From the NCBI RefSeq assembly GCF_006874645.1, contig NZ_CP030082.1, forward strand, positions 4,030,001 through 4,094,000: a DNA stretch of 64,000 bases. Reading direction: 5' to 3'. This document shows positions 1 to 64,000 of the stretch, piece after piece. Numbering within the stretch: position 1 is the stretch's first letter; each line of letters opens with the position of its first letter. The position numbers and the translations under genes were made by a program. A model generated the notes under the pieces. That model saw only the letters and a list, made by a program, of their open reading frames with translations. It was not told where the DNA came from and did not search any database. This stretch comes from Bdellovibrio sp. ZAP7. GTDB taxonomy: Bacteria > Bdellovibrionota > Bdellovibrionia > Bdellovibrionales > Bdellovibrionaceae.

Positions 1-1
1 A

Positions 2-730
2 GAAATCTCTGCTGCTGGTGTGGCATTCGGCTATACCGATAATGGTTACCATGATCTTTATCGCATGATCGGCATGACTCAAGATCAAATCACCAACCAG
101 GGATTCACGACTGCAGCCTTCCGCGCTTCGAAACCCGGTGGATTCTGCCTAGAAAGTGAATTACCCAGTGAAGGCTTTAATGGCATCAACACCAACGTGC
201 CACTGGCCTTCTTAGATAAACTTGGCAAAAAGGCCGTTGGCGGAAAAATTTCTGAAGAAGAGTTTATCAAAGTTGCTAAGACGATGTTTCCGAATCTAAG
301 CAAAGAGCAATTTTCTGAGATTATTAAGAAATCCAGTAAATCGACGTACTTCAACACACTGGTAAGAAAAAGCTGCGAACACCGTGTAAGTGCTGACGGA
401 ATGGAAATGTCATTCTTTACCAATTTTAACTCTGAAAAATTTGGCAAACAGATCGAAAAACATCTAGAGCAGGGCACACCAGTTGAAATTGGCTATAATG
501 CCGATTTCTTTGCTCACCCCTACAGCCCATCCGGCAACGCTTATCATTCAAGTTTGCTGGTCGGCCGTAGAATGAATACGAAAACAGGTCAGTGTGAATA
601 TCTACTAAAAAATACCTACGGCACCACTTGGAAACCAGCGGCTGCAGAGTTTGATTCAGCAGATGGATATGCCTGGGTTCCAAAATCCCGAATGATTGAA
701 GCAACAAGGAACGCAAGCTATGTTAAATAA
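2..730 (+). CDS. Papain-like (C1-type) cysteine protease, C-terminal part
   Basis: The reading frame is open to the left window edge, so the N-terminus is missing. About 243 residues are visible. Near the C-terminus a His codon at 545-547 (AYHSSLLVGRR) is followed by an Asn codon at 611-613 (LLKNTYGTTW). This is the order and context of the catalytic His and Asn of papain-like peptidases. The catalytic Cys would lie upstream, outside the window. The next gene starts inside its last codons (11-base overlap), so the two are probably cotranscribed. The family assignment rests on the His/Asn motifs only. Export is likely from the company it keeps but cannot be seen here. Confidence 0.6.
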   Translation, partial: EISAAGVAFGYTDNGYHDLYRMIGMTQDQITNQGFTTAAFRASKPGGFCLESELPSEGFNGINTNVPLAFLDKLGKKAVGGKISEEEFIKVAKTMFPNLSKEQFSEIIKKSSKSTYFNTLVRKSCEHRVSADGMEMSFFTNFNSEKFGKQIEKHLEQGTPVEIGYNADFFAHPYSPSGNAYHSSLLVGRRMNTKTGQCEYLLKNTYGTTWKPAAAEFDSADGYAWVPKSRMIEATRNASYVK

Positions 731-1382
731 GTTCATTCTTATAACTTTATTATCTTTTTCTACTGCTCATGCTGTTGATCAGGTTAAAACTTATGGCTTT
801 GGTGAAACGTCTTCCGAGCTGATCGCTGATGGCTACAAGTCCGTTATAAAATCAAATGGAAATGAAATTTATGAAAAACGTGGCAATGGAACTTGGTATA
901 AAATAGTTTCCATGAAAAATGAAAACGTCACCAGACTTTACAGTGACAGCACTGGTAAATACCTTCAGTACACTAAACTTGATGACAAAGGAAAAGTACT
1001 TGGCCAGGCCCAGTGCAAGTTTAGAAGAGCTGTAATGACGACTTCCTGTGATGTTCAGACGGCTCCTATCTGCAAAGAGCTTATCAACAAAGTCGAATCC
1101 GGCGGATTTGATATCGATCTCAAAAAGATCAAAGAGTGCGCGGAAATTTCTGGAAAAGTAAATTACAGTCGTGCGGGAATAGATGAGTTTTTTGTGGAAG
1201 CAAAAAAACAGCTGGAATTGACAAACATGGGTGCACTTCCAAACGTTGTGAAAAGCACACCCAGTTCCCTGCAGACTCTTTTAAAAGATTACAATGCTTG
1301 TAAAGCCGTAGAGTCTGAACTTTCTGAACAAACAGAGTATTCAGCCGCCGCAAAAGTGACAGCTGAAAAAGGTGCGCACTAG
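720..1382 (+). CDS. Secreted protein of unknown function
   Basis: A 220-residue protein starting MLNKFILITLLSFSTAHA, a clear Sec signal peptide with cleavage after AHA. I chose ATG 720 because an AAGGA sequence lies at 706-710, 9 bases upstream; an in-frame TTG at 696 would only add residues before the signal peptide. The mature part has four or more cysteines (for example around CKFRRAVMTTSCDVQ) and no family I recognise. It overlaps the preceding protease gene by 11 bases, which suggests translational coupling and perhaps a joint role such as an inhibitor or partner, but that is only inference. Its stop is 2 bases from the stop of the convergent gene. Confidence 0.7.
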   Translation: MLNKFILITLLSFSTAHAVDQVKTYGFGETSSELIADGYKSVIKSNGNEIYEKRGNGTWYKIVSMKNENVTRLYSDSTGKYLQYTKLDDKGKVLGQAQCKFRRAVMTTSCDVQTAPICKELINKVESGGFDIDLKKIKECAEISGKVNYSRAGIDEFFVEAKKQLELTNMGALPNVVKSTPSSLQTLLKDYNACKAVESELSEQTEYSAAAKVTAEKGAH

Positions 1383-1384
1383 GA

Positions 1385-1807
1385 CTACTGACAAACCAAA
1401 CCTGGCTCATTGCCTTCGCTGCGGAAGTCAAAGTAGCGGCGTTGATCCAGGTCATTCACGAACAATTGACCGGTGTATTTTCCTGTCGCCTTACCATTAG
1501 CAATCTGTGGATAAAGTTGTAGATAAACCCCGCCTTGGGAAGCGTCACCACGCATATTCAAATCACCACTCCCCTGAATCGGAGAAAGAACGATATCTGT
1601 TTTATAAAGATTGTTAGAACGATCTTCTTTAACAGTAAGGTGCGCATTGATCGTACTGAAACCAACCCATGGGCTTTGTGGATCAACGGAACGGTCCGTT
1701 TGAATGCGAACTAGATCGCCTGTGATAGTTGAGCAATTCAATTGAGTAAAAGACGCCATTGCGAATAGTGGGAACTGAATCAAAACGGCTAGGATCAATG
1801 TTTTCAT
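1385..1807 (-). CDS. Small secreted protein of unknown function
   Basis: A 140-residue protein starting MKTLILAVLIQFPLFAMASF, a Sec signal peptide ending near MAS. The start at 1807 is preceded by AAGGGG at a good distance; an in-frame ATG 8 codons upstream is less likely. The mature part is beta-rich in appearance, with two cysteines (LNCST near the N-terminus, VCQ at the very end) that could form a disulphide. I recognise no family. The gene stands alone on the minus strand, tail to tail with the previous gene, with only 2 bases between stops and no room for a terminator. Confidence 0.65.
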   Translation of the reverse strand: MKTLILAVLIQFPLFAMASFTQLNCSTITGDLVRIQTDRSVDPQSPWVGFSTINAHLTVKEDRSNNLYKTDIVLSPIQGSGDLNMRGDASQGGVYLQLYPQIANGKATGKYTGQLFVNDLDQRRYFDFRSEGNEPGLVCQ

Positions 1808-1976
1808 GGATAACCCCTTAATTAATGGCACCGTTTAACCCCTCCTTTGCCATCAGGCAAGTGGGTATTTCCAATTAATAACTGATTGAAAACAGAGGCC
1901 GAAACAGCTTTGGACGAGGACTCCAGTACTGATATATTCTTTATAAGAAAGAAAACTCCCCATCCGAGGAAATCTT

Positions 1977-2135
1977 GTGCTTAAGGATGTTAAACAGACC
2001 TACAAACAAGGCGGCTTTCGAGCCCTCCGTAAAAAGTATGGCTGGAAGATGTTTGCGGTGATCGTCAGCTATTATCTGGTTCGGGACGTCACTCTGTATA
2101 TAGTAATCCCCTATTTCGTCATAAAATCCTTCTGA
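1977..2135 (+). CDS. Small membrane-associated protein (52 aa), unknown function
   Basis: A 52-codon reading frame with a GTG start at 1977, a GAGGA ribosome-binding site at 1966-1970 (6-base spacing) and a TGA stop at 2133-2135. It sits in an otherwise empty 420-base interval. The N-terminal third is basic (KQTYKQGGFRALRKKYGW) and the rest is hydrophobic with many Tyr/Val/Ile (MFAVIVSYYLVRDVTLYIVI), consistent with one transmembrane helix and positive-inside orientation. I cannot name a family. The ribosome-binding site, composition and position make a real gene likely, but it is short. Confidence 0.5.
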   Translation: MLKDVKQTYKQGGFRALRKKYGWKMFAVIVSYYLVRDVTLYIVIPYFVIKSF

Positions 2136-2213
2136 GTCTGTGTCAAAAATCTCGACAGTTCACCCGGAAGAAATTTCCATTTCGCTGTTAGTTTCCCTCT
2201 GAAATACCCCTTC

Positions 2214-2222
2214 TGCTAAGAT
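2214..2222 (+). promoter_or_regulatory. Extended -10 element, possible leaderless promoter
   Basis: TGCTAAGAT (TG at 2214-2215, hexamer TAAGAT at 2217-2222) ends 8 bases before the ATG at 2231. No purine-rich ribosome-binding site is obvious in between, so transcription may begin at or next to the start codon. No convincing -35 is seen; extended -10 promoters can lack one. Inference from sequence only. Confidence 0.35.
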
Positions 2223-2230
2223 GCAATCCT

Positions 2231-3058
2231 ATGAAATCATGGGCTTTGCTACTTCCATTCGTTCTCTCTGCTTGTGTCGCCAAAGAGGCCGGCAACGTGG
2301 GACCATTTGACGGACCTGCCGCGTACTATGACGGAGATTCTCGTCAAGAAGTAAGCGAATCGGATCGCACATATCTGGTTGGCCAGGCGACTGCGATGAT
2401 TTTTGACGGCACTCGCAAAAACTTTCCCTTTCTGAAAGATATGTATCCCCTATGTGAAAATGAACGCTTCCAAGATCAACGAGTCATTGGTTTTTGCTCC
2501 GGAGTTTTAGTGGCTCCCAACAAAGTTCTGACCGCCGCGCACTGCATGCAGGAAGCGTCTCGCTGTGAAAATGGTAAATTTGTTTTTGGCGCGACCGACG
2601 GCGCTCAGAATCTTGCGATTTACAGCTGCAAAAAAGTTATTTCGATTGACCGCAACCTTGATTTTGCAGTTGTTGAATTAGATCGAACTGTTGATGACGT
2701 GATCCCTGCACAGGTTGCCACAACGCACTCCCTGAATGATGGTGATACGGTATTAAGCATGTCATATCCCCTTGGCCTTCCACTGAAGCAAGATCTGGGT
2801 AAAATTAAAGATGCGGCACCAGATAAGAACTTTTTTAAAGTCGCCGTCGATACGTTTTCAGGTAGCTCTGGATCACCGCTTTTTAATCGCCAAGGTGAGG
2901 TTATCGGCATCTTAAGTCGCGGCGCTGAAGACATCCTTGAAGACGATATCTATCGCGTGCAAACCAAAGGAGGGTGCGTCAACTTCAACGGCTGCGAAAA
3001 CGGCCAATGCAGAGGCGAAACTTTCCTTAAGGTTTCACTGATCAGCGACAAAATTTAA
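2231..3058 (+). CDS. Trypsin-like serine protease lipoprotein (S1 family)
   Basis: A 275-residue protein. The N-terminus MKSWALLLPFVLSACVA carries a lipobox (LSAC, lipidated Cys15), so it should be an outer-membrane or surface lipoprotein. The S1 catalytic triad is visible: His104 in LTAAHC, Asp144 in RNLDFAVVEL and Ser213 in SGSSGSP. The GSSGSP form instead of GDSGGP resembles the V8/glutamyl-endopeptidase branch. Several cysteines, clustered near the C-terminus (CVNFNGCENGQC), may form disulphides. It stands alone between the small membrane protein and the sugar-isomerase gene. Confidence 0.85.
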   Translation: MKSWALLLPFVLSACVAKEAGNVGPFDGPAAYYDGDSRQEVSESDRTYLVGQATAMIFDGTRKNFPFLKDMYPLCENERFQDQRVIGFCSGVLVAPNKVLTAAHCMQEASRCENGKFVFGATDGAQNLAIYSCKKVISIDRNLDFAVVELDRTVDDVIPAQVATTHSLNDGDTVLSMSYPLGLPLKQDLGKIKDAAPDKNFFKVAVDTFSGSSGSPLFNRQGEVIGILSRGAEDILEDDIYRVQTKGGCVNFNGCENGQCRGETFLKVSLISDKI

Positions 3059-3130
3059 ACATGCCTTGACCATTTGCTCTCTGGATTTGATTCTTCAGAT
3101 ATCAACTTTTTCTGATGAACCGAGAGCAAT

Positions 3131-4276
3131 ATGAATCCATCACAACGAATTGAATTTTCTAAAAACTGGCTTACACAAAATGTCTTTCCACTGTGGAGTG
3201 AAAAAGGTATCGATCGCAAAAACGGAGGCTTCGTTGAGAGCCTTACCTTCGAGGGCGAACCGATGGATCTGCCTCGACGTGCGATGGTTCAGTCTCGTCA
3301 GATTTATTCTTTCCTGACAGGTTTGCGCATGAATACTGTTTCAAAAGAAGTTGCCACCTTCGCGGTTCAACAAGGTACCAAATACATGGTGGATAAATTC
3401 TCGCAACCCTCAGGTGCATTTATTTACTCTGTTAATCCAGACGGCACTCCCAAAAGCTTAAATCCCGATCTTTACACTCAAGCTTTCGCATTGTTTGGTT
3501 TGGCGCAAGCTTATCAGCTGGATCCAAAACCCGAATACAAAACTCGTGCGAAAGAACTGGTAAAGTATCTTTACCGTGAACGCAGCGTGAAGGCTGGTGG
3601 CTTTACGGAACTCGATGAAAAGGGAACTGTCAGCTACAAATCAAATCCGCATATGCACATGTTTGAATCCGCGATCGCGTGGATGCAAATCGATAAAGAT
3701 CAAGAATGGTGGAAACTGGGCGACGAGCTTGCTCAACTGGCGATCACGAAATTTATCGATCAACAAACGGGTGTACTGGGCGAATACTTCGATGAAAACT
3801 GGAATCACTTGCGTGAAAACGGTCGCTTCATCTATGAGCCCGGCCATCAGTTCGAGTGGTCATGGTTGTTTTCACTGTATCAGGAACTGACTGGAAAAGA
3901 CTGCAAGGCAATCCGCCACAATCTATTCCTTTTGGCTGAAAAGCACGGCACTGATCCCGTTCGTAAGATTGCCTATGACGAAATGTGGAGCGACTTCACT
4001 CCCAAATTGATTTCCTCACGTTTCTGGCCTCAATGTGAGCGCATTAAAGCGGCGGTTCGATTAGGAACTGAAGTCCCTGCTGGCGAAAAAGCTGCCTACC
4101 AAAAGGGCGCCGATGACGGGATGGACACTTTATTTAAGTTCTTTGAAACCCCTAAAAAAGGTATGTGGTACGACCAGCTTTCAGCTCAGGATACTTTTTC
4201 TGGAAATTCTTCCAAATCCAGCTCTTTGTACCATATTATCAATGCCTTAGAGGAATACGTAAACTTGCGAAATTAG
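3131..4276 (+). CDS. AGE-family sugar epimerase/isomerase
   Basis: A 381-residue protein with the landmarks of the N-acylglucosamine 2-epimerase / mannose-isomerase (AGE) family, an (alpha/alpha)6 barrel: RAMVQSRQIYSF in the first third, NPHMHMFESAIAW in the middle, then EPGHQFEWSW, and SSSLYH near the end. The His residues in these motifs are the usual catalytic ones. Length fits the family (about 390). A GAGAG ribosome-binding site precedes ATG 3131. The substrate could be mannose, mannose 6-phosphate, glucose or N-acetylglucosamine; the sequence alone does not decide. There is no signal peptide, so it is cytoplasmic. Confidence 0.85.
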   Translation: MNPSQRIEFSKNWLTQNVFPLWSEKGIDRKNGGFVESLTFEGEPMDLPRRAMVQSRQIYSFLTGLRMNTVSKEVATFAVQQGTKYMVDKFSQPSGAFIYSVNPDGTPKSLNPDLYTQAFALFGLAQAYQLDPKPEYKTRAKELVKYLYRERSVKAGGFTELDEKGTVSYKSNPHMHMFESAIAWMQIDKDQEWWKLGDELAQLAITKFIDQQTGVLGEYFDENWNHLRENGRFIYEPGHQFEWSWLFSLYQELTGKDCKAIRHNLFLLAEKHGTDPVRKIAYDEMWSDFTPKLISSRFWPQCERIKAAVRLGTEVPAGEKAAYQKGADDGMDTLFKFFETPKKGMWYDQLSAQDTFSGNSSKSSSLYHIINALEEYVNLRN

Positions 4277-4286
4277 GACGGAATGC

Positions 4287-4316
4287 TTGACAGCAGGGTC
4301 TCCCCAAGGCTAACAA
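4287..4316 (+). promoter_or_regulatory. Putative promoter of the small secreted protein
   Basis: A perfect -35 (TTGACA, 4287-4292) followed after 18 bases by a weak -10 (TAACAA, 4311-4316), about 27 bases before the GTG start at 4343. Confidence 0.35.
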
Positions 4317-4342
4317 GAGGACCTTAAAAAAGGGAGACCACT

Positions 4343-4648
4343 GTGAAGAAGCTTTTCGTCATGGCTTTGCTTTTGGCATCGTCGACAGCTCATGCAGGCG
4401 CCATCAAAGAAGTTGCTATCATGGCAATGGACGATGTCGAAGAAACTTTGAATCTATTAAATCCTGATTTTCGCTATGTCGTTAAAGGTCAGGGTTTCGC
4501 TGAGGCCGATGATTCCACAGGAACGGCAATTCAAACAGTGGTAGAGATCCGCAATTTGATCACGTTCCAAGTTCGCGAGTGGAATTGCACAACTCAGTTC
4601 CATAAAACACCAGAATTTTTTGAAATCACATATACAGTTTGTAAATAA
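4343..4648 (+). CDS. Small secreted protein of unknown function
   Basis: A 101-residue protein beginning [18 protein letters not shown], a Sec signal peptide cleaved after AHA. The start is GTG at 4343 with GGGAG at a good distance. The mature part (about 83 residues) has two Cys (WNCTT and VCK near the C-terminus) that may pair. I recognise no family. It is 14 bases upstream of ndk on the same strand, so both may share a transcript, although ndk has its own strong ribosome-binding site. Confidence 0.65.
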
Positions 4649-4662
4649 CAAGGAGATATCTA

Positions 4663-5088
4663 ATGGCTATCGAACAAACATTCTCAATCATCAAACCAAA
4701 CGCTATGAAAAAAAATGCTATCGGTGACATCGTAAGCATGTTCGAAGCAAACGGTTTGAAAATCGCTGCTGCTAAAATCGTAGTTTTAACTGCTGATAAA
4801 GCTGGCGAGTTCTACGCTGAACACAAAGCTCGTCCATTCTTTGGCGAACTAGTTTCTTTCATGACTTCTGGCCCAGTTATGTTGATGTGCTTGCAAGGTG
4901 AAGGCGCAGTTTTGAAAAACCGCGAAATCATGGGTGCAACTGATCCTAAAAAAGCTAACCCAGGCACAGTACGTTCTAAATTCGGTGACAACATGGGCGA
5001 AAACGCAGTTCACGGTTCTGACTCTGTTGAATCTGCAGCTCGCGAACTTGCTTTGTTCTTCGAAAAACACGAAATCTGCAACGTGTAG
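4663..5088 (+). CDS. ndk: Nucleoside diphosphate kinase
   Basis: A 141-residue protein of normal length for NDK. It opens with [12 protein letters not shown] (ATP-binding Lys11) and carries the active-site motif NAVHGSDS with phosphorylated His117. It transfers the gamma phosphate between nucleoside triphosphates and diphosphates, balancing NTP and dNTP pools in the cytoplasm. The start ATG 4663 follows an AAGGAGATATCT leader, the strongest ribosome-binding site in this part of the window, consistent with high expression. The RNA-methyltransferase gene begins 4 bases after its stop. Confidence 0.97.
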
Positions 5089-5091
5089 TTT

Positions 5092-6237
5092 GTGAACGTA
5101 AATTCTCGTATCCAAGTTAAGATCGAGAAAATGGCCATCGGGGGAGCGGGCATCGCCCGCCACGATGGCCTTGTTATTTTTGTCCCGCTGGCAGCACCTG
5201 AAGACGAACTTCTCGTCGAAATCACGACTGCCAAGAAAAATTTCGCTGAAGCCCGCATCGTTGATATTTTAAAACCGGGCCCCTCACGCAGAACTCCACC
5301 ATGTCCCGTCGCGGATATTTGTGGTGGTTGCAACTGGCAGCAAATCACTGAAGACGAACAACGAAAACAAAAAGAATCTTTGGTTCTTGAGACAATTAAG
5401 AAGTTTAATCCCGAATTGAATTTCGAATATCTGCCGGTACAGGCGAGTCCTCGTTCGTTTCGCTATCGCAATCGTATTCAGCCTAAATTTCACAATGGTC
5501 GCTTCGGATTTTTCGCAAGAAATTCCCATGAAATCGTGGAAATCGATGATTGCCCGATCACCGAGGAAATTCTGACGAAAAAATTTGCTGAAGTCAGACA
5601 ATGGGCCGCAGAAAAAAAATCTCGCGATCTGTTGCGCTTGGAAATGTACATCGCGGAAAACGAAGAAGTCCGTTATGGTCTGATCACTGATGAAGACGAC
5701 GGCATCGGCTTTTCGCAGGTCAATCGCTTCCAGAATCCACATTTGTTAGAAACGACTTTGAATTGGGCCGGTGATATAGAATACCCGCAGGTTTTTGACC
5801 TTTACGCGGGCTCGGGCAACTTTACCTTTCCGTTAATGCAAAAGTATAAATCCGCCAAAGTGACCGCAGTCGAACTGAATCCGAAGTTAGTGGAACGTGG
5901 TCGAGGTTTGAATAAAGATAAGCGTCTTCGCTACTTTATGTCGGATGTGGAAAGCTACATGCGCAGAGCCGATATTCAAAATCAGGACCTCGTAGTCCTG
6001 GACCCTCCCCGTGCTGGAGCCAGCGAATATATCATGCGCTCCTTAGCTGCGGCAGCTCCGCAAAAGATCATTTATATTAGCTGCCACCCTGTTTCCCTGG
6101 CACGCGATCTGAAATGGTTCTTTGCATGGGCGCAAAAGCTCGGCAAAAATTTCCGCCTCGAGCGAATGCAAACATTCGAGATGTTTCCTCAGACAGACCA
6201 TGTAGAGACTATTGCTGAGCTCAGGGTTGACTCTTAG
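5092..6237 (+). CDS. TRAM-domain 23S rRNA (uracil-5) methyltransferase (RlmD/TrmA family)
   Basis: A 381-residue SAM-dependent methyltransferase of the RlmD/RlmC/TrmA family. An N-terminal TRAM RNA-binding domain (about 1-60) is followed by cysteines that would hold a [4Fe-4S] cluster (CPVADICGGC, Cys71, Cys77 and Cys80, plus Cys in EIDDCPI). Then come the SAM site (DLYAGSGNFT), LDPPRAGAS and the catalytic-Cys motif IYISCHP. Because the TRAM domain begins right after GTG 5092, that start is preferred although no clear ribosome-binding site precedes it. It lies 4 bases after ndk, so translational coupling is likely. The exact uridine target cannot be read from sequence. Confidence 0.88.
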   Translation: MNVNSRIQVKIEKMAIGGAGIARHDGLVIFVPLAAPEDELLVEITTAKKNFAEARIVDILKPGPSRRTPPCPVADICGGCNWQQITEDEQRKQKESLVLETIKKFNPELNFEYLPVQASPRSFRYRNRIQPKFHNGRFGFFARNSHEIVEIDDCPITEEILTKKFAEVRQWAAEKKSRDLLRLEMYIAENEEVRYGLITDEDDGIGFSQVNRFQNPHLLETTLNWAGDIEYPQVFDLYAGSGNFTFPLMQKYKSAKVTAVELNPKLVERGRGLNKDKRLRYFMSDVESYMRRADIQNQDLVVLDPPRAGASEYIMRSLAAAAPQKIIYISCHPVSLARDLKWFFAWAQKLGKNFRLERMQTFEMFPQTDHVETIAELRVDS

Positions 6238-6261
6238 CTCTCTAATGATACCTTTTTAGAC

Positions 6262-7017
6262 ATGCGTAAATGGATTATCGCTGCTTGCATGCTTGCTTTG
6301 GCTGGTTGTGCAAGTTGGAGTCAGAACAAAGAAAAGTCAGAATTATATCTTCGAATGGGCAATGCCTTTATCGAAGAGGGTAACTATCCCAATGCAATCG
6401 TGGCTCTACAAAAAGCTCAAGAGCTTGATACCACGAATGCCGCTGTACCAAACAGTATGGGCCAAGCGCTGTTCATGCGTGAACGCTACGATCTTGCAGA
6501 AAAACAATTCCGTAAAGCTGTTGCGATGAACCCGAAATACTCCGACGCCCGCAACAATCTGGGGCGTGTGTTGATCGAACAAGGAAAGTACGCTGAGGCA
6601 GATAAAGAGCTGACTCTGGTACTCAATGACCTGACTTATTCAGGCGTCGATAAAGCCTTTACTAACTACGGCCTCTCCAAATTCAACCAAAAGCAATATG
6701 CCGCTGCTCAGGAAGCCTTCTTAAGCGTTTTGAAGACTAAGTCGGATGATTGTTGGGCAAACTCATACTATGGTCGAGCTTTCTTTGAAGAAAAAAAGTA
6801 TGCACAGGCCACAGAGGCCTTGGATCGCGCGATCGGCTTTTGTCAGAAAAATCTGATCGACGAACCTCACTATTACAGTGCACTGGCTTATTACCGTGTG
6901 GGCGACAAATCTAAATCTATCGCGCGCTTTGAAGAAATCATTCGTTACTACCCAGATGGCAAATACCGCGACAAAGCCAAGGGCATGCTGGATCTGATTC
7001 GAAAGGGACAACAATGA
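6262..7017 (+). CDS. TPR-repeat lipoprotein (PilF/PilW-like)
   Basis: A 251-residue lipoprotein: MRKWIIAACMLALAGC with lipobox LAGC (Cys16). The rest is a series of about five tetratricopeptide repeats (for example EGNYPNAIVALQKAQELD and ERYDLAEKQFRKAVAMNP). Size, lipobox and TPR layout match PilF/PilW, the pilotin that helps the type IV pilus secretin assemble; pilT is also in this window. Its stop overlaps the start of the next gene (ATGA at 7014-7017), so it is translationally coupled to the RodZ-like protein. A generic TPR lipoprotein is the alternative. Confidence 0.75.
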   Translation: MRKWIIAACMLALAGCASWSQNKEKSELYLRMGNAFIEEGNYPNAIVALQKAQELDTTNAAVPNSMGQALFMRERYDLAEKQFRKAVAMNPKYSDARNNLGRVLIEQGKYAEADKELTLVLNDLTYSGVDKAFTNYGLSKFNQKQYAAAQEAFLSVLKTKSDDCWANSYYGRAFFEEKKYAQATEALDRAIGFCQKNLIDEPHYYSALAYYRVGDKSKSIARFEEIIRYYPDGKYRDKAKGMLDLIRKGQQ

Positions 7018-8102
7018 AGAAAACAGGTGAGATTTTAAAGGCAGCACGTGAAGAAAAAGGCCTCTCTCTGAATGAAGTGGCGTTGTCTCTTAAAATCAGC
7101 AGCAAAGTTTTGAAAGCCATCGAAGAAGGTGATGAAAGCCAGCTTCCAGCAAAAACATTCTTGCGTGGTTTTGTAAAAAGCTATGCAACATTCTTACGTT
7201 TGGATGCGGATAAGATTCTTGAAAGCTTCTATGAGGAAATGGGCAGCACTCGTCCCCAACCTTACATCCGTCCCAGCAGCACTCCTGAAAAAGATATTGC
7301 CGTCGACAACAAATCAGAAGCAACTGACTCTGCTGAGGCGACAGTTACGCCAATTCGCAAATCTGCACCCGCTTCCAGCAGCAACGATTACTCCCCGTTG
7401 AACAAAAAGAACAACACTAAGACTATCGTTGCGGCAGTTCTTTTGTGTGTGCTTGCGGGACTTATTATCTTTACTAAAAAGATGATCGATAAATATTCCA
7501 AAGAAGCAGAAATTCCACCGTCCGTTGCGCAAACAATGGAAGGCGTAACTCCTGTTGATGGAGAGGCTCCAACTTTGACAGAGCCTTTGACTTCCCAAAG
7601 TCCAACGCCAAGCACATCTCCATTGGAAAATCTGACTAAAGCAGACGCTGGCAAAACCGAGCCGGTCAGCAAAGCAACACCGACTGTGACGCCAAAAGCA
7701 TCTCCTTCGCCGTCAACAACTGAGACGCCAAAGGCATCGCCAAGTCCTTCAGCAACTCATACTCCTTCGCCAACCCCATCGGCCTCCGCTTCTCCATCGC
7801 CAACAGCAAGCGCAACTGCGACGGCGTCAGCTTCTCCGTCTCCATCGGCCTCTCCAACTCCGGAAAAGCCAAAGCCAGTGGAGCTGATCGTGGAAGCACT
7901 CGACACGGTTGAAATTGAATACTCCTCCCCGAATGGCAAACCACAGAAAATCAAATTATCTGCGGAACAAGTTCATACATTCAAAAGCAAAAGCGGTTTA
8001 AAGATTAATTTCTCCAACGGCGGTGCCGTAAACTTGATTTTGAACGGAAAAGAATTGGGCATCCCGGGCGACCTGGGTAAGCCAATTAAATTGAGTTACT
8101 AA
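7014..8102 (+). CDS. RodZ-like membrane protein with N-terminal helix-turn-helix
   Basis: A 362-residue protein. Residues 1-75 form a cytoplasmic HTH_25-type domain (GEILKAAREEKGLSLNEVAL). Residues 137-155 are a transmembrane helix. Residues 163-287 form a long Ser/Thr/Pro/Ala-rich linker, and residues 288-362 resemble the C-terminal DUF4115 domain of RodZ (VELIVEALDTVEIEY). RodZ links MreB filaments to the wall-elongation machinery, so a role in cell shape is likely. The periplasmic linker is very long and low in complexity. It is coupled to the TPR lipoprotein upstream by an ATGA overlap and followed after 2 bases by a glycosyltransferase gene, supporting an envelope-biogenesis operon. Confidence 0.8.
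   Translation: MKKTGEILKAAREEKGLSLNEVALSLKISSKVLKAIEEGDESQLPAKTFLRGFVKSYATFLRLDADKILESFYEEMGSTRPQPYIRPSSTPEKDIAVDNKSEATDSAEATVTPIRKSAPASSSNDYSPLNKKNNTKTIVAAVLLCVLAGLIIFTKKMIDKYSKEAEIPPSVAQTMEGVTPVDGEAPTLTEPLTSQSPTPSTSPLENLTKADAGKTEPVSKATPTVTPKASPSPSTTETPKASPSPSATHTPSPTPSASASPSPTASATATASASPSPSASPTPEKPKPVELIVEALDTVEIEYSSPNGKPQKIKLSAEQVHTFKSKSGLKINFSNGGAVNLILNGKELGIPGDLGKPIKLSY
7695..7862 (+). repeat. Low-complexity Ser/Pro/Thr/Ala coding repeat
   Basis: Irregular repeats encoding alternating Ser-Pro, Thr-Pro and Ala-Ser units (ASPSPSATHTPSPTPSASAS style) inside the RodZ-like gene, residues about 228-283. This gives a flexible periplasmic spacer between the membrane helix and the C-terminal domain. 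Confidence 0.7.
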
Positions 8103-8104
8103 TC

Positions 8105-9421
8105 TTGAAAGACCTCAAACGACTTTGGCTTATCAGCCTTTTCGTCAAACTGATTCTTGCGGCACTGATTCCACTCAGTGCCGATGAAGCTTACTACTGG
8201 GTCTGGTCTCACCGTCTGCAACTAAGTTATTTCGATCATCCGCCGATGGTGGCATGGCTGTTTTCTTTAGGACATTTTCTTGAGCCTTTTCTACATTCCG
8301 TGCGCTGGCCTGCAGTTATCCTGGGGCATGCTTCTATTTGGGTCGGAATCAAACTGCTAAGCAGGCACATGGATCTGGAAAAGATTCGTACTTGGATTTA
8401 CTTGGTGTTGTTCTCTCCCCTTTTGGGATTTGGCTCTTTGATCGTTACACCGGATTTACCCGTGATCTTTTTCTGGATCGTGAGCCTGTACTATTTGGAT
8501 CAGGTACTGGAGAAAAAAGATCTTAAAAACTATGCCGCTTTCGGTGTGGCATTGGGTTTGGGATTCTGCGCGAAATACCACATCGTTCTTTTTGTTCCCT
8601 GCCTTCTTTTGTATCTGCTAATCGAAAAAAAATGGACTGCCGTTAACTGGAAACTAGTTCCCGTAACATTGATCGCGGGCTTGGTATTCTGCCTGCCGGT
8701 GATTCTGTGGAACTATCAGAATGATTTTGCCTCCTTCAGGTTTCAGCTTGAACATGGCTTTGAAAGACCGCACTACAATCCAGAGTGGACAATTTCATAC
8801 GTGCTTGCCCAGATCGTTATTATCTTCCCTTGGGTTCTTTGGGCCGCAATTCGTGTCAAGCCCGCAAAACCTGTTCGCTATATGATGTATTTCGCGTGGC
8901 TGCCGTTGTTGTTCTTCCTGGGCACCTCGTTTAAGGCTCTGGTAGAAGCGAATTGGCCTATCATCGCTTATCCTGCGGTATTTATGTTAGCGGCCATGCA
9001 CCCACGCATGTCACAGTGGAAAAAATATTACGTCGGTTTCTTTGGAATGATTATCGCAGCTGCCGTAGTGATCTTGTTGGTGCCACAATTCAGAACGATT
9101 GATCCAAAAATTAATGAGCCCTTTGCTCTTCAAAATTTGGCGCAAGAAACTGCTGAATATCAGCCGCTGTATGGCGACTCCTATCAAATGTCATCTTCGC
9201 TGTGGTATTTCAGCAAATCACCCGTGTTTAAGCTGAAAGACATCAGTCGTTTTGACTTTTTCGACACGCTTCCCGAAGCAAAACCTGCTGGAAACAAGTT
9301 TTATTTAGTGAAGCATCAAGGCAATGGTTTACCCCAGTGGCTTTCCGAACAACAATGGACTTATCAGGAGATTAAGAAAATCGCTCCTGACTTTGTTGTT
9401 TTGGAATTCACACGACCATGA
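8105..9421 (+). CDS. GT39/PMT_2-family membrane glycosyltransferase
   Basis: A 438-residue polytopic membrane protein with about ten hydrophobic helices. The first loop has the family signature SADEAYYWVWS...SYFDHPPMVAW, with Asp-Glu at 27-28, as in ArnT and other polyprenyl-phosphate-sugar-dependent glycosyltransferases (Dolichyl-P-mannose mannosyltransferase type). These enzymes move a sugar from a lipid carrier to lipid A, protein or another acceptor outside the inner membrane. The start is TTG 8105, 2 bases after the RodZ-like stop; no later start keeps the first helix. The acceptor is unknown. The next gene overlaps its stop (ATGA at 9418-9421). Confidence 0.85.
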   Translation: MKDLKRLWLISLFVKLILAALIPLSADEAYYWVWSHRLQLSYFDHPPMVAWLFSLGHFLEPFLHSVRWPAVILGHASIWVGIKLLSRHMDLEKIRTWIYLVLFSPLLGFGSLIVTPDLPVIFFWIVSLYYLDQVLEKKDLKNYAAFGVALGLGFCAKYHIVLFVPCLLLYLLIEKKWTAVNWKLVPVTLIAGLVFCLPVILWNYQNDFASFRFQLEHGFERPHYNPEWTISYVLAQIVIIFPWVLWAAIRVKPAKPVRYMMYFAWLPLLFFLGTSFKALVEANWPIIAYPAVFMLAAMHPRMSQWKKYYVGFFGMIIAAAVVILLVPQFRTIDPKINEPFALQNLAQETAEYQPLYGDSYQMSSSLWYFSKSPVFKLKDISRFDFFDTLPEAKPAGNKFYLVKHQGNGLPQWLSEQQWTYQEIKKIAPDFVVLEFTRP

Positions 9422-10626
9422 AATCACTAGTCGCTTTTTCATTTTTGCTGGTTTTCTATTTCCTGTTTGGATTTTATCTAAACCAGTTCGACACGTCGAT
9501 TGTACCAAGACAGCTTTCCGCTGCGCACTCCTCCAATTACTATGACTATAAAGGCGTGATGAACGTTCACACGGATTTGTCATCCGGATCTGCCACTCCA
9601 AGCTTTGTCATCACTTCTGCAAAGCTCGCGAATTTAGATTTTCTAATTTTTACAGATTTGAATTTGTTCAACATGCCGACAAGTTTTGAATCTTATCACG
9701 GGAACCTAATGGTTCTTTCCGCTGGCAAGTACAGCTATCTGGATTCTCGATTGATTTATTACTCTTTATCTCAAGAAAGCATCGGTAGCAGTCTTGGCGA
9801 TGCGCAAGTGACGCTGGCAGATTTACTTTCACAAAAAACAGGTGCAAACAAAGACTCTTTAACGATTTTGGCTCATCCCTATAAAGCCGGCTTCACTTGG
9901 AGTGGCGAAATTCCCTCCGGTCTTGATGGCTTTGAACTCTGGAATCTGAAAAGTCTTTCGAACCGCGCGTGGCAGGATTCAAAACTTTCCACTATCTGGA
10001 GTTTTTTGATTTATCCGTTTAATCCCCGTCTGTCTTTCCTGCGCCTTTACTCTGAACCTACAGACGAAATTGCCTTGCTGGATAAGCTTTCCATGGAACG
10101 TAAAATCGTTGTCTATGCCGGTGCAGAAGCCAACGCCCGCGCAATCCCCCTGGCAAATTATTTCATTCGCTTTCCGAGCTATAAGCGTTCCTTTGAGATA
10201 ATGAGCAATCACGTGATGCTTAAGTCTGAACTGACAGGAAGTTTCAACGGCGACCGCGCCAAGATCTTCAATGCGCTTAAGCAAGGGAACTTCTATATGG
10301 CGATGGATATCCTGGGAGATCCTAAGGGTTTCGTTGCCACGATCGATGATGAAAAGCAGTCCTACATGATGGGTTCCGAGATGAAGTTTAAAAAGGGCAT
10401 GGTCCTTAAAGTAAAACTTCCGACGACGCCCAAAGAATTTTTTGAAATCGTTATTTATCGCAACGGTGAAGCTGTTGCGCGCATCAATGAGGCGGAAACT
10501 TCATTTCCCATCACAGCAGCGGGTGTCTACCGCGTTCAAGTACGTGTGACTTCGACGATGCCAATTCCCGATGCGAAGAAATGGGTCACGTGGATTTATA
10601 CTAATCCCTATTACGTACATCCTTAG
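9418..10626 (+). CDS. Exported PHP-like protein
   Basis: A 402-residue protein with an N-terminal hydrophobic anchor (SLVAFSFLLVFYFLFGFYL) and a large extracytoplasmic part. The start of that part resembles a PHP phosphoesterase domain (GVMNVHTDLSSGSATPSFV, then LDFLIFTDLN), with TILAHPYKAG further on. The usual metal-binding motifs HxHTxxS and TDHN are only partly kept: one His in NVHTD and FTDLN instead of TDHN. It may have lost activity or changed metal use. Its translation is coupled to the glycosyltransferase by an ATGA overlap. Its end overlaps the convergent ferredoxin gene by 26 bases. Confidence 0.6.
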   Translation: MKSLVAFSFLLVFYFLFGFYLNQFDTSIVPRQLSAAHSSNYYDYKGVMNVHTDLSSGSATPSFVITSAKLANLDFLIFTDLNLFNMPTSFESYHGNLMVLSAGKYSYLDSRLIYYSLSQESIGSSLGDAQVTLADLLSQKTGANKDSLTILAHPYKAGFTWSGEIPSGLDGFELWNLKSLSNRAWQDSKLSTIWSFLIYPFNPRLSFLRLYSEPTDEIALLDKLSMERKIVVYAGAEANARAIPLANYFIRFPSYKRSFEIMSNHVMLKSELTGSFNGDRAKIFNALKQGNFYMAMDILGDPKGFVATIDDEKQSYMMGSEMKFKKGMVLKVKLPTTPKEFFEIVIYRNGEAVARINEAETSFPITAAGVYRVQVRVTSTMPIPDAKKWVTWIYTNPYYVHP

Positions 10627-10924
10627 AAGGTCTTTCAATCACCAGGCCATCCATCGGCTCGGTTTGACACGCCAAGCGTTCAAAATCCTGAAATCCACGA
10701 TCCTCGGCGATATCCGCCTCAATTTCATTTCGTGGAGGCAGTTTCTCGAGTCCCTGGCGAATAAAAATCCGACACGTTCCGCAAGTTCCGAAGCCACCAC
10801 AAGTGTGATCCAAAGCGAAGCCTTCCCGCACAGCCACATCAAGTATACTCTGGTCTTTTTGACTCACCAAGACATCAATGCCGTCCGGCAAAAAGGTTAT
10901 ATATTTTCCAGACTTAGGCTTCAC
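10601..10924 (-). CDS. 2Fe-2S plant-type ferredoxin
   Basis: A 107-residue protein with the plant/adrenodoxin-type [2Fe-2S] cysteine pattern: CGGFGTCGTC (C-x5-C-x2-C) and a distal Cys in RLACQT. It opens with a short segment leading into ITFLPDG, the usual ferredoxin fold start. It would act as a one-electron carrier; the partner oxidoreductase is not adjacent. Its last 26 bases overlap the end of the convergent PHP-like gene. The small size excludes an oxidoreductase fusion. Confidence 0.88.
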   Translation of the reverse strand: MKPKSGKYITFLPDGIDVLVSQKDQSILDVAVREGFALDHTCGGFGTCGTCRIFIRQGLEKLPPRNEIEADIAEDRGFQDFERLACQTEPMDGLVIERPSKDVRNRD

Positions 10925-10957
10925 GGCGGAAATCTCCTCTAAACAGACAGTCTTTCA

Positions 10958-10986
10958 TTGAAAGGGCCTCTGCCATTTTGTATCAA
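10958..10986 (+). promoter_or_regulatory. Promoter placing transcription start at the exonuclease ATG
   Basis: TTGAAA (10958-10963), 17-base spacer, TATCAA (10981-10986), then 7 bases to ATG 10994. The first transcribed base should fall on or next to the A of the ATG, and no ribosome-binding site is present, so a leaderless mRNA is likely. Confidence 0.5.
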
Positions 10987-10993
10987 TTATGCC

Positions 10994-11608
10994 ATGAGAT
11001 TTGTAGCTTTTGACTTTGAAACAACTGGAACTGTACCTGGCGTAGACCAAATTATTGAAATTGGGGCTGTCCGCTTCATTAACGGTGAACCAGAGGCTGT
11101 ATTTGCGACTCTTGTTGATCCACTTCGCCCGATTGCTCCTGGTGCCTCAAAAGTAAATGGTATTTACGACAATATGGTTAAAGGAAAACCAACTATCGAC
11201 ACGTTGTTGGACTCTTTGGCTGACTTTTGCGGTGATGACATCCTGGTTGCGCACAATGCTCCTTTCGATGCTCAATTCCTGACTGCAGACGTAAAGAAAT
11301 ACGAATCAAAAGCGCCACGCGGGATCGTCTTAGACTCCTTGCCAATCGCTCGTAAAGTATTCCCGGGTCTTCCAAACTACAAATTGGGGACTTTGGTTCA
11401 ACACTTGAAAATTCCAACAACTGATTTCCATAGAGCTGAAGAAGATGCGACTTACTTAGGTCACATGTTCACTCAAATGCTGAAAAGAATTTCTGTGGGC
11501 GGACAAGCACCTCAAGTTGCTAACTTGGTGGCTTTGACTGGTAAACCTGAATTGCGTTTCCCACAAATCGTGCGCCAACCGAAACAAATGGATTTCTTCG
11601 GCGTTTAA
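10994..11608 (+). CDS. DnaQ-family 3'-5' exonuclease
   Basis: A 204-residue protein beginning MRFVAFDFETTGTVPG, the ExoI motif of the DEDD exonuclease superfamily (Asp and Glu of DFET). ExoII is VAHNAPFDAQFL and ExoIII is FHRAEEDATYLG, which gives the DEDDh subclass. It resembles the epsilon proofreading subunit of DNA polymerase III or a stand-alone exonuclease such as RNase T. An in-frame TTG at 10958 exists, but homology begins at ATG 10994 and that TTG is part of a -35-like box. Its stop overlaps the convergent nadE stop by 4 bases. No polymerase gene is adjacent, so its partner is unknown. Confidence 0.88.
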   Translation: MRFVAFDFETTGTVPGVDQIIEIGAVRFINGEPEAVFATLVDPLRPIAPGASKVNGIYDNMVKGKPTIDTLLDSLADFCGDDILVAHNAPFDAQFLTADVKKYESKAPRGIVLDSLPIARKVFPGLPNYKLGTLVQHLKIPTTDFHRAEEDATYLGHMFTQMLKRISVGGQAPQVANLVALTGKPELRFPQIVRQPKQMDFFGV

Positions 11609-13218
11609 GCTTTGTGGGCAATCGGATAGCGGCGTCCCCGTCCAAACGCATGCGGAGACACTTTTAGAATCGGCGCCGCCTGCCAACGTTTAAATTCAGT
11701 TCGCATCAACACGGGATACAACCATTTATCTGCAGCCGTTTTTGGTTCTTTAAATTGCTCAACCAAAGACACCACCGATTTATCCAAATCGTCGTACTCA
11801 GGCAAAGAATCCTGATCTTTTTGGTTCGGGCGAAGCTCTGCTGATGGTGGACGAGTGATGATCGTTTCCGGAATCACTTCGCCTTCTTTGTTATAATGTT
11901 TTGCTAGCGCATAGACTTGTTGTTTCGTCAGGTCACCCAGTGGCGCCAAGCCACCGCACATGTCTCCATAAAGAGTTGAATAGCCTGAAGCGTATTCACT
12001 CTTATTTCCCGTTGTAAGAAGCATGCTGTTGTTTTGATTTGAATACGCCATCAGTGTCAGGCCACGCAGACGAGCCTGCAGATTTTCGTTTACAACACTA
12101 AAGCCGGAAAGGCCGATGCCTTTTTCCAAACCCTTCACCACTTGTTCATACATGGGTGCAATTTCGACAACCTTGAATTCCACCCCAAGATTTTTCGCCA
12201 ATGTTTCAGCCAACGTTAAACTCATCGAAGCATTGTAAGGGCCTGGCAAAGCCAGGGTCGTCACATTGGCCGGACCCATCGCATCCACTGCCAGAGCTGC
12301 TGCGACGGCGGAATCAATACCGCCACTGGAACCCAAATGGACTTTCTTCATTCCTGTTTTTGCGCAGAAATCACGAATACCCAAAACCAGGGCGCGACGA
12401 AGTTCTTCGACACTTTGGATTTTTGGATTCTTGCTCCACACTTCTTTGGTGTCGAGATCAATAACGTTTAAGTCTTCCTCGAAAGGAAGGCAGGTCATTA
12501 GCTTTTTGCCTTTTTTATCCAGCACAAAACTTGCGCCATCAAAAATGATTTCATCCTGCGCACCGACCATGTTCGCATATAAAATCGGTGCATTGAAATA
12601 TTCTGCCGTTTTACGGGTCACGTATTCACGCTGCTTCATTTTATCCACGAAATATGGTGAGGCACTTAGATTTACGACCATGTCGACTTTCTGTTTCTTA
12701 ACTTTCGCAAGCGGATTCACTCTGTAAGCAGAGTGACCCTTGGCATCCGGCCAAGCCCAGATATCTTCACAGATTGTCAGGAAAAATTTCTTACCCTTCC
12801 AGGTGAAATAGTTTTTCGACATATCGCCAGGTTCGATAAAGCGAGCTTCATCAAAAACATCGCCCGTCGGCAAAAGCTGTTTGTGGAAAAAGCGTGGCTT
12901 TTGACCCTTCACTGCAAAAACAGCAGAGTTGAAATAGGGACGACCCTTTTTATCTGGATTGCGCGTGATGACTCCGAAAATGACCGCGATGTTTTTGGGA
13001 ATTTTTTTCAGTAAATCCCTCATTTCGGTTTCTTGTCTTTTAACGATTTGTTCGCGCTCTAATAAATCAAAAGGATGGTAACCAAATAGTGAACATTCCG
13101 GAAATACCACCATTTCGCACTTACGTTGTTGCGCCTGGTGGATATATTCCAAAATCTTTTCTTTATTGGTTTTAAAATCAGCAAGAGTGGGATTGATTTG
13201 CGCCAGAGCTATTCTCAT
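11605..13218 (-). CDS. nadE: Glutamine-dependent NAD+ synthetase
   Basis: A 537-residue two-domain enzyme. The N-terminal nitrilase-type glutaminase (about 1-260) has the catalytic Glu41 in VVFPECSLFG, a Lys in the KQLLPTGDVF region and Cys in TICEDIW. The C-terminal synthetase domain has the ATP-pyrophosphatase P-loop LGSSGGIDSAV. It converts nicotinic acid adenine dinucleotide to NAD+, using glutamine as nitrogen source through an ammonia channel. NadD, the preceding step of the pathway, is also encoded in this window (19.9 kb). Its stop overlaps the exonuclease stop. The start lacks a ribosome-binding site but has a promoter-like element immediately upstream. Confidence 0.95.
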   Translation of the reverse strand: MRIALAQINPTLADFKTNKEKILEYIHQAQQRKCEMVVFPECSLFGYHPFDLLEREQIVKRQETEMRDLLKKIPKNIAVIFGVITRNPDKKGRPYFNSAVFAVKGQKPRFFHKQLLPTGDVFDEARFIEPGDMSKNYFTWKGKKFFLTICEDIWAWPDAKGHSAYRVNPLAKVKKQKVDMVVNLSASPYFVDKMKQREYVTRKTAEYFNAPILYANMVGAQDEIIFDGASFVLDKKGKKLMTCLPFEEDLNVIDLDTKEVWSKNPKIQSVEELRRALVLGIRDFCAKTGMKKVHLGSSGGIDSAVAAALAVDAMGPANVTTLALPGPYNASMSLTLAETLAKNLGVEFKVVEIAPMYEQVVKGLEKGIGLSGFSVVNENLQARLRGLTLMAYSNQNNSMLLTTGNKSEYASGYSTLYGDMCGGLAPLGDLTKQQVYALAKHYNKEGEVIPETIITRPPSAELRPNQKDQDSLPEYDDLDKSVVSLVEQFKEPKTAADKWLYPVLMRTEFKRWQAAPILKVSPHAFGRGRRYPIAHKA

Positions 13219-13224
13219 GCGCTC

Positions 13225-13252
13225 AATATACGCTCACCCATTGGACTTTCAA
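13225..13252 (-). promoter_or_regulatory. Promoter placing transcription start at the nadE ATG
   Basis: On the minus strand: TTGAAA (13252-13247), 16-base spacer, TATATT (13230-13225), 6 bases, then the ATG at 13218. This is a near-consensus sigma-70-type promoter with no room for an untranslated leader. Confidence 0.55.
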
Positions 13253-13261
13253 GTCGGGTTT

Positions 13262-13627
13262 TTAATTGTCGATTGGTTTTCGGCCCGAGAAGCCATCGTG
13301 GTAACCATGGAAGTGACCAACATGGGTTTCAGGGTATTTCCAACAGAAATAGCCCTCGCCGCTGTCAAAATCAGCCATCCATAGACCCTTAGGTTCTGCG
13401 CCTAATTTTTCAATCTTGGCCTGCCAGCGATCAATAATGACGTTGATTTGCTCTTCGATAACAACAACAGAAGGGTGAGTTTTATCGGAATACGCTTCGA
13501 TCCTGTTCACATGAACCTTCACTTCGCGATTGGCCTCATCAGTCAACCGATAGATGATCGGTAGCAACTGACGTGCTTCTTCAATTGTGAAGAATTTCTT
13601 GCGATTGATCTCAATCACATTTTCCAA
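13262..13627 (-). CDS. DUF2203-family protein
   Basis: A 121-residue protein matching the DUF2203 pattern: an N-terminal FTIEEARQLLPII segment, a central alpha-helical part, and a C-terminal GYFCWKYPETHVGHFHGYHDGFSGRKPI segment with the family's His/Gly-rich ending. I chose TTG 13627 because a GAGGGGG ribosome-binding site lies 6-7 bases upstream; a longer in-frame extension to 13690 has no similarity to the family. The function of DUF2203 is unknown. It is 43 bases upstream of nadE on the same strand, but nadE appears to have its own promoter. Confidence 0.7.
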   Translation of the reverse strand: MENVIEINRKKFFTIEEARQLLPIIYRLTDEANREVKVHVNRIEAYSDKTHPSVVVIEEQINVIIDRWQAKIEKLGAEPKGLWMADFDSGEGYFCWKYPETHVGHFHGYHDGFSGRKPIDN

Positions 13628-13750
13628 AAATGGCCCCCTCGAAACAAGCGAGTGCCTTGTATGCTCGAAACAAACGATTGATTCAAGCACTTCCGTTTGG
13701 TGACAGACAACTTAAGATTTAATGTGGAATTTTTCTAAACGCGATGCAGA

Positions 13751-14617
13751 CTATTTTTCACCACTCTTGGAAAATTGCAGAGCTTGACCACCGAGGAAGA
13801 TCACGAGTGCAATTATCAACGCGGCGATGAATAACCAACGTATAAAATTTCCAAAAGTTACTGGTTCTTCCGGAGCTTCTGCGATGTTTCTTGCTTCCGG
13901 TTTTTTCACTGCAGTTTTCTTAGGTTTCGTACTCACGTCAGATGAAACCACAGTGGATTTTTTTCCTGCTTCGGCTTTCTTTTCGAGTTTTTTTCGGTCT
14001 TCTTCGGTCATACCACTGATCGGCAAAGAGGCCACACGTCGACCGCCCTCAACAACATAAGAAGATCCGTTTTTTGCTTTGTATAAAGTACCGGCGCCAC
14101 CACCTTCGAGGGTGATCTCAATTACTTTTCCACCGCCAACATCACTATTTCCAGAGACACCTTTGTTCGGCGCTCTCGCGCTGATTATGGAGTTGCTTCC
14201 ACGTGGACGAGAGCTCGAGCCAGCATAACTGCCACTGCTGGATGACGAGCTGGAACTGGATTTCGAACTGCTTTTATCCGATGAAGAACTATCGCTGCTG
14301 GAATTGTTGGAGTTTGATTTTCCGGTATTGGAAGAATTTGACGTGTTCCCAGAGACAGCTTGAAAGCTGAATTTGCATTCACTCTCTTTAGTGGTGTCTG
14401 CGCCGAGCGCGGGAAGCTCTCCGGTTTCCAGCAAACATGCAAGATAATCTCCCATGAACGACTGAACAAATGCCTGGAAGGGCTTAAAGATCTGAGTCAT
14501 TAACATCAAGACGAGCGACACCGATATCACCAGCATCAATACGTACTCAATGACAGCCTGACCGCGATTATTTTTTAGTCTAGCTGAATATTTAGATTTC
14601 TTCACTCGCATGCGCAT
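13751..14617 (-). CDS. Ser-rich membrane protein with pilin/TadE-like N-terminus
   Basis: A 288-residue protein. After a basic N-terminus comes NRGQAVIEYVLMLVISVSLVLMLM (residues about 18-42). This looks like the class III signal/first helix of Flp or TadE-type pseudopilins, where Gly precedes a helix with Glu at +5. Residues about 92-145 are almost pure Ser/Asn/Lys, and a second transmembrane helix lies at about 260-278 (FIRWLFIAALIIALVIFLGG). A second C-terminal helix is unusual for a pilin, so it may be a bitopic surface protein instead. No prepilin peptidase or Tad gene is nearby. It is divergent from the TPR gene with only 19 bases between the start codons. Confidence 0.5.
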   Translation of the reverse strand: MRMRVKKSKYSARLKNNRGQAVIEYVLMLVISVSLVLMLMTQIFKPFQAFVQSFMGDYLACLLETGELPALGADTTKESECKFSFQAVSGNTSNSSNTGKSNSNNSSSDSSSSDKSSSKSSSSSSSSSGSYAGSSSRPRGSNSIISARAPNKGVSGNSDVGGGKVIEITLEGGGAGTLYKAKNGSSYVVEGGRRVASLPISGMTEEDRKKLEKKAEAGKKSTVVSSDVSTKPKKTAVKKPEARNIAEAPEEPVTFGNFIRWLFIAALIIALVIFLGGQALQFSKSGEK

Positions 14618-14630
14618 TTAAGTCATAATA
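14601..14630. promoter_or_regulatory. Overlapping divergent promoters
   Basis: Plus strand: TTCACT (14601-14606), 17 bases, CATAAT (14624-14629), then 7 bases to ATG 14637. Minus strand: TATTAT (14630-14625), then 7 bases to ATG 14617. The two -10 hexamers overlap by five base pairs, so polymerase could open only one at a time. Neither start has a ribosome-binding site. Confidence 0.5.
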
Positions 14631-14636
14631 CAACAT

Positions 14637-15701
14637 ATGAAAAGCAGACTGAATTTCAAACACTTGCTCGTGGTAATCATCTTGCCTTTTGTCTCATTAT
14701 CGACCATTGCCGGAACGGTTACCCCGACCTCTGGTCAGGATAAGATTGAAGCTTTGAAGGCGGAAATTAAAAAAGATCCTAAAAATACCAAGCTGGTTGT
14801 GCAGTTGGCGCAGGAATTTTACACACAAAAAGACTACGAAAAGGTTACGCTGCTTCTGTGGAAGCAGATTGATAAACTTGATCGTCAGGCAATTTTATTG
14901 CTAGCAAAAGCCCACGAAGCACGCCAGGAGACCGGCGACATGATTCGTGCTTTGAATAATTTGATTAGCAAAAATGATAAAGATTTCGAAGCTTATTCTT
15001 TGTTGGGTAATGCCTACACCATGCAAAAGAAACCCAAAGAGGCTTTAGAGAACTATAAACTCGCGATCGAATCCAACCCCAAGTTTGAGCCCCCCTACAA
15101 CGCCCTCATGAAAATGTACGAAAACCGCCAACCGCCGAACTATTATGAAATGCGCATTCTTGCGCAGGACATGATCGATAATATGGGTAAAAAAGCGGAA
15201 TACCTGGCGAAACTTTGCGAGATCAACACCAATGACGGAACTTTTGAGGCAGGCGTTAACTCTTGCCGCGAAACTATTCAGAAAGATCCGAAAATTGCCG
15301 ATGCCCATGTGAACTTGGGTCTTAGCATGAAAGGCATGGGCGATGATGACAAAGCCAAAGCGACTTTAAAAAAAGCCGCTGACAGCTTCCCTAAGTCGGA
15401 GTTCGCACAATACACCTACGGACACCTTCTGGAAGAGGATAAAAGCTCCATAGAAGCGATGAAATACTTTAAGGTAGGTTCAGAGGCCGACCCCAAGTCA
15501 GCGCGCTCCTGGCTGGGATTAGCGACGACATCGTTTGATATTAAAAAATACGAAGTTGCACTGATCGCATATAAGAATGCCTGCAAGTACGATAAAAAGA
15601 ACGCTGTCGCCTTCAGAAAGGCGACGACTGTGTTAAGAAATTCCCGCGTCTCTGAATGGGTTGGGAAGTTTGAAAGCGCATCGGAAAACTGCACGTTCTA
15701 A
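14637..15701 (+). CDS. Exported TPR-repeat protein
   Basis: A 354-residue protein with a signal peptide or N-terminal anchor (HLLVVIILPFVSLSTIAG) followed by seven to eight tetratricopeptide repeats from about residue 40 to the end (for example KPKEALENYKLAIESNP and DDKAKATLKKAADSFP). TPR arrays bind partner proteins; the periplasmic location and partner are inferred. It may act with the divergently transcribed Ser-rich membrane protein, since the two share one promoter region. A strong terminator follows 20 bases after the stop. Confidence 0.75.
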   Translation: MKSRLNFKHLLVVIILPFVSLSTIAGTVTPTSGQDKIEALKAEIKKDPKNTKLVVQLAQEFYTQKDYEKVTLLLWKQIDKLDRQAILLLAKAHEARQETGDMIRALNNLISKNDKDFEAYSLLGNAYTMQKKPKEALENYKLAIESNPKFEPPYNALMKMYENRQPPNYYEMRILAQDMIDNMGKKAEYLAKLCEINTNDGTFEAGVNSCRETIQKDPKIADAHVNLGLSMKGMGDDDKAKATLKKAADSFPKSEFAQYTYGHLLEEDKSSIEAMKYFKVGSEADPKSARSWLGLATTSFDIKKYEVALIAYKNACKYDKKNAVAFRKATTVLRNSRVSEWVGKFESASENCTF

Positions 15702-15720
15702 CCCGACCGTGATTTGAAAT

Positions 15721-15749
15721 AAAAAAGGCCCCACTTGGGAGCCTTTTTT
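15721..15749. terminator. Bidirectional intrinsic terminator
   Basis: A stem of AAAAAAGGC (15721-15729) with GCCTTTTTT (15741-15749), reinforced by a CC/GG pair within the loop region. The A-tract and T-tract flank both sides, so it can end both the TPR transcript and the convergent rimO operon. Confidence 0.85.
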
Positions 15750-15770
15750 ATTTCTGTATTTAGCAGAAGT

Positions 15771-17144
15771 TTAGTTCTCGGCAACGATTTCACCGATAAG
15801 GTCGTATTCCATAGAGTCCGTCACGTGGACTTTAACCATATCGCCAACTTTAGCTTCACCGTCGTTGATCAAGACAACGCCGTCGATATCCGGAGCTTGA
15901 CCCCAGAAACGACCTTGAAGAAGCAAATCAGTTTCCTCAGAGAAACCTTCCACGATAACTTCGATCGTTTTACCGACGAAATCACGGTGTTTGTTACGGG
16001 AAATGTTTTGTTGAACTTCCATCAAAGCGTCGTGACGGTAGTCTTTAGTTTCGTCATCAACCTGGTTGTCCATACGGCCACCTGGAGTGTTTTCTTCAGG
16101 AGAGTATTTGAAGCAACCCACGCGGTCGAACTGTTGTTCGGCGACGAAGTTTAATAGCTCTTCGAATTGCTCTTCAGTTTCACCAGGGAACCCCACGATG
16201 AATTGAGTACGGATCACTGCTTCTGGCAGGTGTTCGCGAATGTTCATCAAAGCTGTTTCGATTTCATCACGAGTCATTTTACGATTCATTGATTTAAGAA
16301 CCGCGTCGTTCACGTGTTGAAGTGGCATATCGAAGTAACGCACGATCTTTTTGCTGTTTTTGATAACTTGAACCATCTCTTGCGTGATGCCATCTGGATA
16401 CAAGTACATCAAACGGATCCATTGAAGGCCTTCAACGTGTTCAAGCGCTTTCAAAAGCTCTACGGGACTTTCTTTGCGAGTTGGATCTTTACGGCGGATG
16501 TCCCAACCATAGTCAGTGAAGTCATGGCTGATGATGATTAGTTCTTTAACTCCGCCAGCAACCAGCAATTTTGCTTCAGCAACGATGGCGTCGATAGAAC
16601 GGGACTGCAAGTTACCGCGGATCAAAGGAATCGCGCAGAACGCACAACGCTTCATGCAACCCTCGGAGATCTTCAAATAGGCGCGGTGGCCCGGTTGTGA
16701 GTTCACACGCGGAGTTGCTTCTTCCTGAAGATACGTCGGAAGATTGAAGAAAGTTTTTTGCTTTTCGCCAGCTTCAGAGTTCTTCAAGATTTTAGAGATG
16801 TTTTGGAATTCACCAGAACCAACGAACAAGTCCGCCTCTGGCAAACCCTCAACAAGATCGTCCTTATAGCGCTGAGTTAAGCAACCAGCGACAACGACTT
16901 TTTTAACTTTACCTTGTTGCTTTAGATCGCTCATGTCCAAAATACGTTGGATCGATTCTTTTTTGGAATCTTCGATGAAACCACAAGTATTAACGATAAC
17001 TGTATCAGCCTCTTCAGCTTCGCCCACAACTTGGAAGCCATCTTTCATTAGAGTTCCCGCCATGATCTCGGAATCTACGAGATTCTTTGGGCAACCCAAG
17101 CTGATAAAGTGTACTTTTTTGTTTTCAACTGTTTCTTGCTTCAT
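15771..17144 (-). CDS. rimO: Ribosomal protein S12 methylthiotransferase
   Basis: A 457-residue radical-SAM methylthiotransferase. The N-terminal UPF0004 domain has three Cys for one [4Fe-4S] cluster (SLGCPKNLVDSE, VNTCGF, VAGCLTQR). The radical-SAM motif CMKRCAFC holds the second cluster, and a C-terminal TRAM-like domain (about 385-457) follows. The SLGCPKNLVDSE signature separates RimO from MiaB. It adds a methylthio group to a conserved Asp of S12. Its ATG overlaps the lolA stop (ATGA at 17141-17144), so it is the last gene of a comF-lolA-rimO operon. Confidence 0.95.
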   Translation of the reverse strand: MKQETVENKKVHFISLGCPKNLVDSEIMAGTLMKDGFQVVGEAEEADTVIVNTCGFIEDSKKESIQRILDMSDLKQQGKVKKVVVAGCLTQRYKDDLVEGLPEADLFVGSGEFQNISKILKNSEAGEKQKTFFNLPTYLQEEATPRVNSQPGHRAYLKISEGCMKRCAFCAIPLIRGNLQSRSIDAIVAEAKLLVAGGVKELIIISHDFTDYGWDIRRKDPTRKESPVELLKALEHVEGLQWIRLMYLYPDGITQEMVQVIKNSKKIVRYFDMPLQHVNDAVLKSMNRKMTRDEIETALMNIREHLPEAVIRTQFIVGFPGETEEQFEELLNFVAEQQFDRVGCFKYSPEENTPGGRMDNQVDDETKDYRHDALMEVQQNISRNKHRDFVGKTIEVIVEGFSEETDLLLQGRFWGQAPDIDGVVLINDGEAKVGDMVKVHVTDSMEYDLIGEIVAEN

Positions 17145-17791
17145 AGGTTTGTTACCGGTTTACCTTTAGGTGGTTCATACTTAAATAAATTCTTTTTGAT
17201 ACTGTCTTTGAGTTTGATGTCCGAGAACTTCATCGTCACAAGATTTTGTAGGTCATCCGTATATGAAATCTCTGTGATTTCAGATTTTTTCAAGTCGATA
17301 ATCATCTGTAAATTCTTAACAGGAAGATCATCCTTGGGAGCGATGAACAGAGTTGATGAAGTTTCTCCGTCTTTTTTCTCGTCCACTACTTTGAAAGTCT
17401 TTTGGATATCGCCACCGATCAACGTCGCCGCGATTAATTGCCCGCGTGTTTTTTTATCGGGCTTGCCACGAGCAATCTGTGGATCCCCACCAAATTCCTT
17501 CGGCGGATATTGTACGTTCCAGATAGTAACTCCGTCATAAACCACAAGAGCTTCATCTGGAGTTTTTGTTTCTAGGCGAAATTTGCTATTCGAAATTGAA
17601 AGAGTGCCTGTGTACTTTGCCACTTTTCCTGTCAGATCTGACTTAACTGTTTTTTCAACAGACATTTCCACAAGCTTCGCCGCGCGATACTTTACGGAAA
17701 CTTTCTTAAGAGTGGCGTTGGTTTTATCGGCTGCAAATGCGCTGACTGAAAGTCCAAGAGATAAAATTAAGGCACTGATTTGTTTAAACAT
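17141..17791 (-). CDS. lolA: Outer-membrane lipoprotein carrier LolA
   Basis: A 216-residue periplasmic protein: signal peptide MFKQISALILSLGLSVSAFA (positions 17791-17732), then a LolA-type beta sandwich (KYTGTLSISNSKFRLETK, VYDGVTIWNVQYPPKEF, IIDLKKSEITEISYTD). LolA ferries lipoproteins from the LolCDE transporter to the outer membrane, relevant here because several lipoproteins lie in the window. An upstream in-frame extension to 18004 overlaps comF and is not credible. It sits 22 bases after comF and overlaps rimO by 4 bases. Confidence 0.85.
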   Translation of the reverse strand: MFKQISALILSLGLSVSAFAADKTNATLKKVSVKYRAAKLVEMSVEKTVKSDLTGKVAKYTGTLSISNSKFRLETKTPDEALVVYDGVTIWNVQYPPKEFGGDPQIARGKPDKKTRGQLIAATLIGGDIQKTFKVVDEKKDGETSSTLFIAPKDDLPVKNLQMIIDLKKSEITEISYTDDLQNLVTMKFSDIKLKDSIKKNLFKYEPPKGKPVTNL

Positions 17792-17813
17792 TCGGGCGTT
17801 ATAGCAGAAGGGG

Positions 17814-18470
17814 TCAGTCTCCGCAAGTAAGCGTCCTATGAGCCAGGGCCCAAGTTTCAAAATGAGGGGGACTTCCAAGGGCTTTGAACGCGGCAAGCGC
17901 CGTGGAGCCCGTGGTAACGATATCGTCGGCAAACACCCACAGGGCCTCTGACCAATATTCAGACACCACTGAAGAATTTTCATCGAGCTCCAAGATAACC
18001 TCAACCCGCTTATCTCGGGTTGCGCCCCGCTGGTTCCGAGTCGTTACCTTTTTCAAACAGGGATGCACCTCTCCCCCTACTGCCTTTGCCAAAGCTTCCG
18101 CCCATTGATGGGCGTGATCCCTTTTGTGATTCTTCGAGGGGGCAGGAATGACTATGATTTTTCGGTCAGGAAGACCCTGCAACATTCTTCTGGTCGCAAA
18201 ACGGGTGGCCCAATAACTCCAGTCGGGCCGGTGATGATATCCTTTAAGCCCCGCAATTTGCGTCGATAACAGATCACTAGTTCCAGGATTCCAGCGAAAC
18301 AACGCCAAAGCCTCGAAGATTGCCAGGGGCCGCACTTCCAGGTTTTGCCCAAGATAACTGTTTAGCCTTTGGCGGCAATGTTCACACAGCAAACCTTCGC
18401 TTTTCAGCAATGATCCGCAGTGCAGACAGGGATAAATATAGCGGTTTAATAATTTGATTATAGAGTTCAT
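17814..18470 (-). CDS. ComF-family phosphoribosyltransferase-like protein
   Basis: A 218-residue protein. The N-terminal zinc finger has Cys15, Cys18, Cys29 and Cys32 (YPCLHCGS, LLCEHC). The C-terminal part is a type I phosphoribosyltransferase fold with the PRPP-binding motif VFADDIVTTGSTALAA, and NQRGATRDKR is the ComF-typical loop. ComF proteins take part in uptake of transforming DNA, probably inside the cytoplasm near ComFA. An in-frame TTG 6 codons upstream is possible, but ATG 18470 is preferred. It is the first gene of comF-lolA-rimO and is divergent from the protein-glutaminase-like gene. Confidence 0.88.
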   Translation of the reverse strand: MNSIIKLLNRYIYPCLHCGSLLKSEGLLCEHCRQRLNSYLGQNLEVRPLAIFEALALFRWNPGTSDLLSTQIAGLKGYHHRPDWSYWATRFATRRMLQGLPDRKIIVIPAPSKNHKRDHAHQWAEALAKAVGGEVHPCLKKVTTRNQRGATRDKRVEVILELDENSSVVSEYWSEALWVFADDIVTTGSTALAAFKALGSPPHFETWALAHRTLTCGD

Positions 18471-18515
18471 TGCGGATTCTTGGAGCAATTACCAATCCAC
18501 CCCTTTGCCTTTCAT

Positions 18516-18544
18516 TTGACAAGATCCTAAGGGCGTCTTAGAAC
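18516..18544 (+). promoter_or_regulatory. Promoter of the protein-glutaminase-like gene
   Basis: A perfect -35 TTGACA (18516-18521), 17-base spacer, -10 TAGAAC (18539-18544), giving a start near 18551 and a short leader with GGGGA before ATG 18566. Confidence 0.55.
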
Positions 18545-18565
18545 CCAAAATGGGTGGGGATTTTC

Positions 18566-19339
18566 ATGAAATTAATCACAGGTCTGATTACAGCTTTAGT
18601 TATACTTGCTCCGAATGCCTATGCGGGATTGCCTGCTCATCGCCAAGCGAATGAATCCTTCCAAGATGCGAAATCTCGCAGCCGTGGAAATGTTTTATTT
18701 TCTGATCTTGATAGTGAATTTTCTGGTTCCGGTCCCGAGTCCTTGGCGAAACCCATGTCTCAACTAAAGCTAAACGAAATTCCGGCTCTTTCGTCGTATC
18801 AGGAGCTTGTCGCTCAGTTTTACTTCATTCGGGATTCTTATTTCGTGAAAGCCGGATACACTCCTCGTCGCTTGACTTGGCTTTTCCCTGATGACGGTTG
18901 CTATGCCCGTGCGGAACTGGCGGCAGAACATCTGATTATGAATCACGCTATCTCTCCTAAAAAGGTTTTCGCATTCGGAGAACTTCACGCAGCGACTAAC
19001 AACTCACCCAATGGTTGGGTGGAGTGGTGGTACCACGTTGCTGTTATCTATCGCGTGGATAACACAGCATACGTTCTAGATCCGGCGTTGAATCCTCACC
19101 AACCTTTAACTTTGTCTCAATGGGGCGAGGCGATCGGAGGAGACAAAACGGCGGTGAACTACTCAATCTGCTCTAAAGACGCCTTCGATCCAGACAGCGC
19201 CTGCATGCAGCCTCCTAAAATTGATGAGGACATGGCCGAGCAAGAACAGGAAGTCTTTCTTCCTGAAGAATGGAACCGAATTTTAGAATTAGGCCGCGAT
19301 CCAGAAAAAGAACTCGGCAACCAGCCACCTTGGCTGTAA
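18566..19339 (+). CDS. Secreted protein-glutaminase-like enzyme
   Basis: A 257-residue protein: Sec signal peptide MKLITGLITALVILAPNAYA, then a domain with Cys112 in DDGCYARAELAAEHL, His157 in WWYHVAVIYRV and Asp172 in YVLDPALNP. This Cys-His-Asp order, the DGCYARA motif and the intervening FAFGEL segment match Chryseobacterium protein-glutaminase, which deamidates glutamine side chains in intact proteins, and the protein-glutamine deamidase fold generally. If active it would turn surface Gln into Glu in host or prey proteins. Chryseobacterium protein-glutaminase is made with a pro-region; residues 21-90 here could serve as one. The start is ATG 18566 with GGGGA before it. It is monocistronic, with its own promoter and terminator. 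Confidence 0.75.
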   Translation: MKLITGLITALVILAPNAYAGLPAHRQANESFQDAKSRSRGNVLFSDLDSEFSGSGPESLAKPMSQLKLNEIPALSSYQELVAQFYFIRDSYFVKAGYTPRRLTWLFPDDGCYARAELAAEHLIMNHAISPKKVFAFGELHAATNNSPNGWVEWWYHVAVIYRVDNTAYVLDPALNPHQPLTLSQWGEAIGGDKTAVNYSICSKDAFDPDSACMQPPKIDEDMAEQEQEVFLPEEWNRILELGRDPEKELGNQPPWL

Positions 19340-19342
19340 CTT

Positions 19343-19371
19343 AAAAAGGCTCCTTCCGGGAGCCTTTTTTA
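19343..19371. terminator. Bidirectional intrinsic terminator
   Basis: Stem GGCTCC (19348-19353) with GGAGCC (19359-19364), A-tract before and a run of six T after. It serves the protein-glutaminase-like gene and may also end the convergent rlmH operon. Confidence 0.8.
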
Positions 19372-19413
19372 TTTCTAAAAACTCAGGATTTTAAGCGCTG
19401 TACGTCTACTATC

Positions 19414-19884
19414 CTAGATATTGTGATACGGAATCTTTTTGATAATTGTAAAGGCGCGATAGATTTGCTCCAAGCTCATCGCTTGCGCCATTAAATGATT
19501 CATGACCATTGGGGAAAGTGCCACTTTCAAATCCGCACGCTTCCGAACCTCTTCGTTGACGCCGAAGGCTCCGCCGATAATAAATATCGCCCGTTTCTTA
19601 GAACTTCCCAGAATATTTTCGATTTTTTTTGAGAACTGAATTGAATCCAAAACCGATCCGCGCTCGTCAAAAAGTATGACGTAATCGTCGGAATTGATAT
19701 TTTTAAGAATGAGATCTGATTCTTCATTGCGCTTAAAGTCTGCATCTTCACGAGCAGACTTTTTAGCCTTCAGACTTTGAATATCAAAGGGAATGAAAAA
19801 GGAAATTTTCTTTTTGTACAACCCGCTGACCTCATCAGCCCACGCCTCTTTGGCGGTTGCGAGGTTGTACAAAATGAATTTCAT
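19414..19884 (-). CDS. rlmH: 23S rRNA (pseudouridine-1915-N3) methyltransferase
   Basis: A 156-residue SPOUT-class methyltransferase of normal length. The trefoil-knot SAM site is FIIGGAFGVNEEVRKRADL, and the C-terminus carries the diagnostic LEQIYRAFTIIKKIPYH. It methylates the pseudouridine in helix 69 of 23S rRNA in assembled ribosomes. Its ATG shares bases with the stop of the nadD-rsfS gene, so translation is coupled. The rsfS-rlmH pairing is a common bacterial arrangement and supports both calls. Confidence 0.95.
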   Translation of the reverse strand: MKFILYNLATAKEAWADEVSGLYKKKISFFIPFDIQSLKAKKSAREDADFKRNEESDLILKNINSDDYVILFDERGSVLDSIQFSKKIENILGSSKKRAIFIIGGAFGVNEEVRKRADLKVALSPMVMNHLMAQAMSLEQIYRAFTIIKKIPYHNI

Positions 19885-20909
19885 TACTGTTGCTTCCCAA
19901 CGTATGGATCTTTAAGAGGCAAAACTGTTCCTTGTCTCCACAAGTTTTCAAGACCGTATTCAAGGCGTACGAAATCATAGAATACGTGAATGATCAAAGT
20001 ACCGTAATCAACCAGAACCCAACGACCTTCATCAACACCCTCTACGGATTGTGGATGAACGTTGAACTCTTCTTTAACTGCGATCACGATGTTTTCTGCC
20101 ATAGCCGTCGCATGACGAGTGGAAGTACCGGATGCGATCAAAGCGAACTCGCTAGGAGCTGTGATCTTTCTTAGATCGTAACCAAGAACGTTAATACCTT
20201 TGTTCGCAAACAAAACATTAGCGCAGAACTCAGTGAACTTAGTGTAGTCACCGATACGATCGCCAAGGTTTCTGTAAAGTTTGTGTTCTTTGATGTAAGT
20301 CTCAACAGCAAGCGGCAAGTACTGCTCAACTGGCTTCCCAGAACGAAGCCATTTACGAACTTCACTGGAAGAGATTTCGATATCACGCAAAGTAATGAAC
20401 TGGATGCTACGACCTGTAGTTAGTTCGATGAAATTGAAATCGAAGTCAGCAACAAGTGGTTTCAAATAACCAGGCATTTCATCCAAAGACTCTGGCATGT
20501 CGTAACCTGGGCGAGTTGTCACAACCAAGTTCGTTTCAGCTAGAATTTTGGAATAGTCTTTCCACTGACTTAGTTCCTCAAACTTGTCAGCGCCCACGAT
20601 CAAATACAAATCAGATGCTTCGTATGTTTTGCGAAGATTCATGATTGTGTCGATTGTATAGCTCATGCCACCACGTTTTAGCTCTTGATCATCAACGAAG
20701 TAAGTTTCGCCGTATTGAGCGAAAGCAAGCTTTGTAAGTTCAAGGCGTTGCTCTGCGGAAGGACCTTCCACTGGAGTTTTAAGAGGATTTTGAGCTGCAG
20801 GAATCACGTGGACTTTGTTCAAGCCCATTTTCTTTGCCACTGTTTGAATGGCGTTGATGTGACCCATATGAGGAGGATTAAAGCTTCCGCCAAAGATACC
20901 AATTTTCAT
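19884..20909 (-). CDS. nadD-rsfS: NadD-RsfS fusion: nicotinate-nucleotide adenylyltransferase and ribosomal silencing factor
   Basis: A 341-residue fusion. Residues 1-210 are NadD: FGGSFNPPHMGH nucleotidyltransferase motif at 6-17 and ISSSEVRKWLRSG near 180. Residues 218-335 are RsfS (RsfA/Iojap): KGINVLGYDLRKI, ALIASGTSTRHATAMAENI, GRWVLVDYGTLIIHVF. NadD makes deamido-NAD; RsfS binds L14 and blocks subunit joining in starvation. The two genes are usually adjacent but separate. I see no stop or frameshift between the domains. It is coupled to obg upstream and rlmH downstream by overlapping stop/start codons. Confidence 0.93.
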   Translation of the reverse strand: MKIGIFGGSFNPPHMGHINAIQTVAKKMGLNKVHVIPAAQNPLKTPVEGPSAEQRLELTKLAFAQYGETYFVDDQELKRGGMSYTIDTIMNLRKTYEASDLYLIVGADKFEELSQWKDYSKILAETNLVVTTRPGYDMPESLDEMPGYLKPLVADFDFNFIELTTGRSIQFITLRDIEISSSEVRKWLRSGKPVEQYLPLAVETYIKEHKLYRNLGDRIGDYTKFTEFCANVLFANKGINVLGYDLRKITAPSEFALIASGTSTRHATAMAENIVIAVKEEFNVHPQSVEGVDEGRWVLVDYGTLIIHVFYDFVRLEYGLENLWRQGTVLPLKDPYVGKQQ

Positions 20910-21937
20910 TATTCTTCATCCTTCAAAATCTGGCGACCCAACTCTGTAACAAGTTCTGTGATGTTTTTCCCTGTGACCGCAGAAATGGCCAAAGGAGCAG
21001 AGCCTGTCGCTTTTTTGAATTTCAATTTTAGTTTTTCAAGTTGATCTGTGCTGAGAGTGTCAATTTTGTTGAGCACGACAAATTGCGGACGCGTCTGCAA
21101 AGGGAAGAAACCCTCTTTGTCCTGATTGCTCTCATCATACATCTTAAGTTCATAGTTAAGATCTTCAAAATCCTGAAGTGGATCACGGCCCGACAAACCT
21201 GATGCATCCACCAAGTGAATGAATACGCGTGTACGTTCAACGTGTTTCAAGAATTGAATACCAAGACCCACACCTTCGTGTGCGCCTTTAACCAAACCAG
21301 GAATGTCAGCAACCACGAATGAGCTATAGTCACCCGCTTTAACCACACCCAAGTTTGGCGTCAAAGTTGTAAAAGGATAATCTGCGATTTTTGGTTTCGC
21401 TGCTGAGATACGAGAGATCAAAGTCGACTTACCCGCATTTGGGAAGCCGATGATACCAACGTCAGCGATCAATTTAAGCTCAAGCTTAACTTCCAACTCT
21501 TCGTTGTCTTCACCTGGTTGAGCATGAGTCGGAGCTTGGTTAATGGAAGTTTTGAAAAACTCATTACCCTTACCACCACGGCCACCACGCAAAAGTACGT
21601 GTTCATCGATGCCAGTCATATCGACAACGATTTCACCTTCTAGATTTCTAAGTATCGTACCCTGAGGCACAACTAGAACTAGATTTTCACCATCAGCACC
21701 ATGTTTTTGACGGCCGAAACCCATCTCACCATTTTGAGCTGCGTATCTTTTGTTTTGTCTGATTTCGAAAAGGGAATTGATATGTCGCGAAGTCTTGATA
21801 ATAACATCGCCGCCTTTGCCGCCGTCTCCGCCATCTGGTCCACCACGAGGAGCACCCGATTCTCTACGGAAACTAACGCAACCCGGACCGCCGCGGCCAG
21901 AGGCTAATGTAATTCTAACTTCATCAATGAATTTCAT
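20909..21937 (-). CDS. obg: Obg/CgtA ribosome-assembly GTPase
   Basis: A 342-residue GTPase. The Gly-rich Obg fold fills 1-158 (GRGGPGCVSFRRE, GGDGGKGGDVI). The G domain has GFPNAGKST (G1), DIPGLVKGAHEG (G3) and LNKID (G4), and ends near the C-terminus with no extra OCT domain. It assists 50S assembly and links to the stringent response. MKFIDEV at 21937 is the conserved start; a 12-codon upstream extension is not. It follows the rpmA terminator closely, so it needs its own promoter or read-through. Its stop overlaps the nadD-rsfS start. Confidence 0.96.
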   Translation of the reverse strand: MKFIDEVRITLASGRGGPGCVSFRRESGAPRGGPDGGDGGKGGDVIIKTSRHINSLFEIRQNKRYAAQNGEMGFGRQKHGADGENLVLVVPQGTILRNLEGEIVVDMTGIDEHVLLRGGRGGKGNEFFKTSINQAPTHAQPGEDNEELEVKLELKLIADVGIIGFPNAGKSTLISRISAAKPKIADYPFTTLTPNLGVVKAGDYSSFVVADIPGLVKGAHEGVGLGIQFLKHVERTRVFIHLVDASGLSGRDPLQDFEDLNYELKMYDESNQDKEGFFPLQTRPQFVVLNKIDTLSTDQLEKLKLKFKKATGSAPLAISAVTGKNITELVTELGRQILKDEE

Positions 21938-21971
21938 AAGAGCACCAATACTTTGAGGAGAGATATACAAC

Positions 21972-22000
21972 AAAAAAGGAGCCCAGAGAGGCTCCTTTTT
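21972..22000 (-). terminator. Intrinsic terminator after rplU-rpmA
   Basis: Stem GGAGCC/GGCTCC (21978-21983 and 21990-21995) with a 6-base loop. On the minus strand it is followed by a T run (A-tract 21972-21977). It separates rpmA from obg, which starts only 35 bases further on. Confidence 0.8.
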
Positions 22001-22051
22001 ATGTATTGTAAAATCTCTTGGTGCTTATCGAAGCTGTGGATCTAGTTAGAA

Positions 22052-22312
22052 CTAGACAGCTTTAGGATAAACACTAACTTTGAAGCGATCTTTTGCAAAA
22101 CGCTCAAATTTAACAAGACCTTCGATTACAGAATAGATCGTGTGGTCACGACCGATTTTTACGTTGTTACCAACATGGAATTTTGTACCACGTTGACGAA
22201 CGATAATTGTTCCAGAAAGCACTTTTTCGCCACCGAAACGTTTAACGCCTAAGCGTTTACTCTGTGAATCACGACCATTCTTTGTACTACCACCGGCCTT
22301 CTTACTTGCCAT
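22052..22312 (-). CDS. rpmA: 50S ribosomal protein L27
   Basis: An 86-residue protein of normal length, opening [20 protein letters not shown], the highly conserved L27 N-terminus that reaches the peptidyl-transferase centre. [18 protein letters not shown] is the other signature. The protein starts directly with MASKKAGG, so there is no cleavable N-terminal extension of the Firmicutes type. It lies 26 bases after rplU in the standard L21-L27 order. Confidence 0.98.
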
Positions 22313-22338
22313 GACTAACCTCGCTTAAAATCTTTTAA

Positions 22339-22899
22339 TTACGCTTTTTTAGAAGTTTTTTTAGCTGTTTTTTTCTTAGCGGTTGCTTTTTTTGCAGTCT
22401 TTTTAACTGCTTTTTTAGCAACTTTCTTTTTCGCTACAGTTTTTTTAGCAGCTTTTTTTACAACTTCTTCGCCTTTGTTTTTGTTAGCAGCGCGGTCTTT
22501 GCGAGCAGCAACACGAGCTTCAGCAGCTTCAGTGCGTTTCGCAGCAACGTCTACCACATTTGGCGTAGCATCTGTTTTTGTTGTTTTACCATCAAGAGAA
22601 ATCGCTTTCACGAAAAGTTCAGTGAACTCTTGTTTGTGAGTTGCGAATTTTCTGTAACCTTGACGACGTTTCTTTTTAAAAACGATTTCTTTTCTAGTCT
22701 TAGCTTGCTTAGTAACTACAACAGTTACTTTTGCACCTTTAACAAGAGGTTGACCAACATGAGTGGACTCACCACCAACCATCAAGATTTCGTTGATATC
22801 AAACTCTGCACCTAGTTTTTGTTCTAGTTTATCAACTTGAACAACATCACCAGCTTGAACTTTATATTGCTTACCACCAGTACGAATAATCGCGTACAT
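22339..22899 (-). CDS. rplU: 50S ribosomal protein L21 with long Lys/Ala-rich tail
   Basis: A 186-residue protein. Residues 1-104 are a normal L21 (MYAIIRTGGKQYKVQAGDVV, KKKRRQGYRKFATHKQEFT). Residues 105-186 are an extra tail; the last 40 residues repeat AKKT/AKKA-type units, like histone H1 or bacterial histone-like C-terminal domains. L21 is usually about 103 residues. The tail is in frame with no sign of a sequencing error, since the composition is coherent and a clean TAA follows. It may bind rRNA or mRNA. The ribosome-binding site GGAGG precedes ATG 22899. Confidence 0.95.
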   Translation of the reverse strand: MYAIIRTGGKQYKVQAGDVVQVDKLEQKLGAEFDINEILMVGGESTHVGQPLVKGAKVTVVVTKQAKTRKEIVFKKKRRQGYRKFATHKQEFTELFVKAISLDGKTTKTDATPNVVDVAAKRTEAAEARVAARKDRAANKNKGEEVVKKAAKKTVAKKKVAKKAVKKTAKKATAKKKTAKKTSKKA

Positions 22900-22932
22900 T
22901 AGAACCTCCAGCTACCCGAATTAAGCCAGTCG

Positions 22933-22962
22933 TAAATGCCACTTCGCACTAGGCTTTGTCAA
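22933..22962 (-). promoter_or_regulatory. Promoter of rplU-rpmA
   Basis: On the minus strand, TTGACA (22962-22957), 18-base spacer, CATTTA (22938-22933), about 33 bases before the rplU start. Confidence 0.45.
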
Positions 22963-23105
22963 CCTATTACATGCTAATTTTTTCAGCTTTTCAGGAAGAA
23001 GAAGAGATTATCGGTGCAGCCGACTCTTGGCAATAAAAAAGACAGCTTTTTTCAGAATCCAGCCGTTCTGCAATTAGTGTCTATATTCGGACATTTACCT
23101 ATGTG

Positions 23106-24716
23106 TTAGGGTCTTAGAAGTTCGCTCTTTAGCGCATCGCTCAATCGAAGCTGCGGATTATTCACAACGGCCTCAATCAATTTTCGGTGCGTCTGATAAT
23201 TTGATTGCGCAGCAACACTCGAAGGATTCTGGCTCGAAATAGTTCGAAGTTCCTGTTTTTCCCTCTTCAAAGCTTCGTAGATTGCCTCTGACTTAGAATT
23301 CCCGGTTTCTTTACTGTAGCTCTTTATAAAATAGTCCGCCGCTTTGTCGTATCTTTCGGCGTTCGCATTTATTTTTGCGCCCATCCAGTAGTCACGGTCC
23401 GACTTTGTAAGTTTTACATCATTCACCACAGTTTCGAAGGAATCCGCCGCCGATCGGAAGCTTTGTTTCGCTTCGTTGGTTTTGCCAGAGCTCAAGAGTT
23501 TCTCCGCCTGAAGGCGCATGGTGTTTGAATAAGTGCGAGCCGCCATACCACTTGATAGAGAGCCCGCAAGACCTTGGCGCAATAATAGCTCACGCTCGGT
23601 TTCGCTAAATCCTGCCGTCTTTAATATGTCTGCTTTGTTTTTTAGGTCGGTAGCTGAGTATGATCCGTAACCTCGCCCCGTCCCGGCTGCGACTTCATGG
23701 GCATCAATAAGTGCTTTCTGTTCTGCTGACGTCAGAGTTCGGCCCAAAGATTTTTCAGCGGCAGTGATGCGTTCTACATTAGAAAGCTTGGCTGCTTTTT
23801 CCAAATCCGCGGCTGTCGCCACGATACGCGCGCCCGAGGTGGCTTTTGTGGCGTCGATGGAAACTCCCGCGATCTTTGCGATGTTTTGCATTCTTGAGGC
23901 TTTCAAAGCCCACCCCGCAGGTCCAATGGCGACAGTGCCGACTTCAGCAATAGCTTCGCAAACCATGGCGGCTGCTTGTTGCGAGCTGTAGCATTCCAGT
24001 CGCACACCGACTTCTTTAAGTTTTGCTTTCGCCGCATCCAAAAGACTTGTTTGAGTTCCCGGAAGACGTCTTTGCCCCCACTCGACCACTTCTTTTTCAT
24101 CCGCTGTCAGACTGGTTTTTTGCAAAAGCATCTTGCGATTCAAAGCAAGACTTAGTTCGTCTGCCTTTTGTCCTTGTTGAAGCTTGATAGTGGCTTTTAC
24201 TTTGGCGCAGTTTGTTTTTGCCAGAACCGCGTCCGAGGGTTTTGCAATTTTCAAAAGCTTGGGGACGTTTTGATTGTATTGCTCGATCAGTTGCATTTTG
24301 CCATTCGGATCGGCGTCGCAAGTTTTATTAGCAGCGTTTTCCAGTTCGACGTCATCGACAAACTTGCCGACACTCTTTGCGCCATCAGCAACAGCAGTCC
24401 CCATACCGACAAAGGTGTCCTTCACAAAGTTCCAGCCACCGATGGCGCACCCGGAAGTGTAGCTCCAAGCACTGTACTCTTGGGCCAGAGAATTTCCGTC
24501 TGAGCAGTTCGGAGCTTTTTCCGCAGGGTTTTCCCCAGCAGCTTTCATTTTGCCGTAAAGATCTGTGCAGGCTTTTGATTTTACTATCTGCTCGCAGGAA
24601 TTCTTTGAAAGGTCATTCAGGGCATCAAACGCCGTGTTGGAAAATGTGCTGCAGACCTCGCCCCATGAGAGGAGCGGAAGAAGTAAAAATGTCAGCAGCA
24701 GCACCAGGTGTTTCAT
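23106..24716 (-). CDS. Large exported protein of unknown function with LGR-LT motif
   Basis: A 536-residue protein with a Sec signal peptide (MKHLVLLLTFLLLPLLSWG). The first 255 residues hold nine Cys (22, 41, 50, 71, 90, 133, 170, 242, 253), suggesting disulphides. A Gly/Ala-rich hydrophobic stretch at about 255-275 (AIAEVGTVAIGPAGWALKAS) could cross or insert in a membrane. Residues 314-380 contain ERITAAEKSLGRTLTSAEQ, KALIDAHEVAAG and AGFSETERELLLRQG. I recall this pattern from several secreted proteins of predatory deltaproteobacteria-type genomes, sometimes near toxin domains. The C-terminal third is helical and TPR-like. No catalytic motif is recognised. It is monocistronic. Confidence 0.6.
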   Translation of the reverse strand: MKHLVLLLTFLLLPLLSWGEVCSTFSNTAFDALNDLSKNSCEQIVKSKACTDLYGKMKAAGENPAEKAPNCSDGNSLAQEYSAWSYTSGCAIGGWNFVKDTFVGMGTAVADGAKSVGKFVDDVELENAANKTCDADPNGKMQLIEQYNQNVPKLLKIAKPSDAVLAKTNCAKVKATIKLQQGQKADELSLALNRKMLLQKTSLTADEKEVVEWGQRRLPGTQTSLLDAAKAKLKEVGVRLECYSSQQAAAMVCEAIAEVGTVAIGPAGWALKASRMQNIAKIAGVSIDATKATSGARIVATAADLEKAAKLSNVERITAAEKSLGRTLTSAEQKALIDAHEVAAGTGRGYGSYSATDLKNKADILKTAGFSETERELLLRQGLAGSLSSGMAARTYSNTMRLQAEKLLSSGKTNEAKQSFRSAADSFETVVNDVKLTKSDRDYWMGAKINANAERYDKAADYFIKSYSKETGNSKSEAIYEALKREKQELRTISSQNPSSVAAQSNYQTHRKLIEAVVNNPQLRLSDALKSELLRP

Positions 24717-24800
24717 AGTACTCTCGTCGGATAATCAGAGAGTAAAATGAACGAATTTTTAGAAAAACACCGACCTCAACTTGGTCGATGTGTTTCAAAA

Positions 24801-26318
24801 TTAGACGAAAAATATCTCGTATTGTTCTAAGTGGTAGTTAGGCTCGATTTTGAAGGCCACGGAGCGGCCGAGTTTCTTTTCGATTCCCTCTAGACTTTCG
24901 CCTTCAACTTCGTAAATCCAATCGACAACTTCACTGTGGCAATGGATTACGACGTTCGTTTTCTTATTCGTCAACATGTCAGCGTCGCGCTCAAGTTCAC
25001 GGAAGATCTCGTTCGCAACTGTAGATTTGCGTTTGATATAGCCTTTGCCATCGCAGTATGAGCATGGCTCACACAAAGTTTTAATCAAGCTTGGACGGAT
25101 GCGCTTACGAGTCATCTCTACCAATCCCAACTGGGACATCGATACGATGTTCGTGCGCGCGCGGTCTTTGCTAAGCTCCTCTGCCAAGGCTTCCATCACT
25201 TTTTCACGGTGAGATTCTTTTTCCATATCGATGAAATCGATGATGATAATCCCGCCGCAATTACGAATACGCAGGTGATGGGCTGTTTCGCGAACCGCTT
25301 CTAAGTTTGTTTTTAAAATCGTGTCCTCGAGGTCTTTTTTGCCTACGAATTTACCCGTATTCACGTCGATCACAACCAAAGCTTCCGCTTCGTCGATCAC
25401 GATGTATCCGCCGGACTTCAACCAGATTTTTCTTTCCATCGACCGAGAAATTTCGATGTCGATATCGTACAAATCGAAAAGAGGTTTTCTTTCTTCATAA
25501 AGCACGATGTTTTGTTTGTACTTAGGCATGAACTGAGACACGAATTTCACAACTTTTTTCTGAACTTCGACGTCGTCAACCCAAACGCTGGTAACATCCT
25601 CACTCATCAAATCGCGAAGAGCGCGAAGCTCAACATCAAGTTCCGTGTGCAAAGCGCCCGGAGTTTTCTTTTTCTCGTAGTGCTTGAAGATTTCTTTGCT
25701 CATGCGATCAAGATATTCGATGTCGGCTTTCAACATTTCTTCGGATGCGCCATCGCCAGCAGTACGCACGATAACTCCGCCGGAGGGATTGATTTTTTGC
25801 ACCAACTGACGAAGTCTGTCGCGCTCGGCCTCGTCTTCGATACGACGAGAAATTCCCAAGTGTCTTACAGTTGGCAAGAACACCACGAAACGTCCTGGAA
25901 GTGATAAGTGCGTTGTTAAACGGGCACCTTTTGTTCCAAGCGGATCTTTCGCCACTTGCACCAAAATACTTTGACCTTCTTTTAATAAATCCTGAATCGG
26001 TGTTTTAACTTGATGAGAGTGGGGCTTGTCGTCGTCACCCTCATCCAAAGGTTCTTCGCGGTCTACGCTGGAAAGAAAATTATCGTCGACGTCTTCGCGG
26101 ATGTCGCCAACGTATAAGAAAGCCGCTTTCTCAAGACCAATGTCCACGAAAGCCGCCTGCATTCCTGGAAGTACGCGGATCACCGTCCCGCGGTGAATAG
26201 ACCCGACCAATGTCGGTGAAGTTTTGCGTTCAATTTTTAAATCAGTAAGAATACCGCCTTCAACATAGGCTACGCGTGTTTCTTGAGGTCTAACGTTGAT
26301 GAGAATTTCTGCGGACAC
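24801..26318 (-). CDS. rng: Ribonuclease G (RNase E/G family)
   Basis: A 505-residue endoribonuclease. An S1 domain near the N-terminus (GSIHRGTVIRVLPGMQAAFVD), RNase-H-like and catalytic domain with Mg-binding Asp in VIDVNTGKFVG and IDFIDMEKESHR, and a zinc-link motif CEPCSYCDGKGY. The length is that of RNase G; there is no long RNase E scaffold tail. It matures rRNA 5' ends and starts mRNA decay. The start is GTG 26318 with GAAGGAG before it. An inverted repeat lies in its leader. A long region with acidic insert (DREEPLDEGDDD) splits the S1 domain. Confidence 0.95.
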   Translation of the reverse strand: MSAEILINVRPQETRVAYVEGGILTDLKIERKTSPTLVGSIHRGTVIRVLPGMQAAFVDIGLEKAAFLYVGDIREDVDDNFLSSVDREEPLDEGDDDKPHSHQVKTPIQDLLKEGQSILVQVAKDPLGTKGARLTTHLSLPGRFVVFLPTVRHLGISRRIEDEAERDRLRQLVQKINPSGGVIVRTAGDGASEEMLKADIEYLDRMSKEIFKHYEKKKTPGALHTELDVELRALRDLMSEDVTSVWVDDVEVQKKVVKFVSQFMPKYKQNIVLYEERKPLFDLYDIDIEISRSMERKIWLKSGGYIVIDEAEALVVIDVNTGKFVGKKDLEDTILKTNLEAVRETAHHLRIRNCGGIIIIDFIDMEKESHREKVMEALAEELSKDRARTNIVSMSQLGLVEMTRKRIRPSLIKTLCEPCSYCDGKGYIKRKSTVANEIFRELERDADMLTNKKTNVVIHCHSEVVDWIYEVEGESLEGIEKKLGRSVAFKIEPNYHLEQYEIFFV

Positions 26319-26342
26319 GGGGGCTCCTTCTGGGTCGTCTCT

Positions 26343-26363
26343 GTTGATCTTTGGGAGATCAAC
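26343..26363. repeat. Inverted repeat in the rng leader
   Basis: GTTGATCT (26343-26350), 5-base loop, AGATCAAC (26356-26363), an 8-bp perfect stem 25-45 bases upstream of the rng start codon. It could fold in the mRNA leader or serve as an operator between rng and pilT. Confidence 0.5.
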
Positions 26364-26468
26364 CTCTCTTCAATAGTCCAGAAACAATCGTGAGAGCAAT
26401 TAATATTTAAACATTAGAGCATATCTTACCGAAAAGATCACTGAATTAGACCATTTAGGGAGAATAGA

Positions 26469-27554
26469 ATGGCAACGATTGATGAACTGTTTAAACTCAT
26501 GGTTGAGCAAGGCGCTTCCGACTTGCACATTACAAGTGGTGCCGCACCTTATTTGCGTCTGCATGGGAACATGGTTCCGTTGAACTATCGTGAGCTTTCA
26601 AATCAGGATGTTCAGGGACTAATCTTCGAAATTCTTTCCGAAAAGCAAAAGAAAGCCTTCGTTGAAAAATGGGAGCTCGATTTTGCCTATACTCTGCCAG
26701 GAATTGGACGTTTCCGTTGCAATGTATTTATGCAGCGTAAAGGCCTTGGCGCCGTCATGCGTATTATCCCTGAAAAAATTAAAACAGCGCAAGAGCTGGG
26801 AGTTCCTCCTGCGGTTCTTGATATGATCGACTGTGATCGTGGTTTGATTCTGGTAACAGGTCCGACGGGTTCTGGTAAATCCACGACTCTGGCGGCGATG
26901 ATCCATCAAATCAATTTAACTCGTGAAGCGCATATCATCACGGTTGAAGATCCGATCGAGTTCGTGCATCCCAATATCAAATCCTTGGTGAATCAGCGTG
27001 AAGTTGGTAGCCATACTAAAACTTTCGCCAACGCCCTGAAAGCCGCTCTCCGTGAAGACCCGGATATCTTGCTGGTGGGTGAGTTGCGTGACTTGGAAAC
27101 AATCGGTCTTGCATTGACTGCTGCCGAAACGGGTCACATCGTATTTGGTACTTTACATACCAACAGTGCTGCGAAAACTATTGACCGTATCATCGACGTT
27201 TTCCCTGCGGGACAACAAGCTCAGATCAGAACGATGCTTGCAGAGTCTTTGCGTGGAGTTGTGGCGCAAACGCTTTTCTCTCGCGCGGACGGTCAAGGCC
27301 GTGTGGCTGCTTACGAGATTATGCGTAATACAAAAGCGATTTCGAATTTGATTCGTGAAGGTAAGATCCATCAGGTGGCATCTGCGATGCAAACGGGTTC
27401 AAGCCAAGGTATGATCCTGTTCGAAAAATATATCGAGGATTTGGTTCGCAAAGGAAAAGTTTCTGCTGCTGATGCTAAGACATTCTTGGGTCAATCCAGT
27501 GGTGGCGATACTGCGATCCAAGCCGGTCCCGGAACCAAAGCCAAGACCGGATAG
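26469..27554 (+). CDS. pilT: Type IV pilus retraction ATPase PilT
   Basis: A 361-residue hexameric ATPase. It starts ATIDELFKLMVEQGASDLHI (PAS-like N domain), Walker A is GPTGSGKSTT, the Asp box is EDPIEF, Walker B is ILVGELRD and the His box is GTLHTNSA. The diagnostic PilT retraction segment LFEKYIEDLVRKGK lies near the C-terminus. It powers pilus retraction, needed for twitching and, in Bdellovibrio, linked to prey entry. Ribosome-binding site AGGGAG precedes ATG 26469. It is monocistronic with a strong terminator, so pilU is not next to it. Confidence 0.96.
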   Translation: MATIDELFKLMVEQGASDLHITSGAAPYLRLHGNMVPLNYRELSNQDVQGLIFEILSEKQKKAFVEKWELDFAYTLPGIGRFRCNVFMQRKGLGAVMRIIPEKIKTAQELGVPPAVLDMIDCDRGLILVTGPTGSGKSTTLAAMIHQINLTREAHIITVEDPIEFVHPNIKSLVNQREVGSHTKTFANALKAALREDPDILLVGELRDLETIGLALTAAETGHIVFGTLHTNSAAKTIDRIIDVFPAGQQAQIRTMLAESLRGVVAQTLFSRADGQGRVAAYEIMRNTKAISNLIREGKIHQVASAMQTGSSQGMILFEKYIEDLVRKGKVSAADAKTFLGQSSGGDTAIQAGPGTKAKTG

Positions 27555-27585
27555 GAAATTCAGTAAAAATATTCGTAGACTATCT

Positions 27586-27619
27586 GAGCCCTTGGCAAAA
27601 CCAAGGGCTCTTCTCTTTT
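27586..27619 (+). terminator. Intrinsic terminator of pilT
   Basis: A 10-bp perfect stem, GAGCCCTTGG (27586-27595) with CCAAGGGCTC (27601-27610), loop CAAAA, followed by TTCTCTTTT. Confidence 0.85.
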
Positions 27620-27687
27620 CAAAGTCACCATTGCCCTAAACTTTATTCTGCGGTACCTTTTTCTTTTGAATCTGAATGAGGTGCCCA

Positions 27688-28362
27688 TTGAAGCCAACAG
27701 TGCAGCTGAATAAGTATATCGACCACACTCTCTTAAAGCCTGAAGCGCAGTCCGCGCAAATCGAAAAACTGTGCAAAGAAGCGCGCGAGCACGGCTTCTT
27801 CAGCGTTTGCGTAAACACTTCTTATGTAAAACAGTGCGCAGAATTGTTGCGTGATTCTGATGTTAAAGTTTGCTGCGTGGTGGGCTTCCCCTTGGGTGCG
27901 ATGGATTCCGCGAGCAAAGCCTTTGAGACTCGTACGGCCATCACAAACGGTGCTGGCGAGATCGATATGGTTGTGCAAATCGGCGCTCTGAAGGATCGTC
28001 GCTTGGATTATGTTCGCGACGACATCAAGGCCGTTGTACAGGCGGCACCAGGTATAAAAGTAAAAGTAATCATCGAAACATCCTTGATCAATGATGAAGA
28101 AAAAGTCCTGGCCTGCAAAGCCGCTATGGAAGCGGGGGCTGCGTTTGTTAAAACCAGCACGGGATTCGCTGGCGGCGGAGCCACTGTGGAAGATGTGAAG
28201 CTTATGAAGTCTGTTGTTGGCGACAAGTTGGAAGTGAAAGCTTCTGGTGGTGTTAAAAATGCAGAGCAAGCTATCGCACTTATTCAAGCCGGCGCGACTC
28301 GTTTGGGCACAAGTTCTGGTGTCGCTTTGGTTCAAGGTCAACAATCTCAAGGAGGCTACTAA
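27688..28362 (+). CDS. deoC: Deoxyribose-phosphate aldolase
   Basis: A 224-residue class I aldolase: [14 protein letters not shown] at the start, [16 protein letters not shown], the first active-site Lys region ([10 protein letters not shown]), the Schiff-base Lys in [14 protein letters not shown] and the second Lys in VKASGGVK. It cleaves 2-deoxyribose 5-phosphate to acetaldehyde and glyceraldehyde 3-phosphate. TTG 27688 is preferred: GAGG lies 6 bases before it, whereas ATG 27676 has no ribosome-binding site and would itself overlap GAGG. Its stop overlaps the next start (TAATG), forming a deoC-deoA-pnp salvage operon. Confidence 0.94.
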
Positions 28363-29681
28363 TGTCTTTCCTTCCTGCTGAAATTATTAAAAAGAAACGC
28401 AATGGTGGCGAACTCTCGAATGACGAAATCGAAGAATTTATTCTGGGTTATGCTCGCGGCTCCATTCCCGATTACCAGATGTCTGCTCTTTTGATGGCGA
28501 TCTTTTTTAAAGGCATGACTAAAGAAGAAACTTTGGGCTTAACTAAAGCGATGCTTCACTCTGGTGAAGTTGTCGACTTCTCTTCTGTTAAAGGCTTTAA
28601 GGTTGATAAACATTCAACGGGCGGCGTGGGAGACAAGACTAGCTTGATTTTGGGGCCGATCGTTGCTGCAGCGGGCGCACCCGTTCCGATGATTTCCGGT
28701 CGCGGTCTTGGTCATACGGGTGGCACTTTGGATAAGCTTGAAGCCATTCCCGGTTTCAATACGCAAAAACCTTTGCCTGAATTTATTGAGCTTGTTCGCA
28801 AAAATAATATCTGTTTCATCGGCCAAACCAAAGAGATCTGCCCTGCTGATAAAAAAATCTATGCTTTGCGCGATGTGACTGCGACGGTGGAAAGTCTGCC
28901 GTTGATTTGTGCCTCTATCATGTCCAAAAAATTGGCTGAAGGCATCGATGGCTTGGTACTTGATGTGAAATATGGCTCTGGTGCCTTTATGAAAACGCCT
29001 GTTCTTGCAGAAGAACTTGCGACGAACTTGATGAACATTGCAAAAGGTTACGGCAAAAAAGTGACTTCTCTTTTGACGAACATGGATCAACCTTTGGGTC
29101 GCTATGCCGGTAATTCTTTGGAAGTTGATGAGTGTGTGGCGATCATGAAAAATGAAAAATTCATCGGCCCACACGGATATGATCTTTACGAAGATACGCG
29201 CGAGTTGAGCTTGCGCCTTTCTGCTCACATGTTGCTTCTTGCGGGAATTGGTAAAACGGAAGAAGAGTCCTATCAAATCGCTCTGGAGACTTTAACTTCT
29301 GGAAAAGCGCTCGCAAAATTTGAGGAGCTTTGCAAAATTCACGGCGGTGATCTTCGCAATGTTCCAAAACCAAAATTCAGTCTGACAGTGACTGCTGAAA
29401 AATCAGGATTTGTACAAAGCTTCCACACAGAGAGTATCGGTGTTGCCGGAATTTTAATCAAAGCTGGTCGCGCGCAAACAACTGATATTATTGCACCTAC
29501 AGCCGGGATAGAATTTCACGCAAAAGTTGGTGATGAAGTGAAGGCTGGTGACACATTGTTCACTCTGCATGGTGACGATGAAGGACTGTTGATGTCTGCA
29601 GTTCCGATGCTAAAATCAGCAATTACTATTTCCTTGCAAAAGGTACCAAAGCCTAGTTTGATACTGAAAGTTTTGAGCTAA
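28362..29681 (+). CDS. deoA: Thymidine / pyrimidine-nucleoside phosphorylase
   Basis: A 439-residue enzyme of the thymidine-phosphorylase family: KVDKHSTGGVGDKTSLILGP phosphate site, MISGRGLGHTGGTLDKLEAI signature, and a C-terminal swivelling domain with GVAGILIKAGRA. It splits deoxythymidine or other pyrimidine nucleosides with phosphate to base and (deoxy)ribose 1-phosphate. Whether it is strictly thymidine-specific (DeoA) or broader (Pdp) cannot be told from sequence. GGAGG precedes ATG 28362. It lies in the deoC-deoA-pnp operon, which together would degrade deoxynucleosides from digested DNA. Confidence 0.93.
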   Translation: MSFLPAEIIKKKRNGGELSNDEIEEFILGYARGSIPDYQMSALLMAIFFKGMTKEETLGLTKAMLHSGEVVDFSSVKGFKVDKHSTGGVGDKTSLILGPIVAAAGAPVPMISGRGLGHTGGTLDKLEAIPGFNTQKPLPEFIELVRKNNICFIGQTKEICPADKKIYALRDVTATVESLPLICASIMSKKLAEGIDGLVLDVKYGSGAFMKTPVLAEELATNLMNIAKGYGKKVTSLLTNMDQPLGRYAGNSLEVDECVAIMKNEKFIGPHGYDLYEDTRELSLRLSAHMLLLAGIGKTEEESYQIALETLTSGKALAKFEELCKIHGGDLRNVPKPKFSLTVTAEKSGFVQSFHTESIGVAGILIKAGRAQTTDIIAPTAGIEFHAKVGDEVKAGDTLFTLHGDDEGLLMSAVPMLKSAITISLQKVPKPSLILKVLS

Positions 29682-29706
29682 AGCTCGAGGACAATAGGAG
29701 AACAAC

Positions 29707-30522
29707 TTGGTACTCAATAAACTTCAAGAATCGATCAGCTTCATCCGTACAAAAACTTCGGCGAAACCGAAGATCGGTGTCGTTCTCGGCTCGGGTTTGG
29801 GTGCCTTTGTGAAAGATGTCGAAGTCGAAACTACGATTCCGTACAAAGACATTCCTCATTTCTCCCCGCCAACAGTTGAAGGTCACTCTGGAAATTTGAT
29901 TTTCGGTAAAGTGAACGGTCAATCTATCGTTATTCTTCAAGGTCGTAATCACTATTACGAAGGTCACAGCATGGAAAGTGTTGTGTTCCCGACTCGTACT
30001 CTGGCATTGCTTGGAATTGAGGCTTTGATTTTAACGAACTCTGCCGGCGGCTTTGGCGAAAGCATGCAAGCTGGTGATTTCATGATCATCGAAGACCACA
30101 TCAACTTGATGGGCACGAATCCTTTGATGGGACCAAACATCAAGGAGCTTGGACCTCGCTTCCCTGACATGACTGAAGCTTACGACAAACGCTTGATCAC
30201 GATCATGGAACAAGTTCTACAAAAACAGGGAACTCGCTACCACAAAGGTATCTACTGTGGCGTAAGCGGTCCTACTTATGAAACTCCTGCTGAAGTTCGT
30301 TACTTGAAAATGATTGGCGGTAAAGCTGTCGGCATGAGCACTGTCCCTGAAACAATCGCGGCAAATCACTTGGGCCTTCGCGTGTCGGCTCTTAGCTGCA
30401 TCACGAATCTGGCTGCAGGCATTTCTTCACAAAAACTTTCTCATGACGAAGTCACTGAGACTGCAAAACGAGTCGAGATCCAATTTACTTCGTTCCTCAA
30501 AGAATTCATCACCAACATCTAG
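29707..30522 (+). CDS. Purine-nucleoside phosphorylase (trimeric type)
   Basis: A 271-residue enzyme of the trimeric PNP/MTAP family: GVVLGSGLGAF phosphate loop, HSGNLIFGKVNG and GRNHYYEGHSM, LILTNSAGG, GVSGPTYETPAEVRYLKMIGG and MSTVPETIAAN. The Glu and Asn of the purine site appear in YETPAE and ITNLA. It phosphorolyses (deoxy)inosine and (deoxy)guanosine. The start is TTG 29707 with AGGAGAAC before it. Third gene of the deo operon, 25 bases after deoA. A perfect 18-base palindrome follows its stop. Confidence 0.93.
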   Translation: MVLNKLQESISFIRTKTSAKPKIGVVLGSGLGAFVKDVEVETTIPYKDIPHFSPPTVEGHSGNLIFGKVNGQSIVILQGRNHYYEGHSMESVVFPTRTLALLGIEALILTNSAGGFGESMQAGDFMIIEDHINLMGTNPLMGPNIKELGPRFPDMTEAYDKRLITIMEQVLQKQGTRYHKGIYCGVSGPTYETPAEVRYLKMIGGKAVGMSTVPETIAANHLGLRVSALSCITNLAAGISSQKLSHDEVTETAKRVEIQFTSFLKEFITNI

Positions 30523-30528
30523 ACTAGA

Positions 30529-30546
30529 GGCTGTTTATAAACAGCC
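30529..30546 (+). terminator. Perfect palindrome after pnp, possible terminator
   Basis: GGCTGTTTATAAACAGCC, 9+9 bases with perfect self-complementarity, six bases after the pnp stop. The usual T-run is missing, so it could be a terminator stem, an mRNA-stabilising hairpin or a protein-binding site. Confidence 0.45.
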
Positions 30547-30612
30547 AAAGGTGTGACTCCACCCCCTGTTTGTTCTGAATTTCCCTTTGGAAACAAACAA
30601 TTTTTAGTCAAT

Positions 30613-30641
30613 TTGAATACACAAGCTTAAGTTTGCATATT
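30613..30641 (+). promoter_or_regulatory. Promoter of the lipoprotein gene
   Basis: TTGAAT (30613-30618), 17-base spacer, CATATT (30636-30641), about 20 bases before ATG 30662. Confidence 0.45.
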
Positions 30642-30661
30642 TGTGTGCCGAACGAATAATC

Positions 30662-31456
30662 ATGAAAAAGTTTATTCTGTTTTCAATTATGCTAAGCGCT
30701 CTTTCTTCTACGATCATTTCTTGTGGCTCTCCGCCGAAGAAGGAAACTGATTCTTCTTCTACGACGCCGACTGTGAAAGACGTTAATTTCGATCAGACGC
30801 CAAAGAACACGACTCTTTATGTTGGCGTTCAAACGAGATGGGAAGGTGGTACCGAACTTGTCGCCCAAGGCAATTGCACAGCTCTGACCACGGATACGCC
30901 GGAGGCTGGCGCGAAGGACTGTAATATCTCAATTCCGGAAGGTCAGCTCTATTACAGTGACGTGATAATTACGCTGGGTTCTAAAGCTGCAGAATTCTGT
31001 TCAATTGTGTCCTTCAGTTCATATTACTATAGAAGATCTAAAGTGGACGATTACGTTCCACCAGGCAGTACCGAGAAAATAAAATGCGCATCCGATGCAG
31101 ATGCCAAAGCCAACATTGGCTGCTGGGGTGGTGCCGGTCCTCTGATTTATTCCGATTTCCCGAAAACCGGTGGCCAGTATTTTACTTTGGCTTCAGGATT
31201 AAGCACCAGCATCACGATTCCCGCAGCGAACGCTCGGCGCTATGGAAGCAACAGAGCTACTACTAATACGTTGGTAGATCGAACAGTTGATAATGCCGAC
31301 TATGTCGCTGATACAATGAGTGACTACTATATCACTTGCAGGGATATCTGGGCCCAGCCAATCTATCAGTTCAAATTGACGATAAAAGATGAAGATACGC
31401 AAGGAACCGAAAACATGCCGGCTCGAAATCAAATTCCTGACTGGCAAGGGTTTTAG
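30662..31456 (+). CDS. Lipoprotein of unknown function
   Basis: A 264-residue protein: MKKFILFSIMLSALSSTIISC with lipobox IISC (Cys21), then a Ser/Thr-rich linker (KKETDSSSTTPTVK) and a globular part with six Cys, including GNCTAL, KDCNIS, EFCSIV, IKCASD, IGCWGG and ITCRDI. These may form three disulphides. I recognise no domain. An upstream GTG gives a seven-residue extension before the signal peptide, which is not credible. It has its own promoter and a strong terminator, and so is monocistronic. Confidence 0.7.
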   Translation: MKKFILFSIMLSALSSTIISCGSPPKKETDSSSTTPTVKDVNFDQTPKNTTLYVGVQTRWEGGTELVAQGNCTALTTDTPEAGAKDCNISIPEGQLYYSDVIITLGSKAAEFCSIVSFSSYYYRRSKVDDYVPPGSTEKIKCASDADAKANIGCWGGAGPLIYSDFPKTGGQYFTLASGLSTSITIPAANARRYGSNRATTNTLVDRTVDNADYVADTMSDYYITCRDIWAQPIYQFKLTIKDEDTQGTENMPARNQIPDWQGF

Positions 31457-31457
31457 G

Positions 31458-31491
31458 AAAAAGACCAAGGTCGAGGGATCTTGGTCTTTTT
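31458..31491 (+). terminator. Intrinsic terminator
   Basis: AAAAAGACCAAG (31458-31469) pairs with CTTGGTCTTTTT (31480-31491) across a 10-base loop, ending in a T-run. Confidence 0.85.
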
Positions 31492-31611
31492 GTTTATGGG
31501 CTTAAGGATAAACTAGCCTCATAATGGGACGAATTTTTCCGATCTATTAACCTGTGTGGGTTAGCATGAAGTCTCATAAATGGGACCTTCGGGCCCGCAC
31601 AGGGAGTGAAC

Positions 31612-32841
31612 ATGGATGTTCAAAAGATACTCTCGGCGGTTGCTTGCGTCTTAGTATTTACAGCTTGTAGCAAAAAATCGTCGAACTCAGTTTTCTCAGA
31701 CAGCACTGCGCTTGATTCGGCAGCGTGTATGGGACAAGCGATCAAAAGCAAATTCATTGTTCAGTGGGAAGATGGCCGATTCACTGTTGAATCCGGCACC
31801 GATGCTGAATCATTCAAAAAAGAATTTATCGAACCACAGTTAGAAAGCATTCGCCGAGTCGAATTCGATCGTCGTATTCAAATTGAATCGACCAAAGAAT
31901 ACGCTTCATCGTCTGTAAGCGACACTTGGGGCTTAAGCATGATCAAAGCGAACTCTGCTTATACCCAAGGCGTCTATGGTCAAGGTATCAAGGTCGCAGT
32001 TGTGGATGCGTATGTGGATGTTACCCATCCGCAGCTTGCGGGCCGAATCGCCGTGAACACGGGTGAGATTCCTAATAACGGAATTGATGATGATAAAAAC
32101 GGTATCGTCGATGACTACTATGGAGCGAGCTTTGTCTCTGTTCCTTCTTCGACAACAACACCGAGTCCCCACGGATCTCACGTGGCGGGTATCATTGCAG
32201 CCGATTCTAACTTCGGACCGGTTTCTGGGGTTGCTCCCCGCGCACAAATTATTCCAGCACAATTCATTGCCAATGATGGTGGTGGTTCTTTAGGTGATGC
32301 GATTCTGGCGCTACAATATGCAGCAAGCCGTGGTGCTAAAATTATCAATGCCAGCTGGGGTGGCGCTCCTTGTGTCGCTTCATTGAAAAATGCGTTCCAA
32401 GTTCTTGAGTCTCAAGGAATTCTGGTCGTAGTAGCGGCGGGCAATGATGCGCGCGATATCGATGTGTATCCTGAATTCCCTGCTTCCTTTGATCTTTCCA
32501 ATCAAATCACTGTGGCGGCATCAAGTGTCAGTGATTTTATGACGTCTTGGTCGAACAGTGGTTTCGAATTTGTTCACGTGGCAGCACCTGGTGAGCATAT
32601 TTTAAGCACGATTCCTGGCAACAGTTCGACATACATGGATGGAACAAGTATGGCGGCACCCTTTGTTTCTGGAACTGCGGCTTTGCTATGGAGCTACAAG
32701 CCAAACGCTACTGCAAAGCAGATTAAAGCCGCCATCGAACAGTCAGTTGACGTTACTTCAGGACACGAGTTTAAAGTAAAAACTCGAGGCCGAATCAATA
32801 TTCAGAAAGCACTTCAAGTACTTGGACAGTTAGTCCCATAA
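31612..32841 (+). CDS. Subtilisin-like serine protease lipoprotein (S8)
   Basis: A 409-residue protein. MDVQKILSAVACVLVFTAC holds a lipobox (FTAC, Cys19). After an I9-like propeptide region (VQWEDGRFTVESG, about 50-95) comes the S8 domain: Asp132 in VAVVDAYVDVTHP, His187 in HGSHVAGIIAA, oxyanion Asn278 in VVAAGND and Ser346 in GTSMAAPFVSG. The catalytic Asp context has DAY instead of the usual DTG/DSG. AGGGAG precedes ATG 31612; a GTG two codons upstream lies within that ribosome-binding site. It is likely surface- or periplasm-anchored and digestive. Confidence 0.93.
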   Translation: MDVQKILSAVACVLVFTACSKKSSNSVFSDSTALDSAACMGQAIKSKFIVQWEDGRFTVESGTDAESFKKEFIEPQLESIRRVEFDRRIQIESTKEYASSSVSDTWGLSMIKANSAYTQGVYGQGIKVAVVDAYVDVTHPQLAGRIAVNTGEIPNNGIDDDKNGIVDDYYGASFVSVPSSTTTPSPHGSHVAGIIAADSNFGPVSGVAPRAQIIPAQFIANDGGGSLGDAILALQYAASRGAKIINASWGGAPCVASLKNAFQVLESQGILVVVAAGNDARDIDVYPEFPASFDLSNQITVAASSVSDFMTSWSNSGFEFVHVAAPGEHILSTIPGNSSTYMDGTSMAAPFVSGTAALLWSYKPNATAKQIKAAIEQSVDVTSGHEFKVKTRGRINIQKALQVLGQLVP

Positions 32842-32862
32842 ATTCAACAAGATACCTGCTGA

Positions 32863-32900
32863 ACGCAGAGCAGAAAAACATGCTCTGCGTCTGTCGTTTT
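32863..32900 (+). terminator. Intrinsic terminator of the subtilase gene
   Basis: A 10-bp perfect stem: ACGCAGAGCA (32863-32872) and TGCTCTGCGT (32881-32890), 8-base loop, then CTGTCGTTTT. Confidence 0.75.
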
Positions 32901-32970
32901 AAGATGATTACTCAAATGCTCATTGATAGAAGTATGCCTTCCGTTTTTTCAAACGTTAAAGAAGGAATTT

Positions 32971-34536
32971 ATGAGCGAAGTATCTTCAGGCATTCAAGCA
33001 AAGCTTGCCGATCTAGAAAAAAGAAATGAAGCCGCAATGGCGGGTGGCGGAGCTGCTCGTGTTGCGAAACACAAACAAGGCGGCAGACTTTCTGCACGCG
33101 AACGTTTAGATGTTCTTTTGGATCCAGGCAGCTTCGTTGAGATGGATCGTTTCGTTACTCATCGTTGCACAAACTTCGGCATGGACAAGAATGTTGTTCC
33201 TGGCGACGGCGTGGTAACTGGCTACGGTCGTATCAACGGCAAATTGGTTTACGTCTCTTCTCAAGATTTCACTGTTATCGGTGGATCTATGTCCCGCACT
33301 CAAGCAAACAAAATCTGCAAAGTGATGGACCTTTCTATCAAGAACGGTGCGCCTTTCATTTCTTTGAATGACTCTGGTGGCGCGCGTATTCAAGAAGGTA
33401 TCGAATCACTTGGTGGTTACGCTGATATCTTTACTCGCAACACGATGGCTTCTGGTTTGGTTCCACAAATCACAGCAATCATGGGGCCATGCGCGGGTGG
33501 CGCGGTTTACTCACCGTCTATCACTGACTTTGTCTTCATGGTTAAGAACACTTCCTACATGTTTGTAACGGGTCCTGATGTTATCAAGACTGTGACTCAT
33601 GAAGAAGTAACTAAAGAAGATTTGGGTGGAGCAACGACTCACTCTGCAAAATCAGGTGTGGCGCACTTTGCTGCTGAAGATGACAAGCACTGCTTGTTGC
33701 TAATCCGCGAATTGATGAACTTCCTTCCGTCAAATAACTTGGATGATGCTCCAGCATTGCCGAATACAGATCGCCCTGACCGCTTGACTGAAGCGATCAT
33801 GAACTTGATCCCTGAAAATCCTAAAAAACCTTACGACATGCTGGCAGTTATCACTGAATGCGTGGACGAGGGTTACTTCCTAGAAGTTCACAAGCATTTT
33901 GCAGCAAACGTCATCGTAGGCTTTGCTCGTTTCAACGGTCGTCCTGTTGGTATCGTCGCCAATCAACCAAACGTACTTGCTGGTTGCTTGAACATCGAAG
34001 CTTCCCGTAAGGCAGCTCGCTTCATCCGCTTCTGTGATGCCTTCAACATCCCTGTTGTTTCATTCGTTGACGTTCCAGGCTTCTTGCCAGGTAAAGATCA
34101 AGAATGGAATGGTATCATCACTCACGGTGCAAAACTTCTTTACGCGTACGCTGAAGCGACTGTGCCTAAGATTACAGTTATCACTCGCAAAGCTTACGGT
34201 GGTGCATACATCGTTATGGGTTCTAAACTTTTGAGATCTGACGTGAACCTAGCTTACCCTTCTGCAGAGATCGCAGTCATGGGTGCTGAAGGTGCAGTAA
34301 GCATCATCAGCCGCGAAGAGATCAATAAAGCTAAAGACCCAGCAGCTGAAAAAGCTCGTTTGACAGCACAATACGAAGAGAAGTTCTCGAATCCGTATGT
34401 TTCTGCTGAACTTGGTTACACTGACGAAGTTATCGATCCAGCGTTGACTCGTAAACGCATCATCGATTCTTTGGAAATGTTAAAAAATAAACGTGATATC
34501 ACTCCGGCTAAAAAGCACGGCAATATCCCTCTGTAG
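32971..34536 (+). CDS. Acyl-CoA carboxylase carboxyltransferase subunit (PccB type)
   Basis: A 521-residue carboxyltransferase of the PccB/AccD5/MccB type. It contains N- and C-lobes of the crotonase fold, with [19 protein letters not shown] near the start, the [12 protein letters not shown] CoA-binding motif, [21 protein letters not shown] and [13 protein letters not shown]. It moves carboxyl from biotin to an acyl-CoA; propionyl-CoA is most likely, with acetyl-CoA possible. ATG 32971 is preferred because GAAGGA lies upstream; an earlier in-frame GTG or ATG region has none. It is the first gene of a three-gene carboxylase operon. Confidence 0.93.
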
Positions 34537-34544
34537 GAGCGAAC

Positions 34545-36047
34545 ATGGCATTGTTTAAAAAAATCCTGATCGCAAATCGTGGGGAAATCGCAATTCGTAT
34601 CACTCGCGCCTGCCGCGAGCTTGGTATCGCATCCGTTGCTGTTTTTTCTGATGCCGATCGTGATAGCTTGCACGTTTTCTTGGCGGACGAGGCCTATCAT
34701 ATCGGGCCTTCTCCGTCAAAAGAGAGCTATTTGAACTATAGAAAAATTTTGGAAGTGGCAAAAAAGGCTGGCGCCGATGCTGTCCATCCAGGCTACGGCT
34801 TCTTGTCTGAAAACACGACGTTTGCAAAAGCATGTGAAGAAGCGGGAATCACTTTCATCGGACCAACAGTTGCGAACATCGAATCTATGGGAGATAAAAT
34901 CTCTGCCAAAGCTTTAATGAAAAAATCTGGCGTGCCAACGGTTCCAGGATCTGATGGCGGCGTTGAGTCGGTTGAAGACGCAGTGAAAATCGCGGAAAAA
35001 ATTGGTCTTCCTATCATCATCAAAGCGACTGCTGGCGGCGGTGGTAAAGGGATGCGTATCGTTCGTAAACTAGACGAAGTGGAAAGTGCATTCCGCGCTT
35101 GCCGCTCTGAAGGTCAGAACTATTTCGCGAATCCGACTGTTTACATCGAGAAATTCATCAACGATCCGAAACACATCGAGATCCAAGTGTTCGGCGATAA
35201 ACACGGTAACCATGTTCACTTGTTTGAACGTGAGTGCTCTGTACAACGTCGTAACCAAAAGATCATCGAAGAGTCTCCATCTCCTTCTGTTCCTCATGAA
35301 GTGCGTTTGCGCATGGGCGAGGCTTCTGTTCGCGCAGCGAAACAGATTAACTATGTAGGCGCTGGTACGATCGAATACATCTTCGATAACACGACTAAAG
35401 AATTTTATTTCATGGAGATGAATACACGTCTTCAAGTTGAACATCCGATCACTGAGATCGTGACTGGTTTCGACTTGGTTCGTGAACAAATCAACGTGGC
35501 TGCTGGCAAACCTTTGAGCTTTAAACAAGAAGACATAAAGCAAAAAGGCCACGCGATCGAAGCACGTATCTGCGCTGAAGATCCTGTGACTTACAAACCA
35601 AATCCAGGTGTTATCCGCGCTTGCCGTCACCCACAAGGTCCATTCATGCGTGTGGATTCTTATGCTTACCCTGGTTACAACGTTCCGATCTATTACGATC
35701 CAATGATCTCTAAGGTTATTACTTGGGGTGATACTCGTAATGAAGCGATCGATCGTATGCAACGTGCTTTGTCTGAGTTCGTATTGACGGGTATCAAAAC
35801 CAACATCGTTCTTCATAAAACGATTTTGGATCACCCGACTTTCCGTGACGGTACTTACACGACACAATTTATCGAAAAGAACTTCGAAGTTATCGAACCA
35901 GAGATGTTCAAGCAAGTTGACGACCCTGTGTTCTTGATCGCGGCGGCTATTGAAGCCTACAACGATCGTAAATCGAAGGATATCCGTCAGCTTAACGTTC
36001 GCTCCACTTGGAGAAGCGTTGGTCGTAAACTTCAGTTGAGGACGTAA
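34545..36047 (+). CDS. Biotin carboxylase subunit
   Basis: A 500-residue ATP-grasp biotin carboxylase: FKKILIANRGEIAIRITRACRELG at the N-terminus, HPGYGFLSEN, the Gly-rich ATP lid ATAGGGGKGMR, MEMNTRLQVEHPITE and the C-terminal domain. It charges biotin on the carrier protein with CO2 using ATP. At 500 residues it is a stand-alone carboxylase (AccC-like, with about 50 extra C-terminal residues), not the PccA form that carries its own biotin domain. It is 8 bases after the carboxyltransferase gene and one base before the carrier gene. Confidence 0.94.
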   Translation: MALFKKILIANRGEIAIRITRACRELGIASVAVFSDADRDSLHVFLADEAYHIGPSPSKESYLNYRKILEVAKKAGADAVHPGYGFLSENTTFAKACEEAGITFIGPTVANIESMGDKISAKALMKKSGVPTVPGSDGGVESVEDAVKIAEKIGLPIIIKATAGGGGKGMRIVRKLDEVESAFRACRSEGQNYFANPTVYIEKFINDPKHIEIQVFGDKHGNHVHLFERECSVQRRNQKIIEESPSPSVPHEVRLRMGEASVRAAKQINYVGAGTIEYIFDNTTKEFYFMEMNTRLQVEHPITEIVTGFDLVREQINVAAGKPLSFKQEDIKQKGHAIEARICAEDPVTYKPNPGVIRACRHPQGPFMRVDSYAYPGYNVPIYYDPMISKVITWGDTRNEAIDRMQRALSEFVLTGIKTNIVLHKTILDHPTFRDGTYTTQFIEKNFEVIEPEMFKQVDDPVFLIAAAIEAYNDRKSKDIRQLNVRSTWRSVGRKLQLRT

Positions 36048-36048
36048 C

Positions 36049-36576
36049 ATGTATTTCGAAGCAGAACTTAGAGGAAAAAAATATAAAGTAGATGTGACGG
36101 AAGGTCGTCACTCTTGGAAAGTATCTTTGCAAGAAGAAGGCAAAGCATGGGCTCACCATGATATTTCTAAGAACGACTATAAGCACGCGGAAGAGTACAT
36201 CAGCTTCCTTTTCCAAGGTAAGTCGTACCTTATTGACGTCGTGGGTTCAGACACTGAATACACAGTGTTTACGCGTAACTCATTCCGTTCTATCAAGATC
36301 TTCAATGACGAAATGTTGTTGCATGAATCATTGAAAAAAGGCGGCGGTTTCGGGGGCGATATGGAGCTTAAAGCTGGTATGCCGGGAAAAATCATCGAGA
36401 TCTTTGCAAAAGAAGGCGACATCGTGAAAGCGAACAAGCCACTTTTGATCATGGAAGCGATGAAAATGGAAAACGAAATGCGCTCCGCTCGTGACGTGAA
36501 AATCAAAGAGATCAAAGTCAAGCAAGGTGACTCTGTTGAATCAGGTGCCGTGTTGATCAAATTCGAAGAGCCTTAA
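36049..36576 (+). CDS. Biotin carboxyl carrier protein
   Basis: A 175-residue protein. Residues 105-175 form a biotinyl-lipoyl domain with the target Lys139 in LLIMEAMKMENEM. Residues 1-95 form an N-terminal region (EAELRGKKYKVDVTEG) like the linker domain of acyl-CoA carboxylase alpha chains, joined by a Lys/Gly-rich hinge. This suggests that an ancestral alpha chain (biotin carboxylase plus carrier) is encoded here as two adjacent genes. It follows the carboxylase gene by one base. A strong terminator closes the operon. Confidence 0.92.
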   Translation: MYFEAELRGKKYKVDVTEGRHSWKVSLQEEGKAWAHHDISKNDYKHAEEYISFLFQGKSYLIDVVGSDTEYTVFTRNSFRSIKIFNDEMLLHESLKKGGGFGGDMELKAGMPGKIIEIFAKEGDIVKANKPLLIMEAMKMENEMRSARDVKIKEIKVKQGDSVESGAVLIKFEEP

Positions 36577-36600
36577 TCAGCTCTTCGTTACTGACGAAAT

Positions 36601-36635
36601 AAAAAGGGAAACTTCTTTCGGAGTTTCCCTTTTTT
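36601..36635. terminator. Bidirectional intrinsic terminator
   Basis: A 10-bp stem, GGGAAACTTC (36606-36615) with GGAGTTTCCC (36620-36629; one G-T pair), loop TTTC, A-tract before and T6 after. It ends the carboxylase operon and the convergent tatB-tatC operon. Confidence 0.88.
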
Positions 36636-36670
36636 ATTATTTAAATTTTACTGAGATCTTTTAGAGCGAA

Positions 36671-37435
36671 CTATTCTCGTTCGTTTTGTCTGAATTGGGC
36701 TTCACGTTTTCTTTCAAAGATACCGACCATCAAGACGCCGATTTCATATAGCAGAACCATCGGAATCAACATCATGATCATACTCATCAAATCTGGCGGA
36801 GTAATGATCGCGGCAGCCACCGCAAGACCCATAATCGCGTAACGACGTTTATCTTTAAGAAATTTTTGGCTTACAAGGCCCATCATTCCCAAGATAGAAA
36901 TGACCAGGGGAAGCTCGAAAGAAACGCCGAACATCAAACACATTTGGGTAAAGAAACCCAAGTACTGTTCGATAGAGATCATCGGCTTATCTACCGTGCC
37001 GCCATAGTTCATTAAGAAGTGGAATGCCATCGGCAAAACCACATAGTATGAAAACGCCGCACCCAAAATGAAAAGAACTGATCCAGCGACGATAAAGCCA
37101 ACAGAATACTTTTTTTCTTTTTGATAAAGACCCGGCGCTACGAACTTCCAAATTTGATAAAGCCACAATGGGCAAGAAATCAAAATACCGCACACAAATG
37201 ATATTTTGATGTGCGCTAGGAATTTATCTAAAGGACCCGTATAAATTAATCCCCCACCCGGGAGATACGGAGCGATGGGTGCACGGATATAATCGAAAAC
37301 TTGCTCGCTAAAGTGATAGCAGATTCCAGTCGCCAACAACAAAATCCAAACCATGCGAACAAGGCGGAAACGAAGCTCGCCCAAGTGTTCGTAAAGGGAT
37401 TGGGCTTTTTGGTCTAATTCTTCAGAAGAGCCCAT
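36671..37435 (-). CDS. tatC: Sec-independent protein translocase TatC
   Basis: A 254-residue polytopic membrane protein with six helices. YEHLGELRFRLVRM near the N-terminus carries the conserved Glu and Arg that bind the twin-arginine signal, and LYQIWKFVAPGLYQKEKKY and FGVSFELPLVISIL are family hallmarks. With TatB it forms the receptor for folded twin-arginine substrates; one likely substrate (55-57 kb) is encoded in this window. Its ATG overlaps the tatB stop (TAATG). Confidence 0.95.
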   Translation of the reverse strand: MGSSEELDQKAQSLYEHLGELRFRLVRMVWILLLATGICYHFSEQVFDYIRAPIAPYLPGGGLIYTGPLDKFLAHIKISFVCGILISCPLWLYQIWKFVAPGLYQKEKKYSVGFIVAGSVLFILGAAFSYYVVLPMAFHFLMNYGGTVDKPMISIEQYLGFFTQMCLMFGVSFELPLVISILGMMGLVSQKFLKDKRRYAIMGLAVAAAIITPPDLMSMIMMLIPMVLLYEIGVLMVGIFERKREAQFRQNERE

Positions 37436-37827
37436 TAGCCTTTGCTCCCTTTATCGTCGTCATCGTTGGAGTTGTTTTGAATTTTAAATTCCATTTGTTG
37501 AGGATTTGATTCTTTTGCGGCCATCGCTTGCCCATGCGGAACGTGATCTTCAGAAGTCCAATCACCAGGATCCGCCGTTTCAGCCTCGGGCTTTACTTCC
37601 GGATTTGCTGGAGGTCCATTGTGTGCTTGCTTGTGTCTATCGTACAAGTCGATCGGATCAATACGCGCTTGTTGTTTCAAGTCGTCAGTGAATTCACTGG
37701 TCGTTCTTTTAAGTTCATTAAGAAAGCGGCCGAGTGTGCGCGCCACTTGTGGAAGTTCCTTGGGGCCGATCACGATCAGCGCCAAGATAGCTAAGAAAAT
37801 GATTTCTGACATGCCTAAACCGAACAT
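37435..37827 (-). CDS. tatB: Twin-arginine translocase subunit TatB (TatA/B family)
   Basis: A 130-residue protein: an N-terminal helix MSEIIFLAILALIVIGPKELP ending in the Gly-Pro hinge of the TatA/B family, then an amphipathic helix (VARTLGRFLNELKRTTSE) and an acidic/hydrophilic tail of about 70 residues. The length and the GPKELPQVARTLG sequence favour TatB over TatA. It is translationally coupled to tatC. No separate tatA is seen in the window. The start lacks a ribosome-binding site but is preceded by a promoter-like element. Confidence 0.9.
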   Translation of the reverse strand: MFGLGMSEIIFLAILALIVIGPKELPQVARTLGRFLNELKRTTSEFTDDLKQQARIDPIDLYDRHKQAHNGPPANPEVKPEAETADPGDWTSEDHVPHGQAMAAKESNPQQMEFKIQNNSNDDDDKGSKG

Positions 37828-37833
37828 GGTCGC

Positions 37834-37862
37834 AGATTAGTGGAATCACCCTTGTTTGCCAA
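37834..37862 (-). promoter_or_regulatory. Promoter placing transcription start at the tatB ATG
   Basis: On the minus strand: TTGGCA (37862-37857), 17-base spacer, TAATCT (37839-37834), 6 bases, then ATG at 37827. It spans the end of the upstream same-strand gene. The -10 is weak (3 of 6). Confidence 0.4.
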
Positions 37863-38451
37863 GCTTTACTTGGTCTTGAGGCAGGGTCAAAACACCCATT
37901 TCCACCAGCTTTTCTTTGGCCAACTCAGAGCCGGTACGCTGATAGCGGTCATAGAGGCGAAGGATACTTTCATCAGACTTAATAAAGGAATGCTGGCTAA
38001 TGTAAGTCAGCACATCAACGAACTCAATAAAGCGCGCTGAGAACGTTTTATAAACTTTCGCAAGACCATCTTCACGAGTGCAGTGTGCTAGATGGGTGTA
38101 TGCTGCTCCACCGATATTCGCATAGTAATCCACATCCACAGTTTTTCTTTGGAGTGAGTCACCAAAAAAACCACTGATGTAGAGTGCGCGATCACCAAGC
38201 TTTCTAAGCTTTTCAAGTTTCACTGACTGTTCCGCATTTTGCGCGTGCAGGTACATTTCAGCTAATGTTGCTTCCGCTTCAAACAAAGCTTTGGCATCTA
38301 GATATTGTTTTAAAAGATTTACGAGATACGCTTCGACAAGAGGAAGCGTTTGAACTTTACGGTCGTAAAGTCCCTTAGAGACGAGCTCCTGAAAATAACC
38401 TTCAGGGCTTACGAATAACTCTACCGTTTGCGAGTTTGGTTTTTCTTTCAT
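37846..38451 (-). CDS. Conserved cytoplasmic protein of unknown function
   Basis: A 201-residue protein without signal peptide or membrane helix; mostly helical by composition. Notable segments are YISGFFGDSLQRKTVDVDYY and ANIGGAAYTHLAH in the middle, and LYDRYQRTGSELAKEKLVEMG near the end. I recall similar proteins in related predatory bacteria but cannot name a function. The start ATG 38451 follows AAGG at short distance. It lies 18 bases upstream of tatB on the same strand, so a shared transcript is possible, although tatB may have its own promoter in this gene's end. Confidence 0.65.
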   Translation of the reverse strand: MKEKPNSQTVELFVSPEGYFQELVSKGLYDRKVQTLPLVEAYLVNLLKQYLDAKALFEAEATLAEMYLHAQNAEQSVKLEKLRKLGDRALYISGFFGDSLQRKTVDVDYYANIGGAAYTHLAHCTREDGLAKVYKTFSARFIEFVDVLTYISQHSFIKSDESILRLYDRYQRTGSELAKEKLVEMGVLTLPQDQVKLGKQG

Positions 38452-38687
38452 CCTTCACTCACCTGCTACACTTACTATAAGTCTAACAACTTATCGGAAT
38501 GCTTCGGTTAATTGTTTATTATGAATTAATACCTTAGTCCGTAATCCTTCTTGTCGGCCCTCCGGGCTTAAAATCCCAAGGTGTATCAAAATGGAACGGC
38601 TGCCCTTTCCGCGCAAAGTGTATAACTTCTATACGGTTCCACGGCATCTAATGGGTTTCCACAGGTTTTAACAGTGGCACCGGGCTT

Positions 38688-38713
38688 GCTCTTTCCAAGG
38701 ATGAAGAAAGAGC
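38688..38713 (+). promoter_or_regulatory. Hairpin abutting the start codon of the lytic transglycosylase gene
   Basis: GCTCTTTC (38688-38695), 10-base loop CAAGGATGAA, GAAAGAGC (38706-38713), followed by GGGTTGC and the ATG at 38721. In RNA the stem extends by five pairs, four of them G-U (38683-38687 with 38714-38718). The only Shine-Dalgarno-like AAGG lies in the loop, so the fold could control translation. The loop also contains an ATG (38701) opening a 7-codon frame whose stop TGA overlaps the real start. Confidence 0.5.
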
Positions 38714-38720
38714 GGGTTGC

Positions 38721-40250
38721 ATGATTAAAGTTAATTTGACCACCAAATTGGATACGAAAAAGAAGAAGTTCACCGCGGGCTTCGTGATGACCGTAGTGGC
38801 CCTCACGGGTGTTGTGGCTCTTTATAATTCTGTTCAAATGGTTGATACCGACACTTTACTTGCTGAAACATCTGCTCCCGTTGAAAAGTCCAATGAACCT
38901 ATGGTTCTAGCAGCAAATTCTGATTCTGAAATGGATGGCGAAGCTACTGGATTTAATTTGGAAATCCCGCAATTCGTTGCACTGGATGAGGACACCGGCC
39001 CCATTGCTGAATCTGGCATTGTGGAAAACCGTGAGCATATCCTGAATGACTATCAAAATCTAATCTCGGAAGAATTCCACATCCCTGAAAACCTGCGTGA
39101 TCGTGTAGGTTTCTGGTTTGATATCTATACTCTTCATAACTCTAATAAACGCCTGATTCACCACTCGGTTTACCCATGGATAGTGTTTGAAGTGGTCGAC
39201 ACGACAGACATTATTAATTCCGATACACCAAAACACCGCTGGATGAGAAATCTGAAAGCCGACGCTTTGGTAAAACAACAGGTTGAAAAAACAAAGACGG
39301 CGTTGAAATCATTGGCTAAAAAGAAAAATCTTGATGATTTGACTGACGATGAAAAACGCGTGATGGAAGCACTTTCCCATCTTGATGGCGACGTGAAAGA
39401 AAAAGCTAAATTCGCACTTAAAAATATCCGTGTGCAAACGGGTCAAAGAAACTTCTTCCAAGAGGGCTTGGAAGTATCTCCAAAATACCTTCCTGGTATG
39501 GAAGAAATCTTTGAAAATTACAATTTGCCGGTCGAGTTGACACGCATTCCATTTGTGGAAAGCTCTTTCAACAAACACGCAAAATCTAAAGTGGGTGCTT
39601 CAGGTATCTGGCAATTTATGGGTGGCACTGGCCGTAAATTCATGGTTGTGACAGACAATATCGATGAAAGACACTCTCCGTTTAAAGCGACTGTCGCTGC
39701 CGCCCAATTGCTTAAAGAAAACCACATGATCTTAAAGCGCTCATGGCCTTTGGCGATCACGGCGTGGAATCACGGTCCTCCGGGAATCCGCAAAGGTATG
39801 GCTAAAGCTAAATCACAAGATCTGGGCGAGATTATCGCTAAATACAGGACAAAATCATTCGACTTTGCCTCTTCAAATTTCTATTCAGAATTTTTGGCAG
39901 CCTTGTTCGCTGAGAAATATCATGAAGAAGCGTTCAAAGATTTGAACTACTCTGAAAAGTTGAATCTGCATACAGTGAAGCTTTCCAGAAGCATCAACGC
40001 CAAAGATCTTTTGCGCAGAAGCAAACTTACTGAAGACAATTTTGTGATGTTTAATCCAGATTTGAAAAAAGCTGTAAAGATAAACGCGCAAGTTCCATCG
40101 GGATTTACTTTGATGTTGGATGATGACTCTCGTGATCTTCTAAAAGGAATCGTTGCTCAAGCGACCCTGGGTAAGAAACGTAAAGTTCCTAAAGCGAAAA
40201 CGGCTTCAAGCGAAGTTTCCTTGAGCGAACCAGTAGCTCGCGATCTTTAA
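38721..40250 (+). CDS. Membrane-bound lytic murein transglycosylase (MltD-like)
   Basis: A 509-residue protein. A basic N-terminus and one transmembrane helix (about 18-37) anchor it in the inner membrane. A helical region (90-255) precedes an SLT/lysozyme-like domain with catalytic Glu280 in IPFVESSFNKHAKSKVGASG, GIWQFMGGTGR and ITAWNHGPPGIRKG, the MltD-type arrangement. The C-terminal part has one divergent LysM-like segment (INAKDLLRRSKLTEDNFVMF). It cleaves the glycan strand to 1,6-anhydro products, useful for wall remodelling or for breaking prey wall. The leader hairpin before ATG 38721 is unusual. Confidence 0.88.
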   Translation: MIKVNLTTKLDTKKKKFTAGFVMTVVALTGVVALYNSVQMVDTDTLLAETSAPVEKSNEPMVLAANSDSEMDGEATGFNLEIPQFVALDEDTGPIAESGIVENREHILNDYQNLISEEFHIPENLRDRVGFWFDIYTLHNSNKRLIHHSVYPWIVFEVVDTTDIINSDTPKHRWMRNLKADALVKQQVEKTKTALKSLAKKKNLDDLTDDEKRVMEALSHLDGDVKEKAKFALKNIRVQTGQRNFFQEGLEVSPKYLPGMEEIFENYNLPVELTRIPFVESSFNKHAKSKVGASGIWQFMGGTGRKFMVVTDNIDERHSPFKATVAAAQLLKENHMILKRSWPLAITAWNHGPPGIRKGMAKAKSQDLGEIIAKYRTKSFDFASSNFYSEFLAALFAEKYHEEAFKDLNYSEKLNLHTVKLSRSINAKDLLRRSKLTEDNFVMFNPDLKKAVKINAQVPSGFTLMLDDDSRDLLKGIVAQATLGKKRKVPKAKTASSEVSLSEPVARDL

Positions 40251-40258
40251 TCGCGAGC
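40236..40258 (+). terminator. Hairpin overlapping the mltD-like stop
   Basis: GCTCGCGA (40236-40243) pairs with TCGCGAGC (40251-40258); the TAA stop (40248-40250) sits in the loop. It is followed by CTTCTAT, a poor T-run. Confidence 0.55.
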
Positions 40259-40272
40259 CTTCTATAACAGTC

Positions 40273-42873
40273 CTAGATATCATTCGGTCCAACCAGAGAA
40301 ATGATCTCTGGTTGCGAAAAGATCTTTTGAGCTAACTTCTGAATATCTTCAGGCGTAATCGCAAAATACTTATCTGCGACATCCAGGCTTTCACGATAGT
40401 CCAATCCGTAAATGTCATCGAATAAAATAGCATTACAGATCGTGCCTTTGCGTTGCAATTCGATGTCATGGCGACCTATCAAGTATCTTTGCGCACGCGT
40501 CAGCTCTTCCTCGCCAACTTTAACTTCAGCCAGCTTATTGAATTCTGCTTTTAACATCTGAATGGACTTTTGCGCCTTCTCTGGAGAACAACCAATATAT
40601 CCACCAAAGTAGCCGCCTTCAATTCCTTCCATGTGCATCGGTGAAACTGAATACGCCAATGAGTTCTTATCACGAAGCTCCAAGAACAAACGACCACCTT
40701 GGCCACTTAAAATCGACTGAATGATTTCTAGAGTGTATCTTTCGGGACTTTTCAAAGTCAGACCCTGATATCCCACGATGATGTGGCTTTGTTCTTTTTT
40801 TAGTTCGTGAAAGACATGACGGTTCTCAGTCACTTTGGTGATCGGAAAATGATTTTCAATTTTCTTCCCAGCCGGTAAAGCCGCTGTCACTTCTTCAAAA
40901 GCTTTCACCCATTTTTTCGCATCGACATCACCAACCACACACAAAGTAAGATTTTTTGCGTGAGCTACGTCGTTATAGTATTTACGAAGCGATGCCTGGC
41001 TGATGGCAGAGATGGATTTATCATCACCCAACAGATCACGAGAATAAGGGTGATTTTTAAACACTTCTTTCATGAAATTCATCACACAGATCTGTGATGG
41101 ATTGTCATTACGAGACTTCACTTGATTCTTCTGCACCACTTTTTCACGTTCCAAGATGCCTTCAGGGAATTGTGGGTTCAGCAATGAATCAGTATAGATC
41201 TCAAGCATCTTGTCTTCGAATGGGGAAAGATAGTCCATCGACATACCGACAGAGTTTCTGCCGCCGAATGCACCAATCCCCGCAGCTAACTCGTCCACAC
41301 GGTGATTGATATCATCCTCTGTGAACTTTTTAGAGCCAGACAGCCAGTTTCTTGAAAACAGCTCTGTCAATCCGTTCGTAGTTCCGTCTTCCATACGGGC
41401 GCCGCCCAGGAAGGCTGCTTTCATGGAAACGTAAGGAGTGTCTTTTTGTTCACGGATCAACAGTGTTGCCCCCGATTTCAAAGTAATTCTTTGAGTTTCT
41501 GGAGTGTGCTTAACTGCCTCGGTGTTGATCGAGAATTTTTTAGGAACAAACTTCGCTGGCTTCGCCTTAGACGGTTTAGTTTCAGCCAAAGATTTCTTTA
41601 AATTCTTAGCAAAAGTTTTCAAAGACTTCTCGGCGACCTTTTTATCCATGTTCGTCATAAGCGACAAACTAAAGGCATCTGCTTTAAAGTATTTCTTCGC
41701 GGCCTTTTGAATGTCTTCTGGCTTAAGCGAATACACTTGTTTCATGTATTTACGATAGTGATCGTGATCACCATAGTAAAACTCATCGCCTCCGGCTTTT
41801 CTCGCAATGTTATCCACAGTCTCCATGGAATAAACTTCGTGGCTGGCAAAATTAGTGATCGCCTTTTGCATTTCCATTGGCGAAGGTGGTTCGTGAATAA
41901 TACGAGTCAGTTCCGGAATCATCGCTGACAGTGCTTTATCAAGATTTTCTTGTTCAAGGTTAAAGGAAACCGCAAACAAACCATCATCCGGCATTGAATA
42001 ACTAAAAGTTCCGACGGAGTTTGTTAATGGCTCTCTGATGCGCAAAGTTTGCATCAAGCGAGAAGAATCTCCTTGACCCAAGATCGCTGCCAAAACTTCA
42101 AGGGCCGCAATGTCTTTGTGCTTAACGTTGGGAATTCTCCAGCTTAAGTATCCAGTCGTCGTTTCAAACTTTGCCTGTTCAATCTTAATACGAATGCTTT
42201 TTTGCGCGGGCTCTTTGGTATGCGATGTCTTACGCAATTTAAACGGCTCAAAGCCGCCGAACATTTTTTCAACCTTTGTCTTCATTTCCTTGGATTCGAA
42301 ATCGCCGGCAATAACCAGGAACATGTTCGAAGGAACATATCGACTTTGATAGTATTCACGAATCTTTTTCGCGCTGACTTTTTTAACGACTTTGTCATAG
42401 CCAATGACTGGAGTACCGTAAGGGTGCTTACGGAAAATATTTGAAAATAAAAGCTGACTTGATCTGCGGCCCGGGCTGTCTTGACCACGTTTGATTTCCT
42501 CGATCACCACTTCGCGTTCGTTATCGATTTCTTGGGGATCAAATGTCGGATACCCCATCATCTCGCTGATCACATCCATCGCGACATCAGTGAATTGTTT
42601 TGAAATCGTTACGTAAAAGACCGTTTGGTCAAATGACGTATAGGCGTTCAACTCCCCGCCGGATCCCTCAACTGTTGAAGCGATTTCGCCCACTTTGTAT
42701 TTACGAGTCCCTTTGAAAACCAAGTGCTCGATAAAGTGAGAAATCCCCTCTTCGCCTTTTTTCTCGTCGGCGGAGCCTGTTTTCACCCACATTTGAACTG
42801 AGACCACAGGGGACTTATGACTCTCTAATAAAAGGACTTTTAGACCGTTTTTTAGTTGAAATTTTTTAGACAT
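40273..42873 (-). CDS. M16-family zinc metallopeptidase, two-domain
   Basis: An 866-residue pitrilysin/insulinase-family protein containing two M16 halves. The N-terminal half has the inverted zinc motif HFIEH (His46, Glu49, His50) and the distal Glu in NEREVVIEEIKRG. The C-terminal half (from about 435, GATLLIREQKDTPY) has GLTELFSR where the zinc motif would be, so it is a non-catalytic partner domain, as in PqqL and similar fused proteins. No signal peptide is evident. The start lies only 16 bases from the divergent hemW start. Substrates would be peptides or unfolded proteins. Confidence 0.9.
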   Translation of the reverse strand: MSKKFQLKNGLKVLLLESHKSPVVSVQMWVKTGSADEKKGEEGISHFIEHLVFKGTRKYKVGEIASTVEGSGGELNAYTSFDQTVFYVTISKQFTDVAMDVISEMMGYPTFDPQEIDNEREVVIEEIKRGQDSPGRRSSQLLFSNIFRKHPYGTPVIGYDKVVKKVSAKKIREYYQSRYVPSNMFLVIAGDFESKEMKTKVEKMFGGFEPFKLRKTSHTKEPAQKSIRIKIEQAKFETTTGYLSWRIPNVKHKDIAALEVLAAILGQGDSSRLMQTLRIREPLTNSVGTFSYSMPDDGLFAVSFNLEQENLDKALSAMIPELTRIIHEPPSPMEMQKAITNFASHEVYSMETVDNIARKAGGDEFYYGDHDHYRKYMKQVYSLKPEDIQKAAKKYFKADAFSLSLMTNMDKKVAEKSLKTFAKNLKKSLAETKPSKAKPAKFVPKKFSINTEAVKHTPETQRITLKSGATLLIREQKDTPYVSMKAAFLGGARMEDGTTNGLTELFSRNWLSGSKKFTEDDINHRVDELAAGIGAFGGRNSVGMSMDYLSPFEDKMLEIYTDSLLNPQFPEGILEREKVVQKNQVKSRNDNPSQICVMNFMKEVFKNHPYSRDLLGDDKSISAISQASLRKYYNDVAHAKNLTLCVVGDVDAKKWVKAFEEVTAALPAGKKIENHFPITKVTENRHVFHELKKEQSHIIVGYQGLTLKSPERYTLEIIQSILSGQGGRLFLELRDKNSLAYSVSPMHMEGIEGGYFGGYIGCSPEKAQKSIQMLKAEFNKLAEVKVGEEELTRAQRYLIGRHDIELQRKGTICNAILFDDIYGLDYRESLDVADKYFAITPEDIQKLAQKIFSQPEIISLVGPNDI

Positions 42874-42883
42874 ACTCTAGATA
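42856..42883 (+). promoter_or_regulatory. Promoter placing transcription start at the hemW ATG
   Basis: TTGAAA (42856-42861), 16-base spacer, TAGATA (42878-42883), 6 bases to ATG 42890. It lies within the first codons of the divergent M16 gene and the 16-base gap. No ribosome-binding site is present. Confidence 0.45.
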
Positions 42884-42889
42884 ACTCCC

Positions 42890-44062
42890 ATGGCTTTTGG
42901 CGTTTACGTTCACATTCCCTACTGTATTCAGCGCTGCACATATTGTGACTTCGCGACTTATGAGCAAAGTAAGATTTTGCCTCCGGATCAGTACGTCCAA
43001 TTGCTGTTTGAGGAGATTCGCCAAAAGCATCGCTATTATCAGCCTCAAAAGTTAGACACACTTTACTTCGGTGGTGGAACACCCAGTTTGATCCCAGCTC
43101 ATCTTATTGTAGCCGTCATAAAAGAGTTGGGTAGATATGGCTATACAACTGGACCCGAAACCGAAATCACCATCGAGATCAATCCGGCGACCGTCGACAA
43201 AGATAAACTGAAAATGTACATCGACCACGGAGTGAATCGTTTTAGTGTCGGTGCTCAAACTTTTGATGATCGCTTGTTGAAAATGGTTCACCGCGAACAC
43301 TCCGCAAAACAAACGCTTGAGACCCTGGACCTTTTGCGGGCACACAATCTGAATTTCAGCTTCGACATCTTGTTTGCGTTGCCGTCTCAGACTCTTGAAG
43401 GCTTAAAAAACGATGTGCGTATCGCAGTTGAACAAGGTGCAAAACATATTAGCCCCTATTGTTTGACAGTTCCTGATGGTCATCCACTTTCCAAAGGCCG
43501 TGCGCTTGAGGATGAACAAGTCGATATGTTTGATTTTATCGCGAGCGAATTAACAGGTCGCGGTTTTCAACAATATGAAATTTCTAATTTCGCAATCCCC
43601 GGTTATGAATCCCGTCACAACATGTTGTACTGGATTGATCAGCCCTATTGGAGTTTGGGACTAAGTTCTCATTCGTATTCCAAAGAATCCCCATGGGGCA
43701 CGCGTTATTGGAATTTGAATTCCATTGGCGAATACAAGAAGCAGATTCTGGAGCACGAGGGCAAAGAATTTACTTCGCCGTCTCAACATTTGCCTGACTC
43801 CCAAGTCGAGGCCCTGGAAATGCATCAAGCCCTCACGGACTTTTGTCATACTTCGATGCGTTTGATGCGTGGCCTCAATGAGCGCGAGCTTCAGGAGAAA
43901 TTCCCTGTCGCAGTTTATCATCAAGTATCCAGTATTATGAGCAAACTAATGGGCAATGGCTGGGTTCAAGCTGACCAGGGGCACTGGTCCTTAACACGAG
44001 AAGGCCTTGTTATTAGTAACAAAGTTTTCCAAGAGCTAACCTTCTTAAAAGAAGATGTCTAG
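42890..44062 (+). CDS. hemW: HemW-like radical-SAM haem chaperone
   Basis: A 390-residue radical-SAM protein with FGVYVHIPYCIQRCTYCDF at the N-terminus (Cys12, Cys16, Cys19 bind the cluster; the extra Cys of true HemN, CxxxCxxCxC, is absent). FGGGTPSLI, NRFSVGAQTFDDRLLKMVHR and YEISNFAIPGYESRHNMLYW are typical of HemW (formerly HemN-like). HemW inserts haem into respiratory proteins. ATG 42890 has no ribosome-binding site. It precedes grpE by about 78 bases on the same strand, an order often seen in bacterial genomes. Confidence 0.9.
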   Translation: MAFGVYVHIPYCIQRCTYCDFATYEQSKILPPDQYVQLLFEEIRQKHRYYQPQKLDTLYFGGGTPSLIPAHLIVAVIKELGRYGYTTGPETEITIEINPATVDKDKLKMYIDHGVNRFSVGAQTFDDRLLKMVHREHSAKQTLETLDLLRAHNLNFSFDILFALPSQTLEGLKNDVRIAVEQGAKHISPYCLTVPDGHPLSKGRALEDEQVDMFDFIASELTGRGFQQYEISNFAIPGYESRHNMLYWIDQPYWSLGLSSHSYSKESPWGTRYWNLNSIGEYKKQILEHEGKEFTSPSQHLPDSQVEALEMHQALTDFCHTSMRLMRGLNERELQEKFPVAVYHQVSSIMSKLMGNGWVQADQGHWSLTREGLVISNKVFQELTFLKEDV

Positions 44063-44139
44063 GTTCCAAAAATCTGCTCCCACCGTAATTGACAATATCT
44101 AATGAATACACAATCTTAAGTATTGCGAAAGGATCCCTC

Positions 44140-44661
44140 ATGTCAGAAGAAAACAACTCTCAAAATTCTAATCCTGCGGCATCATCTGAAAATTTCGATG
44201 TCTCTTCTGAAATTCAAAAACTTCAAGAACAGGCAGAGAAGTATAAAAACGATTTTTTATACCTGCGCGCAGAATTTGAAAACTACAAGCGTAACGCAAT
44301 CAAAGAACGTTCAGAGTTAATGAAGTACGGTGGCGAGCGCTTCATCCGTGATCTTTTGGATATCGTTGATAATTTCGATCGCGCTCTGCAAGTGAATGTA
44401 ACCGCAGAAAATCTTAACACTTTCAAACAAGGTGTTGAGATGACGGCCTCTGAACTTAAAAATCTTTTGGTTAAGCACTCGGTGACGGAAATCCCTTCAG
44501 AAGGCGCACCTTTTGATCCAAACATTCACGAAGCCCTTAGTGCCGAAGCTACTGACAAAGTCGCTCCCGGCCATGTGGCTCGCGTGTTTAAAAAACCTTA
44601 CAAATTGCACGACAAGGTGATTCGCACAGGCCAAGTGGTTGTCGCGAAGAAACCAGAATAA
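44140..44661 (+). CDS. grpE: Nucleotide exchange factor GrpE
   Basis: A 173-residue protein: Ser/Asn-rich N-terminal tail, long helix (EIQKLQEQAEKYKNDFLYL), RAEFENYKRNAIKERSE signature, DLLDIVDNFDRAL, and the C-terminal beta domain ending VARVFKKPYKLHDKVIRTGQVVVAKK. It releases ADP from DnaK. AAGGA precedes ATG 44140. A TTGACA box at 44089 may be part of its promoter, but the -10 is unclear. It is 10 bases upstream of the DnaJ-like gene. Confidence 0.96.
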   Translation: MSEENNSQNSNPAASSENFDVSSEIQKLQEQAEKYKNDFLYLRAEFENYKRNAIKERSELMKYGGERFIRDLLDIVDNFDRALQVNVTAENLNTFKQGVEMTASELKNLLVKHSVTEIPSEGAPFDPNIHEALSAEATDKVAPGHVARVFKKPYKLHDKVIRTGQVVVAKKPE

Positions 44662-44671
44662 GAGGCTTTGA

Positions 44672-45682
44672 TTGTCTAAGAAGGACTACTACTCCCTTTT
44701 AAATGTTTCGCGTACAGCGACTGCGGACGAGATTAAGAAATCTTTCCGCAAGCTTGCGATGCAGTATCATCCGGATAAAAATCCTGGGGATAAAAAGGCT
44801 GAGGAGAAATTCAAGGAACTCAGCGAAGCATACGAAGTTTTAAGCGATACTAAAAAACGCGAAATGTATGATCAGTTTGGCCACGCCGGCCCAGGTTTTG
44901 GGGGCGGCGGCGGAGCTGGTGGACCATTCGGTGGCGCCGGAGGATTCGGCGGTTTCGGCAACAGTGGCGGCTTTGGCGGCGCTGGTGGTGGAGCCGGTGG
45001 AGATCCCTTCCAAGATATCTTTGGCGATGTCTTTGGAGACATTTTCGGTGGCGCCCGTGGTGGTCCTGGAGCAGGTGCGCGCACGCGCCGCCCACAAAAA
45101 GGCACAGATCTGCGCTATACTTTGAATGTTACGTTCGAAGAGGCTGCCGTCGGCACGGAAAAAGTAATTAGTTTCATGCGCCAACGTGGCAACAAAGAAG
45201 AATCCGCAAAATTGTCTGTTAACGTCCCTGCCGGTGTGAAAGAAGGCCAACGCCTTAAACTTTCTGGCGAGGGCGATGCTGCTGGCGGAAGCGCCGGTGA
45301 TTTGTATGTGATTATCGCCGTTCAAGAGCACCCTTTGTTTAAGCGTGCTGAAAACGATGTGACTCTGGATTTGCCAATCACTTATACCGACGCAATTTTG
45401 GGAACTAATATTGAAGTTCCGACTTTGACGGGCAAAGCGATGATTCGCATTCCACCAGGGACTCACTCGGGTCAGAATTTCCGTCTTAAAGGAAAAGGCT
45501 TCCCAAAAATTGGCGGTTTTGGCACGGGAGATATGATGGTGCGAATTTTAGTCGACACTCCTCACAATCTTTCTAGCCGACAAAAAGAATTAATTGAAGA
45601 ATTGGCTAAGTCCGGGGAAGCAACACCTATGGTGAAGGCTTTCCACGAAAAAGTATCTCATTTGATGAGGAATAGAAAATGA
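44672..45682 (+). CDS. dnaJ: DnaJ-family co-chaperone without zinc finger
   Basis: A 336-residue J-protein. J domain 1-70 with HPD at 33-35 ([12 protein letters not shown]), then a very Gly/Phe-rich stretch (about 75-135), and two C-terminal substrate domains. The cysteine-rich zinc-binding repeats (CxxCxGxG) of class A DnaJ are missing: the sequence passes from [19 protein letters not shown] straight to [14 protein letters not shown]. It is thus a class B (CbpA-like) protein even though it sits next to grpE. The start is TTG 44672 with GAGG 7 bases upstream. It overlaps the next gene by ATGA. Confidence 0.93.
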
Positions 45683-47346
45683 CATCGAAGCTCGCTCTGA
45701 TTTTCTCCGCACTTGTAATGGCTTCTTGTACGACAACCACGACGAAGAAAACGGAGATCAAGCAAGCTCCGGTCGCGACTAAAACTAACGGGAAAAAAGG
45801 CAAAGGCATGTCAGGGCTGGCTGCAAAGCCCCCTCCCGAGCCAGTTCCCGCTCCGCAAATTCCTGCACCAGTAGTAAATGATCCGATGGCGGCTCTTAAG
45901 AATTTGGTCGTGCTATCTGTTCAAGCTCCTACGAAACAAGAACAAGATGTTTATCGCCTGAAAGCGATTGAAGATGTTGAAAACCGTCTGAATGAAAAAC
46001 AACTCGAAGAAGTGGCAGATAATTCTGACTACGGATTCTTGCGTGGTCATGCGATGTCTCGCCTGGCTGATAAAGCCTTAGATGAGCGCGATATCTATAA
46101 AGCTAAAAAATATTATTCAGGTGTGATTGATTATTTGCCGGAAAGTGATCTTGCTGCCCGCGCTAAAGATATTTTGTCACAGCTTGAGGCCGCAAAAACA
46201 GTGCAATCAAAAACTATTGGGGTGGTACTTCCTTTAAGTGGAAAAAATGCGCCCGTCGGTCAACGTGCCCTTCGTGGCCTGGAAATGGGCCTGGGCCTTC
46301 ACGTTCCGGGTTCAGGGTTTAAGCTTGCGGTAATGGACAGTGAGGGTAATCCCGACTCTGCTCGCCGTGGTGTTGAGCGTTTAGTCAAAGAAGACAATGT
46401 TATTGCCGTTGTCGGTAGCTTACTTAGTAAGACGGCACCCGCAGTGGCGGCGAAATCTGACGAGCTGGGCGTTCCAAGCATCGCACTTTCTCAACGTTCA
46501 GGATTAACAGAGATTGGGCCTTCAGTTTTCAGAAACTCCCTGACCAGTGAAATGCAAGTTCGTCAGCTGGTTAGAACGGCGATGGATGATCTGGGCATGA
46601 AAAAGTTCGCCGTACTTTATCCGAACGATCAGTATGGAGTCGAATTCACAAATATCTTTTGGGATGAAGTATTGGCTCGTGGCGGGCAAATTACGGCGAT
46701 CCAAACTTATTCCACTAAAGAAACTGATTTCCGTCTGGTCGTACAACGCCTAGTGGGCACGTATTATGGTGAAGGTCGTCAAGATGAGTTCAATTTGCGC
46801 CTGAAAGATTTGAAACATTCCGACAGAAAACGTTCTGTCCGTAAAGATAACACTGAGAACGTTCTCCCGCCGGTAACGGATTTTGATGCGATCTTTATTC
46901 CCGATAGCGCTAAGGCTATGGGTCAAATTGCTGCGATGCTCGCATTTAACGACGTGCGTGGTGTAAAGCTGATGGGCACAAACTTGTGGAACACGGCGGG
47001 TGTTGCAAAGCGTGCTGGTAACTTTGCGAACAACTTGATGTTCGTGGACTCTATGGCTCCGACTTCGCAGGAACAATCTCGCTTTCTAACTGAATATAAA
47101 AATCTTTACGGCGAAGCACCGACGCTGATTGAAGTTCAGGCGTATGATGCAGGTTTGATTTTGCGTCAATTGGTGGCCTCAGGAGCCGATTCTAGAGAGG
47201 CTTTGACAGCTAAGCTCCTAGGGTTAAAGAAGTTCCCAGGATCCCTTGGCACGCTTTCTATGAGCTCTGAGCGCGAGATCGAACGCCCTGTGGTTTCCCT
47301 TACCGTGGAAAAAGGTGAAATTGCACCCCTCCGCGTTCGCCAATAG
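45679..47346 (+). CDS. LpoA-like / periplasmic-binding lipoprotein
   Basis: A 555-residue lipoprotein: lipobox MASC (Cys17) followed by a Thr run and a Pro-rich linker ([15 protein letters not shown]). Residues about 75-170 form a helical, TPR-like region. Residues 177 to the end form a type I periplasmic-binding fold ([52 protein letters not shown]). This two-part layout matches LpoA, the outer-membrane activator of PBP1A, although a branched-chain-amino-acid-type binding protein is an alternative. Its ATG overlaps the DnaJ stop, so it is in the grpE-dnaJ operon. Confidence 0.75.
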
Positions 47347-47454
47347 GCGCTATAAAAATATTTAATGACCTTTTTTTAACCGGCCCCCTCCCCTTCCTCG
47401 TCTAAGGAACACAAAGCGGCAAGCAAGTCGCTAATCCTAAAGAAGGGGGCTGTT

Positions 47455-47826
47455 ATGAAGACGCAGATTACAGAAACAATCGTTACCGAGTGCCGTAGAA
47501 AACTAATTCTGACAAAACAAGATATTCTGAATCGTATCAGAGCAGCCCAATCCGCTTTCGTTCACGCAGAAAAGTCTGGCGACGAAGGAGATGTGTCAGC
47601 AGCACACATCGAGGAACACACTTTTTTAGTTTCACAAGAGCGCATGAGAAACCAACTACTCGAGATCGAGATGGCCCTGGGCAGAATAGAGACCGGCACT
47701 TTCGGTATGTGTGAAGAAACCGAAGAGCCCATCGAAGCTGAAAGACTTCTTGCGATCCCTTGGACTCGTCTCAGCATTGAAGGTGCGGAAATGCGCGAAG
47801 CAGTAGGCAGAAAGTTTGCACGCTAG
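47455..47826 (+). CDS. DksA/TraR-like protein with degenerate zinc finger
   Basis: A 123-residue protein of DksA/TraR build: coiled-coil arm with an acidic tip (GDEGDVSAAHIEEH) and a C-terminal helical part ALGRIETGTFGMCEETEEPI. Only one (Cys86) of the four zinc-finger Cys remains; the second position is Thr, and the distal pair is missing (LAIPWTRLSIEGAE). Some DksA2-type proteins work without zinc, as known from Pseudomonas. It probably binds RNA polymerase's secondary channel. The ribosome-binding site is GAAGGGGG. It is followed by an 18-base tandem repeat and a terminator. Confidence 0.8.
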   Translation: MKTQITETIVTECRRKLILTKQDILNRIRAAQSAFVHAEKSGDEGDVSAAHIEEHTFLVSQERMRNQLLEIEMALGRIETGTFGMCEETEEPIEAERLLAIPWTRLSIEGAEMREAVGRKFAR

Positions 47827-47832
47827 AAAAAA

Positions 47833-47867
47833 TCTGTTTCACTTTCTGTTTCTGTTTCACTTTCTGT
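47833..47867. repeat. 18-base tandem duplication
   Basis: TCTGTTTCACTTTCTGT occurs at 47833-47849 and again at 47851-47867 (period 18), in the non-coding interval after the first DksA-like gene. Related ACACTTTTC fragments follow at 47872 and about 47942. Confidence 0.7.
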
Positions 47868-47898
47868 CTCGACACTTTTCCTCTGACAGCTATGCAGC

Positions 47899-47935
47899 AA
47901 AGCAGTGCTTACTAATTCGTCACGCACTGCTTTTT
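47899..47935 (+). terminator. Intrinsic terminator between the two DksA-like genes
   Basis: AAAGCAGTGC (47899-47908) pairs with GCACTGCTTT (47924-47933), 15-base loop, ending in TTTTT. Confidence 0.8.
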
Positions 47936-48007
47936 CCGTGACACTTTTCTTATCCCCCGTAATAACGAGCAAGATTTTCGGCGATGATCATCATATCGGG
48001 GGGTGAG

Positions 48008-48370
48008 ATGAACGCAACCGAACTAAGTACAACAGAACTAGAAAACTTGAAGGACTCGTTGCTTTTTCAAAAAGGCTCGATCCTAAACAAGTCACACGAA
48101 TTCATTGCAGAGCAATCCAGCATCAGTGGTGCTGGTGATGAAGCAGAAGTTGCTTCTCAAGATGTTGCGAACAACATCTCTATTCATCTGCATGAAAGAG
48201 ACCGCACAGCACTCTATGCAATCGAACGTGCACTGGGAAAAATTGCTGAGGGGACTTACGGCCAGTGCGAATCTTGCGGGGAGCTGATTGGCGCCCGCAG
48301 ACTTCAGGCCAGACCTTTCACAGCCCTTTGTATTGAATGCATGGAAGAACAAGAAGCGCTCTCTCACTGA
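48008..48370 (+). CDS. DksA/TraR-family zinc-finger protein
   Basis: A 120-residue DksA/TraR protein with an intact C4 zinc finger: Cys87, Cys90 (YGQCESCGE) and Cys108, Cys111 (ALCIECMEEQE). The coiled coil and acidic tip (GAGDEAEVASQD) precede it. It would modulate RNA polymerase during starvation together with ppGpp. ATG 48008 is preceded by a run of G (GGGGGGTGAG), an excellent ribosome-binding site; an 8-codon upstream extension is not needed. It lies 180 bases after the degenerate paralogue and about 105 bases before lon. Confidence 0.92.
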   Translation: MNATELSTTELENLKDSLLFQKGSILNKSHEFIAEQSSISGAGDEAEVASQDVANNISIHLHERDRTALYAIERALGKIAEGTYGQCESCGELIGARRLQARPFTALCIECMEEQEALSH

Positions 48371-48475
48371 CACGGATGTCAGTCTAATTTTTCACATTTC
48401 TATTCAAGCTATTTTCACCACGCTCCGAAAAGTCTCATACATGAAACATTTCCCGCATCAACGCGGAGGAGCGGT

Positions 48476-50881
48476 ATGAGTTTTGACGATAAAGTTCTAG
48501 AAATCCCACAGACACTTCCAATGCTACCTGTGAGAGACATCGTTGTTTTCCCCTACATGATTATTCCTTTGTTTGTAGGTCGTGATTCTTCAATCCGTTC
48601 TGTTGAAGAAGCTTTGGCAAAAAATCGCCTTATCTTCCTGGCTTCACAAAAAGATATCTCTGAAGAAAATCCAACTCCAGATTCTATCTACACAGTAGGT
48701 ACAATCGCGATGATCATGAGAATGCGTAAGCTTTCTGATGGTCGCGTAAAAATCCTGATTCAAGGTGTGGCTAAGGGTCGAGTTAAAAACTACTCTAAGA
48801 CTTCTCCTTCTTTCGAAGTTGCAGTTGAAAAAATCGAAGAAATTCCAAATCAAAAATCCGTTGTTGAAAACGAAGGTTTGATCAGAACTGCGAAAGAACA
48901 CATCGAGCGCATCATTGCGATGGGCCGCCCTCTTTCTCCAGACATCTTGTTGGTACTTGACGATGTCACTGATCCAGGTCGCATTGCTGACTTGATCGCT
49001 TCCAACTTAGGCATCAAAGTTCAAGACGCTCAAAAAGTTCTTGAGACTCATGATTCTACTGAAAGACTTAAAATCGTTACTGAGATCTTGGCTGCTGAGC
49101 TTGAAGTTATGCAAACTCAACAGAAAAATCGTCCAAACCAAAAAGACGATGCTAACAAATCTCAACGTGAATACTTCTTGCGCGAGCAAATGAAGGCTAT
49201 AAAGAATGAGTTGGGCGAGCAAGATTCTAAATCTGAAGAGATGGACGAGTTGCGTGACAAACTGACAAATGCCGGTATGCCTCCTCATGTAGAACAAGAA
49301 GCTATGAAACAATTGGGTCGTTTGGAGCGTATGCATCCAGATGCATCTGAAGCTACAATGGTTCGTACATACCTTGACTGGATGGCGGATCTTCCTTGGA
49401 GCAAAAAATCTGAAGATCATATCGATCTTAAGCGCTCTAAAGAAATTCTTGATGAAGATCACTACGAGCTTGAAAAAGCAAAAGACCGCGTGATGGAATT
49501 CCTTGCGGTTCGCAAGTTGAAACCAGACCTTAAAGGACCAATCTTGTGCTTTGGTGGTCCTCCAGGTGTAGGTAAAACATCTCTTGGTAAATCTATCGCT
49601 CGTGCGATGGGCCGTGAATACTTCCGTATCGCTTTGGGCGGCGTGAAAGATGAAGCGGAAATCCGTGGTCACCGCCGTACTTATGTAGGTGCGATGCCAG
49701 GTAAAATTATCCAAGCTCTTCGCCAAGCGAAAACAAACAATCCAGTTATCGTACTAGATGAAGTTGATAAATTGGGTTCTGATTTCCGCGGTGACCCTTC
49801 AGCAGCAATGCTTGAGGTTTTGGATCCAGAACAAAATGCTACTTTCCGTGATAACTATTTGAATGTGGATTTCGACCTTTCAAACGTGTTGTTCATCGCT
49901 ACTGCTAACGTGTTGGAAAATATCCCACCAGCATTGCGTGACCGTATGGAAATCTTGAATATCCCTGGTTACACAGAGAACGATAAACTTTTGATCACTA
50001 AAAAACATTTGATCAGAAGACAAATCGAAGCAAACGGTATCACTCCAGAGAACATCAGTTTCACTGATGATGGTATCAAATACCTTATCGCTGGCTACAC
50101 TCGCGAAGCAGGTCTTCGTAACCTGGAACGCGAAGTAGGTTCAGTTTGCCGTAAAGTTGCGAAGATGGTGGTAATGGGCGAAAAGAACTTCGTAGAAGTA
50201 AATGCTACGACTGTTCCGGAAATCCTTGGTCCTCCACGCTTCCAACGCGACGACAAAATCGCTGACTCTCAAGTTGGTGTGGTGCAAGGTCTTGCATGGA
50301 CACAAGCTGGTGGTGAAGTGTTGACTGTTGAAGCATTAAAAATGAAAGGTAAAGGACATCTTTCGCTTACGGGCCAACTTGGCGACGTGATGAAAGAATC
50401 TGCTCACGCAGCAATGTCTTACGCTCGTGCTCACATGGAAGAATTGAACATTCCTGAAGACTTCTTTGAAAAGTACGATATCCATATCCACTTGCCAGCG
50501 GGCGCTATCCCTAAAGATGGTCCTTCTGCAGGTATCACGCTTACAACTGCGCTTGTAAGTTTGATGACAGGTACTCCAGTTCGCCATGACCTGGCAATGA
50601 CTGGTGAAGTGACTCTACAAGGTCGCGTACTTCCTGTCGGTGGTATCAGAGAGAAATGTCTTGCGGCTTTGAATCTTGGTATCACAAATATCATCATTCC
50701 AATGGCTTGTAAGAAAGACTTGGCTGATATTCCAAAAGTATTTAGAGACAATATCAACTTCATCTTCGCCGAGAATCTTGATGAAGTGTTCGCAGTAGCT
50801 TTCGACAAAGACGCTGCAACACAAACTAAGAAGACTGGCGTTAAGAAAGAAGCTAAGAAAACTAAATCTTTGGCTGCGTAA
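48476..50881 (+). CDS. lon: ATP-dependent protease Lon
   Basis: An 801-residue Lon (LonA type). The N-terminal substrate domain starts LPMLPVRDIVVFPYMIIPLF. The AAA+ module has Walker A GPPGVGKT (361-368), Walker B VIVLDEVD (424-431) and the sensor GYTREAGLRNLER. The protease has Ser684 in KDGPSAGIT and Lys727 in GGIREKCLAA. The C-terminus is Lys-rich. It degrades misfolded and regulatory proteins in the cytoplasm. Ribosome-binding site GGAGGAGCG precedes ATG 48476. It has its own terminator. Confidence 0.97.
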   Translation: MSFDDKVLEIPQTLPMLPVRDIVVFPYMIIPLFVGRDSSIRSVEEALAKNRLIFLASQKDISEENPTPDSIYTVGTIAMIMRMRKLSDGRVKILIQGVAKGRVKNYSKTSPSFEVAVEKIEEIPNQKSVVENEGLIRTAKEHIERIIAMGRPLSPDILLVLDDVTDPGRIADLIASNLGIKVQDAQKVLETHDSTERLKIVTEILAAELEVMQTQQKNRPNQKDDANKSQREYFLREQMKAIKNELGEQDSKSEEMDELRDKLTNAGMPPHVEQEAMKQLGRLERMHPDASEATMVRTYLDWMADLPWSKKSEDHIDLKRSKEILDEDHYELEKAKDRVMEFLAVRKLKPDLKGPILCFGGPPGVGKTSLGKSIARAMGREYFRIALGGVKDEAEIRGHRRTYVGAMPGKIIQALRQAKTNNPVIVLDEVDKLGSDFRGDPSAAMLEVLDPEQNATFRDNYLNVDFDLSNVLFIATANVLENIPPALRDRMEILNIPGYTENDKLLITKKHLIRRQIEANGITPENISFTDDGIKYLIAGYTREAGLRNLEREVGSVCRKVAKMVVMGEKNFVEVNATTVPEILGPPRFQRDDKIADSQVGVVQGLAWTQAGGEVLTVEALKMKGKGHLSLTGQLGDVMKESAHAAMSYARAHMEELNIPEDFFEKYDIHIHLPAGAIPKDGPSAGITLTTALVSLMTGTPVRHDLAMTGEVTLQGRVLPVGGIREKCLAALNLGITNIIIPMACKKDLADIPKVFRDNINFIFAENLDEVFAVAFDKDAATQTKKTGVKKEAKKTKSLAA

Positions 50882-50924
50882 TCCGTCGCCAAAGTACATC
50901 GCCCCTCCCAAGATGAGATGTAAT

Positions 50925-50954
50925 GAGAAAGGACTGAGAAATCAGTCCTTTCTC
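50925..50954 (+). terminator. Hairpin terminator of lon
   Basis: A perfect 13-bp stem, GAGAAAGGACTGA (50925-50937) with TCAGTCCTTTCTC (50942-50954), closed by a GAAA tetraloop. The following TATTTCC is a poor T-run, so the stem may also protect the mRNA end. Confidence 0.7.
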
Positions 50955-51066
50955 TATTTCCGAATAAACAAGTATAAATCCAACCGGGGTCTAGCTCCCC
51001 ATATGTCCAAGATCATATTTCAAGGTTTAAAACAGGTGTAAAATTAAGTTATGCACCGGAGGATTT

Positions 51067-51270
51067 ATGAAACTCTCTACTAACATCGGTAACAAAGAAC
51101 GTGTCGTTCGTATCATCGTGGGTCTTGCGATTGCTTCACTTGCATTCTGGGGTCCCGCAAACATGTGGTTTTTGCTTGGTCTGATTCCAGTTATGACAGG
51201 GGTTGTTGGATGGTGTCCTCCCTATCAACTTCTTCATATCAATACGAAGTCAAAAAGCGCTCATCAGTGA
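51067..51270 (+). CDS. DUF2892-family small membrane protein
   Basis: A 67-residue protein matching DUF2892 (YgaP-type membrane domain): STNIGNKERVVRIIVGLAIASL, a second helix MWFLLGLIPVMTGVVG and the ending GWCPPYQLLHINT. It has two membrane helices. In other bacteria the domain occurs with rhodanese domains or alone; its function is unclear, though sulfur handling has been proposed. GGAGG is upstream of ATG 51067. It is monocistronic between lon and the nuclease. Confidence 0.85.
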   Translation: MKLSTNIGNKERVVRIIVGLAIASLAFWGPANMWFLLGLIPVMTGVVGWCPPYQLLHINTKSKSAHQ

Positions 51271-51320
51271 TTTAATTTTTTATTCTCTAAAGAATTAGTT
51301 TTCTGAGAGGCTCTTTTATC

Positions 51321-51329
51321 TGTTAGCAT
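51321..51329 (+). promoter_or_regulatory. Extended -10 element, possible leaderless promoter
   Basis: TGTTAGCAT (TG at 51321-51322, TAGCAT at 51324-51329) ends 6 bases before ATG 51336 of the thermonuclease gene. No ribosome-binding site and no good -35 are visible. Confidence 0.35.
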
Positions 51330-51335
51330 TTGGAT

Positions 51336-51854
51336 ATGCGTCTTGTTTCATCCATCTTGCTAGCAGCCCTGTTCATTCAACCTACTTTCGCTTTCGCCAA
51401 GAAGAATAGGAATCAGCGAACATTTTTATCAGGCGTGGTCGAACAATGTCATGACGGAGATACTTGTCGCGTACGAGTCAAAGGCAAGATCGCCAAAATT
51501 CGCTTTGCCGGCATTGACTGCCCTGAACTTTCTCAAAAGTACGGAAAACAGGCCCGCAACTTCACTGAATCAATCGTTAAAGGAAAGCAGGTCGATCTTG
51601 AATGCGATGGCAAATCTTTTGATCGCCTGACTTGTGTAGTATTCGTCGGCGACAAGAATGTAAATTTGATGATCGTGCAACATGGTTGGGCTTACGACTC
51701 TACCAAGTACTCGAAAGGCAGATATCTGGCTTCTGTGGATGAAGCAAAATCTCAACGCTTAGGAATTTGGGCAGATAAGAATCTGACTAGTCCCTATTGT
51801 TACCGCCATAAGACGAATAAGAAATGTGCCCTTGATCAAAGCTATATGCCTTAG
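51336..51854 (+). CDS. Secreted thermonuclease (SNase family)
   Basis: A 172-residue staphylococcal-nuclease-fold protein. Signal peptide MRLVSSILLAALFIQPTFAFA, then the OB-fold nuclease domain: VEQCHDGDTCRVRVKG, KIRFAGIDCPELSQKYG (Arg and Asp of the active site), VDLECDGKSFDRLTCVVF and LMIVQHGWAYDSTKYS, ending LGIWADKNL. It hydrolyses DNA and RNA to 3'-mononucleotides, with calcium. Six Cys suggest disulphides. ATG 51336 starts the signal peptide; a TTG two codons upstream is also in frame. Its last 68 bases overlap the end of the convergent ApbE-like gene. Confidence 0.9.
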   Translation: MRLVSSILLAALFIQPTFAFAKKNRNQRTFLSGVVEQCHDGDTCRVRVKGKIAKIRFAGIDCPELSQKYGKQARNFTESIVKGKQVDLECDGKSFDRLTCVVFVGDKNVNLMIVQHGWAYDSTKYSKGRYLASVDEAKSQRLGIWADKNLTSPYCYRHKTNKKCALDQSYMP

Positions 51855-52608
51855 ATTCTTCAAAGATTTCTTCGATCTCTCCGGCCTCATCAAACACGAT
51901 AATTTGTGCATCCAGCTCCGCCACACAGGACTGGACAACATTTTTTGGTGCATACAGCCCAATTTTCGCCAGGGCATTTGCCGTTACACTAGAATCTGCA
52001 ATCACAGAAATTGTGTGACGCCCACTGATTCCGTGTCTTAGGGGGTGCAAATACAGCGTCGCCGACTCGGGGTCGTATAAATTCCCACGAGACTCTGTTG
52101 TCGCAATTGCATCCTTAAACAATCCCAGCTCTTTTTCGATGTCGGCGTTACTCATGCGCACGTGAATAGACCTCTTGGGACAGTTAAAAAAGCGAATCCC
52201 CTCCGCCAGATGAACCATCCCCATCAGACCTGGATGCTTGGACTTTAAGAAACTCACGGCTTGATCGATGATGTAACCTCGAATCAGGCTCTTTAAATCC
52301 AAGTTCTTAGATTCTTCACGAAAGGGTTCAAAATAGCCTTCTGATAGAGTGCTGATATCCAAGGCTTTCTCCAAAACTTCCGCCACCGGTTTACTCATTT
52401 CGAATGAGTCATCACCCTCAACGGTTAGTATTCGGCATATTTCAGATTGGGGATCATCAAGGTTTAGGGTGCCTTCAATTTCAGCAAGCTTTTGCAAAGT
52501 CGAAGTTAAAAGAGCTTCGTGGCTTCCCGTTGAAAAGAGATTAATTTGAATAAAGTCGCCAAGCATTGGACGACCCGCCTGGGCAGTGATTTCAAGTTGG
52601 TTTTCCAT
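51787..52608 (-). CDS. ApbE-like protein, probably divergent
   Basis: A 273-residue protein resembling FAD:protein FMN transferase (ApbE). Recognisable parts are NLDLKSLIRGYIIDQAVSFLKS (ApbE: LDLGGIAKGYAVD), GISGRHTISVIADSSVTANAL (ApbE: SVTVIAPDA-ADAL) and KIGLYAPK. The Gly-Ile-Ala-Lys-Gly motif is changed to SLIRG and the T-hairpin Mg ligands are not all clear, so catalysis is doubtful. There is no signal peptide, although ApbE is usually periplasmic. ATG 52608 has AAGG upstream; a 52-codon upstream extension covers the terminator and is rejected. Its 3' end overlaps the thermonuclease gene by 68 bases. Confidence 0.6.
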   Translation of the reverse strand: MENQLEITAQAGRPMLGDFIQINLFSTGSHEALLTSTLQKLAEIEGTLNLDDPQSEICRILTVEGDDSFEMSKPVAEVLEKALDISTLSEGYFEPFREESKNLDLKSLIRGYIIDQAVSFLKSKHPGLMGMVHLAEGIRFFNCPKRSIHVRMSNADIEKELGLFKDAIATTESRGNLYDPESATLYLHPLRHGISGRHTISVIADSSVTANALAKIGLYAPKNVVQSCVAELDAQIIVFDEAGEIEEIFEESKAYSFDQGHISYSSYGGNNRD

Positions 52609-52627
52609 ATGCCTTAACGTTAAAAGC

Positions 52628-52660
52628 AAAAAACCCCGGGTGACATCATCAACCGGGGTT
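52628..52660 (-). terminator. Intrinsic terminator of the HTH/coiled-coil gene
   Basis: On the minus strand, AACCCCGG (52660-52653) pairs with CCGGGGTT (52639-52632), 13-base loop, followed by TTTT. It separates this gene from the ApbE-like gene. Confidence 0.75.
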
Positions 52661-52687
52661 CTTGTAAGATAACATTTTAAAGGCGGC

Positions 52688-53179
52688 TTATTGTTTGAAG
52701 CCTTTAAGGCGGTCGTTTTCGGATTCCAAAACTCGAACCAGAGTTTTAAGGTCCGTAACTTCATCCTTCAATTGGAAGATCTGCTCTTCCTTTTCTTGAA
52801 GGATCTGCGTGTAAGCTTTTTTTAATTCGTTCAAAAGCTTATTTGCGGCGGTAAGGATCGGCTCATCCTTATTTACTTTAACCGTCTTTTCAGCAAGGTC
52901 CTGAGCCTTCACTTCGTCCTTTGAAGAAGCCATTTCCGTTCCTTCTTTCATCATTCCTTGATGAGCACCCACCAAAGCAAGGTTTTCGCTTTCTTGGGAG
53001 GGGCGATGTACTCTTTGATGGGTACCCATCGGTTCATCCATGATGAAGTACTTGCCGTCTTCAAATCGGAATCGAATGTCGTCAGCTTTGATTCTTCGGC
53101 GGAGAGTACTCACACTAATTCTGTATTTAGTGGAGTAGTCCATTAGCGGTAGCCAAGAACCATTCATCTCAACGTTCAT
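52688..53179 (-). CDS. HTH-domain protein with C-terminal coiled coil
   Basis: A 163-residue protein. Residues 10-50 resemble an excisionase/MerR-type winged helix (LMDYSTKYRISVSTLRRRIK, then DIRFRFEDGKYFI). The middle is polar and unstructured. Residues about 100-160 form a long coiled coil (LNELKKAYTQILQEKEEQIFQLKDEV). It is perhaps a DNA-binding or polar-organising protein. ATG 53179 has AGGGG upstream. A promoter with perfect TTGACA lies about 110 bases upstream. Function unknown. Confidence 0.7.
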   Translation of the reverse strand: MNVEMNGSWLPLMDYSTKYRISVSTLRRRIKADDIRFRFEDGKYFIMDEPMGTHQRVHRPSQESENLALVGAHQGMMKEGTEMASSKDEVKAQDLAEKTVKVNKDEPILTAANKLLNELKKAYTQILQEKEEQIFQLKDEVTDLKTLVRVLESENDRLKGFKQ

Positions 53180-53269
53180 TCGATCCCCTTTTACTCACCC
53201 TGAGCGAACTCAAAGTGCAAGTAGCTAGCTTTTCGGAAATGGTGGTCGCCTACTCAGCTTGCGTAATCA

Positions 53270-53297
53270 ACCCTATCACAGGACTTCAGTCTGTCAA
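53270..53297 (-). promoter_or_regulatory. Promoter of the HTH/coiled-coil gene
   Basis: On the minus strand, TTGACA (53297-53292), 16-base spacer, TAGGGT (53275-53270) preceded by TG (extended -10). The leader to ATG 53179 is about 85 bases, long for this window. Confidence 0.45.
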
Positions 53298-53380
53298 AGA
53301 TAGTGTGACTACTTACTCAAATTCAACAAAAAACAGGACCTTGATCTGGCTATTCAGCGACTAGTCAGGGTTTTAAGCTA

Positions 53381-53398
53381 GACCAACGTCTGACCAAC
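53381..53398. repeat. Phased direct repeat GACCAAC
   Basis: GACCAAC at 53381-53387 and at 53392-53398, 11 bases apart (about one helical turn), 42 bases upstream of the patatin start. This spacing fits an operator for a dimeric regulator, but there are only two copies. Confidence 0.3.
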
Positions 53399-53439
53399 CT
53401 TGCCCTCCACCACCTGAGATCACATACTTATGCATAGAT

Positions 53440-54642
53440 ATGCGCATAAAAGAGAAAAAGAAAATTGCATTGGTCTTAAGTGGTGGCGGCATTAAAGCAG
53501 CAGCTTTCCACATTGGCGTTTGCATGGCTCTCCAAGAAAAGGGATTTAAGTTTGCCGGCGGAACCAAAGAGATGGTGCGTCAGAACTTCGATGAAAACGA
53601 TCCGATGACCATTCGTTGTTACGTAGGGTCCAGTGCGGGTGCTTTCGTAGCCTCGATTTTGGGGGCTGGCTATCCAATAGAATCTTTGGTTAATGCCTTT
53701 CAAGTGGGCTCCGGTAACAACCCGACATTCGATAAATCGGATCTTCGTTATTTAAAGCCGATCTCGTACCGCAATATCTTTAATTTGAATTCCAGCGGTT
53801 TGCTTCGTTTCATACCCCGAGCCTTATTGGATAAAACCATCGTTAAGGGTGGTGTGGAGTCCTTAATTAAGAACGGGTTGAAACTAAATGGTCTATTTTC
53901 AACCAGCGGGATCGAAAGCTACTTACGGAAAGATGTCCTTTTGGATAATGACTTTGCCCGTTTAGGTGTGGATTTGTTCGTTATCGGCACACAGCTAAAC
54001 CATACACGTAAGGCTATCTTCGGGAATTTCCCCGAGTCTTTTAAAACTCCGAACCATATGTACATCAACCACGCCTCGATCAGTACGGCGGTGGCGGCAT
54101 CGACTTCCTTGCCTCCAGTTTATGCACCTTATGGCATTAAGCGCCCCGAAGATAACAAAGAGATCTTCTTTTATGATGGCGAAATTCGTGACACGCTTTC
54201 CACTCACGTGGCGGCCGATCATGGGGCTGACCTGGTGATTTCTTCGTACTCCACTCAGCCTTATCATTATACGGAAGAGATGGGTTCTTTACATAAATAT
54301 GGAATCCCCTTGATCTTGAATCAGGCATTATATCAGGTGATTCAGCAAAAGATCGCGAAGCACATTCAGGCTCAAAACGACATTAAGACGATTTACAACG
54401 CAGTTGATGGATACTTAAAGCAGATCAAACTGCCCGAAGATCAGCGCGAAAAGCTTTTGGGCATTATCCGCGACAAAGTCCATCACAGACCTGAGGTCGA
54501 TTATATCTATATATCTCCACGGCCTCAGAATTATGAAATGTTCTTTGTGGACCATTTCAGTTTAAATCCTGAGATTTTAGCTCGTATCGTTCGCATTGGA
54601 TTTAAATCAGGAATCAACGTTCTTCGTCAGCACGATATCTAA
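53440..54642 (+). CDS. Patatin-like phospholipase
   Basis: A 400-residue patatin-fold protein: oxyanion-hole LVLSGGGIKAAAFHIGV, nucleophile Ser65 in GSSAG, and catalytic Asp246 in FFYDGEIRDT. It would release fatty acids from phospholipids, possibly prey membranes or its own. No signal peptide is visible, so it is cytoplasmic or exported by another route. ATG 53440 has no ribosome-binding site. The gene's stop overlaps that of the convergent lipoprotein gene by 4 bases. Confidence 0.9.
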   Translation: MRIKEKKKIALVLSGGGIKAAAFHIGVCMALQEKGFKFAGGTKEMVRQNFDENDPMTIRCYVGSSAGAFVASILGAGYPIESLVNAFQVGSGNNPTFDKSDLRYLKPISYRNIFNLNSSGLLRFIPRALLDKTIVKGGVESLIKNGLKLNGLFSTSGIESYLRKDVLLDNDFARLGVDLFVIGTQLNHTRKAIFGNFPESFKTPNHMYINHASISTAVAASTSLPPVYAPYGIKRPEDNKEIFFYDGEIRDTLSTHVAADHGADLVISSYSTQPYHYTEEMGSLHKYGIPLILNQALYQVIQQKIAKHIQAQNDIKTIYNAVDGYLKQIKLPEDQREKLLGIIRDKVHHRPEVDYIYISPRPQNYEMFFVDHFSLNPEILARIVRIGFKSGINVLRQHDI

Positions 54643-55355
54643 AGCGCTTCCCAGCCCGTTGATTCGCAAGCAACCATCATCAATAAGCGCCAACGATCAA
54701 TAAGCTTGATCGCAGGGTCTATTTGAACGGCCTTTTCATCGGCGAGTTGCAATCCGGTGATCATACCCACTCCCGGATCATCACCGCGATAGAAGTAAGA
54801 CAATAACGTATTGATGCTGGTGGCATCGATGACCGGGGCCGCCCCCCCAATTTTTTTCATCAGATTATTAACAAATACATCATTTGAAAGAATTTGCTCG
54901 CACGCTTGGATTTTGTAAGCTGCACGTAAAGTCGTCGCTGGTTGATTCATAGGAGCAACGATGGTTCCGTCACAATCAGCACCGCTGCTTACATCCAAAA
55001 TTGGATTTCCGGAATCACACGGCAGACCAAATGTTCCCGTTCGCGCAACGATAGTGCTTACAAGAAGCTTTGAAAGCACGCGATTGTTACCAGCTGTATC
55101 TGCGATGGCAGGGTCTTTAAATGTATCCATTAATAAACTCTGAATCTGATAGCGATTTGCCAGCAGCGGGGCTTGAGTGCTTGGAGTTGGAACCGAGCCA
55201 CCCGGGTGATCCACAGAAGTTCCTGATTCTATCGTATTACCAGTGAGTGAAGCTAATTCGAAATTATTCGAACCCATACAGTTTTGAAAAAACACACTGA
55301 TTCCCATGAGCCCTGTTGCGACAAGTAGAGCTTTAGTAGATTTTGGGCTTTTCAA
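54639..55355 (-). CDS. Probable lipoprotein of unknown function (third gene of the trio)
   Basis: A 238-residue protein starting with TTG 55355 (AGGAGG upstream). KSTKALLVATGLMGISVFFQNC ends in an atypical lipobox FQNC, so it is probably a lipoprotein with Cys26. The rest contains NRYQIQSLLMDTFKDP and a Cys pair around GLPCDSG and ADCDG. It lies 1 base after the Tat-exported protein gene and so belongs to the same operon. The segment AYKIQACEQILSNDVFVNNLM recalls the cytochrome-like proteins that occur with such partners. I recognise no domain. Confidence 0.6.
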   Translation of the reverse strand: MKSPKSTKALLVATGLMGISVFFQNCMGSNNFELASLTGNTIESGTSVDHPGGSVPTPSTQAPLLANRYQIQSLLMDTFKDPAIADTAGNNRVLSKLLVSTIVARTGTFGLPCDSGNPILDVSSGADCDGTIVAPMNQPATTLRAAYKIQACEQILSNDVFVNNLMKKIGGAAPVIDATSINTLLSYFYRGDDPGVGMITGLQLADEKAVQIDPAIKLIDRWRLLMMVACESTGWEAL

Positions 55356-55356
55356 A

Positions 55357-57075
55357 TTACCCTCCTACCAGTTTGCTTTTGCCGTAGTTATTCACGAAAA
55401 CGCCATTGGAATCATTGAAAGTCACCAGTGGTGGTGCAGAGTTTTCCCAAGGATTGCTATTTAATCTCATCAATCCCACAAGACTTGAAGGCACCGCGGC
55501 CACACCCGGCATCGCTCCTTGCGAACCTTTATAACCTTCGATTTCAGCCGAAGTACCATTGGTACCATTGCCGGTTGTTCTCATTAGCAAATTTCCAGTT
55601 ACATAAGGTCCGTTTTTAATCGCACCTGAGTAAATAGAAGTAACCATGTTGTTATAGCCATGTCCTGTTCCGCCTGTAGGCGCCACACTTCTGGCAAATT
55701 CACTGCTGACTTGAAGAACAGACTCGTTCCAAAGGTTCGCATTGGTGCCAATACGTTTATAAAGATTCAAGCGATCTTTGAATTCCAGAATGCCCGCAAG
55801 AATTCCAGAATAGAATCTGTTAGCGATCAACAAAGTTGATAAGCGTCCATTTGCTCCGTCCATATCAGAATCCATACGACTCATTGTTACGTTTTGAGCT
55901 ACGCCCCCAATAGTTGTTGGGAAAAGCGCTGAATCCAGTCGGAAACCATTATGAAAAATACCGATATTATTTGAAAGATCGTTGCGCAAGACATACTCCG
56001 CAAGAGCGAACTGCTCTGGTAAATCTGCAAAGTGCATTCGCTTAACGACATCACGCATATCAGTTCCAGCCTGATAGACCGCGCTCACGCGCCCCAACGC
56101 CACACCGGTTTCAGAAAACGGATAACCATAAATTGCCTGACCTTTACCGTCCAAGTAGGCGTCATTGATCCCCGGAGTCGTCATCGCAACTGTTCCAAGC
56201 ATCGCCGTTTTATAGCGAGTTACAGCTTCTTCCCAGAAACCTTCGATATCACCAAGTCCTGCTTTAATTTTCTTAGCAGCATTCTCAAGATTTTTATTCA
56301 AAGTATCGGAACCCACGCGATTTGATCGTGCGTAAGTTTTCATATAAGCCATCGCCGTGTCGTAAGCGGCCTGTTGGGAAGCTTTAAGATTAAACGACGT
56401 CGTCATCGAAGTTCCGACTTGGAAAGGTGACATCAATGACGTGGGATTTGCAGCGGTTTTGGTATAGGCTTTATTTGTCTTACTAGCGAAAAAGCTTCCG
56501 CTTGTTCCACTGACCATCACGCCAGCAAATAGATTCTCGGCCTGATCCGCCATCATCCCTTGTAAGCTTGGCAATCCAGTCACCGGAACCTGAACTAAAA
56601 GCGCGTTCACGTCGTGACCGTCAGACTTTGAGGCGAATCCGCGCATTACCATCATATTGTTCAAAATATCAGAGGCAGAGCGACTGCCTCCGTTGCCATT
56701 TGCGATCTTCGTTTGAAATAAATACGGAACCAGAACACCGTTATAGTTCATGGTTTTAAGTTCAGCCCCGGTCACAACTCCATTTGAGGAAGTAAATGCC
56801 GTTGCCAACCACTGATTGTTCATTGCTATTGTACCAATGTCCTCGCCCGAGCTTAGTTTGATCCAGTGATCAAATGCAAAACGAATTGGACCACCATTTA
56901 ACCACAGGTTGACGTGATACCTTGTGCTGTCTTGACCGACTCCCAAAGTTTCAGCCCGTGCCTGTTGTACAAAACCGGCTACAATCTTAAATGCCAGGGA
57001 ATCCATAATGCCCGGCAAACTTGCCAAACCAGCTGCACCCGTTAGACCTGTTCTTAAAAAACTTCGTCTATCCAT
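55357..57075 (-). CDS. Tat-exported DUF1501/DUF1552-like protein
   Basis: A 572-residue protein. MDRRSFLRTGLTGAAGLASLPG is a textbook twin-arginine signal (RRSFLR), and tatBC are in this window. The mature protein has LWLNGGPIRFAFDHWIKLSSG and MVMRGFASKSDGHDVNALL, which recall DUF1501/DUF1552 proteins that follow DUF1592-type haem proteins in other bacteria. The family assignment is by layout, order and these weak motifs. RBS AGGGGAAGC precedes ATG 57075. It lies between the haem protein and the lipoprotein, about 10 and 1 bases away. Confidence 0.65.
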   Translation of the reverse strand: MDRRSFLRTGLTGAAGLASLPGIMDSLAFKIVAGFVQQARAETLGVGQDSTRYHVNLWLNGGPIRFAFDHWIKLSSGEDIGTIAMNNQWLATAFTSSNGVVTGAELKTMNYNGVLVPYLFQTKIANGNGGSRSASDILNNMMVMRGFASKSDGHDVNALLVQVPVTGLPSLQGMMADQAENLFAGVMVSGTSGSFFASKTNKAYTKTAANPTSLMSPFQVGTSMTTSFNLKASQQAAYDTAMAYMKTYARSNRVGSDTLNKNLENAAKKIKAGLGDIEGFWEEAVTRYKTAMLGTVAMTTPGINDAYLDGKGQAIYGYPFSETGVALGRVSAVYQAGTDMRDVVKRMHFADLPEQFALAEYVLRNDLSNNIGIFHNGFRLDSALFPTTIGGVAQNVTMSRMDSDMDGANGRLSTLLIANRFYSGILAGILEFKDRLNLYKRIGTNANLWNESVLQVSSEFARSVAPTGGTGHGYNNMVTSIYSGAIKNGPYVTGNLLMRTTGNGTNGTSAEIEGYKGSQGAMPGVAAVPSSLVGLMRLNSNPWENSAPPLVTFNDSNGVFVNNYGKSKLVGG

Positions 57076-57084
57076 TTGCTTCCC

Positions 57085-58557
57085 CTATTTGCCCGTATCT
57101 GAAAAGTTTGCTGATCGGTAGTAAGGCGACGAAATAATATTTTCGATCAACTTTTGTAGCGACTGATTACTGCGAAGTTGCTGTCCCAGATCTTCGATAA
57201 ATCTGCGATCAGCTGCTTCACGCGTCGTTATCGCTTTATTTAAAACCGCATTTGCGGGATCAGAACGGTCATAAAGTGAGACGTTGATTCCCGTAAAATA
57301 TTCGAAATACCGTTTGGCTGCACACTGATAGAAGTCGTTTGTGTTAGCCATCGCCTGACCCAAGCCTTCAATTCCACTAACACTTTGTTTAATCAATTGT
57401 CCGTCGGCATTCGATCTAAACATCAACACGCCGGTCGGCTGTTGCTTTTGAAAATCAGAAACAGTTTTTGAAGACCAGCCCGCTACTGAAGCAATACTTG
57501 GTTTGAATTTACCAATCATAATGCTTTTTGTATTAAGCGGCACACCGTTTCCTCTAATATCATCAACAGTCAATGATACGACCAAATTACGAGTGGTATA
57601 AGACGCCTGATCCATACTTGCGTGACAACGAATACAGCTTGAAGATTGTCTGAACGGCGCAACGGAGGCAGAGTCAACATACTGAAGGACATCTGCCTCT
57701 CTTAAAGATGGAAGTGTCAGACACAGCATGGATTCCATCGCTGTTTTTGACCATTTTCTAGGAAGTTTTAAGGCGCCATCAAAAATCTGACCTTGGGGCT
57801 GCCCACTATTCAATAAAAAGAAAGCACGAGAACCCAAGATCCCGCCACCTTGATTAGCATAAAAGTCCACGCTAGTTTCTGCGCCCGCACTCATAGCCGC
57901 GCCATTCGCGACCGCCGTACGACCCAGGTTGGGAATCGCATAATTCTGAAGTACAAACGATGATGCCGACTCATTAATAGATCTGATTGGGCCTTTGCCG
58001 GTCATAAACATTAGTGGAACCATTTGCATGCCGGGACTAACGATGCTTCCATCGGCATTCAAAAATGAAAGAGATCCGGTCTTTATTGCAGGATCATTAA
58101 CTCGCTTGCCCTCCAAGCGTGTAGTGCCCGAAAGCACATTTCTATAATCATCACCCGTGAATAGATTGCGAGTAAGGAATAATGCTGGCTCTGACATATC
58201 GATAAATTTGTCAGTGTTGCTTTCAAACTCGGCGCGATAGCCTGTGATTTGCTCTTTGTTAGCAGTGGGAAACCATGTGCGATGAAATTGATAAAAATTA
58301 TTTACGATGAGTGTGGCGCGCACATCGGTGTTTTTAAGATTGCCCGAGGCATCCATGTCAGCCAATTGAAGAAGGCTTTTGCAAGCAGCAACACCCGACT
58401 GTTTTCCCGCCACAACTTCTTTGTACAAGCTATCCGAGAACGGAACCGTCGTACCGGTAAGCTGAGAGTAGCAGCGAGCATAGATGGCTTTATCTGAAAG
58501 TGCGTGTGCATAGGGTCCAGCACTCAGCGCAAGCGCAAGTATAACCGTAGCCTTCAT
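57085..58557 (-). CDS. Secreted c-type haem protein, DUF1592/DUF1588/DUF1585-like
   Basis: A 490-residue protein with a signal peptide (MKATVILALALSAGPYAHA). One haem c site, CIRCH (308-312), lies in SSSCIRCHASMDQASY, the DUF1588 pattern. The end, NDFYQCAAKRYFEYFTGIN and LRSNQSLQKLIENIISSPYY, matches DUF1585. The first part would correspond to DUF1592. Such proteins occur beside DUF1552/DUF1501 partners in Planctomycetes and myxobacteria; their function is unknown. The haem would be attached in the periplasm. GGGGGAAGAA precedes ATG 58557. First gene of the trio. Confidence 0.7.
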   Translation of the reverse strand: MKATVILALALSAGPYAHALSDKAIYARCYSQLTGTTVPFSDSLYKEVVAGKQSGVAACKSLLQLADMDASGNLKNTDVRATLIVNNFYQFHRTWFPTANKEQITGYRAEFESNTDKFIDMSEPALFLTRNLFTGDDYRNVLSGTTRLEGKRVNDPAIKTGSLSFLNADGSIVSPGMQMVPLMFMTGKGPIRSINESASSFVLQNYAIPNLGRTAVANGAAMSAGAETSVDFYANQGGGILGSRAFFLLNSGQPQGQIFDGALKLPRKWSKTAMESMLCLTLPSLREADVLQYVDSASVAPFRQSSSCIRCHASMDQASYTTRNLVVSLTVDDIRGNGVPLNTKSIMIGKFKPSIASVAGWSSKTVSDFQKQQPTGVLMFRSNADGQLIKQSVSGIEGLGQAMANTNDFYQCAAKRYFEYFTGINVSLYDRSDPANAVLNKAITTREAADRRFIEDLGQQLRSNQSLQKLIENIISSPYYRSANFSDTGK

Positions 58558-58685
58558 TTCTTCCCCCTGACCACTATCGTATCGGTTTCAAATATGATTC
58601 GGTCATAAGTTATTCAGAATCCGAATTCCTAAGTGTTCGGGGAAATTTGGAGTGACTCCGGAAAGATTCTACGAGGTGTAGAAAC

Positions 58686-58713
58686 AAAAAAGGCCGCTAT
58701 TACGCGGCCTTTT
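58686..58713. terminator. Intrinsic terminator at the end of the nuo operon
   Basis: GGCCGC (58692-58697) pairs with GCGGCC (58704-58709), 6-base loop. On the minus strand a T-run follows (A-tract 58686-58691). It lies 23 bases after the nuoN stop. Confidence 0.85.
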
Positions 58714-58735
58714 GCAATCTCAATATGAAACTGAA

Positions 58736-60196
58736 TTAAAGTAAGCTTTTCTCAACTGCTGTAAATAGAGGTCCTGATACGAAGCCCAGGAACAAAATTG
58801 CGATAGCCATCACAACCACTGTCACTGTTGTTGCATTCAAAGAGTGTTCTGCAACGTCAGCTTGGCCTTCTTTCATGTACATAACTACAATTGGGCGCAA
58901 GTAGTAGTAAACGGAAATTACGGAGCTAATCATACCCCAAATTGCCAACCACATGAGGCCTTCACCGATAGCTGCATTGAACAGATAGAACTTACCAAAG
59001 AAACCCAAAGTTGGCGGAATACCTGTCAATGAAAGCAAGAACACAGTCAGGCAAAGTGCGATCATCGGTCTTTGTTTTGCCAAACCAGCAAGATCATCCA
59101 CGTCTACGATATGATTTTCTGATTTTTCAAGCATGCTTGCAATTGCAAACGCTCCCAAAGTCATCAAGCCATAGCTTAGTAAATAAAAGATCACACCAGA
59201 TGCACCGAAAGCCGCATCGTCACTTACACCCGCCGTAATTACACCCACTAAGATATATCCAGAGTGTGCAATCGAAGAGTAAGCAAGCATACGTTTCAAG
59301 TTGTTTTGCAGGATCGCTGCTGTGTTGCCCACGATCATCGTGATTACAGCCAACCATTGAAGCATATCAAACAAGTGCTCTGAACCAACCAATGAACGAG
59401 TCGCAATCACACGCAAGAAAGCTGCGAAGGAAACCGTCTTAACCGCAGTCGCCATGAAAGCTGTGTGCGGAGTCGGTGCACCTTGATAAACATCTGGAGT
59501 CCAGGCATGGAATGGAGCGATTGAAACTTTGAAGCAGAAGCCCAAAACCACAAACACCATACCGAACAAAAATAAGCGGCTTGTTTGAATCAAGTCAGCT
59601 GCATTTTCCATGAACGAAAGGATGTTCGTATTTCCAGTTGTACCAAAGATAAATGCCACACCGTAAAGGAACAACGCCGAAGCAAATGAACCCAGGATGA
59701 AGTACTTAAGAGCGGCTTCTTTAGAAAGTTTTTCTTCGTGGCTCATCGCGATCATCAGATACAATGCCAAAGACATCATTTCCAAACCGATGAAAACCAT
59801 CAAAAGATCTACAGCAGAAACCAGAATCAACATACCCACCGCAGACGACATCGCCAGGAAGATCAGTTCAGAAAACTGTCTGCCCGTTGTCGCTGGGTTT
59901 TCGTACATCATGATCATCGCCGCACCAGCAGAAAGAAGCGCAATCACGCCCATCCACTGAGTAACACCATCAAAGATCAAGCCGTTGTTGAACGCTGTTT
60001 TGCCAGCACCACCGAAGACCACTAAAAGACCGACTGCCACTACGATACCACCCAATGCCTGGCAAAGAGTGATGATCGGGTTTTGTTCGCGATTTCCACG
60101 AAGAACTTTTGCAGTGATCGGCACCAAACTCGCAAGGAACAAAGCGATCATTGGTGAAACAAGAAGAATGTCACTAAGACCAATATTCATATTCAT
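58736..60196 (-). CDS. nuoN: NADH-quinone oxidoreductase subunit N
   Basis: A 486-residue polytopic membrane protein of the NuoN/MrpD family, about 14 helices. ALKYFILGSFASALFLYG, the proton-channel Lys in the APFHAWTPDVYQGAPTP segment (TM7-8 region), LKRMLAYSSIAHSGYILVG and GFFGKFYLFNAA are diagnostic. It is one of three antiporter-like proton channels of complex I. Its start overlaps the nuoM stop (TAATG). Last gene of the nuo operon. Confidence 0.97.
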   Translation of the reverse strand: MNMNIGLSDILLVSPMIALFLASLVPITAKVLRGNREQNPIITLCQALGGIVVAVGLLVVFGGAGKTAFNNGLIFDGVTQWMGVIALLSAGAAMIMMYENPATTGRQFSELIFLAMSSAVGMLILVSAVDLLMVFIGLEMMSLALYLMIAMSHEEKLSKEAALKYFILGSFASALFLYGVAFIFGTTGNTNILSFMENAADLIQTSRLFLFGMVFVVLGFCFKVSIAPFHAWTPDVYQGAPTPHTAFMATAVKTVSFAAFLRVIATRSLVGSEHLFDMLQWLAVITMIVGNTAAILQNNLKRMLAYSSIAHSGYILVGVITAGVSDDAAFGASGVIFYLLSYGLMTLGAFAIASMLEKSENHIVDVDDLAGLAKQRPMIALCLTVFLLSLTGIPPTLGFFGKFYLFNAAIGEGLMWLAIWGMISSVISVYYYLRPIVVMYMKEGQADVAEHSLNATTVTVVVMAIAILFLGFVSGPLFTAVEKSLL

Positions 60197-61797
60197 TATT
60201 TATCTCCTTGTGCTGCTGCTGTCGTTTGCTCCGTTGCCGGAGCAGTTGTCGTTGCAGTTGCTGCCGTAGTCGCAGGCGCACCAGGTTGATTAATTGTCAG
60301 ATTGTAGCTGTTTTTGTTGTGTACCAAGTGATCCACGCTGGCTTTTGAGTAGTTCAAGAAGTTATTCGGGAACAGACCCATCCAGAAAACCATGATCACA
60401 AGAGGAACAAGAACCGCGATTTCGCGCGCATTCAAATCGTGAAGTGGATGATGTTCGTCTTTAACCAACTCACCTTGCTCACCAAAGAAAACGCGTTTAA
60501 ACATCCACAACATGTACACGGCACCCAGAACCACACCTGTTACTGCAAAGTATGCAAAAACGGGTTGAGCCTGAAATGTACCCATCAGGATAAAGAACTC
60601 GCCCACGAAACCATTTGTCATCGGAACCGCAATCGAAGAAAGCGTGATGATAAAGAAGAAGATCGTGAACAATGGAAGAACCCCTGCCAAACCACCGTAT
60701 TTAGTGATTTCACGAGAGTGAGTTCTTTCATAGATCATACCGATCAAGATGAACAGAGCACCCGTCGAGATACCGTGATTCAACATTTGGTACAAACCAC
60801 CGTTCATACCGTAAGAGTTGAATGCAAACAGACCCAACAAGATGTAACCCATGTGCGATACTGAAGAGTACGCCACAAGTTTTTTCACGTCCGGCTGAAC
60901 CATCGCTACCAAAGCACCATAGATGATTCCCACGGTACCGATCAACATGAACAACCAAGACCAGTATTCAGACGCCTCTGGGAACAACGGAATTACCCAG
61001 CGCATGAAGCCGTAAGTACCCATCTTAAGCATAACACCGGCAAGAATTACTGAACCAGGAGTTGGTGCTTCAACGTGGGCATCTGGCAACCAAGTATGAA
61101 CGGGGAATGCCGGAACTTTGATCGCAAACGCCAAGGCGAACGCAAAGAACAGAAGTGTTTGAAGGCTGAAGAAAGTTCCACCCACAAACGGGATTTTCAA
61201 TTTATAGAAATCGAGCAAGCTTGCACTCATTTGACCAGTCGTCTCTTGAGTCAGGTACATCATATAGATCATCGCAACAAGCATCATGACAGAGCCGGCG
61301 AAAGTATAGATGAAGAGCTTAACCGTTGCGTAAATTCTGCGAGATCCACCCCAGATACCAATCATGAAGTACATTGGGATCAGTGCAAGTTCCCAGAAGA
61401 TATAGAAGAAGATCGCATCCATCGCCAAGAAAGTACCCAGCATTGCCGTTTGCAGGATGAACAAGCAAACGTGGAAGCCTTTGATTCTTTCAGTAACTGA
61501 TGTCCAGCTAGCCAAAACAATAATCGGAGTTAAGAACGTCGTTAAAAGAACCAACCACAACGAGATACCATCGATCCCAAAGAAGTAGCTGATACCAAAT
61601 CGCTCAATCCACATATATCGCTCAACCATTTGTAGGTTGGCGGTATTTGGGTCGAACTGTTGGAACAACGCCAATGAAACGATAAATTCGATCACCGCAA
61701 AACCCATCGCCAAAGGACGTAGAGTTTTAGCATTCGGCCAAACCGCGACAATCAAAGCAAACAAAAGAGGTAGAAAAACAATTGTACTTAGGATCAT
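60196..61797 (-). CDS. nuoM: NADH-quinone oxidoreductase subunit M
   Basis: A 533-residue antiporter-like subunit: RFGISYFFGIDGISLWLVLL near the N-terminus, the conserved Glu in FFYIFWELALIPMYFMIG, VPAFPVHTWLPDAHVEAPTP, VKKLVAYSSVSHMGYILLG and GFVGEFFILMG. The C-terminus has an Ala/Thr-rich tail (APATTAATATTTAPATEQ) beyond the last helix, about 30 residues longer than usual. It pumps protons in complex I. It is 3 bases after nuoL and overlaps nuoN. Confidence 0.97.
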   Translation of the reverse strand: MILSTIVFLPLLFALIVAVWPNAKTLRPLAMGFAVIEFIVSLALFQQFDPNTANLQMVERYMWIERFGISYFFGIDGISLWLVLLTTFLTPIIVLASWTSVTERIKGFHVCLFILQTAMLGTFLAMDAIFFYIFWELALIPMYFMIGIWGGSRRIYATVKLFIYTFAGSVMMLVAMIYMMYLTQETTGQMSASLLDFYKLKIPFVGGTFFSLQTLLFFAFALAFAIKVPAFPVHTWLPDAHVEAPTPGSVILAGVMLKMGTYGFMRWVIPLFPEASEYWSWLFMLIGTVGIIYGALVAMVQPDVKKLVAYSSVSHMGYILLGLFAFNSYGMNGGLYQMLNHGISTGALFILIGMIYERTHSREITKYGGLAGVLPLFTIFFFIITLSSIAVPMTNGFVGEFFILMGTFQAQPVFAYFAVTGVVLGAVYMLWMFKRVFFGEQGELVKDEHHPLHDLNAREIAVLVPLVIMVFWMGLFPNNFLNYSKASVDHLVHNKNSYNLTINQPGAPATTAATATTTAPATEQTTAAAQGDK

Positions 61798-61800
61798 AGC

Positions 61801-63732
61801 TTACCCCAGGATCACATATGAAAGGACAACAACGACACCGAGTCCGATGTACATCGCGTATTGCTGCATATTTCCGGTTTGAAGCGAACGACCCAAAGAG
61901 CCCATTCCGCGAACCAAATCCCCTGCCCAGTATGTGCACTTATCGATGAAATTAACATCAACGTAGTACCACATGTTTTTACCCAGGTTTACCAAAGGAT
62001 TAATGATTCCGCCGAAGTACGCTTCGTCCACGAAATATTTGTTATATACCAAGTTGTAAACTGGCTTGATGCTTTCAGCGATTTTCTTAGGAGTCTCTGG
62101 AGACTTCACATAGAACTGATAAGCAATTGAAGCCGAGATCACTGCCAAACCAACCGAGCAACCCATCAACACCCACTCAGTAGATGCATCGAAGTGACCC
62201 AAGTTAGGGATTTTGGTGATCATTGGATCCAACCAGTGCTCCCAAACATTAGGAATATGACCCAAATGTTCACCGATCACATGAGGGATACCGATCCAAC
62301 CACCAATCACCGACAACACCGCAAGAACGATCAAAGGAATCGTCATCAATGCCGGAGATTCATGCGGATGAACGTGAGAAGGAACGCGTGATTTACCCCA
62401 GAACGTAAGAGCCATCAAACGGGTCATATAGAATGCTGTCAAAGTCGCACCCAAGGCACCCGCGGCCCACAAGATTGGAGAACCCATTGGAGAGAAGAAT
62501 GAATAAGCCAAGATTTCGTCTTTAGAGAAGAAACCCGCGAATGGAGGCATACCGATAATCGCCAACCAACCCAAGAAGAACGTTACGTGAGTGATTGGAA
62601 GATATTTCTTAAGACCACCCATTTTCCGTATGTCTTGTTCCTCGTGCATCGCATGGATCACAGAACCAGAACCCAAGAACATCAGGGCTTTAAAGAATGC
62701 GTGAGTCATCAAGTGGAACATCGCCGCTCCGAAAGCACCCACACCGCAAGCTAGGAACATGTAACCAAGTTGAGATACTGTCGAGTAAGCCAAAACTTTC
62801 TTGATATCCCATTGGGTCATACCGATCGTCGCTGCAAGAACCGCCGTCGCCGCACCGATAACTGCAATCACCATCATTGTGTTTGGAGCTACGATGAACA
62901 AAGGATTCAAACGAACGATCATGTAAACACCGGCAGTAACCATCGTCGCCGCATGGATCAATGCGGAAACTGGAGTTGGACCAGCCATCGCGTCTGGAAG
63001 CCAAACGTACAATGGAATCTGTGCAGATTTACCAGTTGCACCGATGAACAGGAACAAAGTTCCCAATGTCACGGCACCCATCCAGGAAGCTTCAACAGTT
63101 GTTGGAGCCAAAGCGTTTAGTTCGTGGAAATTCAAAGTACCGAAAGTCATGAACAAAACAAACATACCCAACAAGAAAGCGGCGTCACCAACACGATTCG
63201 TGATGAAGGCTTTCATACCCGCTGCTGCTTTTTCTGCATCCGTGAACCAGAAACCGATTAGCAAGTACGAGCAAAGGCCCACACCTTCCCAACCAACGAA
63301 CATCACTAGCAAGCTGTCACCAAGAACCAGCAACAACATGTTAAAGATGAACAGATTCAGGTATGCGAAGTATTTCGCAGCACCTTTATCGTGGTGCATG
63401 TAACCGATCGAAAACAAGTGGATCAAAGTACCAACGCCCGTGATCACAAGGACCATGATCGCGCTGATTTGATCGACTACGAAACCGGCATTTACTTTAA
63501 ATTTATCAATCGCCATCCACTCAAAGAATGTCACAGCAATACGACGAGATTCTGCAGCCATACCTACAAGGTCTGTCACCAAAAGAACCGCGCTGATAAA
63601 AGAAATTGCCACTGCCAGAGTTGCAATAACACCTGCAACGTTTGCAGAGTGTTTTTTATAACGGAAACCGTTGATCAGAAAACCAACCAGCGGACTTAGG
63701 ATAACAATGGCCATTAATACTGAATGATTCAT
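61801..63732 (-). CDS. nuoL: NADH-quinone oxidoreductase subunit L
   Basis: A 643-residue protein with 16 or so helices, including the C-terminal lateral helix. VDQISAIMVLVITGVGTLIH, the Glu region GWEGVGLCSYLLIGFW, AQIPLYVWLPDAMAGPTPVSALIHAATMVTAGVY, and KKVLAYSTVSQLGYMFLACG are diagnostic (cited here in parts). It is the distal proton-pumping subunit of complex I. It lies 5 bases after nuoK and 3 bases before nuoM. Confidence 0.97.
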   Translation of the reverse strand: MNHSVLMAIVILSPLVGFLINGFRYKKHSANVAGVIATLAVAISFISAVLLVTDLVGMAAESRRIAVTFFEWMAIDKFKVNAGFVVDQISAIMVLVITGVGTLIHLFSIGYMHHDKGAAKYFAYLNLFIFNMLLLVLGDSLLVMFVGWEGVGLCSYLLIGFWFTDAEKAAAGMKAFITNRVGDAAFLLGMFVLFMTFGTLNFHELNALAPTTVEASWMGAVTLGTLFLFIGATGKSAQIPLYVWLPDAMAGPTPVSALIHAATMVTAGVYMIVRLNPLFIVAPNTMMVIAVIGAATAVLAATIGMTQWDIKKVLAYSTVSQLGYMFLACGVGAFGAAMFHLMTHAFFKALMFLGSGSVIHAMHEEQDIRKMGGLKKYLPITHVTFFLGWLAIIGMPPFAGFFSKDEILAYSFFSPMGSPILWAAGALGATLTAFYMTRLMALTFWGKSRVPSHVHPHESPALMTIPLIVLAVLSVIGGWIGIPHVIGEHLGHIPNVWEHWLDPMITKIPNLGHFDASTEWVLMGCSVGLAVISASIAYQFYVKSPETPKKIAESIKPVYNLVYNKYFVDEAYFGGIINPLVNLGKNMWYYVDVNFIDKCTYWAGDLVRGMGSLGRSLQTGNMQQYAMYIGLGVVVVLSYVILG

Positions 63733-63737
63733 TCGGC

Positions 63738-64000
63738 CTATCCTTTCAGATGCTCAAAGAAGCGAATATTCACTTCGTTAAAGCGTTTAAAGATCGAAAC
63801 GGCCAACGCCAGACCCACAGCTGCTTCCGCCGCTGCGATTGTCATTACGAAGAACACCATGATGTGCCCTTCAAGATGGCCCATGTATTTAGAGAATGCG
63901 ATGAACGTCAAATTTACTGAGTTCAACATAAGCTCGATGGACATCAAAAGTACGATCACGTTACGACGAAGAAGAACTCCCGCCATACCCATAACAAAAA
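63738..64000 (-). CDS. nuoK: NADH-quinone oxidoreductase subunit K, N-terminus beyond window
   Basis: The last 84-plus residues of NuoK. The frame is open to the right window edge. Conserved Glu residues of the proton path are visible in LMSIELMLNSVNL and IAAAEAAVGLAL. NuoK is about 100 residues, so some 15 are missing; the ATG at 63992 is internal. It lies directly upstream of nuoL in the usual K-L-M-N order. Confidence 0.95.
   Translation of the reverse strand, partial: FVMGMAGVLLRRNVIVLLMSIELMLNSVNLTFIAFSKYMGHLEGHIMVFFVMTIAAAEAAVGLALAVSIFKRFNEVNIRFFEHLKG

Follow-up and report, generated by a model that had tools for sequence, protein, structure and literature searches.

A predicted exported enzyme of the protein-glutaminase family at a fixed single-gene locus in Bdellovibrio

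Introduction

What might a predatory bacterium do with a protein-glutaminase-family enzyme that it is predicted to export? The question is raised by a single gene of Bdellovibrio sp. ZAP7, found in a stretch of 64,000 nucleotides (contig NZ_CP030082.1, positions 4,030,001 to 4,094,000 of the forward strand) that we call the window. Protein-glutaminase acts on the side chains of protein-bound glutamine (PMC6132073). The papain-like superfamily is chemically diverse, related papain-like deamidases serve as pathogen effectors, and members of the Pfam family PF18626 have been reported near Dot/Icm genes (PMC10318531). An initial annotation of the locus had spoken of a secreted protein-glutaminase-like enzyme in a predator-type genome. 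The second half of that description fits the source genome, which belongs to the same genus as B. bacteriovorus HD100, Bdellovibrio sp. NC01 and B. bacteriovorus W. We have asked how far the first half can be taken, and whether the protein is better seen as a digestive enzyme, as an effector directed at the prey or as an enzyme of the predator's own envelope.

Results

The gene and its predicted exported product

The gene occupies positions 18566 to 19339 of the window on the forward strand and encodes an enzyme of the protein-glutaminase family (PF18626), predicted to be exported, as judged from the open reading frame and from comparisons with Pfam and the PDB. The frame runs from an ATG start to a TAA stop and gives a protein of 257 residues; an alternative in-frame GTG lies at 18554, four codons 5' of the ATG. 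A search of the whole source genome (4,123,562 bases, one contig) finds one clear copy of the gene. The N-terminus of the protein, MKLITGLITALVILAPNAYA followed by GLPAH, resembles a Sec signal peptide and has no lipobox. By direct reading the predicted signal peptide comprises residues 1-20 (18566 to 18625, forward strand), with predicted cleavage between AYA and G, and the aligned homologues have comparable hydrophobic N-termini that read as predicted signal peptides.

The next segment, residues 21-71 (18626 to 18778, forward strand), carries conserved residues at S/P23, R26 and E30, of which R26 is invariant and E30 nearly so among the aligned homologues; it is modelled with low confidence and may, from its sequence, be a short pro-region. 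It is followed by the catalytic domain, residues about 72-239 (18779 to 19282, forward strand), which aligns with mature protein-glutaminase in both structure alignment and hmmsearch. Within this domain lie the codons of the predicted nucleophile Cys112 (18899-18901, motif PDDGCYARA), the predicted catalytic His157 (19034-19036, motif WWYHVAV) and the predicted catalytic Asp172 (19079-19081, motif VLDPAL), all on the forward strand. The reading frame and the three motifs DDGCYARA, WWYHVAV and VLDPAL had been reported before, and we find each of them at the residues given for it; the Sec signal peptide of the same description is likewise predicted here. The C-terminal extension, residues 202-257 (19169 to 19336, forward strand), is marked by Cys202 and Cys213 and by a tail of the pattern LxRxPxxELGxxPPW.

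Assignment to the protein-glutaminase family

The protein matches the Pfam profile PF18626 (Gln_deamidase_2) with 98.2 bits and an E value of 4e-28, against a gathering cut-off of 25 bits, and the match places residues 85-189 on positions 5-105 of the 106 positions of the profile. In the PDB, single-sequence and profile searches return protein-glutaminases only (8z3i, 2zk9, 2ksv, 3a54 and 3a56), with E values from 1.6e-10 to 7.6e-9 in the sequence search. Cys112 aligns with the cysteine of DGCYARA in 2zk9, His157 with the histidine of WSYHVA and Asp172 with the aspartate of IIDPSL. The similarity to PF18626 and to the protein-glutaminases is far past chance. The NCBIfam model NF040782 (PG_glutam_Chrys), an equivalog of the Chryseobacterium enzyme, gives 51.1 bits and thus stays below its cut-off of 250 bits; we therefore place the protein in the PF18626 family, yet do not call it the equivalent of the Chryseobacterium enzyme. 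The family is already known and the domain is already recognised by Pfam; the assignment, solid as it is, is an ordinary one.

The predicted fold

An AlphaFold2 model of the 257-residue protein, built from an alignment of only 4 sequences, has a mean pLDDT of 68.5 and a pTM of 0.71. The core is for the most part modelled with confidence, and pLDDT falls below 50 at residues 1-31, 39-53, 104-108 and 252-257. Compared with the five protein-glutaminase structures, the model gives Z scores of 14.8-15.5 with an rmsd of 2.7-3.7 over 156-174 residues; in the case of 2zk9, residues 3-176 fall on residues 73-239 of the model (VIA-align 2, Z 15.2, rmsd 3.1, 157 aligned residues). The next family, that of human NTAQ1, follows at a Z of 7.6. 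A second model, made with the signal peptide removed in order to probe the pro-region, is of no better quality than the first and leaves the ranking unchanged (Z 12.2-13.5 against the protein-glutaminases, 8.0 against NTAQ1). Foldseek agrees. Comparisons by profile, by sequence with solved structures and by predicted fold all bear out the earlier description of a secreted, protein-glutaminase-like protein with a full triad. The protein is predicted to carry the protein-glutaminase fold, which is papain/transglutaminase-like, and alignment together with conservation predicts Cys112, His157 and Asp172 as the catalytic triad.

The closest structure is FBPG of Flavobacterium sp. 316 (8z3i), which is the top structural match (Z 15.5) and also the top sequence match in the PDB. 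Identity over the structural alignment is 20%, and the sequence match stops before the ELGxxPPW tail. With the protein-glutaminase of Chryseobacterium proteolyticum (2zk9, 2ksv, 3a54, 3a56) the ZAP7 protein shares PF18626, the motifs DGCYARA, W-YHVA and DP, and the predicted fold across the whole mature domain, and each of the two has a signal peptide, in the ZAP7 protein a predicted one. However, the two are only 24% identical in the aligned structure and fall into different lineages on a tree of the core domain. The segment in front of the domain is about 50 residues long in the ZAP7 protein, whereas the pro-region of the C. proteolyticum enzyme has 114 residues, and the ZAP7 protein has in addition the conserved C-terminal extension with its two cysteines and ELGxxPPW, for which the characterised protein-glutaminases show no match at sequence level. 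NTAQ1, an N-terminal glutamine amidohydrolase, is also a glutamine side-chain amidase; it has a related fold (Z 7-8) and about 12% identity to the ZAP7 protein.

Conservation and lineage

Conservation was assessed in an alignment of 31 homologues, two rows of which repeat others, with identities down to about 34%. C112, H157 and D172 are invariant, as are D109, D110, G111, R115, A116, N146, W154, W155, V158 and P173, so that the motifs DGC-x-RA, W-x-HV and DP around the triad are kept throughout. The extension, which lies outside the PF18626 match (85-189) and outside the PDB sequence matches, is also conserved: C202 and C213, both past the Pfam domain, are present in all 31 homologues, and the tail residues LxRxPxxELGxxPPW in 30, the one exception ending at a contig edge. 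The gene is under purifying selection. Against a 97%-identical homologue dN is 0.014 and dS 0.344, a ratio of 0.04; genes next to it give ratios from 0.01 to 0.10, a span that includes this value.

On the core-domain tree, which has about 100 columns and gives the relevant split a local support of only about 0.75, the subfamily stands apart from the group with the Chryseobacterium and Flavobacterium enzymes. That group also holds other PF18626-like proteins from the same phylum (loci L044, L046, L047 and L053). The placement suggests, as a lead, that the characterised enzymes are nearer to paralogues from the phylum than to the ZAP7 protein. The ZAP7 protein is a member of a phylum subfamily with a C-terminal extension of its own (paired cysteines, ELGxxPPW tail), possibly a distinct lineage. 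The PF18626-like proteins of the other group come from related genomes, are mostly secreted-looking and measure about 220-550 residues; some genomes of the phylum carry several PF18626-like copies. The source genome itself encodes a second secreted PF18626-like protein, 451 residues long and far more diverged (L032:1267-2622, reverse strand; genome position about 3796524), which has the motifs GFCFGRA, FHVA and IDPF and scores under the Pfam cut-off.

Distribution and locus

By whole-genome search, 22 of the 24 genomes of the genus, counting the source genome, carry the subfamily; beyond the genus its occurrence in the class and phylum, where it is seen in other families, is patchy. Both B. 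bacteriovorus HD100 (homologue at 3709596 to about 3710354, forward strand) and Bdellovibrio sp. NC01 carry the gene. The HD100 genome also shows a c-di-GMP-I riboswitch at the published position of merRNA. Of the two genus genomes that lack a full-length copy, G003 has a fragmented assembly and retains an N-terminal piece. The other is B. bacteriovorus W, where the end of comF and rlmH are 29 bases apart and no gene lies in the gap (L059:1468-1498). The absence from this predator indicates that the gene is dispensable for predation and speaks against a core role in it. In a sister genus, two genomes likewise have comF and rlmH as direct neighbours, and one of these (G025) has a homologue elsewhere.

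The order at the genus locus is fixed as rimO-lolA-comF-gene-rlmH-nadD. In 22 of 22 carriers the gene stands alone beside the divergent comF, and the convergent rlmH adjoins it in 21, which is wherever the compared stretch reaches that far; beyond comF lies lolA, and mostly also the start of rimO. Outside the genus the neighbours are different and unrelated. We found no operon or partner gene, the gene being solitary in the genus and its neighbours unrelated elsewhere. For an origin from phage or plasmid we found no phage match and a single plasmid match that is confined to the core domain. No secretion-system, toxin, immunity or effector gene lies near the locus, the neighbours being rimO, lolA, comF, rlmH and nadD.

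Promoter and terminator

Upstream of the gene lies a promoter-like block, TTGACA-N17-TAGAA (18516 to 18543, forward strand), that is conserved in the genus. Of 21 genus homologues, 20 have TTGACA (TTGACT in one case), a spacer of 17 nucleotides and then TAGAA, TAAAA or TAGTT, although the flanks of the block diverge. The gene had been credited with a consensus promoter of its own, and this holds in part: the -35 element is perfect and the block is conserved across the genus, but the -10 element TAGAAC matches TATAAT at only four of six positions and has no final T, and the block is absent from the results of a strict sigma-70 scan. As an exact string, TTGACA-N17-TAGAA has a single occurrence in the source genome and a single one in HD100, both times at this gene, and hence no promoter regulon can be defined from it. 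Attack-phase promoters carry the FliA motif TTAAG-N16-CCGATA (PMC3627812), from which the block differs; judged by its promoter sequence, the gene is therefore more likely to be expressed in the growth phase or constitutively than under FliA in the attack phase. The terminator named in the initial annotation is indeed predicted, as an intrinsic terminator with a 12-pair stem and a T-run (19343-19369, forward strand), and it is common to only a few close relatives.

Discussion

For the function of the ZAP7 protein we infer deamidase chemistry on protein glutamine, together with a site of action and a nutritional role. The explanation that we favour, and to which we would give an even chance, is that of an exported protein-glutamine deamidase that aids the processing of prey or periplasmic proteins as an accessory enzyme. 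A Cys-His-Asp enzyme of PF18626 with a papain/transglutaminase-like fold would be exported by Sec. Cys112, activated by His157 and Asp172, would attack the amide on the side chain of a glutamine within a protein or peptide, releasing ammonia and turning glutamine into glutamate. This could take place in the periplasm of the predator or, upon further export, in the digested prey. Denatured prey protein might thereby become more soluble and digestible, and the enzyme would be an accessory rather than an essential weapon of invasion.

The prey need not be involved at all. The enzyme could deamidate, trim or mature a periplasmic protein of Bdellovibrio itself, independently of predation, and the fixed housekeeping locus and the conserved non-FliA promoter across the genus would both suit such a role, as would the occurrence of the subfamily in further families of the phylum. 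However, a distribution that is patchy outside the genus, and a gene that was lost or never gained in W, would be unusual for envelope housekeeping, and outside the genus no conserved partner gene accompanies it. We consider this explanation unlikely.

It is also conceivable that the fold serves another chemistry, be it that of a cysteine peptidase, a transglutaminase or a small-peptide amidase. The chemical diversity of the superfamily (PMC10318531) allows for this, the model shows weaker fold similarity to NTAQ1, the LapG protease and transglutaminases, and the subfamily stands outside the clade of characterised enzymes with a C-terminal extension of its own. Yet protein-glutaminase is nearest on each measure, the next family being clearly more distant, and the motifs around all three triad residues are protein-glutaminase-like. 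A different chemistry thus appears improbable to us.

An effector delivered into the prey, where deamidation of a single specific protein or a small number of them would disable or reprogram the cell, is an equally poor prospect: Sec export in a predatory genus, the effector role of related papain-like deamidases and the PF18626 members near Dot/Icm genes (PMC10318531), and distant fold matches (Z 5-6) that include known or probable effector deamidases speak for it, but the locus has no effector or secretion genes, predator W does without the gene, the promoter is not of the FliA attack-phase type (PMC3627812), and the nearest fold matches are secreted protein-glutaminases and not effectors. 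The initial annotation had suggested such a reprogramming of prey proteins, a claim that the neighbourhood, the gap in W and the weakly supported position outside the characterised-enzyme clade all weigh against.

The accessory deamidase may be put more boldly, as a separate Bdellovibrionota lineage of secreted glutamine deamidases, set apart from the characterised enzymes of Bacteroidota type by the C-terminal extension, that deamidate prey proteins in bulk during predation; in this extended form we regard the proposal as rather doubtful. If true, bulk deamidation of the prey would join the proteolysis and peptidoglycan modification already known from bdelloplast digestion. With prey protein as the substrate, predation would gain a covalent modification step that is undescribed in the Bdellovibrio literature searched, and the subfamily would be a fresh source of protein-glutaminases, a class in commercial use in food. 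If only the predator's own envelope is the substrate, the gain would be a minor one for annotation. Among the open-licence papers that our search covered, none links Bdellovibrio with protein-glutaminase, and those Bdellovibrio papers that mention glutaminase or deamidase concern, to judge by title and abstract, other subjects; nor do the papers covered describe the subfamily, the C-terminal extension that marks it or the presence of such proteins in Bdellovibrio. The Bdellovibrio literature examined held no expression, proteome or mutant evidence for the gene.

Two other genes of the window may be recorded here. The reading frame at 19884-20909 (reverse strand) encodes a fusion of NadD and RsfS in one protein (PF01467 at residues 4-185, PF02410 at 228-323), a fusion shared across the genus and seen again in a sister genus. 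Further on, at 23106-24716 (reverse strand), a protein of 536 residues that has a signal peptide and matches no Pfam family is encoded between rplU and an RNase E/G-like gene.
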